Made by a program: the position numbers and the translations under genes. Below, piece after piece: positions 1-64,000 of a stretch of 64,000 nucleotides of DNA. The DNA lies in the NCBI GenBank assembly GCA_916048095.2, contig OU696591.1, positions 448,501-512,500 of the forward strand, given 5' to 3'. The number at the start of each line of letters is the position of its first letter. Within the stretch, counting starts at the first letter, position 1. The notes beneath the pieces are model-generated. The model worked only from the letters and a program-made list of their open reading frames with translations, ran no database searches and was not told the DNA's origin. The DNA comes from Sacculina carcini. Taxonomy: Eukaryota; Arthropoda; Thecostraca; Sacculinidae.

Positions 1-521
1 ATTCGCTCTCATGTCCGACCATTACTTCGGCACTTGTCGATTCCTCCATTCTCCACCAGTGAACGATTCCTCACAGATTACGAACCAGTATATTAGAGGA
101 CAATTGGGGATCCCGTTCTCTAAATGCACCAGTAGCATTGAGGGGAGTCAATCTATATCTCAAGGGAAAATGCTGTTTGTTTCTAAGCACAGTGGCATGA
201 ACAATTATCAATAGCTGGTGAAGAAGAGTATAAATCACACCATTGACAACTGGCTGTCACTATCGTGTCATTGCCGTGGGTGTGTATGTGTGTGTGTGTG
301 TGTGAGCTAACCGAGTGGTTAATACCGTGAGAACCACGCTACCATACACACAAACATACATACATGCACACACACAGTCTACACTTGCACTGCGTGCAAT
401 GCGGTCGGTTTTTGTGGCGCGCATTCGGCGTGGCATTTGCGGCGCACTTGATACAATTACGACGCGCCACACCGCTCACCAACGTCGCCGCTCCACTATG
501 TGACTGGTTTTCTCAACCTCC

Positions 522-594
<73 letters not shown>

Positions 595-1006
595 TGTGTG
601 CGCTGAACCACACTTAAACGGGTGCTATCCTCCCACACTCCCACACACACACATATATATACGAGACACGCATTATTAGTGATTGAGCGAGCAAGCATAT
701 GCACTAGACAGACAGACATACAGATGGAGAGACAGAGAGAGAGAGAGAGAGCGTGGGAGAGCAGCAACAGAAAGAGTAAGAGAGCAGAGACACACACAAG
801 TATCAGCCGGGTTAATGCAATTTGGCATTGCAACGCTGATTAATGAATATACACACACACATACACACATGCTGAAAAAGGGAACATATAGTGATGGACG
901 GGCAGTGTATCGGTGATATCGCTACTAACAGATACTAGAAAAGTCAGAACTGTAGCAGCCAGCTTGTCGTCAAATTGTCTACCAACTAACACGGTGTCAA
1001 CCACTT

Positions 1007-1068
<62 letters not shown>

Positions 1069-1105
1069 TACACAGACATACAAACGCGGACATACATGGA
1101 TAGAT
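1..1105. repeat. Simple-repeat-rich intergenic block
   Basis: No gene is supported here. The block contains (TG)n near 283-304, a long (TG)n at about 524-600, (GA)n at about 733-751 and (CA)n at about 1010-1062, separated by short unique stretches. Open frames here mostly read Cys-Val or His-Thr repeats and are artefacts of the dinucleotide runs. A 67-codon frame at 11-214 has no recognisable domain. Confidence 0.8.
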
Positions 1106-1859
1106 AAGTTGGCAGGCAGAGTTAGGGAAGATAGCGTGTCTTAGTGAAGAGCATGGGTCAATATTTAATTGACGAATATACTCAATTACAGTAGATTATT
1201 TTTCAATTCCCCCCACATGATTTCACAGAAACATGAAAACATATCGTAGGATAAAAGTAATTATAAGATGGATATATATCATGACATCATAAGATGCAAC
1301 AACAACAACAACAACATATATTTAATATAGCGCACATATTTATACACAGACGCGAAAAAGACAACCGACAGGAACATCACAGCGAGCAGGGAGTAGGTGC
1401 AAATAGAAAAATGAAAACACGTTTGCAAACTAGAACATGCTAGATGGCCGTTGGCTATCAGATAGCTCAACCACCCTTGAAATGCTGTTCCTTTCCTGGT
1501 TTAACGAAAACATAATCTACATAACACAGCACTCACACCAAATATACAAGATCTCCTAAACTAACGATCTCAAGCTCAAAATAATAAATCAGTCATTTGT
1601 TATGAAATACCAGAGACATGGTATGAGTCTACAACGATGCTCCAGCCATGTGTGGGAAATTCCCCACTATCGAGGAATGTGGAGTTATCAGTCGGGAACT
1701 TAAAGGTCGGACAGAAAAACAATTATGTGTATGTGTTTTTATTATATTATAAAAACAGTATAACATTACATTATTGTGTGTGTGTGTTTTTAAGTACTCC
1801 TAGGAAGCATATAGAGCACGTACGCTTAGAGTACGCCTAAAAGCTTCTAGAAAAAAGGT
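1106..1859. other. AT-rich intergenic stretch with a LINE/SINE-like 3' end
   Basis: No gene seen. At about 1296-1365 there is a (CAA)n run followed by a short AGCGCACATATTTATA-like segment. Read on the minus strand this resembles a retroposon 3' end (GCGCTATA-type terminus with a (GTT)n tail). Similar termini recur elsewhere in the window (47,020; 48,970; 57,475). Confidence 0.4.
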
Positions 1860-2065
1860 ATTGAACACACACAAACACAGACACACAGACAGACAGACAC
1901 TCATATGGACACACAGACAGACAGACACACAAACACACAGACACACAGGTGTGCGAGTACAACATGCACGTGTTAGAGGCAGTATGATGAGCTACTGCCG
2001 TCTGCGTCAATGCCTTCGCTGACGTCAATCACTGACACACAGACACACAGACAGACAGACACACA
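1860..2065. repeat. (CAGACACA)-type microsatellite
   Basis: Imperfect runs of CAGA and CACA repeats, with an interrupting unique stretch at about 1948-2034. Confidence 0.75.
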
Positions 2066-2066
2066 G

Positions 2067-2293
2067 CACTGGCGGAACCAGAGAGGGGACTCAGGGGGCT
2101 GAAGCCCCCAAAATGTTTCCATCAAATCCTCATAACCAAGAGATTCACTAAAAGAAGTTAAGAAAAAATATATTTCTGTAGAATTTGTTGATATAAGTAT
2201 GACCACAAAGACGTTGCATAATGATACATGACTGATTGTCCCCAAAATTAATGCAGCCCTCCTGAAATTGCACTCTGGATCCGCCACAGACAG
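2067..2293. mobile_element. hAT-type MITE (GGCGGATCCAG family), copy 1
   Basis: The left end reads CACTGGCGGAACCAGAG and the right end reads CTGGATCCGCCACAG, which are near-perfect inverted termini of the CAGTGGCGGATCC type typical of non-autonomous hAT elements. The interior shares phrases with 12,170-12,270 and 26,773-26,952 (for example TAGAATTTGTTGATATAAG and TTGCATAATGATACATG). It sits in a CAGA/CACA microsatellite, so the target duplication cannot be read with confidence. Confidence 0.6.
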
Positions 2294-3495
2294 ACAGACA
2301 AGAATCAATCATTGCGGCGATCCAGCCAGCTTGCTTGAGAAAATGCTCGGTGCGTCACTGCAACACAGCAGCTACCGTTATTACGCACGACAATGCCAGT
2401 GTACTGTTGCTGGTGTCAAAGACGGCGCCGACCTGCAACACTCAATAAACATCTGCCAGGTAATATATTGATGTTGACCGCACTGGCTCCCGTCATATAA
2501 TTGAAATGAGCGCGTCCTGTTCACTGGGACAGCACAAACATCACACACTATGTGAGGTCCTATGGCCCCTCGGAAAGCAATGACTGGGGCCTTCGTTATA
2601 AATACAACACCTTTATAATAGAGATCCGACTTTGGGAAAATGCAGTGCTATGATAAAGTTCAATATCACGTATGAGGCAACGGGGCTCCTCAACACTCGG
2701 GCTCCCGGCCGGGGGGTTCAAGGGCTGCTACGACCCTGGTGGGGGTGTATATACCCCACCCTCCCGTTCTACGCTCATGATCGTACACAATACAACTGTG
2801 ATTACAATTGTGTCATCAAACAGGCCGCGTAATATTTCGGTAACAGTTCGTGCCATGACATCATGTACGCCCCCACCGCCGTCGCAAAAAACCCACGTCA
2901 CAAAATTTCCACAAGCATGCAATGCAATTTCAGCGATGACGTCACAAGAAGTCAGGCTGGCTGGCAAGGAGACGTGGAAGTCTCACAAAAATCACAATTG
3001 TTTCCGCTAATAAAATTGATTCTCAACTGTGTGTGATATATGTAAAATTACATGCGATAATTATTCAGTATTATTCATATTAATTAGTATTAACATTTAT
3101 AATTCAGTGTTGTTAAAATCATTGCTAGAACGTGATATACATGACTGCATGCATCTTGATCATCGAAATATAGAAAGGCCCAAACAAGGTAAAAAAAATT
3201 CCCACGTATAATGAGAATTTCACCTCTATAAGGGTGGCTACCCATTGAAATGTCACTGGATACATGCTTAAAATGAACTAATTCTACAAAATAGTCCAAA
3301 ATTCCCATATTATTTGAAAATAGAATAACATTTTGGGGTTTTTGACAACATATTTGGGCATTTTTCGTCGCATAATAAGAACATAAAACGCCAACAATTA
3401 TCACATAAAATTCCCAACTCTACTACAACTCTCGTACCTATCACATACTGCCATATATTGTCACGCACGACTGATAATTTGAATCACAACAATCA
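2294..3495. other. Intergenic stretch with a dispersed repeat
   Basis: No gene supported. The segment around 2650-2730 (ACGGGGCTCCTCAACACTC, then a G-rich stretch) is similar to 26,645-26,720, so it belongs to a dispersed repeat of unknown class. The segment at 2735-2762 contains a GGGGGTGTATATACCCC palindrome. The rest is AT-rich with no recognisable feature. Confidence 0.45.
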
Positions 3496-3497
3496 AA

Positions 3498-3915
3498 TGT
3501 GTGTGTGTGTGTGTGTGTGTTAGTGTGTGTGTTAGTGTGTGTGTTAGTGTGTGTTAGTGTGTGTGTTAGTGTGTGTGCTAGTGTGTGTGTGCTAGTGTGT
3601 GTGTTAGTGTGTGTGTGTGTTAGTGTGTGAATGTGTGTGTATTAGTGTGTGTGTGTGTGTTAGTGTGTGTGTTAGTGTGTTAGTGTGTGTATGTGTGTGT
3701 GTGTTAGTATGTGTGTTAGTGTGTGTATGTGTGTTAGTGTGTGTGTGTGTGAGTGTGTGTATGTGTGTGTATGTGTTAGTGTGTGTGTGTTAGTGTGTGT
3801 CAGTGTGTGTTAGTGTGTGTTAGTGTGCGTATGTGTGTGTTAGTGTGTGTGTGTGTGTGTGTTAGTGTGTGTGTGTGTGTTAGTCTGTATTAGTGTGTGT
3901 GTGTGCTAGTGTGTG

Positions 3916-3994
<79 letters not shown>

Positions 3995-4017
3995 GTGTGT
4001 ATTAGTGTGTGTGTTAG
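3498..4017. repeat. (GTGTTAGT)n-type compound microsatellite, left part
   Basis: About 520 bp of TG repeats punctuated by TTAG (GTGTGTTAGTGTGT and variants), with a long pure (GT)n at about 3924-3991. The same repeat resumes at 5379 after the retroelement fragment, so the two blocks were probably one array before insertion. Confidence 0.85.
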
Positions 4018-5378
4018 TTTTTTTTTTTACACGTACACATGTATTTACAATCAGGTATTCATTTTATAATAATGTAAAATTAAGCACGCACAAATGGGCG
4101 CGTTGTATATGCGAGTCAGTTCGGCGACCCGGTGATGGTTGCGGCGTTGCCGCGCACGACCGCCAGGCTGACCCGCTCTCTGAGCCAGGCCGTCTCGCGT
4201 GGCTCTCCCGAACGCTCTGTGATTCGACGACCGATGATCTTGATTAGGTCGTCAAATGTGGACCCCAGCACGCCGGTAGTTTCGATGGCCAGCGGTGCGA
4301 AGTCATACCGCTGGCTCAAGTCCGAGTAGCGTCGTTTCTTCGTCTCCTCGGCCGCCCGAGCCGCTGCCCCGGGAGCGACTGCACCCTCCAACAGGTGTGC
4401 ACTGCTGAAGGTGTTGGTGCACGTCACGTCCCAGACGAGCGATTTGCCGCGCCGGAAGGGAAAGATGGTGATCCCGTCCGGGCGGCGGCCGTCGCCTCTG
4501 TTCAGACCACGAGGTTCCAGCACTGCCGCGACTCCTGCCGACGCCAAACTGCGATGAACGATGTCGTTCAGGGCAGTATGACGCGGCAGTCGGCCGACGT
4601 TGTGGCAGCACGACAGACTGTGGTGGCCCCATCGGTCGGTCGTTGAGCCGCAGCGGCACCTGTGCGGCTGCTGGATGGCGGCTCCCAGGCGCAGCGCCAC
4701 GCCGACGCGAACGGCTTCGTCGGGCAGCAGCAGGCCGAGGCTGGAGATCGGAAGGGCGGACAACCAGGCGCCGCTATGGGGTGCGGCCGCAGCCAGAAGG
4801 CGAGCTCGGTCGACCTGGTTTGCTCTCTGGAGCAGACTGTTCAGGCGGTGCTCTGACGCACTCGTGTCGAGGTGGCGCTGAGTGAGGGACTCGGGCACAT
4901 TTTGCTGGCTGAAAGCCGGGCACATTCTGCTCACAAACTCCTCCACGGGGGGCGCCGGGAGAACAGGTCTGTCACCGCGTTGGCGGTCAATTATATGACT
5001 GACCAGGTCCCCAGCGGCCTCCATTGAGGCGATATGAGCAGGCAGCGCCACGTCAATCAGCCGCCTAGCCCCGATGCCACCCAGACGGACGGGCAGCGCC
5101 GCTTGCTCCCATTGGTCGTCGTCCAGGTCGACGTTACAGCAGCTGCCGATGGCCGATCGGAGGCTCTCGTCGATGGTGACGAGCTGAGAGGTCGCCCTGT
5201 ACACTGGGGCTGCTCTCATCAGGTACATGGCCCGCGGCACCGACGCGTATCTGCTCAGGAAGAATAGCGCCGGGTGCGAACCGATGTTGGTGGTGCGCCT
5301 GATGAGCAGCTCCAGTTGGTGATGGATGTTGTCCAGGGCTGCCGGTATGCCTCCGGACTCGAGGGGTGCGCCCAGAAG
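4018..5378 (-). mobile_element. 5'-truncated non-LTR retroelement fragment inside a microsatellite
   Basis: A GC-rich insert with sharp edges inside the GTGTTAGT microsatellite. On the minus strand the 3' end is an 11-A run (T-run at 4018-4028) directly against the repeat. The reading frame is open from the 5' junction near 5378 down to the stop at 4116, so the copy is 5'-truncated. The size (about 1.36 kb), poly(A) end and truncation fit target-primed reverse transcription. A target duplication cannot be recognised because the target is a repeat. Confidence 0.75.
4116..5378 (-). pseudogene. C-terminal part of a reverse transcriptase polyprotein with zinc-binding and PD-(D/E)XK-like motifs
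   Basis: The open frame runs from the 5' truncation; about 46 codons upstream of 5240 are also open and read as the post-catalytic RT/thumb region (LLGAPLESGG..., then SRYASVPRAMYLMRAAPVY). In the 374 residues counted from 5240, a cluster C195-x-C197, H206/H207, C211-C212 and H221 looks like a CCHC-type zinc motif. It is followed by R253-P-D255 and W270-D271, which resemble a PD-(D/E)XK nuclease core. A zinc motif followed by a C-terminal nuclease is the layout of R2-type restriction-like endonuclease LINEs, so I infer that group or a related one. The catalytic RT motif is missing, so the copy is dead. Base composition is far more GC-rich than the flanks. Confidence 0.6.
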
Positions 5379-5898
5379 TGTTAGTGTGTGTTAGTGTATG
5401 TTAGTGTGTGTGTGTCAGTGTGTGTTAATGTTAGTATGTGTGTGTGTTACTGTGTGTTAGTGTGTGTGTGTGTGTGTGTGTTAGTGTGTGTTAGTGTGTG
5501 TGTTAGTGTGTGTTAGTGTGTGTTAGTGTATGTGTGTTAGTGTGTGTTAGTGTGTGTTAGTATGTGTTAGTGTGTGTTAGTGTGCGTCAGTGTGTGTTAG
5601 TGTGTGTTAGTGTGTGTGTGTGTGTTAGTGTGTGTTAGTGTGTGTGTGTGTTAGTCTGTATTAGTGTGTGTGTGTGTGTGTGTGTTAGTGTGTGTTAGTG
5701 TGTGTCAGTGTGTGTTAGTGTGTGTTAGTGTGTGTTAGTGTGTGTTAGTGTGTGTGTTAGTGTGTGTTAGTGTGTGTGTGTGTGTTAGTGTGTGTGTGTG
5801 TGTGTGTTAGTGTGTGTGTTAGTGTGTGTGTTAGTGTGTGTGTGTCAGTGTGTGTGTTAGTGTGTGTGTTAGTGTGTGTGTGTGTGTTAGTGTGTGTG

Positions 5899-5943
<45 letters not shown>

Positions 5944-5998
5944 GTGTGTGTGTCAATGTGTGTGTGTTAGTGTGTGTGTGTGTGTTAGTGTGTGTGCG
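5379..5998. repeat. (GTGTTAGT)n-type compound microsatellite, right part
   Basis: About 620 bp of TGTGTTAG-type repeats, a continuation of 3498-4017 on the other side of the retroelement fragment. It ends in (GT)n with scattered TTAG and TCAG units. Confidence 0.85.
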
Positions 5999-6112
5999 GT
6001 AAAAACAGTATTGTGAGTAGAGTAGAGTGGTTAGTAATACAGTAGAGTGACTGTATTGCTTGTTGTGACCCGAGGCTGTCAAGAAGCTGAAGCGTTCTCA
6101 TCACACGCGCGC

Positions 6113-6167
<55 letters not shown>

Positions 6168-7518
6168 CTGGGAACTGACTGTGGTGTGCCCTCGGGGTGA
6201 TGTTTCTTTCTCCCACACACACACACACACATACACACACAAACACCACCTGCGTGTTAGCGTCGCAGTAAACATCAAGAAGCACCAGTCTTGTCAATCA
6301 TCAACCAAGAAAACACCCACACACAAACACACACACTGACACACACAGATAGATATAGAGACACACAGACACACAGAGGCGGACCACATAAGATTGATGC
6401 ACAAGTACTAAAGTGGCGCGGTCGACATGATATTGTGCAGTTATGAACTCAATTACACGGGATACTTCTACTTTTACACGAGTATTAGCCAACAGTCTCC
6501 TGTGATATCCGTTCAAGTATCGTATGATTTGCAAGCGACATTGTTTTGTTTACCGGTAAATATATTTGTATTATATATATGTGGTTGTTGCAAGAAAGGT
6601 GTACAAAATATATTTATACATCTGAAAATCTGAGGAGAAAAATCTGGAAAAAATTAACTCGTTTTCTAAATTTTGCAGAAATAAAGAACTTGATATAATT
6701 TTAGCACGTGAAATGTTATTTTCGGTAAAATATCTTAGCCCGGAATCAAAACAGGTAATTAAAAAAAAACACTATTTGTGCGTGTTTGTGCATAATGTAT
6801 AATGGATAATTATTGAATGAGTCATGTGACCACGCCAGCCAAACCACACACACATACGCACACACGCACGCACACACACGCACACAGGCACGCAGACACA
6901 CACACACACACACACGCTCACAGGCACTTGTATAATACGATCATGAGGTCGCCATCACACTAGAAATGTCACGATGGTATTGGCCAATATAACCACTCTA
7001 TCTATCTATCTGTTTCGGCATTAATATCTGATATATTATAGGAGTATTTCTAATAGCACGTGTACAAGCACATGAGCAAAATAAGCAGCTATGTTGTCAT
7101 GAAATAAACAGCACATTTATATGCACGCACAAAAATTGAACTCATTTTAATCCAATTAACCTTGATTAAATTTATTAGAATAAATTTAAGACCATGCTTG
7201 ATAATGAAATTGATAAATGCGGATGAATTATTATGTGGAGAAAACCAGCGACGCGGTGCGCAAGGTTTGTCTCAAATATGTGCTAAAATAAAATATAAAT
7301 TACTCAAGAATTCTACACATGATTTTTACTCACTATGTAATTACATTAATATGTATATTTTCCAGCTACAAAGTCATATTATCCAGCAGTTATTCTTTTT
7401 AGCTGGGTGGTTGTAATCATATTCTCACCGACGTGCTCAGCATTATTAGACATAAAAGTCACAACACACACTGTTTTATAATGCACCTTTTTATCATGAC
7501 CACGTGAGAAATCAGTGT

Positions 7519-7565
<47 letters not shown>

Positions 7566-8295
7566 TATTTCACGGTTCGGATATGTATAGTCATTATCTC
7601 AACGGTAGTTCACACACACACACACACAGGTGGTGTGAGCGAGAGAGACGACAAGAGATACACAAACACAGAAACAAGAACAATCACACAACGAACACAC
7701 ATCACACGCACACACACACACACACGTATGTAGACAAATTCGCAGATCCGTGTGTGTGTGTGTGTGTGTATGTGTGATGCGTCATATGGTGACGAGATTG
7801 GCGCACATGACAATATTCGTGAGAGACAGTCCACGGTAATATCATACACTGATCGACAAGCAGACAAAAAGTGCACCATCACACACACACTGACATACAC
7901 TGACACACACTGACATACACACTGAGACACACATACACACACACACACACACTGACACACACACACACCCACTGACACACACACACTGAGACACACATAC
8001 ACGCGAGAATATAAGTTTGATTAGGTCAAATCTAGCTGGTTTTTTCGGCCACATTTAGACTATCAATTGTTCTGCGCTAGTTAATTTGGCTATAATAAAT
8101 ATTAGAAATATGATCGGGATTATGAATGTTAAGAATATGATTTATCACTGACATGATGGCAGCATGTTGTCCATTTTGGCCCAGTCATATTAAAATTGCA
8201 GCTTCAATTTCTGAGCGAAAATGTTTCACAAATCCGTGCACGAGAGGTGATATTTTGATAACTCACATCTCGGAGCTTCGCCTCGTCTTGACTGC
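5999..8295. other. Intergenic block with many (CA)n/(TG)n tracts
   Basis: No gene supported. (TG)n tracts lie at about 6110-6168, 7519-7563 and 7751-7775. (CA)n tracts lie at about 6212-6241, 6846-6916, 7611-7629, 7708-7726 and 7880-8002, the last with CACTGACACACA units. Unique AT-rich DNA between them (6420-6840, 6940-7500) shows no motif I recognise. Confidence 0.7.
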
Positions 8296-8303
8296 ACTTA
8301 ATA

Positions 8304-8641
8304 CAGTGGTTCCCAACCTTTTTCAGCTTGTTACCCAATTTAGCATCCCATATTACGCATGCTACCCCTATGTTACTGTACATGTTACTCTAAGCATTCA
8401 CACACACACACGCACGCGTGCACACACAACTATATATAACACGCCATATGAGCAATACAATATCCACACAATGCAAACAATAAACATAATATGCTAAGTT
8501 AACATTAATCCCAATACAAGGTACCGCAATGTTTTCTTGAATTTCAGAATTCATAACATTTTCCTGTCACCCCTACATTACACCCGAACAATTGCTAAAT
8601 TACCCCTAGGGGGTAATTTACCCCCAGGTTGGGAACCACTG
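8304..8641. mobile_element. hAT/Charlie-type MITE with 8-bp target duplication
   Basis: The element begins CAGTGGTTCCCAACC and ends GGTTGGGAACCACTG, a perfect 15-bp terminal inverted repeat of the classical CAGTGGTTC hAT type. It is flanked on both sides by ACTTAATA (8296-8303 and 8642-8649), a perfect 8-bp target site duplication, as expected for hAT transposition. It is 338 bp long with no coding capacity and contains a short (CA)n at about 8398-8426. Confidence 0.9.
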
Positions 8642-8649
8642 ACTTAATA

Positions 8650-9884
8650 AGTACTGAAACTTTGATAAATTTCACTCTCACATCAATCTGCTATATATCC
8701 ACCATCATTTCTACCTGATCGAACCATTTATGTCGTTTTGTCATATATTTAGCTTATGTAACTGTTGTCCTCTGTGCCTCTATTGAACAAGTACGTGACA
8801 TATATCATGTATTTTATTTTATTAATCCATTCAGTCGGCAGTTGTGATTTTCTCTAGTATACTGAGAATAATTGTGATGTTCTAACCTACTGTCCTATTC
8901 ATCACAAAACTTCTCATCAACAAAATGAAAGCCAGCCTCCAACACACGCGTGTGTAATGTGAACACAATATAATCTGGCGTGTTAGAATAATACTCAATA
9001 CTTGTGATATAACCAACGTATCATTACTTGTATATGCACTGGCAGACCCAGAGGGGGGCTGAACCAATGCCACCTAGATACAAGGCCGTTTCACGATTTT
9101 GTGACGTCACAGCGTTCGGCCAACGTCGGTGCAGTGTGTATGTGTTGCGGTGCACTGTTAGTTGATATTATGCGTACGCCAGTGCATTATTTTCACAAAT
9201 ACTCCCAGTTTTAAATGAAACCTTGCATTTAGAAGCTGTATAATGCTTAACAATTCTTTTTACAACCTAATACAAACAAAATTTAGGAGGTTTACGATCA
9301 TGTATTGTACCAAGCGTGCGAATTAACAACAAGAAAACGGTCAAATATAGAAGCCAATATGACATGTTTCATTAATTGCTTGCCACAGTGAATTCAGACA
9401 CGGGCACGCTATTTAATTCATCATTCACAACATGCTGCAGCCCATCAACATGTCGACAAAAACGTGTTTACACACTTCACGAATACAACATTGCGAAATA
9501 CAAAGCCAATAACTGAGCATAAATTCCAGCATTGACAAACAACAATAAATGTGATGGTTAATTATGCTTAAATATCACATAGAACAGCGGTCCGAAACAT
9601 GCGCTAATTATCCGCTCATAGATATTGTAAGTGTGTTTGTAAGTGTTGGTTTGTCAATTGTAAGTGTCGCTAAGTGGGGAACTAAAGGTCGGATAGAAGG
9701 ACAAATGCGTGTTTTTATCAATCCGAAATCTTTCATTTTCGCTTATATCGACTTCCTGACATTAAATTTGTTCGAACCACTGGATTCATAAGATTTCTCA
9801 GCGGTGCCAAGAAATCAATGAATTGACACGCTTTCACATGAGAATATTGAATAATCGATCTTAAAGCAAATCCATGGGCAATAT
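8650..9884. other. Intergenic stretch, fragment of a GGCGGATCCAG-type repeat
   Basis: No gene supported. A fragment at about 9037-9100 (GGCAGACCCAGAGGGGGGCTGA, then ATGCCACCTAGATACAAGG) shares phrases with 12,130-12,175 on the opposite strand, so it is a dispersed-repeat fragment. The remainder is AT-rich without a recognisable feature. Confidence 0.4.
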
Positions 9885-10088
9885 TCACTCTATATCAACG
9901 ATAATGGCACACGCAGATATACACCATACCACACCATATCACTCATCAACGATAATGACACACGCAGATATACACCATATCACACATTAACACCATATCA
10001 CACATTAACACCATATCACACATTAACACCATATCGCACATTAACACCATATCACAAATTACCACCATATCACAAATAAACACCATAT
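9885..10088. repeat. ACACCATATCACACATTA minisatellite
   Basis: About six copies of an 18-bp unit (ACACCATATCACACATTA and variants) at about 9979-10,088. They are preceded by a duplicated segment containing ATCAACGATAATG and CACACGCAGATATACACC at about 9895-9975. Confidence 0.75.
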
Positions 10089-10765
10089 CAGAAATCAGAA
10101 ATCAGAAATGTATTGCCACTTTATACAACAAAGTATTGGCATGGATGAAAATATACATACAAATCACACAATGTACACACAAATGGAAATGCATCATAAA
10201 TAAACTTGGGCTCACAGCGGAATAAGACAAACAAGACTCACACAAAAACACGTATACTACAGAAAAACGAATAATATCGGTGTGGGCTCAAGAATCTATG
10301 TACACATCCAAAAGATATTTATATGATTTGCTGCTGAAAGATTTATAGGAGCTGGAAGATGTAATTGAACGCGGAAGTTTATTGAACAGACGGGGGGCAA
10401 TGTATTGAAAGGATTTGGAAGACCATGATGATTCGGAAACTGCTCGGGGTTCTAGAAGGGCACTAGATGATCGAGTGTTAGTGTTGTGTGAGACTGGCAC
10501 TACCAGCTCCTTCAGATAGGGTGGAGGGTAGGGGGAGTTGATCAATTTGAAAGTGAGACAGCATATTTTGTGTTGGGTCATATATTTAAAAGGAAGCCAT
10601 CTCAATGTTTTTAGGTATCGAGAGGTGGGATGACGGATAGGAAGTCTGAAAACAAAACGGCACGATTGGTTGAGAATAGATTGGAAGGAAGAAATGTCTT
10701 TTTTTGGTAGAGAATAAAACGAAGAGGAGCAATAATTGAGATGGGGGAAAATAAAAGCATTAATT
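10089..10765 (-). mobile_element. L2/CR1-like LINE 3' fragment
   Basis: On the minus strand an open frame runs from about 10,765 to the stop near 10,288. It reads as the C-terminal part of a Jockey/CR1/L2-type reverse transcriptase: PHLNYCSSSFYSLP, then LRWLPFKYMTQHKICCLTFK, then PPYLKEL, then IAPRLFNKLPRSI. These match the conserved post-RT pattern of L2-like elements as I remember it. The 3' end at about 10,089-10,110 carries a short ATTTCTG tandem tail, as in CR1/L2-type LINEs. The copy is 5'-truncated and inactive. Confidence 0.75.
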
Positions 10766-12080
10766 AGAGCAATGGAGGAACGAGGAACGAGGAAATATCA
10801 CACATTAACGCACAATTTGCACGCATCAACATTTACATATATATTATTGTATATTGGCATGTCTTGTTTGATAGCTGTCATCCATTTCTTTCGGAGCACC
10901 TCCTCTTTCGGTGAACAGAAAACGCTCACTTTGGAGCCACTATTGTAGTTGTCTTTGCACCCGGACACATCACTTATCTGGCATGTTTCCTGAACAACAT
11001 AATAACAAAATATTGATACACTATACTTGGGGTACCTTTTGAACCTTTGAACCTTTGAACTTTGAACCTTTACCTTTTGAACTTTTGAACCTTATCAACC
11101 TTTTGATGGTTCCATACCACCAATGTATTGTCCGATATGGTTCAATACCCGCGACTTACTTGACTGTTCAAATAATTATCACCAATCCTATCATAATTTG
11201 CCAGTTTGTCTTCCAGATCCACGAATATTGCAATCGCTTGAATTTACTGTAATTTAGATACGGATTACTAGGAAATAGCCAATGATAAATTTGTTATTTT
11301 ATTATTATTTGAGTTATTTTATTCACTTTGTTACTTTTAATATTATTATAGCTATTGCTAATTTATAGCGGTATCCAGATATTTAATCCCATATCTCCGA
11401 CCTTTGATTCCCATTCCACCAAGGGGTATGGATTCTCCCGGCTAATAACCACTGGACTAAACAATCACAACGCAATACCTGCTTTTTCAAACAATGGGAG
11501 TAAGAATCGTAAGATGTAATAGATAATGTCATTATTAAGATATAAAATGCAGCGCATAAAATGATCAAATATTTCAAAAAGATTGAAGCATATCTTAACT
11601 AATTCAACAAAATCAGGTTCAACGGAAGAGATAAATGAGTGAGCATTTATTGACTTACCTTTCACTCCGAAAGGTGAAATTCTCCGGAATACACCAATCT
11701 AATAATACTTGAAGTAAACTTGCGGGAAACACTACAACACTGCTTAAAGTATGATAGAAGCAACAGCGAATGCAAACGCTCAATGCCACTACAATTGTGA
11801 ACGCAATACTAACATAAACACGTCGAACCAACTACGCTGCACTGAAAATATAATGCGCACAACGCCACAAATAATTATCACAGCGAACACACGTACAATC
11901 GCAAAACGCGCAACGCCACAAATACACACAACACCACAAACACGCGCTCACAACGAACTGACAACGCTACACTGACAACGAACTGATCACGTGATCAGCG
12001 ATGCAGCGTCAGCGTTTCAATGGTTTGTAGCTGAGTCATTAGCATCGGTTTATAGATGAGTCATAGCAAGATGTGATACC
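10766..12080. other. Intergenic stretch with a CTTTGAAC tandem run
   Basis: No gene supported. A run of CTTTGAAC-type repeats lies at about 11,035-11,092. A CAC/ACAA-rich segment at 11,750-11,990 has no recognisable coding content. Confidence 0.55.
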
Positions 12081-12084
12081 CAGG

Positions 12085-12275
12085 TAGCGTTAGGACGGAC
12101 GAGCTGACGTAACACCCCCCATGGGGAGGGGATGGAAGGGCCTTGTATCTAGGTGGCGTTGGCTGAACCCCCCCCCCCCCCAATGTTTCCATCAAGCTCT
12201 CATAACCATGAGATTCACTAAAAGAGTAAAAATATATTTCTGTAGAATTTGTTGATATAAGCATTATCGTAAAGC
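12085..12275. mobile_element. GGCGGATCCAG-type MITE fragment, copy 2
   Basis: The segment shares ATGTTTCCATCAA, ATAACCATGAGATTCACTAAAAG and ATATTTCTGTAGAATTTG phrases with 2110-2195. The outer termini are not preserved; a poly-C run (about 12,169-12,182) and a CACCCAACGCCACC-like edge replace them. It is probably a degraded or rearranged copy. Confidence 0.5.
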
Positions 12276-12436
12276 ATACGGTCACATCATTGTGTGTATA
12301 AATGTGTGTATATACACACCGTACATTCTGCATAACGTTATTCAGCTGCATACACTAATGTGTCTGATGTGGATGAGGTTTGGTTCTCATCCCGCTCACC
12401 ACAAACACTGACATCTCACAGAGTTGACCACACGTC

Positions 12437-12487
<51 letters not shown>

Positions 12488-12792
12488 TGCATACACGTGC
12501 GCACGTTCTAATTTGGCGCGTGTTGGCCGCATCCGTCGTGGCAGTGATACACATCCGGTGATTGTATCAGACGCTCAGCGTCCGTCCGTCAGTTCGTCCA
12601 CTGGACTCGGTCGCCGCACCTGGTCTTCCGCCGGCCGTCCAATCTCAACCACGCGCCCCTCCTCATCCCGCGCGACACGACGCCGCAGTCAAGGCAGGTG
12701 TGTCAGTGTGTGTCTGGCGGGAGTGCAACATGCGTGCGCGTGCGTGTTTTAGTGTTTGATATCGCGCCTGCACCTGCTACTTCCTGCCAATA

Positions 12793-12825
<33 letters not shown>

Positions 12826-15800
12826 GTGTGAGTGTGACAACCTCTGGCGCCTCTCTCCAACACTCACTCACAGACACATACACACAGAGAGAGAGAGAGA
12901 GAGAGAGGGAGGGAGTGTGAGGACAGTTGATGAAATGACAGTTACAGGAGAATCTGTACAGCACGAGGTATATTTTCTCATGAATACTTTTCCTACGAGA
13001 AGTCTTCATTCAACAGCAGTGCAGACAAAACCATTAGCAAAGCCGTGATCATATGATGCAGCTGTCATATGAACAGTATACAGTTAAGAGTATATTCAGT
13101 ATTCAGTGTTAGCGCCATTTTCCAATCAGCGGTCAATTCTCGCACTCCCTGAATTTTGGATAGCTACATTAAAAAGTTGAAATACAAACGACGTATTATG
13201 AAAACTTTTATACAATATTCACTCAGACAGCTTACAATTCGTTTAGAAAAATATTTGTATGTATGGGCAAAAAAACTATTTGGTTCAAAATAACACAATT
13301 TTTGTCTGCACAGTACAGAAATCCTTGCACCCGTTAGGAACCAGACTGGCACCCCCAGTTAGAACCCCTGATAAAGGACATGCTGTTCCTCGCAGCATCA
13401 GACATGTCAGCCAACACTGGCGCTAAAACAAACCAGGTGAAACCACGACGCACAGAGTCAGTGGGGGAGACTATGACACGATGTACAGCGACGAGCTGAC
13501 GAGACTACGACGGCGCCGGCGGATGTGGACACAAACGACGCACGTGAGACACACGAGATGTGGTCCGGAACACGCTCATTATCCAAGACAACGATGCGTT
13601 CATATCAAACGACCACCTCCACTGTGACAATCCAGCGCTCCGCTCCTCTCGCTTCACTCACTGCTGCTTTTTCTCCATGCATGCCTGACTGTGTGTGTTT
13701 CTTGTCCCTCTCTCTCTCTCACACACACCAACACACACACATACACGTAAATATACAAAGACAGACTCAAGGTGAGGGGAAAAGTCCTCAAACGCATCCA
13801 TACAACACCTGTCATCTGCTAATGCGGTATTCTGTTGTATCCATCAAGTTGTTTCACACCAGAACAATTGGAGCTTGAGAAAAACTATGCACAATTAAAC
13901 AGCTGCACGAGATACTATTGTCATTTTCTTCTTCAATCACCAGCAGGTACGGTGCCAATACACGTGCCGTTATTACACGAGCAGAACTGAGCAGGAACAG
14001 AGGGAAGGATGAAGATACCCGAATATTCGTCTCAAACGAGAATCTCTTCATCGAGTTGATCTGCCCAACATTTCACTCTGTCAATTGTTGTTTCCCTATG
14101 TTTAGATTATTTTCTTCCTGATACGGGAGCTCTCCCGGAACACAACCACCAAATGATAGAATTTAACGATTCAAAAAGAGAGAAACGGAGCCACAATAAT
14201 CTTGTCCTTCTCAACGGCAAAAACCCAGCCGGATCAATTTTTGCCGGCAAGAAGCACAGACGATGTGTTTTCTCACATCTGCGGTCACTTTGTCACGGAA
14301 GACGCATGTGCCGGCCGAGGGGAGGAGCGTGGACGAGGAGGCGGGGCATGTAATCAGTGCAGGTGCGAGAAACACCCGTCGTCCACAACTCAGCTTGCTG
14401 CAGTGGTCAGTAGAACGTGGACGTTGGTAGTGTGAGTGAGTGAGTGAGTGAGTGAGTGGTCAGTGAACAGTGCCTGACCGTCCTGGACTCGACTGTGCGT
14501 CGTAAGATCGACACGTCAAAGAATACATTGACCACTTGCCAGTGAGTTGACTACACTGTCACGCATATATATTCATTAACAATTAGCATATCCTAGCTAA
14601 TTAAGCACCACGAAGACGTGATTGGGTGCAGCGAAGTCACTTTTTGTAATCTGTTGCGGTCAAAGTTAGAAACACTAAAAAGCAAAAATACTGAAATACG
14701 GTTAGAAATATACTAGCGTGTGTGATACGAAAAACATTAGCTATTCAAGAAAGAAGTAAATCAGAATAAATACTACATAACTGGGCTGTAGTTATTGATC
14801 GTTTAGGAGAAGGGGGAGCACCACCATGGACGTAGATCCTGGGGGTAGGTGGGGTATATACCCCGACAAATTAGCTGGGAGGAATGAATATGCAATTATA
14901 CCCCCGATAATTCTGCTGGGTTCAGTTCATTGGGTATATTATCATCAAAATCAGTATAGCAAAAGGGTAACAATACACGGCAAATCTGTGTATGCAACTA
15001 TATGCAATATACTTTTCATTGAGTTGTTTGTGTTGCAATTGATTAGACATAAAATAGTTGAGTGTCTCATGCCAAGTGAGTCATCTTTCAACACCAATAC
15101 ATGATGGCTGTCATCCCCCCGAGGCTCGATACAAATCTACACACCAGATCATGACCCATGTGCCGTCCTTATTGGCCCGTCCATGGCTGGGTTGCAAAAG
15201 TTTCACACTTGCACCACACAACAATCTATATCACTGACTGTCTTGTCTATACAAATTCGGCAGATAACTCGTGCCAAATAAAAGCAATGGAACACTCGAT
15301 AACTGCATCAGATCACGCTTCGCCAGAGGAATAAATATAAAAAGTAAATATAACAAAATAAAATGAATATTAAGAAAAGTAAATGTATGTAAAATGTGCT
15401 CGAACATTTTCGGTTTGCCAAATTTCCTCCTTAAAACCTCCTTTTCATGGATACTCTTAAATGTTTACACCCCAAAAACGATTCCAATTTTCCTTCCTTC
15501 TATTCAAAGTTCCTCTCATCTTTTCCCAGTGAACTTCCTAGTCTAACGAACTTGCAATGTGGCCTGTGGTTGCGTATTCAGCTTGTCCAATCAATATTAT
15601 AATGATATTAATGTGAAAAATTAATGTCAAAACAACGCAGCGATGATTGTCATGATAGCTATTTGTCATACCGCGCTATATTAAATGTTAATTGTTTTTG
15701 TTATTCAGCACAATATCTATTGTTTAGTGTCTTAATTGCGTGTGATCCGTGGTTTGTTCATTTATTTGCCATGTTCCTCCTGTCTCTCTTTCCGCTCTCT

Positions 15801-15956
15801 CTTTTCCAGCTTCCCATTTCTTCCACATGCAAAGTGTGTGGGGACTGTGTGATGCAGCTTATAACGCCTGCGCTCTTCCTGCGTCATTTCTTTATAGCGG
15901 TAATAATAATAATAATAATAAATAAGAAAGATATAACGTTGCGTTTTTTCTTTCAG
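12276..15956. other. Intergenic or 5' region of the zinc-finger gene; no coding feature seen
   Basis: Simple repeats include (GT)n at 12,437-12,486, (GT)n/(GA)n at 12,796-12,906 and (GTGA)n at about 14,430-14,458. The stretch just before 15,957 is T-rich with TTTCTTTCAG, read as a 3' splice site, so at least one upstream non-coding exon of the zinc-finger gene should lie in or before this stretch. I could not locate it. Confidence 0.5.
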
Positions 15957-18900
15957 ATAAGTGGACAACTGAAGACACGAACACTGCGCATGTCATCATG
16001 GCAACTAACTCCATATCCTCAATACCGACCGATTCCTCTGATCAAGGAGGCGAGCGTGAGTCCGCGTGGCTCAAGTGCCCGGTGGAGCAGTGCGGGGGCC
16101 GATTTCCGTCGGCCGATCTATTTCTGCTTCATCTATGTCACCATCATCGCGCTGATTCACTGGTCTCAACAAGCACTATCACGGCCCCTCACTGGACTCC
16201 AGCCATCACCATGCCGCACCGCTGTCCCTCGTGCCTCGACACCTTCCACAACCCCTACCTTCTCAGACTGCATATCATGACGGCTCACTCGAACACAGTG
16301 GAACAGACACAATCGTGTAGCGAGTCATCGGTGAAAACCAAGCGCACTGCTTCCTCACCGCAGCATCACAACACCATCGACACAGAAACAGAATCAGGAG
16401 AGCAACACGTTGATGATGATGAATGTCGTATGTCGGATGCATCGGACGTGAATCCAGTGAGGACACCACAGTTGCACGGTTTGATGTTCCCGCTAAGACC
16501 AGCACTCATCAACGAAAATTCTAACCCGCTGGTGCGAGATAACCCCCACCCAATCACGCATCCACTTACTCACTACAAAACTGACAGTATCGGTCAAATG
16601 AACCAGGCGGGTCATGACTGCGCCGACTGTATGGACGGAACGACGTCCTCAGCGAATTCCAGCTGCATACGATCAGCGCCGTGGCAGCACGAGCAAGAGT
16701 TACCAGGGATAAAGTACGACAACGTGGTGTACGACAAGTGTGCCTCCAGTGAAGCCAATGGGACTGCCACTGTCGCCGACGACACGACCGAGATGGACAG
16801 CGGAGAAGATAGCGCATTTGACGCAATCAAGACAATGAAGGCGCGTGGTGAGTTTCCTTGTCGACTGTGTGGTCGGGTATTTCCCAACCTGCGCGCCATG
16901 AAGGGACACAACAGAGTACACATGGCATCGGCACCCTACCAGTGCAACGTGTGCTGCTACGCAAGCGGAGACAAAGCTACGTTGGTGAAACACATGAAGC
17001 AGCACAACGGAGAGCGGCCCTACGAATGTCGACTGTGTCGCTACGCGTTCACCACCAAGGCCAACTGTGAGCGACATCTGAAGAATCGACATCAGATGCG
17101 ACAACGCGAACAACTCACCGATAACCTCATATACCACGGATCAGGAGGGATGATGGATGAAGGTCGCGAGGAGGGCAAGAATGAAGACACCGCGCTCGCT
17201 ACATGTCTCGAGCCATTAGTGTCTGCTATAGTGTGCCCCGTTTGTCATATCGTTGTGAGACATCAAGATTCCCTCGCTGATCACATGCGTAGGTGTCATC
17301 CAGTAGCAGACAGCAAAACAAGCACAATCAGATGTAAAATTTGCGGTGCCGATTTTTCAATCAGAGCCGTGGCATATCAACACATCAAAGTTTGTCATTC
17401 AGGAGCAGATCCCTGTGATGCGCTACAATATCTTCCTGAATACTGCCGAAATCAAACACTAATCGATTCGGCAATACAATGCGAACAAAACGTAGGCAAG
17501 CGCCAATTATCCCCGGACAACGGCAGTTTTAAATGCACAGATGATTGCACCAGTCCTACTCCTACAATGTCAGAAACACAGTCAGTTGAAAGAATGTCTC
17601 TTTCGGACTCGGAAACAGCGCGTAACACGCCAGAAATATCCGGCGACATTGCAGCCAATCAAGAACTCTTGGACTGTTCTTTGCCGCTTGACTTGAGTGT
17701 GAAGTCAAGAAGAACGCAAAACACAACGGAGAACGCAAGTCACCGTTCAAAAATGGGTATTCCACAGGACAAAAAGCTATCAGACGTTGTTGGAAATATA
17801 ATCATGCCACCATTTACAAGTTTTCCATTCTGGCTCATGTCCAGTTTCATACATCCTTTCAATCGAGCTGCTGCCGACACAGCCACACACAGAGTAGACG
17901 GCAATATTTTAAAATTTCCCATTCATCGCGACGCTCGTCGTACCGACCAGATTATGAACGTCGTGCCGATGGTGACACCAAGCTCCGACGATGAGCATCC
18001 ACTAAAAGACTTTGACGCCACTACACCGGACGACCGGATTCCTGTCACATTGATGGCAGATCACACTTTTGACGGCTCGGCTGTGACGAAACCCAAACAA
18101 CGTCGCTACCGCACTCAGAGACCATTTTCATGTGCGCATTGCAACGCTCGTTTTACACTCAGCACCAACATGGATCGACACATAAAAAACCACCACCCGG
18201 ACAAATGGAAGCGGAAATCGAGAGGCGGACGCCGCACACCGCATGCGACTTCATCAAACGAAATATACGAAGATGTTCAACAGACGAAAGCAGAAAACAT
18301 AACCGACGTGGACAACATTACTCTCAATCCTCCTGACAAGATGCAACACGAAGCCGAGCAATCGTTTGAAATAGCACCACAAATGATGTCGAATCACGAC
18401 CAACATCGCTTGCAGACGCAGGAACAAACAGCGGACAGCGACCAGTACCACTCCGAGCGGTCAGCATTAGTCGATACTGGAGGAGCCTCAGTAGAAAGCA
18501 CCAGCAGATCACCGATCCCGCAGTTGCACGATATTTGTGCAGGGTGCTCACAAGATGCACTGAGTGCCGTTTCTAGGCAGAATTCACAGATAATAGTTTT
18601 GCCTGGTCGATGCAGGAGTTGCTTGAGAAATTTGAGCAGATCCGCGTGTTCCACACCCGTTAATTCTCCGAAACACGAGGACACAACAGTTGACAAGGAA
18701 CATCTGGAAAATCGCACCTCTCTGACAACGTCTGGATGTCTAACAGGAACCGGACATGAATCGCCCAATAGTATAAACAGTCTCGGATTGACACAGTCGC
18801 ATCCAGCACAGGATACCAGCCAGGAAAATCAAACGTTCAATTGTCCTTTCTGCATCGTTCACCATCGGGATGTTGAACAACTCCAGGAACATCTACAAGA

Positions 18901-19818
18901 GAAGCACTCGGAATTCTGGAGTTCATATCGAGCAAATGTTCAAAGACTTCACAAAATCAACTCAACCGAAGAACAGGTGAGTGTAAAAGACCAGTGTAGA
19001 ACAAGAATAAATAGTGAAGTAGCTAAAAAGGAAGAAGTGGGCGCTTCCATAGCGACATAATTAAATGAGACATAAAAAAGCCCGAAGGACAAAAAAGAAA
19101 AGAAAAATCAAAGAACCTTACGCACTCAAGACGTTCAATATGTAGGAATAAGTATATACAGCAAGCTAGTTGTAGCATGCAACTGTTCAAATGCGAATAA
19201 ACGACCTGTGAGGCGCGAATACTCGAATACTGAGGACAGCAAACCTCTCGCAAAAACGCGAGAAGAAGTCCAAGAGACCAAAACTGTAATCTTAATAGAA
19301 TATCAATCCATAAATACATAAATAATCAGGGAACAGAAGGTAGGAAAAATCATTCATCATAGAGAGAATATTGTACAGCGTAAATATGAAAAAACACGCC
19401 GTGATGTGATTGGAGGACATTTTCACGAATTACTTTCGTAGTCCGACCATCGAAGTGACGTGCAAGCTATAAACAAGCGTTACTGCTTCTATTATAAGAC
19501 TGAGGCCCTTCCTTCTGTAACTTATTCCTAGAAGACACGCTCGTACGATCGACGAAGTGGCGATATATACATGCTGCTAGGCGCGTGTTCAACCACGCAG
19601 GCGATAATACGTTCACAATTGCTTTGTACTTTCCACAACTTTCTTCACTATTCACGTCGTTGTTATGACTGTTTGTGTGTGTGTGTGTGTGTATTGGGCA
19701 GATGTCGTGTCTGTTTTGTGGTGACAATTTCGCCACTGCCAGTCTGCTAGGAAGTCATGTGCGAGAAATGCACGTGATTAAGAGCCGACCAGACCTCCGG
19801 CAAATATCAGAAAACTGA
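15957..19818 (+). CDS. C2H2 zinc-finger transcription factor, RREB1/hindsight-like (coding 15,998-18,976 + 19,702-19,818)
   Basis: Predicted 1,031-aa nuclear transcriptional regulator. The exon opens after a TTTCTTTCAG acceptor at 15,956 and the first ATG is 15,998. C2H2 fingers lie at about residues 25-48, 75-96, 286-308, 314-336, 342-365, 413-434, 444-467, 710-734 and 947-969. The trio at 286-365 is linked by NGERPYEC and ends FTTKANCERHLKNRH, a pattern I associate with RREB1/hindsight. PLDLS at about 562 is a CtBP-binding motif, suggesting repression. The frame could run on to a stop at 19,060, but a CAG|GTGAGT donor at 18,976 and a phase-0 acceptor at 19,701 add another finger (CLFCGDNF...HVREMH) and a stop. 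AATAAA follows at 19,844. The family call is from memory of the pattern; another multi-finger CtBP-recruiting factor is possible. Confidence 0.75.
15998..18976 (+). CDS. Zinc-finger gene, main coding exon
   Basis: 993 codons, phase 0 at the 3' end (CAG|GTGAGT). It carries all but one of the zinc fingers and the PLDLS motif. An unspliced read-through would end at 19,060 with a low-complexity tail that lacks any finger. Confidence 0.85.
19702..19818 (+). CDS. Zinc-finger gene, last coding exon
   Basis: 38 codons plus stop after a (GT)n-TATTGGGCAG acceptor. It encodes one complete C2H2 finger, C-x2-C-x12-H-x4-H (CLFCGDNFATASLLGSHVREMH), whose presence in phase with the upstream exon is the main evidence that it is real. 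Confidence 0.8.
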   Translation: MSCLFCGDNFATASLLGSHVREMHVIKSRPDLRQISEN

Positions 19819-19843
19819 TGTTTGGTCAACTGCCTTATCATGA

Positions 19844-19849
19844 AATAAA
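19844..19849 (+). promoter_or_regulatory. Polyadenylation signal AATAAA
   Basis: AATAAA lies 26 bp after the stop codon of the proposed last zinc-finger exon, giving a very short 3' UTR if used. Confidence 0.5.
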
Positions 19850-20109
19850 CACACCCTGAAAACTGAGAATATTGTAACTTGAGTGATTTGTACTAACATA
19901 TACATGTGTGTGTGTGTGTGTGTGTGCATTTACATGTGTCCTCTCAAAAATATACACATGAAACTGGTATTTATTGTGTGAACCGGACAACATACAAACC
20001 AGGATACATCTGGTAAAATTTAGCAACACGTATCGCTCACAAAAGGCGCTATTAAAACATTCATCGTGAATGTTTGTCCTGATGAATGCGATTTAAACGC
20101 AGCCCACTT

Positions 20110-20112
20110 CAC

Positions 20113-20147
<35 letters not shown>

Positions 20148-20150
20148 CAA
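20110..20150. repeat. (CA)n microsatellite
   Basis: Short (CA)n with one CAAA interruption. Confidence 0.8.
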
Positions 20151-20186
20151 TCATGTAATCATGCAGCAACATGCACGGGAGTACTA

Positions 20187-20732
20187 CAATATTGCCCTAT
20201 GAACATATTAGCCACAAATGCCCGAGTACTCCCATACCCTGCAATAGGGCAATATGTTCACCTCGGCCAGTGTAGTGTCAAAGACGTACCAAGTGCGGTG
20301 AATGCGACTGCGGCTTGTGGACAATATGTTCACTTTTCGCCATAGCGAAATTTCAGTGGTTTTCAACACAACTCACGAGTTTGTATACAACAGATAGCTA
20401 ACACATAACGAACTGTATGGTTATTGATTAGTTTAGGTTAGGTTGGTCAGGTTAGGTCAAGTTTGGTTAAGTCAGCTAACTGAACCTAGCCAATAAGCAC
20501 ACAGAGTATGTTAGGTGCTAGTCATCTGTTGTATACAAACTCGTGTGTTGTGTTGAAAACCACTGAAATTTCGCTATGGTGAAAAGTGAACATATTGGCC
20601 ACAAACCGCAGTCGCACTCACCGCACTTGATACGCCTCTGACACTACACTGGCCGAGGTGAACATATTACCCTATTGCAGAGTATAGGAGTATTCGGGCA
20701 TTTGTGGCTAATATGTTGATAGGGCAATATTG
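20187..20732. mobile_element. 546-bp long-inverted-repeat element (MITE or foldback) with TACTA duplication
   Basis: The element begins CAATATTGCCCTAT and ends ATAGGGCAATATTG. Inverted arms of about 220 bp (20,187-20,402 and 20,523-20,732) are clearly reverse complements with scattered mismatches; GTGAACATATT-type and TCGGCCAGTGTAGTGTC phrases occur in both. The 120-bp loop contains GGTTAGGTTGG-type repeats. TACTA flanks both ends (20,182-20,186 and 20,733-20,737), consistent with a 5-bp target duplication. There is no open frame, so it is non-autonomous. I do not recognise the terminal sequence and cannot assign a superfamily. Confidence 0.8.
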
Positions 20733-20993
20733 TACTAGATCCCAATGCATATCATTCACTGATGGCCGCCAGCTAAAAACAGGCGTGTTTCTTGGAAACA
20801 CGTTCTGAATGCAACAGCCGACGTAAAACCGACACATGAAATTCCAGCCAACACTACTGTACACTACTGAATAACCGCTGAGTGAGTGAACGGCAGTAAT
20901 ATGTGACAATATCTGCGGCTGTGGCGAAGGTGATGTTGGCACCATGAAAGCAGCAATAGGAGAAAGCTGATAGCAGGAGTTAGTAGCAGTCGT

Positions 20994-21533
20994 TCACTCC
21001 ACTAATGAGTCCAATTTGCGCTTGAGTCTGAGTGCCGCTTGTCGTCCAACATTGTCCAGTTGGTCGATGTTGTCCACCGCTTGCAGTGCATGCGCCAACA
21101 CCTCACCGGCCCCCTGCTTCTGCTGTCCTGTACCCGCCACTCCAGCACGCTCCAACACCACCGGACTTCCCTGTATCGACATGAGCACCTCGTTGGGCCG
21201 GTTCTTGCGCGCTGTCACCGGTACTTGCTTGAGAGCCGTGCTGGGGTCGAACTTGGGCCTCACCATCGGGGTACTGGCCACCATACTGCCGCCAGTGAAC
21301 CAGCCAGACGGAGGAACCGATGATGACATGGGTGTGAACATGACCCCCCCCGCTCGCTGACTGCTTGAAGAACTTGAGGACTGGTCGCCGGTGACACGGG
21401 ACCTTTTCACGTGATCGGAGGCGACCGCGCAATCTGCCTCGAGCATATTCTGCGAGGTGACGAGCCCGGGGGCGGGAGGGGGAGGAGCCAAGAACATCTG
21501 CCACTGGGACCCGGAACTGCTCTCATCACCACA
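20994..21533 (-). CDS. Borealin-like gene, exon 3 (C-terminal)
   Basis: 180 codons including the TGA at 20,994-20,996, following a TGTGCCTTCAG acceptor (read on the minus strand). It contains a Ser-rich stretch, TPMVRPKFDP and the C-terminal helical region. Confidence 0.75.
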   Translation of the reverse strand, partial: CGDESSSGSQWQMFLAPPPPAPGLVTSQNMLEADCAVASDHVKRSRVTGDQSSSSSSSQRAGGVMFTPMSSSVPPSGWFTGGSMVASTPMVRPKFDPSTALKQVPVTARKNRPNEVLMSIQGSPVVLERAGVAGTGQQKQGAGEVLAHALQAVDNIDQLDNVGRQAALRLKRKLDSLVE

Positions 21534-21894
21534 CTGAAGGCACACCAACAAACACCAATTGAAACCAACACACACAAACACACACTGTGCGACAATGTAG
21601 CAGGATACACAAGCCGGTCAACGGTTCAAATCTGATCGAAGACGGAATTATAAAAAAATACTTAACTAAAATACGCTAACTGGCGTGTAGTGAAAACATG
21701 GACAAATTAGAATCGGGAAAATATTGTTGTGTGTCTTTATACCCTGGCATAGGATAACTATGAGTTAATGATTGAATGCGACAATTGACAGTTGTGACAC
21801 ATAAACACACACACACACACACACTGACATAGACACACACATACACACACTGACATAGACACACACACACACACACACACACACACTGACATAG

Positions 21895-21927
<33 letters not shown>

Positions 21928-21937
21928 GACATAGACA

Positions 21938-21970
<33 letters not shown>

Positions 21971-24900
21971 TGACATAGACACACACACCCGCACACAAAC
22001 ACTGACAAACAGACACACACACATATATATACACACTGACACACACACACACACACACACACACTGACAAACACATATTATATTACATTAAGACATTTAT
22101 ATCGCGCTTTTCACCCTCAAAAGCGCTCACACACATGCACACACTCAAGCACAAAAGTCATACACATAAACAATCACGAACACACACACACACACACTGA
22201 CACACACACACACACACACACACAGACACACATGGTGTGAAGTTATCAGTAGCAGATGACAGTTCGAGTTCAACTAGCTGCCTCACGAGAATTGCCAATT
22301 ATACTAAATCAGGCATCATAACTATATGTATGTGTGCGTATGTGTATGTGTGTGTGTGTGTGTGTTAATGTGTATGTGTGTTAATGTGCGTATGTCTTAG
22401 CGTCGTATGCGTCGTTTACTTCAATATATTGAGATAATAATTCTGATTAAATTGGTGTATATATCTTGTATTGTGAAAGTTTACATGCAATATTGATTTT
22501 TGATAATGCGTTTAAATACATCATATGATCAAGCGAGTTGAGACCGCTGAGTGGCTCAGTTGGTTGAGCGTTCAGTGTGTGTCAGAGGTTGGCGGTTCGA
22601 ACCGTGGCCGGGAATTGTTTACTACAACGCCTGTATACTTGAATCCTGGCCGGGATTACATTACATTGAGGCCGCTGTACATTGGTTGCGCACGCACGCA
22701 CACACACACACACACACACACACTGCGGGGCGCGCCATATGCCCTCAACAAACTGACACGCACGCTTATAATCGAAACATACTGAATTGAGAATTGCAGT
22801 AGATACATTAGGATAAGTATAGGGTATGACTAGGATTGGGAATTTTATGTGATCATTTTTGGCGTTTTATGTTTTATTATGTGATGAAAATCCCAAAATA
22901 TCCCGTCGAAATCACCAAAATATGCAATTCAATTTTAATATAATATGTGAATATTGGACTGTTTCGTAGACTATTAGCATTTTAAGAATGTATCCAGCAA
23001 CATTCCATTGGGGAGTCACCTTTAGGGAGGCAGTTTTTTCGCAGTAAATGGTGAAAGTTTACCTTGATTGAACACTCCCGATAAAGTAGGAGTGCAGTGC
23101 CGGCGCCAGGATTTCCTGGTGGGGACTAAGGAAAAATATACGGATATTTGGCGAAACACTAGGAACCGCAATCGAAATGTTAATGGTGAGGATTTTTGGG
23201 AGCTCAGAAGGGATAGATACATTTGGGGAGGGAGGAAGGGATAGACACATTTGGGGAGAGAGGAAGGGATAGACACATTTGGGGAGGGAGGAAATGATAG
23301 ACACATTTGGGAAGGGAGGAAGGGATAGACACATTTGGGGAGGGAGGAAGGGATAGACACATTTGGGGAGGGAGGGATTCAAGCCCCCATTGGTGTCATC
23401 ACTGTAATGGTGCCATTTTGGAATTTGTTTCGGGGCGCAATGATCCTATTATTCGATTCTGCATGTACATTTGCTATATATCCAGTGAGCAGTCGATGTG
23501 TGGTGTTACTCGAGCTGCGACTTGTGACAAGCCGACACGTCGTTCTCACACGCAATGCAACACAGGCTCTTCCTGTCATGTCTTTCTGGGAAATTTGACT
23601 TCACATTGAATTCCTTCAATCCCTTTGAGCGTGGCAATACAGACGCCATTTGTGTTGAATAATTTTCGAAAATATAAATCCGAGGTGTGTGTATGTATGA
23701 TCCGACCTTCCCAAAAACCAATGACACGTGAACCTAGCTTGGAGTGATTTGGTCTTCATAGCGAGTTATTGCAGACACTCTGAATCCCGCTGTCACACCA
23801 CTTAGGCCACGCCCACAACCCATATGGTAGAGTACTAGGGGTATAACACCTGTACTAGGGGTATAACACCTGTACTAGGGGTATAACACCTGTACTAGGG
23901 GTATAACACTTGTACTAGGGGTATAACACCTGTACTAGGGGTATAACACCTGTACTAGGGGTATAACACCTGTACTAGGGGTATAACACCTGTACTAGGG
24001 GTATAACACTTGTACTAGGGGTATAACACCTGTACTAGGGGTATAACACTTGTACTAGGGGTATAACACCTGTACTAGGGGTATAACACTTGTACTAGGG
24101 GTATAACACTTGTACTAGGGGTATAACACCTGTACTAGGGGTATAACACCTGTACTAGGGGTATAACACTTGTACTAGGGGTATAACACCTGTACTAGGG
24201 GTATAACACTTGTACTAGGGGTATAACACTTGTACTAGGGGTATAACACCTGTACTAGGGGTATAACACCTGTACTAGGGGTATAACACTTGTACTAGGG
24301 GTATAACACCTGTACTAGGGGTATAACACTTGTACTAGGGGTATAACACCTGTACTAGGGGTATAACACTTGTACTAGGGGTATAACACCTGTACTAGGG
24401 GTATAACACCTGTACTAGGGGTATAACACTTGTATTAGGGGTATAACACCGTGCGACGCATTTGATGTCTGGACTTAACAAGCTATATTATACCTGTATA
24501 CAGTGCTCGACTATATCACATTTTGAATCCGTAATATGTGTAATTACAATTATTAACTAGATAGATTAATTCCTGGCACAATTTATAACATTATATATTT
24601 GGAAAATATGTTTCACTGAAAATGACATTGATTTTTTCGCTAAAAATGTCATTTTATGTGAAAAAATATTTCTTATGAGATCACTCATCTGATAGATCAC
24701 TCATCTGATAGATCACTAGTCTGATAGATCACTCATCTGATAGATCACTCATATGATAGATCACTAGTCTGATAGATCACTCATCTGATAGATCACTCAT
24801 ATGATAGATCACTCATATGATAGATCACTCATCTGATAGATCACTCATCTGATAGATCACTCATCTGATAGATCACTCATATGATAGATCACTAGTCTGA

Positions 24901-26008
24901 TAGATCACTCATCTGATAGATCACTCATCTGATAGATCACTCATCTGATAGATCACTAGTCTGATAGATCACTCATCTGATAGATCACTCATCTGATAGA
25001 TCACTCATCTGATAGATCACTCATCTGATAGATCACTCATCTGATAGATCACTCATCTGATAGATCACTCATCTGATAGATCACTCATCTGATAGGTCAC
25101 TCATCTGATAGATCACTCATCTGATAGATCACTCATCTGATAGATCACTCATCTGATAGATCACTCATCTGATAGATCACTCATCTGATAGATCACTCAT
25201 CTGATAGATCACTCATCTGATAGGTCACTCATCTGATAGATCACTCATCTGATAGATCACTCATCTGATAGATCACTCATCTGATAGATCACTCATCTGA
25301 TAGATCACTCATCTGATAGATCACTCATCTGATAGATCACTCATCTGATAGATCACTCATCTGATAGATCACTCATCTGATAGATCACTCATCTGATAGA
25401 TCACTCATCTGATAGATCACTCATATGATATATCACTCATATGATAGATCACTCATCTGATAGATCACTCATCTGATGGATCACTCATCTGATAGATCAC
25501 TCATCTGATAGATCACTCATCTGATAGATCACTCATCTGATAGATCACTCATATGATAGATCATTCATCTGATAGATCACTCGTCTGATAGATCACTCAT
25601 ATGATAGATCACTCATCTGATAGATCACTCATCTGATAGATCACTCATCTGATAGATCACTCATCTGATAGATCACTCATCTGATAGATCACTCATCTGA
25701 TAGATCACTAGTCTGATAGATCACTCATCTGATAGATCACTCATATGATAGATCACTCATATGATAGATCACTCATCTGATAGATCACTCATCTGATAGA
25801 TCACTCATCTGATAGATCACTCATCTGATAGATCACTCATCTGATAGATCACTAGTCTGATAGATCACTCACCAGTAGCGGGTACAATGACTCCCACTTG
25901 CTAGTAGCGAGCGCCTCGGGCATCTTGAGTCTGGCCAGTTTCAGCTTGTTGATGGCACTCTTCACTGCTATGTCTCGCTCCAGCAACATCTGCGACATTC
26001 TATTAGAA

Positions 26009-26077
<69 letters not shown>

Positions 26078-27563
26078 ACACACATACACATGCAGTTAAC
26101 AGCTCCTCGACCTTCTGGGAACTTACAGTACTTATGTGCGCTACTTTATCACCAGTAAGGCGCCGTGTTCGGCGATGAACGAGCGAGCGCGAAGCTATCA
26201 TATGTAATCAAACTTTGTCGTAAATGCATTTGTCTAAATAAATTTCTATTTCCATGAATTATCTTCATTTTGCATTTCGAGCCAAGGTAATAACGTTGAC
26301 CCTATTACAGCAGTTTATGTGTAGCCTAAATCACATATAACTGTTAAGGGTGAAAAGTGTTTACGGGTAAAAGCTGTCACATGTAACGGGTAAAAAGTGT
26401 TTTTCGAAAAAGTAGGAGGGCATTTGGGACGTGCCACGTGCCACAGTGGGCCCTGACATAATTCGGCTTAGTCTCATCCGCGGCAAGAAGGATGACGCTA
26501 CCCAACAAAAAAAATGCATGTTAATCGGACTTATGGTTCCAGAGATATAAGCCTCTGAAAAGCGTGACCACGGCCGGCGGGCCGCTCATACTCATTTTTC
26601 TAGTAACACCAAGTATGAACTTGCTCGCTTCGCTCGCTCGTAATAAACTTCAATATCATTCGTGAGACAACGGGGCCCCCCTCAACACTCACCCTCCCCC
26701 TAGCCGGGGGGTGGTTGCCACGGCTCTGCAAACACTGGCCGTTACTGCTCGCCATAAGTCATGATCACAGGCGGATCCAGAGGGGGACTCGGGGGCCTGA
26801 AGCTAAGATATCTCTCTGTAAAATTGGTTGATATAGGCCTTATCGCAAGGATGTTGCATAATGATACATGTACATGACTGATCCCCCCAAGATTCAGCCC
26901 CCCAACAATATTAACTCAGCCCCTCCCAAAATTGAACCCTGGATCCGCCACTGATCATGCTGTTATGATGACTCAATGTGTTATGATGATGACACAATGT
27001 GTTATGATGTGACTCAATGTGTTATGATGATGACTCAATGTGTTATGATGTGACTCAATGTGTTATGATGATGACTCAATGTGTTATGATGTGACTCAAT
27101 AAGTAAGTATGTATGTATGTATGTATGTATGAGTAATTGTCTACTTATATATGCTGTGGCTCTTTTTTGGCCAATTCTGATTTCGCTTCATCTTATCTTT
27201 CTTAATTTAACGACGAGACCGTGGAGAAGACACCGGGAAGTGTGGTTGAAAAGAACCACACTGATAGCCTCGTGTTTGATCTGACACATTATCATAGCAG
27301 ATGCATATGTTCAGGCAAGTAAGTGATTGTGTAACAACATATCACAGAGTCAAGCAAATACATACATTCTACTCAGCATAACTGGGGAAACAAAGCGGTG
27401 TGCTAATAGAAAACTACGTCGAGAAGTGCATAATTCGCCGGGCGTCTTTTATACTGTAGAAGACAGGCAGTCGAGATGTACCATCAATATCAAACTGCTG
27501 CAGAATAGCCTCCAGTTTCTTCTTGCGTTTCGTCTCCTCCTCATCAACGCGTTTGCGAACCAT
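20994..27563 (-). CDS. Borealin-like chromosomal passenger complex subunit (exons 27,563-27,482; 26,009-25,873; 21,533-20,994)
   Basis: Three exons join in phase to a 252-aa protein. Exon 1 starts MVRKRVDEEETKRKKKLEAI and reaches the QQFDID stretch. Exon 2 continues MSQMLLERD, then LKMPEALATSKWESLYPLL, matching borealin's LRLPKAL..MNWLDYF helix that binds survivin and INCENP. Exon 3 is Ser/Pro-rich and ends VLMSIQGSPVVLE, then IDQLDNVGRQAALRLKRKLD, resembling the borealin C-terminal dimerisation region (ISGNGSP..., IAQLD...). Borealin helps target Aurora B to centromeres. Human borealin is 280 aa. Donors are GTACAT and GTGAGT; acceptors GTGCAG and CTTCAG. The phase-0 junction between exons 2 and 3 would also allow an unseen exon. 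Assignment is by remembered similarity. Confidence 0.72.
21534..22140. repeat. (CACACTGACATAGA)-type microsatellite and a LINE 3' end
   Basis: Intron of the borealin-like gene. 21,803-22,073 is (CA)n with regular CTGACATAGA interruptions. 22,083-22,135 (ACATTAAGACATTTATATCG, then AAAGCGCTC) matches 43,394-43,455 and reads on the minus strand as a LINE 3' end with an ATGTAATATAAT tail. Confidence 0.7.
22543..22790 (+). mobile_element. tRNA-derived SINE-like element
   Basis: A pol III A box (TGGCTCAGTTGG, 22,552-22,563) and B box (GGTTCGAACC, 22,594-22,603) lie 30 bp apart, as in a tRNA-derived promoter. The sequence is not a functional tRNA because the downstream acceptor half is not complementary to the start. 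The body continues with CCTGGCCGGGATTACATTA, an internal (CA)n and GGGGCGCGCCATATG. Its exact 3' end is unclear. Confidence 0.65.
22791..23200. other. AT-rich intronic stretch
   Basis: No gene or clear element. A GTGCCGGCGCCAGGATTTCC motif at about 23,097-23,116 resembles the terminus of a known type of invertebrate non-autonomous repeat, but I could not identify a matching right end. Confidence 0.35.
23205..23385. repeat. 28-29-bp minisatellite (GGGATAGACACATTTGGGGA)
   Basis: About six tandem copies of a purine-rich unit containing GGGATAGACACATTTGGGGA and GGGAGGAA, with small variants. Confidence 0.85.
23831..24450. repeat. 20-bp minisatellite (GTACTAGGGGTATAACACCT), 31 copies
   Basis: Thirty-one near-perfect 20-bp units in head-to-tail order with no spacers. 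One position alternates between C (AACACC) and T (AACACT); the last unit has a TATTAGG variant. It lies in the second intron of the borealin-like gene (minus strand). Confidence 0.95.
24676..25872. repeat. 16-bp minisatellite (GATAGATCACTCATCT), about 74 copies, abutting an exon
   Basis: Head-to-tail 16-bp units with a few variants (CATATGAT, CTAGTCTG, TAGGTCAC). The right edge is exactly the donor site of borealin-like exon 2. On the minus strand the exon-proximal unit is GTGAGTGATCTATCAG, one base different from the array consensus ATGAGTGATCTATCAG. Confidence 0.95.
25873..26009 (-). CDS. Borealin-like gene, exon 2
   Basis: 137 nt. Acceptor (CA)n/GTGCAG at 26,010-26,011, donor CTG|GTGAGTG at 25,872. 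It encodes the helix ending MPEALATSKWESLYPLL. The acceptor is preceded, in transcript order, by a 60-bp (TG)n tract, and the donor is followed by the 16-bp minisatellite. Confidence 0.8.
26012..26090. repeat. (CA)n microsatellite next to an exon acceptor
   Basis: About 30 CA units plus CATACACA variants. In the borealin-like transcript this is a (TG)n tract that ends in the splice acceptor. Confidence 0.9.
26091..26644. other. Intron 1 of the borealin-like gene, unique part
   Basis: No coding feature. Contains GGGTAAAAGCTGTCACATG and GGGTAAAAAGTGTTT repeats at 26,340-26,410 and a TTGCTCGCTTCGCTCGCTCG stretch at about 26,622-26,641. Confidence 0.4.
26645..26955. mobile_element. Dispersed repeat plus GGCGGATCCAG-type MITE, copy 3
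   Basis: 26,645-26,720 matches 2650-2730. 26,769-26,953 starts AGGCGGATCCAGAGGGGG and ends CCCTGGATCCGCCACTG, inverted termini of the hAT-type family also seen at 2067. Shared interior: TTGCATAATGATACATG. Confidence 0.6.
26955..27130. repeat. GTGTTATGATGATGACTCAAT minisatellite and (GTAT)n
   Basis: About seven copies of an 18-21-bp unit at 26,960-27,098 (TGTTATGATG ATGACTCAA), followed by (GTAT)n at 27,104-27,130. Confidence 0.85.
27482..27563 (-). CDS. Borealin-like gene, exon 1 (start codon)
   Basis: ATG at 27,563-27,561; 27 codons plus one base to the donor GATG|GTACATC at 27,481. Encodes a basic, lysine-rich N-terminus followed by LEAILQQFDID, resembling the KLxxFLxDFD motif at the start of animal borealins. 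Confidence 0.7.
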
Positions 27564-27959
27564 ATCGACTGCAACCGAGCAAAAACCTATAGAAACCTGC
27601 AGAACCAGCAAGCAAAGCGCTTCATTATCCCAACATCACAATGCGAAAAACGAGCGTATTTCCAGCACTGTCAACACAAAAATATCAAGAGGTGAGTTAC
27701 CTCATACGCTCACTTCACACTACCAAACCAGCATGTTTGACTTTTTGAAGCTCAGCAAATATTGTATGCAAACAGATGTTCAATATGACTATATATATTT
27801 GGTAAACATCATCAACATCATATACACAAGCACACGAAATGCGGGCCCAACAAGAAAACAATTGGCTTGGCCAAATATATAATTAACTTTTGGTCAAATA
27901 ATGTATCCAGCATCCATTAACTCGGGTCAACTAGGGTTAGGACATACAAGCTAGGACAT
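27564..27959. other. Region upstream of the borealin-like start codon
   Basis: Presumed 5' UTR and promoter of the minus-strand gene. I see no clear TATA box or other element. Confidence 0.3.
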
Positions 27960-28350
27960 ACAAGTTCCATCACTGAAACACCTTACCTATGAAGAAAGAC
28001 TTCGTCATTTGGGACTCACTACCTTGGAAGAGAGAAGAACCAGAGGAGACATGATTGAAGCTTTCAAAATTGTGAAGGGATTTAATAAAGTTGGAGATGG
28101 AAATTTACTACGAGTAGCACCGAGAGATCAGTTCTTGGAAACAAGAGGGCATAGTCTGAAGCTTGTTAAGCCACGACACAGAACAAGAAAAAGAAATAAG
28201 TTTTTTTACAACGAGAGTTGTGAACAAGTGGAATAGTCTCACAGAGGAAGAAGTCAGCAGTACCAGTGTCAATGGATTTAAAAACAGTTATGACCAGTTT
28301 GAGACTATAAGAAAAACACAGAGAAGAGGCACCATTTATGAGCTATGACT
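27960..28350 (+). mobile_element. CR1/L2-type LINE reverse transcriptase C-terminal remnant
   Basis: Two overlapping frames read as the end of a Jockey-superfamily RT: LKHLTYEERLRHLGLTTLEE, then RRTRGDMIEAFKIVKGF, then ETRGHSLKL; after a frame change near 28,200, FFTTRVVNKWNSL and SVNGFKNSYDQF. The order matches the conserved C-terminal region of such elements as I remember it. It is both 5'-truncated and frameshifted, so it is dead. Confidence 0.75.
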
Positions 28351-29326
28351 CTCTTGCCTCTTTACTATCACTAAGGTAAGCAATCACTAAGGTAAGCAAG
28401 CGACATAAACATCGCTGGCGAAGGGAAGAGAGAAGTTAAGAATAAGCAATCAATCAAACATCAATCAATCGTATTAATCCACACAATATCCTAGTTCCAC
28501 ACAATATCCTAGTTCAATATCAGCCTCGTACTATATCCACACAATATCCTGTTCAATCCTAGTTCAATATCAGCAAAGCACTACAATATTGGAAATTTTA
28601 ATTGAGAAAAAATAATAAATGACTGAAATATAATAAAAATATACCCCAACCTGAAAATGAGTTCGATCAAACAACGCGCCAACTTTCAAACACTTCGAAT
28701 TGTGTGTACTAGTGTTTTACAAGTACAATAATGATGCAAATGCTTCACGAATCAACAAAAACTATTAAAACTCTTATATCTTGTGTTATTGGCGAATTTT
28801 TGATAAAACCTAAGGCATAATGATCATTTCTAATGAATTTTAAAAACTGTATAGATACGTGGGATAATTCAATACTAATCTATATGTAACAAATATGAAT
28901 GATTATATTGTTTATCACAATATTGTGTATGAACTGCTAAACGGTTATTGCTGTTTGATGTTATTGCGGGCTATCAGGCCCGCATTTTGTTGCAAAAACG
29001 TAGGACAATCATTTTTGCGTAGTAAAAATAGTTTTCTTGAGTGCAGGACAGTCGTATTAGGGACAGCGTAAATTCGTGTTCCAAATTATATGTGTCAAAG
29101 AGGAAGTGAGACATGAATCAGTAATTTAATTATGCGGTTAAATTGCACGGTCATTTTCATCGCGACGTCGTGCACACCTGCTTGTCCAGAAATATAGTCT
29201 GTAATGTTTCCTGGCACGGCAACAAAGAGGATTCCACGTTGAAACATCATTCTTATTTTGTTTTTGTGATGCAATTGTATAAATACTTGTCCGACTCTGA
29301 TTGGTATCTGTTTGACGTGCTTGTAG
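28351..29326. other. Intergenic stretch upstream of the SLC35E2-like gene
   Basis: 28,360-28,580 contains short duplications (CACTAAGGTAAGCAA twice; CACACAATATCCTAGTTC several times). 28,581-29,326 is AT-rich, with no gene seen; it should include the promoter and 5' UTR of the transporter gene. Confidence 0.45.
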
Positions 29327-42837
<13,511 letters not shown>

Positions 42838-43303
42838 CGCGTTTCAGTCGCAAGTGTGCGCCACCGCTTGTCACGTGGTGTGTTGTCAGTTTCACGTTCT
42901 GTTTGATTCACAAGTGAAGCCAGAAGTTGTCATTCCTGGCGTACAGCAGGTGTTCATTTCGTGTGTGTTTGCTTTTACGAGGCGTTCATTTCGAGCCTGA
43001 TTCGTAACTGAATTGCAAAAATACTACGATAAATTGTGAAACATCAGGAAAATTATAAGCAAGAATACTAGCACTTGAGCGGAATATACAGCACCACAAT
43101 TGACTGATAAACAATCATGAATGCCGCACTTCTGTACCAATGTACCAGGGTACCAGGGTACCAGTGTACCCGTGTACCAGGGTACCAGTGTTGGATTGAT
43201 GTACTTGTGAAGTTGCTGACTCGAACAGACAATTAGTCAATTATTACAAGTGTTTTCTGTGTTGTTGGTAAAATTTTCTAGTTATTTCAGTGTTATATGA
43301 GTT

Positions 43304-43307
<4 letters not shown>
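42838..43307. other. Downstream of the SLC35E2-like gene
   Basis: Likely 3' UTR and intergenic DNA. A short tandem run of GTACCAGGGTACCAGTGTACC lies at about 43,136-43,190. Confidence 0.45.

Positions 43308-43388
<81 letters not shown>
43308..43388. repeat. Long (CA)n microsatellite
   Basis: About 40 uninterrupted CA units. Confidence 0.95.
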
Positions 43389-43390
<2 letters not shown>

Positions 43391-44320
43391 TACATTACAT
43401 TACATTAAGACATTTCTATCGCGCTTTTCACCCGAGGGTCTCAAAAGCGCTCACACACACACACACTCAAGCACAAGAGCCATACACATACACAATCACG
43501 AACACACACACTCACCTACATACACACACACAAAACCGACAAATACATATACGCACAAACACAGACACACTCACGTTTACATACTCAAAAACGCAAAAAT
43601 ACACACGCACATACATATTGAATAAGATAGCACAGCAGACATACAGCACAGAATACAACACAAAATACAACACATTAAGACAACACAGCAGGCATACAAC
43701 GACATACACTCAGATTGACAAATCACAACACAATAGACACACAAATACAGACCAGAAAACACAACATAACAGACATACAATGACATACACTGAAACACAT
43801 AGACAGAGAACACAACTCAACAGACACACAAACACAGATAACAGAGCTCAACACAACAACACATAGACAGCATACAATGGAGAAACATACATACACAAGA
43901 ACGGAAAACACACGCATGAAGCACATACACATAGAAGACAGAATTAGGAAACAATCAGACCTTATATTCAGTACTAATATATACAATATTATTAAGACAG
44001 TAATAAGACTTAGTGATAAAGAATTTTTTTGTATGTTTTTTGAAAAGAGATATAGATTTGATTGAGCGTATAGAGGGAGAAAGCCTATTGTAGATACGAG
44101 GTCCTAAGATAGAGAAACAACGATTGTAGTGAGAATGCCTAGAAGGAAAGGAAGGTTCAACTAGTAGAAAAGGATCGTTTGAAGACCTAAGAGAAAGAGA
44201 TGAGGTTTTATAAGACAGAAGGTCAAATATATACGCAGGCTTACGAAGATGAAGAGCTGAATGAATAATTAAACATAAATAAAATATAAACACAAACACA
44301 TTTAAACACATTTAATAAAA
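43389..44320 (-). mobile_element. L2-like LINE 3' fragment with (TAATG)n tail
   Basis: Read on the minus strand: an open frame (44,311-43,955) resembles a LINE RT C-terminus (HYNRCFSILGPRIYNRLSPSI, then FKKHTKKFF). It is followed by a CA-rich 3' UTR and an end GCGCTTTTGAGACC, GGTGAAAAGCGCGATAG, then ATGTCTTAATGTAATGTAATG. The same end occurs at 22,083-22,135. The copy is 5'-truncated. Confidence 0.65.
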
Positions 44321-45130
44321 CATAAACACACACACACATATATATATAAACACACACACACACACACACATAAACACACACTGACACACACTGACACACA
44401 CACACTGACAAACATACACATACACTGACACACATAAACACACACACACATACAAACACACAAACACACTCACAAACACACACACAAGCACACCCACACA
44501 CTCACAGACACACACCCAAACACACACTGACACACACACATACACACTAACACACACACTGACACACACTGACACTGACACACACACTATCACACTTACA
44601 CTCACAAACACACACACTGACACACAAACACACACACTGACACACAAACACACACACTAACACACATACACACTAAAACTCACTAACAAACACACACACT
44701 GACACACATACACACTAACACTCACAAACACACACACACACTGACACACATACACACTAACACTAACAAACACACACACACACACTGACACACACTAACA
44801 CTTACAAACACACACTAACACACACACACACACACTAACACACTAACACTCACAAACACACATACACACTGACACACATACACACTAACACTAACAAACA
44901 CACACACACACACTGACACACACTAACACTTACAAACACACACTAACACACACACACTAACACACTAACACTCACAAACACACATACACACTGACACACA
45001 TACACACTAACACTCACAAACACACACACACACTGACACATACACACTAACACTCACAAACACACACACACACTGACACACACTAATACTCACAAACAAA
45101 CACACACACTGACACACACTGATACAAGGT
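44321..45130. repeat. (CACACTGACACACA / CACTAACACTCACAAA) tandem block
   Basis: About 800 bp of CA-rich DNA with regular CTGACACA and CTAACACTCACAAACA interruptions. At 44,690-45,070 there are several near-copies of a roughly 55-120-bp higher-order unit. Confidence 0.85.
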
Positions 45131-46084
45131 GTTAGCTCGTGTATGCACTGTCTCTTCACTTGTATGCAAATGCTAGCTAGTGTTCATTTATATTGTTGTT
45201 GTTGTTGAAGTTATAAATGTGCATTGGGTTGTGTACGTTTTTGGGTATTTATCAATTTTTATCTTATTTTAATTGTTTTCTGAAAGATAAACAAATATTT
45301 TGTATGGGCCTTGCTTCATGAGTACTAACTGGAGTACTTTCGTATTTTTGTATTTAGTGTAGGCGTATTTTCTAGTGGTGTGTGTGTCAGTGTGTGTGTG
45401 TGTGTGTGTGTGTCAGTGTGTGTGTGTGTGTATGTGTCAGTGTGTGTCAGTGTGTGATAGTGCACTCGGTAAAGCACATATCGGGTATACATGTTTTTAT
45501 TCGTGCTATGTTTATTCATCTTTCTATGCAGTTGGCTTTGTTGATAATTCATTTCATTGTTCATTCCAAAAAAGGTTGTCTATTTGACACACATTTAGTG
45601 TTTATTTGTATTCGAAATTTTACTATCATTGTTTTGTGATATTAGATTATTGTTTCATTTCTGCTGGTTGAACAGAAGTGTTTTTTGCTTTGTTACATTC
45701 TTCCAGTTGATCTGTTGAATGGAAATTTTCAAATGCTGACATAATTTTTATTCTCCTATTCACCTCCATCTTTGACTGTTTTGGCGATGAATAAATTTGT
45801 CTTTGCCCGATTTTTCTTGAACTCTGAAAATTGAATTTGTTTTTCATTTACTTTTATTACGACAAACAATACGACATTAGCCCCAATCACTGGTGGGAGT
45901 ACACATATAACACCAGAACGTGATAAAAGTTGAAATTAAACAGCAGTGCATTCAACCACGCTTATAGCACCGAACACACAAACGTGAATACATGTAAATC
46001 ATAGATAATGAGCGTTTCAATCAAATTTTGGACTCCTATATCAAATATAAATCAATTTTACATACATTGTCTGAATCAGAGAAT
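45131..46084. other. AT-rich intergenic stretch
   Basis: No gene supported. (TG)n at 45,378-45,455 has CAGTGTG interruptions. A 66-codon minus frame at 45,647-45,847 has no clear domain. Confidence 0.5.
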
Positions 46085-46215
46085 GAAGTACGGTACGGTA
46101 CGATTGGTTTTTCGTGATTCGTACCAACGAAAAAATTTCGTACCGTACTTTCGTACCGTACCTCATTTTTGCAATCGTACCGTACTAGTACGAAAAAAAT
46201 TTCGTACTTTTTTCC
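46085..46215. repeat. GTACGGTAC-rich palindromic cluster, left
   Basis: Dense GTACGGTACG and CGTACCGTAC words alternating with AAAAAATTTCGTAC. A very similar cluster lies at 62,712-62,866. Confidence 0.75.
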
Positions 46216-46297
46216 TACCTTCAGCAATCTTTCTCACAGGACTTGAATCGATATTTGCTGTCCCCATATGTGGATTTCTATAATATACATTATTACA

Positions 46298-46380
46298 TGT
46301 TGGAGTGTGAACTGGCAGCACTGGGGCTCGGATCGGGGACGAGTGTGGCGAGTGTTAGGCTTTACGGGGTGAAAAGGAAG
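46298..46380 (+). repeat. Gypsy-2 5' LTR, first part
   Basis: 83 bp matching the first 83 bp of the 3' LTR, ending in AAAAGGAAG, the first copy of the insertion's target duplication. Confidence 0.93.
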
Positions 46381-46475
46381 GAGGTCTATACAAATATCAT
46401 AATCCCAAACTCTGTAATGTGACGTCAGACTAATGATGGTGATGACGTCATGCAAATGACAATGACGTCACTAAT
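46381..46475. repeat. Left terminal region of the 11.5-kb insertion with three TGACGTCA palindromes
   Basis: TGACGTCA occurs at 46,420-46,427, 46,443-46,450 and 46,463-46,470. The right end has one at 57,873-57,880. TGACGTCA is the CREB/ATF consensus, but its repetition in subterminal DNA may reflect transposase binding. Confidence 0.7.
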
Positions 46476-47095
46476 TTTTTAGTTGGCAGCATTTGAAATA
46501 TATTCTACCAAATAGGTGAAGTTCCCGCGCGATCACTTGTGTCTTACCATGTGAATCTGATTGGTCGCTGTTTCCTGTTTGATTGTTATTATCAATACTC
46601 TTAATTTCTAATTTGATGTCTGTTTGCGGTGATTGATATGTGACTCACTATCTATCCCGTTTTGGTGGGTGCTTGTGTTCCACTGACTGGTTGGTTTTAA
46701 CAAACTTTCAGTCGGACCAGATTTTCTCTTTCTTCATTTGCTTTGTGTTGAGTTTCCATAGATGAGCTTAGCAGTTATAATTAACATTGCGATATGCGTG
46801 TTTACATCCGAAATGCTGTGTGTAGACTAACAATATGCATGTGTTCTTCTCATTGTGTAAATGTGTTCATTGCGTTATTTGAATAGTGTAATTTTTATTT
46901 ATTCGTGTGTTCTTTTTATTGTTTCCGTAATTGTATTTATAGCTTGTTTTCTTTTTATTGTAACTGTTTTAGCTTTGTCCGCTTGTTCATAGCTGCCGCG
47001 CGCCCGTGTATGACAGGCGCTATAACAAATATACTGAACTGAACTGAACTAGTTCGTAAATTTCTTTTAAGTCTGACTGATTTAAAAGATTGAGT
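46476..47095. other. Insertion interior: unique DNA and a LINE/SINE 3' end
   Basis: No gene. About 46,980-47,050 reads GACAGGCGCTATAACAAATA followed by (CTGAA)n, a retroposon 3' terminus with its own tail. Confidence 0.5.
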
Positions 47096-47300
47096 ATGTG
47101 CATGTGCATAGGTGTGGGTGTTACATTGTCTGAATCAGTATAGTGCTACTAGGATTGACTGACTTAGGGGCTGTGTACGTGCATTCGCATAGGTATACTT
47201 GTGTTACATTGCCCGAAATGTTATGCTTTTGAGCTTGACTGATTGTAAAATTATGTGCGTACATGTGCGTAGGTGTATGTGGGTTACATGGGCTACATAT
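47096..47300. repeat. Degenerate ~90-bp tandem repeat, 2-3 copies
   Basis: Three copies of GTGCATGTGCATAGGTGT-like sequence followed by GTTACATTG. The first two continue with a GACTGACT- or GACTGATT-containing segment. Confidence 0.6.
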
Positions 47301-47347
47301 ATATGGCAGACAGCATACACAGCAAATCCATACATTCAAGTTAAATA

Positions 47348-48830
47348 AATAAAAATTATCGTCCTGTGTCTCTCCTCAGTTTTCCGTCTAAACTCCTTGA
47401 GTCTGCTATCTACTCTCAACTGTCTCCTTTTCTAAATCAATCACTTTGCTCCGCTCAGTCTGGATTTCGGCCTTCTCATTCTACTGAGTCTGTGTATATT
47501 TCTATCTTTGATCACATTTTCTCTCACTTTGCTTTGGGTCGCTCTGTCCTTGTTCTACTAGACATCTGTCCTTGTTCTACTCTCTGTTCTTGTAGTACTA
47601 GACATGTCCTCTGCTTTTTGATCTCGTTGACCACTCTATTCTCATTGCCGATCTTTATTCTCTTAGTATTTCTTCATCCACCCTTTCTCTCCTCAAATCT
47701 TATCTCACCAATCGAATATATTCTGTGAATATCAATTCTTATCTCTCTTCTGTGTTTCCTCTGTGTTCTGGTGTCCCTCAAGGTTCTCTGCTTGGTCCTT
47801 TACTTTTCAACATCTACATGACCCCACTATGCCCTATTCTTGAACGTCACTCTCTCACCTTTCACGTATATGCCGACGATATTCAGTTTTTCATCCCTCT
47901 TCCTCTTCGCACTCCTTCTTTCATTGCTGATGTTCTTTCTGATGTTTCTGCTTGGGCTGCTTCTAGACGTCTCCTTCTGAATCAATCTAAATCTGAGTTT
48001 GTTTTCCATCCTCCCCGCATTTCTCCTCCTCTTCTTCCTTGGCCTGTCTCCCAGTCAGTGCGTAGTCTTGGTGTGATCTTTGATTCTATGTTTCGTTCTC
48101 CTCTCAAGTCACCTCTATTTCTCGAACATGTCGCCTTATTCTGAGATCTTTATATCCTATTCGCCCGTTTCTTGATCGCCCTTCGGCTATTAAACTATTT
48201 TCATATTCTATTTTCTATATTCTATTTTCATATCTAACTATTTTCATATTGTCCCGTATTGATTATTGTTGTTCACTCTATTTTCACGTTCCCCTTTATT
48301 CCCTCCGCATTCTTCAGCGTGTTATCAACTCTTCTTGTCGTTTTGTCCTGTCTCCTACTCCTTGTCGCCATACTTCTGAATTTTTGTTTCAATTTCGTTT
48401 GCTTCCTATCATCCCCGCATTCATTTTCGCCTGTGTTGTGTTATTTTCAAACTCATTCATGACCCTTCTCAGCCTTCCTATCTTTCTCGCCTTTTGTCTG
48501 AATCTGTTGTTCCTTCTCGACATTCACGCCCACTTGTATGTTCTAGAGCTTTGAATGAGTCTACCTGGTCTTCCAAATCGTTTTTATTTTTTGCTCCGCG
48601 TGCTCAATTGTCTTCCCTCTAATATTGTTCAATCTTCCTCCTTCCATTCGTTCAAGTCCTCTTTGTTTAAATATTTGTTCCTGTTCCTGTATTGTGTATT
48701 GTTTGAGTGTTGTGTGTGTATATGTGTTTGCTATATGTGTTTTCTTCTTGCTATTCAATTGTAATTTTGCGCGCATGTGTATTTATATGCGCTAAAGGAA
48801 ATATATTTATTTATTATTATTATTATTCAT
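47348..48830 (+). mobile_element. L2-like LINE, 5'-truncated and frameshifted
   Basis: RT motifs appear in order across several frames: NYRPVSLLSFPSKLLES, CSAQSGFRPSHSTESV, CSGVPQGSLLGPLLFNIYM, YADDIQFF (catalytic Asp pair), LNQSKSEF, SRIDYCCSLYF and LQRVINSSCRFVL. Frame changes near 47,640-47,720 and 48,140-48,250 and the missing endonuclease make it a dead copy. The 3' end is GCGCTAAAGGAAATATATTT followed by (TTA)n to about 48,827. Confidence 0.8.
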
Positions 48831-49437
48831 ACTATCTTCCTAGCGTAGTTGGCTTTTGTAGTTGTCCGCATGTTATTTTGTGTGTGTGTGTGTGTGCGGT
48901 GCTTTCATGTTTAATGTTTGTATTTTCCCAATTTCGTTGTAGTTTGCCGCGCTTGTGTCCCTGGATGAGCGCTATACAAATAAATGAATGAATGTTATTC
49001 AACGGCGTTAAGGACTGTTATGGGCGTATAAACGAGTGCGCTTGGTAAATGGCTGGCTGGCGTACGCTGCTTGTGACCGCGATGAATGGCTGGTATTCAC
49101 CACTTCTATTTTGCATCGTGGTGGTTACTTCATAGCTAATCTGGTATCCTCTAAATCTAAGATCCTTTAAATATTTTGCTTTCTTCGGTCCACGCATCTA
49201 TAATTATCTTCCTTCTCATATTACTTCACTACTTTCTTATTTTTCAGAGCTGATGCATAGTAGTAAGGCCGGAGTGTTGTCGCTTGTGTATATCACAACG
49301 TTTGCTGGCCTATGTGCCAAACTGTGTCTGTGTTATGTGACTTGCTGTTGTGCTATTGTGTTTTTTGTTTTGTGGTTTTTGTTGTGCGATTTGTGGTGTA
49401 TTTTGCCTTGTGATTTCCTCTGCTTCTTTTTTATGAC
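48831..49437. other. Insertion interior between LINE remnant and Gypsy-1
   Basis: 48,890-49,010 ends in GAGCGCTATACAAATAAATG followed by ATGAATG, another retroposon 3' terminus. 49,253-49,340 is a diverged single copy of the ~160-bp unit arrayed at 54,324-55,950. Confidence 0.55.
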
Positions 49438-49458
49438 ATTCTTGTAGTGTGTGGCTAC

Positions 49459-52400
49459 TCACTGACGTCATCCGCCACTCACTGACGTTGCCTGCGACGG
49501 CTGATTTGCCCGCCTGCATCCGCCTATTGGAGGAGCATCAGCAGTCGCAGCAGAATGTGCTGGTTGAACGCCGGCGCTTCTTCGCCCGTCGACAGCAGGA
49601 CGGCGAAAATGTGGGCGAATTCTTGCGCTCGCTGCGAGAAATCGCTGCCAGCTGCGATTTTTGCGCTGCCTGCCGCGACGAGCGTTTGCGTGACCAGCTT
49701 GTTATGGGGACGTCCGACTCTGCCGCTCTGCACCAGCTCCTGCAAGTCGCGCACAGGGACCTGTCGTTGGACAAGGCACTCAAAATGTGCCAATCGGCTG
49801 AGTCGGCCCGCATCAACGCTGCAGCTATGCGAAGCGCCTCGGCCGATGTGACTGGTTCCCCGGTTCCCCGCACAGAGGTCGCTGCTGTACGCCGTCAGCA
49901 GCCGCGCATGCGCAGTCAACTGAGCCGACAGTCAGATCATGACGATGGCTCCGCCCCTTGTGTGCGGTGTGGGCAGCATCACCAGTCGGCCCCGTGCCGC
50001 GCCGCGGAGAGCTTGTGTCGTCGGTGCGGAAAGCGCGGGCACTACGCGCGCGTCTGCCGCTCATCACAGCCCCGTGCTGGCCGTCGTCGGGACAATTTCG
50101 TCAGAGACGTCGCCGATGACACTGATGATGATGTTGACGATGTTGTGAATGTCAATACACCTGCTTTGTGCTCGTATATCGGCGATGTTATTGATGACAT
50201 TAAACACACGCGCGTAACCGCTATTAGCATCACCGTTTCTGCAGAGGGCCGCGCGCCGCGCGAGGTTAAGTGGCGATGCGATTCCGGCGCCGATGTGTCG
50301 GTAATTGACGCTGGGATTGCGCAGCAACTCGGAGTGGCCAACAATAGTTTGCGCCCACCGCGATCCCGCTTGCGGGTCGCCAACGGTCAGTTACTGCGGT
50401 GTCTGGGCACGTGCGAGGCAGTCTTGCGACTCGGTGATGCCTCCTGCCGTTCCACTCTGTACGTGGTGCCGTCAGTGCGCTGTGCTCTGCTCTGCTGGCG
50501 GGACGCAGTGGAGCTGCGTCTACTGCACCGGGCATTCCCTCGGCAGATGTCTCGCGAACAGCACCTGCAGCAGGTGGCCGCTAGACTGGCAGCCACGCCT
50601 CGGCAATGCCCACGCTGGATCAACACAGCTCAGCCAACAGCGGCGGATCGTCGTGCGCACAGCGAGCAGCTTATAGCGGCCTTCCCTCGTGTGTTCGCCA
50701 CGGACGGTCCTCTCCGGGAGATGAAAGGCGGGGCAATGCGGATCGATCTGCGCGATGAAGCGGTGCCGTACAACGTGACGGCTCCTCGCTCCGTGCCGTT
50801 CTGTCATCGCGCCCAGGCACAACAGCAGCTGGAGCAACTTCAGCAGCAGGGCGTCATCGAGCCGGTCTCCCACCCAACAGACTGGTGCTCACCCATCGTC
50901 GTTGTCGGCAAGCGCAAGGCAGACGGCACGCCAAACGGCTGCCGACTCACGGTAGACTTCACACGCCTCAACCGCTTCGTTCGCCGGCCTACGCATCCGG
51001 TTCGCTCGCCTGTGGAGGCTGTGAGCAGTATGGGTCTCGGCAATCGGTGGTTCACCCAGGTGGATGCATTACAAGGGTACTTTCAGGTGCCCTTGCGGCG
51101 CGAGGACCGAGACCTCACCACCTTCATCACCCCGTGGGGCCGATTCAGGTTCTGTCGCGCGCCGATGGGCCTAGTCTCCAGCGGCGACGAATTCAACCGA
51201 CGCGGCGACGTCGCCTTGGCTGGCCTACCCGACTCCTGCAAGATCGTGGACGACGTGCTGGTATATACCGCCAACTACGACGAGCATCTGCAGCGAGTCT
51301 GGCAGCTACTACAACGCTGCGACGACGCCGGCGTCACGTTGAACCTGCACAAATTTGTGTTCGCCGCCACGTCCGCCAATTTCTGTGGATTCCACATCAA
51401 CGCATCTGGATTCACCGTCGACGAAAAAAAAATTCGGGCCCTGGCTGACTTCCCTACACCGACGGACCTGACCTCACTGCGGTCGTTCTTGGGCTTGGCG
51501 AATCAGTTTGGCGACTTCTCTGACGCCATCGCTTCTGCTGCCGAGCCCCTGCGTCAGCTGCTCCGCAAAGGCGTCGAGTGGCAGTGGTCGTCACAACACG
51601 ACGCTGCTTTCACGGCCGTAAAACGCGCGTTGGCCAGCCCGCCCGTGCTTGGCCACTTCGACCCGACAAGGCCCACCATGTTGGAGACGGACGCGGCACG
51701 ACAGAAAGGCCTCGGGTTTGTCCTCCGCCAGCGGGACGACCAGGGCCGCTGGCAGCTCATCCAGTGTGGGTCGCGATTCATCTCCGACACGGAGAGCCGT
51801 TATGCCGTCTGCGAGCTGGAGATGTTGGCCGTGGTGTGGGCCTGCCAGAAATGCCACCAATATCTGGCTGGTCTGCCCACCTTCAATGTGGTCACCGACC
51901 ACAAGCCGCTGGTGCCCATCCTGAACGAAAAGGCGCTCGGAGACATCTACAATCCTCGTCTGCAGCGCATGCGTCAGCGTCTACTGCACCTGACCCTTGT
52001 CGCCAGCTGGAGGCCAGGGGCACAGCACAACATCGCCGACGCCCTGTCACGCGCACCTTCCCAGCCTGCTGATGCTGACGCGGACGTTGACGAGTGCTCG
52101 TCTGGATTCTTCGTCCAGACGTTGGACGCATTCACAGACGCAGACGACCTGGGTCATCGCACGTCACCGATTGACACCACCCTGGAGGCGGTGCGAGCTG
52201 CGTCTCTGGCCGACGATGAGTGTCGCCAATTGATGACGTACGTGCTGGGCGGTTTCCCTCAGCACAAACATCTGCTGCCCGCCAGTCTCCACCCATTCTG
52301 GGGCGTGCGCGACCAGCTCACTGCCGACCATGGCCTGATCCTGGTCGGCTGCCGCCTGCTTGTGCCTAGGTGTTTGCGGAAGGACACTCTCCGTCGGCTT

Positions 52401-53549
52401 CACGACAGTCACCAGGGGCAGGCCAGGACTGTGCAACGCGCACGGCAAACTGTCTTCTGGCCGGGCCTGAACAATGAGATCGCCACTGCCGTAGCATCAT
52501 GTTCGAGATGTCTAGAATACAAAGACAGCCAGAAAAAGGAGCCGTACCTGACGGAACCGCACCCGACACGTCCTTTTGATTCGGTATCCGCGGATTTCTT
52601 CCAGCACGCTGGGAAGACCTACCTCGTGTACGCGGACCGGTTCTCCAACTGGCCACTGGTGTTCGACTGTGGCCGTGACACCTCGGCTCACCAGCTGGTG
52701 AGGATGCTCCGACATGTGTTCGCCATGACGGGGGTTCCGACCGTACTGTCGTCAGACGGCGGCCCACAGTTCACGGCGCGCCACACGGCCGGATTTCTGC
52801 GACTTTGGCACATACGCCATCGTGTCTCCAGTCCGCACTTCCCGTCTTCTAATGGGCACGCTGAGTCCGCCGTGAAACGGGTGAAGCGGCTCATTCAGAA
52901 GGCGGCGCACGACGGGAATATCGACACAGACGCCTTTGTCGCCGGTCTGTTGGAGCTGTGTAACGCGCCGGGTGCCGACGGTCGCTCTCCCGCGCAGCTT
53001 TTGTACGGCCGCCCCGTGTCGTCCGCCGTTCCCGCGCATCCACGCTCGTTCCTGCCGGAGTGGCAGCCGCCCACCGCTGATTGCGACCGGCGAGCGGCGA
53101 GCTTGCACAACAAGCAGGTCGCCCAATACAACCGGTCGGCTAAGGTGTTGCCGCCGTTGCGGCCCGGCACTACGGTGGCTCTCCAGGACCCGACATCCGG
53201 TCGCTGGGACCGGACTGGCGTGGTCGCCATGACTGGCCGTCGCCGCCAGTACGCTGTGCGCCTGCCACACGGCGGTCTCTACTGGCGCAACCGTAGACAC
53301 CTGCGACCCGCAGCCAACACACCCTCGCCCGTGGTACAGCCGCCGCCATCTGTTGGTACAGCGCCGCTACCGTCGCAGGAGACAAGAAGCAGCCCCGCAT
53401 CACCGCCGCCGCCGCCGGGGGAGAATGTGGGCGGCACATCGGAGGCCTCACGAACTCCGCAACTCCGCCGGAGCGCCCAACCACGCAGACCACAGTCGCA
53501 TCTGAGCGATTACGTCTGCAGAGCCGACAGCGCCCCCTCCACCACTTGA
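49459..53549 (+). pseudogene. Gypsy-1 Gag-Pol polyprotein, N-terminally truncated
   Basis: The frame is open over 1,366 codons to 53,549, starting inside the LTR remnant with no genuine ATG. Order, in frame numbering from 49,449: partial gag; two CCHC knuckles (CVRCG...C about 171, CRRCGKRGHYARVC about 191); aspartic protease DSGAD about 277; reverse transcriptase with KIVDDVLVY about 601; RNase H TDAARQKGLG about 748; integrase HDSHQGQ with HHCC zinc site about 985. The D,D-35-E integrase core is at about D1047, D1103 and E1139. All catalytic motifs are kept although the start is lost, so the deletion is recent or the frame has been little mutated. It is strongly GC-rich compared with its flanks. 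Confidence 0.88.
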
Positions 53550-53557
53550 AGGGGAGA

Positions 53558-53726
53558 TGTAGTGTGTGGCTACACCGCCAGAGGGCGCGAGTGTATTAGG
53601 CGTGGGTGACGCTAACGGCCGTCAGCCAGTGTGTGTTCAGCAGTCTTGGTTTGTGTGTCGCTCCTGTGTATTTGGGTATCGTGTTCCCTATTATTGTATT
53701 GTTGTCTTAATATAATATATCGTACA
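53558..53726 (+). repeat. Gypsy-1 3' LTR
   Basis: 169 bp, TG...CA ends, preceded by the polypurine tract and followed by ATTCT. AATATAATATA near 53,708-53,720 is AT-rich. Confidence 0.88.
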
Positions 53727-53731
53727 ATTCT

Positions 53732-54323
53732 CTCTCAATCTATTCTCTCTCAATCATTGGTTTGTTGGTAATATGAAATGTGTTCGGTGTCTTGGTATAT
53801 TTATCGTTGCATTGTTATTCTGAGTTTTCCAGCGAACAAGGACCTGATCTGAGGGACTCTACGGCTTTCAACACTGCTCTGGGCGTTTGTACGAGTACGG
53901 GCGGTGCATATGTAGTGGCTTCAATTGATTAGTTTTTGTATATGACTACTGTTTATTCCGGCGATCATTTCATATATGTCCATGTCCACTTCATATATGT
54001 CCATGTCCTATTACTGTCGTTTCATTTAATCTTCCTGTTATACATTGCACAGCATCACGTGTTTTGTGTCCTGTGTTGTTTCATGTGTTGTGGCCTCTCG
54101 AGCAAATTTCTCTCCTAATGTCGCTTTTCATTAGTTTGTTATTTTCTTATTTCTGCTCTTATGTAATCTTTCCAGTTTCTGTGAGCACGTGTTTGTGTTT
54201 TGTGTTGTTTTGTGTAATTGTCTCGTGACTTGTATTTTCTGTTGTGACTTCGTGTTATATGGTTTTTTCTTTTCTCTCTTGTGGTCTCTTGATTAGTTTT
54301 CTTTTTCAGTCTCCAGTGAGTGA
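53732..54323. other. Insertion interior after Gypsy-1
   Basis: T-rich sequence with a duplicated ATTCTCTCTCAATC next to the integration site and CATATATGTCCATGTCC twice near 53,971-54,010. No gene. Confidence 0.5.
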
Positions 54324-55950
54324 GTGAATCTTGTCTTTATCAGATCTTGCACATAGTAGTAAGGCCATGCGTTGTCGCTTTGTATATCACAACGTTTGAC
54401 GAACTAAGTGCCAAGCTATGTGTCTGGTCTATTTCTGTATGAATTGTGTCGTGTTTTCTTCTGGCTGTCTATTTTTGAGTGAATCTTCTCTTCTCTATCA
54501 GATCTTGCACATAGTAGTAAGGCCATGCGTTGTCGCTTGTGTATATCACAACGTTTGACGAACTAAGTGCCAAGCTATGCGTCTGGTCTATTTCTGTGTG
54601 AATTGTGTCGTGTTTTCTTCTGGCTGTCTATTTTTGAGTGAATCTTCTCTTCTCTATCAGATCTTGCACATAGTAGTAAGGCCATGCGTTGTCGCTTGTG
54701 TATATCACAACGTTTGACGAACTAAGTGCCAAGCTATGTGTCTGGTCTACATCTGTGTGAATTGTGTCGTGTTCTCTTCTGGTTGTCTATTTTAGAGTGA
54801 ATCTTGTCTTTATCAGATCTTGCACATAGTAGTAAGGCCATGCGTTGTCGCTTGTGTATATCACAACGTTTGACGAACTAAGTGCCAAGCTATGTGTCTG
54901 GTCTATTTCTGTGTGAGTTGTGTCGTGTTCTCTTCTGGCTGTCTATTTTTGAGCGAATCTTCTCTTCTCTATCAGATCTTGCACATAGTAGTAAGGCCAT
55001 GCGTTGTCGCTTGTGTATATCACAACGTTTGACGAACTAAGTGCCAAGCTATGTGTCTGGTCTACCTCTGTGTGAATTGTGTCGTGTTCTCTTCTGGTTG
55101 TCTATTTTTGAGTGAATCTTCTCTTCTCTATCAGATCTTGCGCATAGTGGTAAGGCCATGCGTTGTCGCTTGTGTATATCACAACGTTTGACGAACTAAG
55201 TGCCAAGCTATGTGTCTGGTCTATTTCTGTGTGAGTTGTGTCGTGTTCTCTTCTGGCTGTTTAGTTTTGAGTGAATCTTGTCTTCTCTATCAGATCTTGC
55301 ACATAGTAGTAAGGCCATGCGTTGTCGCTTGTGTATATCACAACGTTTGACGAACTAAGTGCCAAGCTATGTGTCTGGTCTATTTCTGTGTGAATTGTGT
55401 CGTGTTCTCTTCTGGTTGTTTAGTTTTGAGTGAATCTTGTCTTTATCAGATCTTGCACATAGTAGTAAGGCCATGCGTTGTCGCTTGTGTATATCACAAC
55501 GTTTGACGAACTAAGTGCCAAGCTATGTGTCTGGTCTATTTCTGTGTAAATTATGTCGTGTTCTCTTCTGGTTGTCTATTTTTGAGTGAATCTTGTCTTC
55601 TTTATCAGATCTTGCACATAGTAGTAAGGCCATGCGTTGTCGCTTGTGTATATCACAACGTTTGACGAACTAAGTGCCAAGCTATGTGTCTGGTCTATTT
55701 CTGTGTGAGTTGTGTCGTGTTCTCTTCTGGTTGTCTATTTTTGAGTGAATCTTGTCTTCTTTATCAGATCTTGCACATAGTAGTAAGGCCATGCGTTGTC
55801 GCTTGTGTATATCACAACGTTTGACGAACTAAGTGCCAAGCTATGTGTCTGGTCTATTTCTGTGTAAATTATGTCGTGTTCTCTTCTGATTGTCTATTAT
55901 CTGAAGCTATGTGTCTGATCTACCTCTGTGTGAATTGTGTTGTGTCTTGT
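54324..55950. repeat. ~160-bp tandem array, 10 copies
   Basis: Ten copies of a 154-162-bp unit containing AGATCTTGCACATAGTAGTA, AAGGCCATGCGTTGTCGC, TTGTGTATATCACAACG and GAACTAAGTGCCAAGCTATG. Copies are highly similar, with CTTTAT/CTCTAT and CTGGCTG/CTGGTTG variants. The unit holds a small inverted repeat, CGTTGT...ACAACG with inner TTGTG...CACAA. A partial unit closes the array. There is no long open frame. Confidence 0.92.
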
Positions 55951-57660
55951 GTTCTCTACTGCTGGTCTAGTTTTCAGTTGAAACTTTTCTAGTTCTTCTT
56001 GATGGGATGTCTTTCTTTTCGACCCCATGCTTGATTTAGCATTTCATTCAGCATTCCTACTAAACATTTGTTTCATATTTTTTATTAGTTATTTCCTTTT
56101 GTTTCACTTTTTCCATTTTCTACATCATGGATGCCATTGTTTTTGCATGATTGCCTTTGGAGTTTTGTTGTTTGATTTTAATATTGATAAGGTTCTACGT
56201 GCGATTGTTTTTTTGTTTATCGGTTGTTGAATCGGGAAAATATATTTCAACTAGGGGTTAGGCTAAAACATCAATGTGGTTCATTGGATGTCTTAGCTTA
56301 ACCTATGTGTCTTTCTCTATCAATATGATCCATGATTTGATTGAAGACGGTATAAGATCTGTGATGAGTAGTGCTCAGACAAGATGTTAAAGTCCTAAAG
56401 GAGCCAATGTGACTATTAGTTGGACTGTTGAGAGTGCCCTCTATATATCTATGAGAAATTAACTATTAAGCGATCTTTCCAAATTTGTGTGCAATGCATT
56501 TAGCTCGTAATATAGCTACAAATGAAGTTGTCTATAATGTTAGAAATGGAATTGTTAGCGATCTGCTTTTGTACAATTTGTTCAACCAGAAATAAAGTAT
56601 TCTCCATATAGATATTCTCCACAATTAATTCAACCCGAAATAAAGTATTCTCCATATAGAGTTGAATTGAGCGATCTACTTTCTCGCATTTTTGTACAGT
56701 ACACAAGTTTGTCAAATGAAATCCAGTGTAGCATTGTGTTTCCATCATACAACATTTTGTACCGCGCATACAGGGACACGGCAGAACTTGCACAGCTCTA
56801 ACGTTTTGAGTGTATGGATATATGATTTTCCTGCAAAACAAAAAGCTGGGAGGAATAAACATGACATATTTGCATCAACTCTGTTGTTTACCTCCAACTA
56901 GTTTCGCACGTCTCGTTGATTAATCTACGGATTGTTATACTCTGATATTGTACTAAGATCTAAGAATCTTCGTTGTGTTATAATGTTTGTAGGACATTCA
57001 CGGAATAAAACCTGAGCAACATTGTCAACCTTGTGTTTGTCAAGGCTCCGGGATGACAGCCATCAATTGTGTTCAAGGATGACTCCCATAGTATGAGATG
57101 AGAGTATACGCAATAAACTGGGGCTTTTTCTACGTTCGTTACGTATGTGCGTTTCTACTGTAGCGAACGCAAATACGGTAGGAACAATACCCGTGTATTA
57201 TCGCCATCTCTCTTGACAAGCGAATGAATTCGGCACTGGTTGAGCTTACACGCACGCTAAACTATAGGTCGTTGACCCCACCGGTCACGTGCGGTCACAA
57301 TGCTCCCTGCGCCAGGCGCGTTGCTCAGGTTTTACATCAAGGCTATACAACAATTACTAAAAGTCAATGTACGTACAATTATGCATATCATATCTGCACA
57401 TATCATATCATACCGAATCATATCTGCACATATCTATGTATGCAGACTTCATAACAACAAATTTATTTTGTATAGCGCACACATTAATCAGAGGCGCGAA
57501 ATGGTATAAAATAATTGGACGAAAGAAAACAAAATTAAGTAGCTCAGTACGATGCATGGATATGTAATCCGTATAGAATATGTGAGACTGAATGACACTG
57601 CCTGATCTTATATTGTGTTCTTATACTGTTCTATCTGCTAAGGAAATTATATGAATGAGA
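55951..57660. other. Insertion interior, AT-rich
   Basis: No gene supported. About 56,587-56,615 and 56,635-56,662 are a direct duplication (GAAATAAAGTATTCTCCATA). About 57,445-57,500 reads on the minus strand as a GCGCTATACAAAATAAAT-type retroposon 3' end. Confidence 0.5.
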
Positions 57661-57681
57661 AAAACAATGAAATAACTAAAT

Positions 57682-57929
57682 TTTCAAATGTGGAAATATA
57701 GCGAAACTCTAGATAGCGAACAACTGGTAAGCCTACATTTATGGTACGTCACTAAATAACTATGGTACGTAACTAAATAAATAAATTCTCAAATGTGGAA
57801 ATATAGCGAAACTCTAGATAGCGAGCAACTGGCAAGCCTACATTTATGGTACGTCACTGTAAACGTCATCAGTGACGTCACGCTAAAGGAAAGAGTATGG
57901 GATAAATTTAGACATTGTGTCTCAACCTC
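57682..57929. repeat. Right subterminal direct repeat and right end of the 11.5-kb insertion
   Basis: TCAAATGTGGAAATATAGCG through CATTTATGGTACGTCACT occurs twice (57,682-57,754 and 57,790-57,857) with a few differences. The right inverted terminus follows, with TGACGTCA at 57,873 and the end CTCAACCTC at 57,929. Confidence 0.8.
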
Positions 57930-57938
57930 AAAAGGAAG

Positions 57939-58056
57939 CGTGTTATTTCTGGTGTCTGATTGTGAATGTTCTGGACGGTTTGACTTTATTGTTTGTTTAT
58001 ATAATTTTCTGGGCAGCATAGAAAATATATTACGTTCATTGACGGTCTTTCGAACA
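57939..58056 (+). repeat. Gypsy-2 5' LTR, second part
   Basis: 118 bp matching positions 84-201 of the 3' LTR, ending TTCGAACA. The last A is the first base of the polyprotein ATG. Confidence 0.93.
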
Positions 58057-61000
58057 TGGCGCAGCCGACAATTGAGTCTCCCTCACCTAGTCGACCTGTT
58101 CCCACCCCGCGGGTGACCGAGCCTTTTGCCTGGTTGGGTAAAGCGTCCCAACCACAGAAGCTAGACGTCTCAGTGGACAGAGAGGCATCTCTCAGAGCGT
58201 GGAAGTGGCGATGGGACGATTTTTATCTCCTAAGTGGTTTGTCGTCAGCCCCTAGAGCGGTGCAGATGGCCGCTATGCGCGCCTGCCTTAGCGATGACAC
58301 CCTTAAGGTTGTTGAGAATCTGGACTTACCCGTTGACGCACGTGACGACGTGTCGGCAGTGATCGCAGCGCTGTCTCAGTATATTATTGGGCAAACCAAC
58401 GAGGTTCTTGAGCGCAAAACGTTCAATTCACGCTGTCAACAGCGCGACGAGGGCTTTGATGATTTTTTCACGTCGTTGAAAGACCTCGCATCACGGTGCA
58501 ATTTTTGTGACAATTGCAAGGAGTCCTTGATTCGCGATAGGATCGTGATTGGTTTGCGCGACTCCTCAACCATCCAGAAGTTATGTGCCATTCCGAAACT
58601 CCCTCTCAAGACAGCGATCGACATATGCCGCGCGGAGGAAGCCGGCAACAGAGACGCATCGGCTATCGTTGGCCACCAGGTGAACCGAGTAACAAAAGCC
58701 AGTGCCTCAGGCTCGAACAAACACCGTCAAAAGTGTTCTTGGTGTGGCGGCGCATGGCACACAGATGTCAAAGACTGTCCCGCACGAAACACAGTGTGCA
58801 ACAAGTGCAAAAAACGGGGACACTACGCCAAGGTATGCCGGCAACGGAGCGGTAAAACCCAAGTTACAGCCATAATTGCTACTATGGGCGCGGCTCAGGC
58901 GCCGAAAGTCAACGTAACGGTGCGCACGTCTCGAGCTCGCGCGGAGATGATGGCACTCCCGGACTCCGGCGCTGACATTTGCGTGGCTGGTGTTGACGCC
59001 GTGGACACGCTTAACATCATCTCCGACGAACTGAAGCCACCGCAAGGACACCCCAAGCTGGCGGATCAGTCTACAGTGGTACCGATCGGTGTTTTTGACG
59101 CATCCGTGGCGTGCGGCGACCGCACTACCAGCGTACAGTTCCACGTGTTGCCTGGTGCGCAAGGGCTTGTTCTGTCATGGCTTGCCTCGAGAGACCTCGG
59201 ATTCCTCCCAAAGGATTATCCTCGGCAAGTCTTCCAGGTGCGAGACGCACGAGAGAGGCCGCAGCCGCTGCCGCGCCAATCTCCGCAAACAACGCCATCG
59301 CCGCCAGCCCGACGCAACATGACACAGAGCGACACTGCAACAGGCGAAAAGTGGACGCAGCGGCTAATCGACCAGTTCCCTCGTGTTTTCGACGAACAGA
59401 TAAGGTCGATGCCCGGCGAAAAATTCCGTATTGTCTTGTACGACAACGCAAAGCCGTTCTGTGTCACAACACCACGACGGGTGCCATTCGCTCTCCGCGA
59501 AAAATTGAAAAAAGAACTAGACACTCTGGTGCAAAATGACATTATCGCACCAACTACTGAGGCAACAGAATGGTGCGCGCCAATAGTGGTGGCGCCCAAA
59601 AAGAACAGCAACAGCATACGTCTCTGCGTTGATCTGTCACATCTGAATAAGTACGTCATTCGTGAGCGATACCAGTCTGAGACACCAGCAGAGGCTGTAG
59701 CATCAATCCAGCAAGCTGAAGCGGGATGGTTTTCGACGTTTGACGCACTGAAGGGCTACCATCAGTGTCCGCTCGATCAAGAGAGTCAAAATCTGACGAC
59801 GTTTTTGACGCCTTTTGGCCGCTACCGATTCTTGCGCGCCCCATACGGAATCAGTAGCATATCGGAACACTACAATCGACGCATGGCGGAGTGCTTCTCA
59901 GGCTTACAACGCTTCGCACGCGTGGTCGATGACGTAGTACTGTACGATAAGACGCTTGAGGAGCACATCGACCACGTGAAACAGTTCCTGCAGCGATGTT
60001 CGGACGCTGGAATATCACTCAACCGTAGCAAATTCCGCGTAGCAGAGACACACGCAAGATTTGCTGGCTACGTGTTGGACAAGAACGGTTATCGGATAGA
60101 CACGGCACTCACGGACGCTATTGCAATGTTCCCGAAGCCGACCAACATCTCAGAGCTCCGCTCGTTTTGTGGCCTGGCGAACCAGACAGCGTCGTTTTCC
60201 AACGAGATTGCGCCATTGTTGCAACCACTGCGTCCGCTTCTCAAAACAAGTAATGAGTTTCACTGGGACCACACTCATGATGTCGCCTTTCAACGCGCTC
60301 GGTCGATGCTCTCATCACCGAAGACACTGGCATTTTACGACTCTTCGAGGCCAACGACGCTGACTACAGACGCCAGCAGACTGAACGGCCTTGGGTTCGT
60401 CCTCACTCAAGTTCAGCAAGACGGCAACGGGAAAGTCGTTCAAGCCGGATCCCGTTTTTTGAGCGACGCCGAGACACGCTATGCCATCATCGAACTCGAA
60501 GCGTTAGCCGTGGCATGGGCGATGCACAAGTGTCGTCAGTTTCTTCTGGGTATGGAGAAATTCGATGTAGTCGTGGATCACCGACCACTCGTGTCCATCT
60601 TCGGGTCTAGACGTCTCGATGAGATTGAGAATCCCCGTCTACAAAGACTCCGCCTCAAAACGATGGAATTCAATTTCAATATCTCTTGGTGCAAGGGAGC
60701 AGACAATCAAGCCGCTGACGCGCTCTCTCGGTCGCCCGTCAGTAGACCTACTCCGGAAGACGAAATGGCCGAGGACGCTTCTGCTCCATCCATATGCGCC
60801 ATGTTTAACGCCATCGCCGATGAAGAAACGATAAATATACGTTTGTTGGAGGTGCGAGCGGCAACCGAGTCCGACTCGGAGCTGATGACACTCAGACAAT
60901 TCATTAAAAATGGATTTCCGTCGTCTAAACGAGAGCTTCCCGAGTCGATTCGTCAGTACTGGCCTAAACACTCCGATTTAACAGAAGACGACGGTATCGT

Positions 61001-62165
61001 TCTATGTGGGTGCCGATTGGTCGTTCCTCGCAGTATGCGAAAGAACATATTGGCCATGCTACATGATAGCCACCAAGGGCAAGAACGGACCAAGGCCAGG
61101 GCCAGACGAGTGGTATACTGGCCAGGAATCGATCGCGATGTCGAGGCAACAACCAGGTCGTGCGAGTCGTGCCAACACGCCCTCCCGTCGCAGCAGCGCG
61201 AAACATATCGGGCTCATGCGAAGCCGCAGCGTCCTTTTCAGGTCGTCTCTACCGATTTCTTCGAGTACGCCGGACGACATTTTCTTGTGGTTGTGGATCA
61301 TCTGTCGGGGTGGCCCACTATCGCTGAGCTTGGTTTCGACACATCCGCTCCCAAACTAATCAAAACCATGCAGTCTTTGTTTTGTTTTGCAGGTGCGCCA
61401 GATGTGATCTACAGCGACGGCGGACCGCAGCTGACGTCGACGGCGTTCCGCAACTTCCTCCATGTGTGGGGGGTGGAACATCGCACATCATCACCGGGTT
61501 ACGCACAGTCCAACGGGCAGGCGGAAGCAGCAGTCAAGAGCATGAAGCGGCTTGTCGCTCACTGCTGGTGCCACCGGACGCGATCGCTCCAGCAAGACAA
61601 GTGGACACGCGGCATTCTGCAGTATCGCAACACGCCGGCATCCAACGGGCTGTCGCCGGCTGAGGTTGTGTTCGGTCGCGCCGTGCAAGACGCTGTGCCA
61701 GCTCACCGACGCGCCTTCGCTCAGAAGTGGCGAGCAGCTGCTGACGCCGCCGACCGAGTCCCGCCGCGCGCCGTGGAGCGGTACAATAGTGCGGCTCGGG
61801 ACCTCCAGACGCTCGCGGTTGGCAACCACGTGGCTGTGCAAGACTTTCCCACCCGGCGATGGTCTCGATACGGTTGCATTGTTGCCGTCAATCCAAATCG
61901 GCAATACTTGATCCGGATGTCCAGCGGTCGCGTGCTATGCCGCAATCGACGGTTCATTCGGAGTCGCTACGCACACGCCGCCCCCGACACGACTGATATC
62001 GCAGCATCGGCACATCAGTCGCACACGCCGGCCAACGAAGTCGAGGCAGCCGGACCCAACACATCGCCTGCTGTTGACGAGGCACCCGTGTTGTCTCCGA
62101 CTCCAGCACCCCGTCGCCCGACCCGTGCTCGACGACCGCCACGTCGCCTCATCGAGACGATGTGA
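58056..62165 (+). CDS. Gypsy-2 Gag-Pol polyprotein, intact
   Basis: 1,369 aa in one frame. Gag occupies about residues 1-220. Two CCHC knuckles follow (CSWCGGAWHTDVKDC about 228, CNKCKKRGHYAKVC about 248), then aspartic protease DSGAD about 303, RT with VVDDVVLY about 623, RNase H TTDASRLNGLG about 770 and integrase HHCC (HDSHQGQ... CESC) about 1003. The integrase core is D1066, D1121 and E1157 (D,D-35-E); the tail is Arg/Pro-rich. Gag and Pol are not separated by a frameshift, as in some Mag-like Gypsy lineages. The ATG spans the LTR/primer-site junction; the next Met is at residue 72, so translation probably starts here. No damage is visible. Expression from the element's own promoter is doubtful because its 5' LTR is interrupted. 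Confidence 0.93.
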   Translation: MAQPTIESPSPSRPVPTPRVTEPFAWLGKASQPQKLDVSVDREASLRAWKWRWDDFYLLSGLSSAPRAVQMAAMRACLSDDTLKVVENLDLPVDARDDVSAVIAALSQYIIGQTNEVLERKTFNSRCQQRDEGFDDFFTSLKDLASRCNFCDNCKESLIRDRIVIGLRDSSTIQKLCAIPKLPLKTAIDICRAEEAGNRDASAIVGHQVNRVTKASASGSNKHRQKCSWCGGAWHTDVKDCPARNTVCNKCKKRGHYAKVCRQRSGKTQVTAIIATMGAAQAPKVNVTVRTSRARAEMMALPDSGADICVAGVDAVDTLNIISDELKPPQGHPKLADQSTVVPIGVFDASVACGDRTTSVQFHVLPGAQGLVLSWLASRDLGFLPKDYPRQVFQVRDARERPQPLPRQSPQTTPSPPARRNMTQSDTATGEKWTQRLIDQFPRVFDEQIRSMPGEKFRIVLYDNAKPFCVTTPRRVPFALREKLKKELDTLVQNDIIAPTTEATEWCAPIVVAPKKNSNSIRLCVDLSHLNKYVIRERYQSETPAEAVASIQQAEAGWFSTFDALKGYHQCPLDQESQNLTTFLTPFGRYRFLRAPYGISSISEHYNRRMAECFSGLQRFARVVDDVVLYDKTLEEHIDHVKQFLQRCSDAGISLNRSKFRVAETHARFAGYVLDKNGYRIDTALTDAIAMFPKPTNISELRSFCGLANQTASFSNEIAPLLQPLRPLLKTSNEFHWDHTHDVAFQRARSMLSSPKTLAFYDSSRPTTLTTDASRLNGLGFVLTQVQQDGNGKVVQAGSRFLSDAETRYAIIELEALAVAWAMHKCRQFLLGMEKFDVVVDHRPLVSIFGSRRLDEIENPRLQRLRLKTMEFNFNISWCKGADNQAADALSRSPVSRPTPEDEMAEDASAPSICAMFNAIADEETINIRLLEVRAATESDSELMTLRQFIKNGFPSSKRELPESIRQYWPKHSDLTEDDGIVLCGCRLVVPRSMRKNILAMLHDSHQGQERTKARARRVVYWPGIDRDVEATTRSCESCQHALPSQQRETYRAHAKPQRPFQVVSTDFFEYAGRHFLVVVDHLSGWPTIAELGFDTSAPKLIKTMQSLFCFAGAPDVIYSDGGPQLTSTAFRNFLHVWGVEHRTSSPGYAQSNGQAEAAVKSMKRLVAHCWCHRTRSLQQDKWTRGILQYRNTPASNGLSPAEVVFGRAVQDAVPAHRRAFAQKWRAAADAADRVPPRAVERYNSAARDLQTLAVGNHVAVQDFPTRRWSRYGCIVAVNPNRQYLIRMSSGRVLCRNRRFIRSRYAHAAPDTTDIAASAHQSHTPANEVEAAGPNTSPAVDEAPVLSPTPAPRRPTRARRPPRRLIETM

Positions 62166-62192
62166 CGTTTGGTTCCAAACGCGAGGGGGAGA

Positions 62193-62393
62193 TGTTGGAG
62201 TGTGAACTGGCAGCACTGGGGCTCGGATCGGGGACGAGTGTGGCGAGTGTTAGGCTTTACGGGGTGAAAAGGAAGCGTGTTATTTCTGGTGTCTGATTGT
62301 GAATGTTCTGGACGGTTTGACTTTATTGTTTGTTTATATAATTTTCTGGGCAGCATAGAAAATATATTACGTTCATTGACGGTCTTTCGAACA
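62193..62393 (+). repeat. Gypsy-2 3' LTR
   Basis: 201 bp, TGTTGGAG to TTCGAACA, followed by the TTACA duplication. It serves as the uninterrupted reference for the split 5' LTR. Confidence 0.94.
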
Positions 62394-62398
62394 TTACA

Positions 62399-63583
62399 CA
62401 CTTGATATTATATTTTACTAAATATTTAATACTAAATGAAATACGAAATGTTTATGAAATACGTTTATTTAACTTTACATTTTAAAAAGAAAACGTTAAA
62501 TGGGACCCTTCGACATCAAGTAAAATTACTTTATCGGTATTTTCACTTTATCACTCACTCACAAACTCGCAATATGTATCGAAATAGAATGATGATCCAT
62601 GTATCGAAATAGAATTATGAACGTCTTGAAACATCATCTAATTTTAGCTTCCCACCGATTCTGTTGAACTTAGTTCTCTATATCGAGCTCACCTTTGACC
62701 CATTCTCTTTAGTACGAAAAAGGTACGGTACGATACGAAATTTTTTTTCGTACTTTCGTACCGTACCGTACTTCGGAAAAAATTTCTTACCGTGATTTCG
62801 TACCGTACTTTTGCCCGAAATTCAATCGTACCGTACCGTAATTTCGTACCGTACCGTACCGTACCTAGAGATGCGACCTAAAAAAACCGACGTTTTTTTA
62901 TAAAAAAAATGTTTTTTTTTGCCAAAAAAAGCGCGACCAAAAAAAACACGTTCTTTTTGTTTTTTTGAAGAGTCATGCAAAGAATTCAAATTATGGAAAT
63001 GATATACTTGGGATGTTAAATGAATTATTTTTTATTATTTATTATGGGTACGGTCCGTACCCATACTCTGGTCTGAATATAATAGACATGGGTAGATTCT
63101 GAGAAGATTTCACTATAGTTATATATGAACCAATGACAATCCCGCACTTTGTAATGTATATTGAAACACTCGGTAACTAGAATTTTCAATTTTTTGGCGG
63201 CATCAGTTTTAAGTATATCTTAATCACAATTATCAAAATCATTATCTTCCAGTAATGCATTCCTAGTCGATTTTGCAAGTTTATATTATTTAGCTTGTAC
63301 AACCAATTGATGCCAGAGATACAATGGAGCTGCAGGAGACATTCATGGTGGGTAATTTTCAAACCAACGATGAAGAAACATCTGGCGACGCCCCTAGGCT
63401 ATGCATTTGTGTAGTGGACGTTTGGTGTTGTGTATCTTGTGGTCTATCGATTGATTGGTGAATATTGAGTGTTCCTAATGTCACTGATATTGTTTGGCCC
63501 ACCTGAAATATAGAATTATTGGTGTTATGACTCGTTAGTGGTGATTTTGTGCATATTGGGCTTTGTGAAGCTTTTTGTTCACA
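62399..63583. other. Upstream region of the kinesin gene
   Basis: 62,712-62,866 is a GTACGGTAC/CGTACCGTAC cluster like that at 46,085. 62,870-62,960 has poly-A/poly-T runs with GCGACC words. 63,045-63,067 is a palindrome, TATGGGTACGG-T-CCGTACCCATA. 63,135-63,230 resembles the left end of the 11.5-kb insertion. The promoter and 5' UTR of the kinesin gene should lie here, but I see no clear core element. Confidence 0.5.
62712..62866. repeat. GTACGGTAC-rich palindromic cluster, right
   Basis: Similar in words and order to 46,085-46,215: GGTACGGTACGAT, then TTTCGTACTTTCGTACCGTACC. Confidence 0.75.
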
Positions 63584-63745
63584 ATGGCGGAAGACAAAGA
63601 CGAGAAGACTGAACCAGCTGAGGACAGCATTCGAGTGATATGTCGTTTCAGGCCGTTGAATACTGCCGAGGAGAAGGCTGGCTCCAAGTTTGTTGTGAAA
63701 TTTCCACAGCAAGGCGGTGCGGACGACCAGGCTGCCACTATTGGC
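63584..63745 (+). CDS. Kinesin-1 heavy chain, first coding exon (partial gene)
   Basis: 54 codons from ATG 63,584 to a GGC|GTAAGTG donor; the gene continues beyond the window. The sequence AEDSIRVICRFRPLN followed by EEKAGSKFVVKFP matches the start of the kinesin-1 (KHC/KIF5) motor domain; the Drosophila protein has nearly the same string. CRFRPLN is part of the nucleotide pocket. Kinesin-1 walks towards microtubule plus ends carrying vesicles, organelles and mRNPs. The three upstream codons of the open frame (from 63,575) lack an ATG, so 63,584 is the start. A strong start context (ACAATGG) supports this. Confidence 0.93.
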
Positions 63746-64000
63746 GTAAGTGATTAAATTATATAACATAGTCCCAAACTTAGTTTCAAGTGAGTGTTAT
63801 TGTCTTATTTAAATCGGAATAATTTTATGTCTCCTTAATAACATTAACCGCCGAGTTCTAATTGCATAGTTAAGTCCGATACGGAACTCTGGTTAATCGG
63901 CTGAATAGAAACAAGATTATTTTGTGTTTTAGCGCTGCGTACCATTTACGTTGTTGTTTTATCAAATAATTTTGTCAATCGTAGTGTTTTAGTGAACCAT

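Follow-up and report, generated by a model that had tools for sequence, protein, structure and literature searches.

An 11,549-bp mobile element, inserted in the 5' LTR of the retrotransposon Gypsy-2, is a recent insertion that very probably belongs to a non-autonomous Mutator-like (MULE) family; for the family as a whole, trans movement is the most likely mechanism. The insertion lies in the window, by which we mean the whole 64,000-nucleotide stretch of Sacculina carcini DNA that was analyzed (C29:448501-512500, in a 264-Mb genome of 43 contigs). Members of the family have a common pair of ends and 9- to 10-bp duplications at different targets, and they include near-identical sister copies and subfamilies defined by internal deletions that their members share.

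Insertion site and ends of the element

The features of the locus, in positions of the window, are as follows.

46298-46380, forward strand: part 1 of the split 5' LTR of Gypsy-2, the insertion host
46372-46380, no strand: left copy of the 9-bp target site duplication AAAAGGAAG
46381-57929, forward strand: entire element, 11,549 bp, probably a non-autonomous MULE
46381-46435, forward strand: 5' terminal region, its 55 bp 91% identical to the 5' end of a decayed element with a MULE transposase domain (C19)
46381-47349, forward strand: 5' family segment, with at least 85% of its length aligned in 18 of the 20 copies read, window copy included
46420-46470, no strand: three subterminal TGACGTCA palindromes (46420, 46443, and 46463)
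47351-49437, forward strand: remnants of the family-wide LINE ORF2, followed by a further LINE-like tail recognized by eye
49438-49442, no strand: left copy of the ATTCT duplication of Gypsy-1
49443-53726, forward strand: Gypsy-1, a private secondary insertion, with all but 16 bp of its 5' LTR lost and its 3' LTR at about 53558-53726
53727-53731, no strand: right copy of the ATTCT duplication of Gypsy-1, within a 15-bp tandem duplication
54321-55898, forward strand: 159-bp satellite array of 10 units, a family component
55904-57545, forward strand: 3' family segment
57670-57858, forward strand: tandem duplication close to the 3' end, 1.8 copies of 105 bp
57860-57929, reverse strand: 3' terminal region, which matches the 5' end imperfectly in inverted orientation and has a TGACGTCA motif at 57873
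57930-57938, no strand: right copy of the 9-bp target site duplication AAAAGGAAG
57939-58056, forward strand: part 2 of the split 5' LTR of Gypsy-2
62193-62393, forward strand: unsplit 3' LTR of Gypsy-2

The insert begins with GAGGT, ends with ACCTC, and is flanked by AAAAGGAAG on both sides. When the two parts of the interrupted LTR are joined, they reproduce the 3' LTR with 0 differences in 201 positions, and Gypsy-2 has a 5-bp duplication of its own (TTACA, at 46293-46297 and 62394-62398). These observations confirm what the initial annotation had proposed, namely, an insertion with these terminal bases that split a young LTR and duplicated 9 bp.

Alignment of the two ends also bore out the claim that they form imperfect inverted repeats. 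The match extends over about 55 bp and includes GAGGT, TCCCA-ACT, and GTGACGTC; its score is 52, against a maximum of 38 among 1000 single-base shuffles. In 19 of the 20 copies read, the motif TGACGTCA occurs at positions 40, 63, and 83 of the element (the remaining one, L058, is without the middle motif); near the 3' end, all 20 have it once. Long terminal inverted repeats are a common MULE trait, but those of this element are short and imperfect; PMC6446971 describes some MULEs as lacking the long form.

A dispersed family and its link to MULEs

A genome search with both ends recovered a family. With at most 3 mismatches, 48 places matched 29 bases taken from the 5' end and 60 matched 32 bases taken from the 3' end; reversed control patterns matched none. 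Position and orientation joined these ends into 40 pairs, leaving 8 5' ends and 20 3' ends unpaired. The pairs span 4,178 to 36,745 bp, and 33 of the 40 fall between 6 and 12 kb. Exact 9-bp duplications flank 32 pairs, and exact 10-bp duplications flank 5 more, including the 36.7-kb pair (C7:4308044-4344788); with the 48 and 60 end matches, these duplications rule out that the ends occur nowhere else. By eye, the 32 sites with 9-bp duplications show no strong sequence preference. No duplication was found at three pairs: L049 has lost the last 6 bp of the element, the pair at C7:9609548-9621479 may consist of two unrelated ends, and the third is at C10:1619717. On C10, one copy has also inserted at the extreme end of another, and the 9-bp duplication of the nested copy (GACCTCATC) takes in the terminal 6 bp of its host copy plus 3 bp of flank.

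We read 20 copies in full, including the window copy and a reference copy, L054. The 5' and 3' segments and the satellite array are common to them, the exceptions being private insertions, small deletions, and L058, a diverged copy that differs from the majority by about 9% in the 3' segment. Over the 969 bases of the 5' segment, the window copy shows 1 difference from each of L039 and L040 and 2 differences from L041; pairwise differences average 2.4% among the 18 copies compared (L048 and L058, aligned over less than 85%, were left out). Judged by these near-identical sister copies and by the identical LTRs, the insertion is recent, as had been suggested, an age that is relative only and implies no absolute date.

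The length of the duplications bears on the superfamily, which the initial annotation had left between hAT and Mutator. Target site duplications of hAT elements are 8 bp, and in none of the 37 pairs with a duplication did the longest match stop at 8 bp. Duplications of MULEs range from 8 to 11 bp (PMC6446971) and are often 9 bp, as in 32 of our 40 pairs, with 10 bp in another 5.

The only direct link to MULEs comes from a diverged 5' end on C19, whose match to the family end starts at base 1 and covers 55 bp at 91% identity. About 0.8 kb inside this end, on the same strand, lies a decayed MULE transposase domain (Pfam E value, 2.7e-9); no 3' end was found for this decayed element. Chance would be expected to produce about 0.02 such associations (52 MULE matches × 108 ends × 1 kb over 264 Mb). 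The 52 matches are those of a genome scan for PF10551. None lies inside any of the 40 pairs, and none besides C19 lies inside a family end; apart from C19, the 108 listed ends have just one match within 60 kb, C7:9623188, which is 1.7 kb outside a family end. Autonomous MULEs carry their own transposase, and with no PF10551 in the pairs, the family is therefore at most a non-autonomous member. Among the frames listed for the insert, we recognized no DNA-transposon transposase; the two that were scanned against Pfam gave retrotransposon domains only. Together with the family ends and the 9-bp duplications, these results support the earlier description of a large, recent, non-autonomous DNA transposon.

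A helper was also sought. The nearest relative of the C19 fragment is an open frame of 438 aa on C10 (53% identity over 76 aa), and the C19 transposase region matches by tblastx, in several pieces, the stretch leading into this MULE frame; in the 1.96 kb fetched, no convincing family end was found around or upstream of it. A diverged 5' end on C12 (1.8 kb fetched) resembles the three copies set against it over no more than its first 86 bp. When the C19 transposase region was compared with the 20 copies by tblastx, the first 20 matches listed comprised only the shared end and short weak stretches, and we therefore presume that the interior of the family retains no remnant of a transposase. The search for an autonomous relative thus yielded the decayed C19 element with its 5' end, but no intact helper with family ends among the 52 PF10551 matches.

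The assignment to MULEs rests on the 9- to 10-bp duplications and the C19 end with its MULE domain; the latter is a single decayed copy, and none of the copies read has a recognized MULE transposase. It is improbable that the family is instead a non-autonomous element of another superfamily with 8- to 9-bp duplications (hAT, Merlin, or KDZ) and that the C19 association is coincidental. Domains of hAT elements are abundant in the genome (150 scored of 722 candidates), one of those scored is found 3.4 kb inward of an unpaired family 5' end, and the family ends are short and imperfect; however, the duplications are exactly 9 or 10 bp in 37 of 40 pairs and never stop at 8, and the C19 domain lies just inside a family end in the same orientation. 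Because 3 of the 150 scored hAT matches have a family end within 10 kb (no pair encloses any of them), transposase neighborhood alone is weak evidence. Both duplication length and the C19 relative favor Mutator.

In the mechanism that we propose for this MULE family, a transposase made elsewhere would bind the ends in trans, perhaps through the repeated TGACGTCA motifs, cut the element out, and paste it into a 9-bp staggered cut. Copy number could have grown through repair or replication of the donor sites, internal deletions of the LINE cargo might stem from incomplete repair, and slippage or unequal exchange might account for shifts in satellite length.

Cargo of the family

The LINE and the satellite had been described as passengers of the insert. 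Both are indeed carried, but they are not chance passengers of the window copy: LINE parts lie between the 5' segment and the satellite in 19 of the 20 copies read, and the satellite is present in all 20, its unit of about 159 bp repeated 3 to 15.8 times. Four copies (L045, L049, L051, and L054) keep most of the LINE endonuclease and reverse transcriptase region, the reverse transcriptase scoring over the Pfam cut-off and the endonuclease weakly, below it. One deletion, common to 7 of the 20 copies, has removed the endonuclease part; the window copy belongs to this subfamily and, like it, keeps part of the reverse transcriptase. A second deletion is common to 4 other copies. The same LINE was found outside any family copy at 21 of 40 listed places (the best 40 of 509 candidates scored), and 2 more of the listed places are inside copies with an unpaired end.

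These data also speak to whether the LINE itself drives mobility, the unit being a retroelement with unusual ends. The four copies that keep most of LINE ORF2, with a reverse transcriptase over the cut-off, speak for such a scheme, but we regard it as very unlikely: copies in which the LINE is partly or nearly wholly deleted retain the same ends and duplications, the LINE also exists outside the family, and target-primed reverse transcription does not fit fixed 9- to 10-bp duplications with defined inverted ends. That the insert is an assembly artefact or a segmental duplication rather than a product of transposition has next to no probability, for although some 3' ends (C35 and C1) are arranged in tandem or at regular spacing, the empty site is restored exactly (201/201) and exact 9- to 10-bp duplications of differing sequence occur at 37 of 40 loci; segmental duplication of the paired copies is ruled out because their flanks and duplications differ.

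Of 263 satellite matches in total, 150 were listed, 143 of them inside paired copies and 7 at 2 to 7 kb inside an unpaired family end. Because this search scored the best 40 of 92 first-look candidates, rare satellite arrays may exist elsewhere. Part of the satellite unit resembles 98 bp of the LINE-like tail (about 80% identity), which suggests that the satellite may have arisen from this tail.

Gypsy-1 is a different kind of passenger. The initial annotation had taken it for an older, dead element, a view that the comparison with other copies does not support. Among the 19 other copies read (reference L054 counted), 17 run through its insertion site without a break, the region being absent from L053 and L058, and its left flank differs by 2 bp from that of the sister copies. 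Given the uninterrupted sites and its own ATTCT duplication, we conclude from these alignments that Gypsy-1 is a young, private insertion that entered the window copy or its direct donor late, after the family had spread. It retains a single unbroken 1370-aa frame, in which reverse transcriptase, RNase H, and integrase score over Pfam cut-offs and protease and zinc-knuckle matches score below them. A 5'-truncated retrocopy is ruled out by the 16 bp of 5' LTR, the 3' LTR, and the ATTCT duplication.

Relation to known elements and implications

Muta1 of Aedes aegypti makes 8- or 9-bp duplications and has subterminal repeats and non-autonomous derivatives (PMC5225508). Like those derivatives, the present copies have shared ends, different or deleted interiors, subterminal repeated motifs, and little target preference; movement by a helper in trans has been shown for the Muta1 derivatives in yeast and would apply here by analogy. 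The inverted repeats of Muta1 are 145 bp long (PMC5225508), whereas those described here are imperfect over about 55 bp, and 33 of 40 pairs span 6 to 12 kb.

Foldback elements are likewise non-autonomous, FB4 with 9- to 10-bp duplications (PMC8277862) and Tetris with internal tandem repeats (PMC4079207). Foldback elements are characterized by long inverted repeats with tandem units. The FB4 repeats are about 700 bp long (PMC8277862), in contrast to the short ends found here, and the Tetris repeats lie within its inverted repeats (PMC4079207), whereas the window copy has a single internal satellite array, within which no long inverted repeats were reported. Rehavkus is similar in its 9-bp duplications and inverted repeats of 26 to 400 bp, and PMC6446971 lists for it a minisatellite "in Cterm"; the satellite of the present family resembles instead the LINE-like tail.

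As in Pack-MULEs and Pack-TIR elements (PMC8277862), a MULE-like shell appears to take foreign DNA to many loci. Unlike theirs, the recognized cargo is a LINE plus a satellite, and the frames scanned gave no recognizable host gene fragment: in 8 family-copy frames, only reverse transcriptase scored over the Pfam cut-off, with endonuclease and one other match below it. This check detects Pfam domains only, and fragments that contain none would escape it. Judged by titles and the openings of abstracts, the literature yielded no MULE with a family-wide LINE and an internal satellite, although we do not claim that none has been described. The family is therefore new but its kind is known; what is unusual is the size of its non-autonomous copies and the family-wide cargo of LINE plus satellite.

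A bolder reading, which we consider unlikely, is that a MULE family, while still able to move as a unit of tens of kilobases, stably carries a retrotransposon together with a satellite that originated within that family. The pair that spans 36.7 kb with a 10-bp duplication points to movement at that scale, and the location of all listed satellite matches in or beside family copies points to an origin of the satellite within the family. If true, the family would be a transposon with long cargo in which satellite DNA is bred.

The 40 end pairs, 37 of them with exact duplications, make it possible to trace a cargo LINE, its partial losses by subfamily, the changing length of the satellite, and renewed spread, and the defined pair of ends provides a handle for finding the missing helper.

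Family copies with additional internal DNA

The longest of these is a pair of family ends at C7:4308044-4344788, which spans 36.7 kb, is flanked by a target duplication of 10 bp, and keeps the usual order of LINE and satellite. Judged from match positions, the surplus DNA would fall into two blocks, one of about 6 kb ahead of the LINE and one of about 20 kb that separates the satellite from the 3′ end. The copy L043/L044 (C1:13922995-13934955) carries an extra insertion of about 3 kb that is private to it. This insertion contains an open frame which by eye looks hAT-like and which had no match in Pfam.

Repeated 3′ ends and MULE fragments

Six family 3′ ends lie within C1:1834335-2476758. Because all six are on the same strand and stand about 120 to 150 kb apart, this even series suggests a large tandem segmental duplication. 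A tighter cluster on C35 (L032 to L035, C35:3220115-3235155) comprises four 3′ ends, each the last ~750 bp of the family, at unit spacings of 4.1, 4.1, and 6.7 kb; upstream in L032, on the opposite strand, is a 311-aa open frame that matched nothing in Pfam. At C8:7413444-7434706, matches to the MULE transposase domain (PF10551) recur on one strand at intervals of about 6.5 kb, and this region is a tandem array with MULE fragments in it.

A conserved subterminal palindrome

Both ends of the element contain the CRE-like palindrome TGACGTCA (window positions 46420, 46443, 46463, and 57873). The palindrome is kept in nearly all of 20 family copies and might be a site for the transposase or for a host factor.
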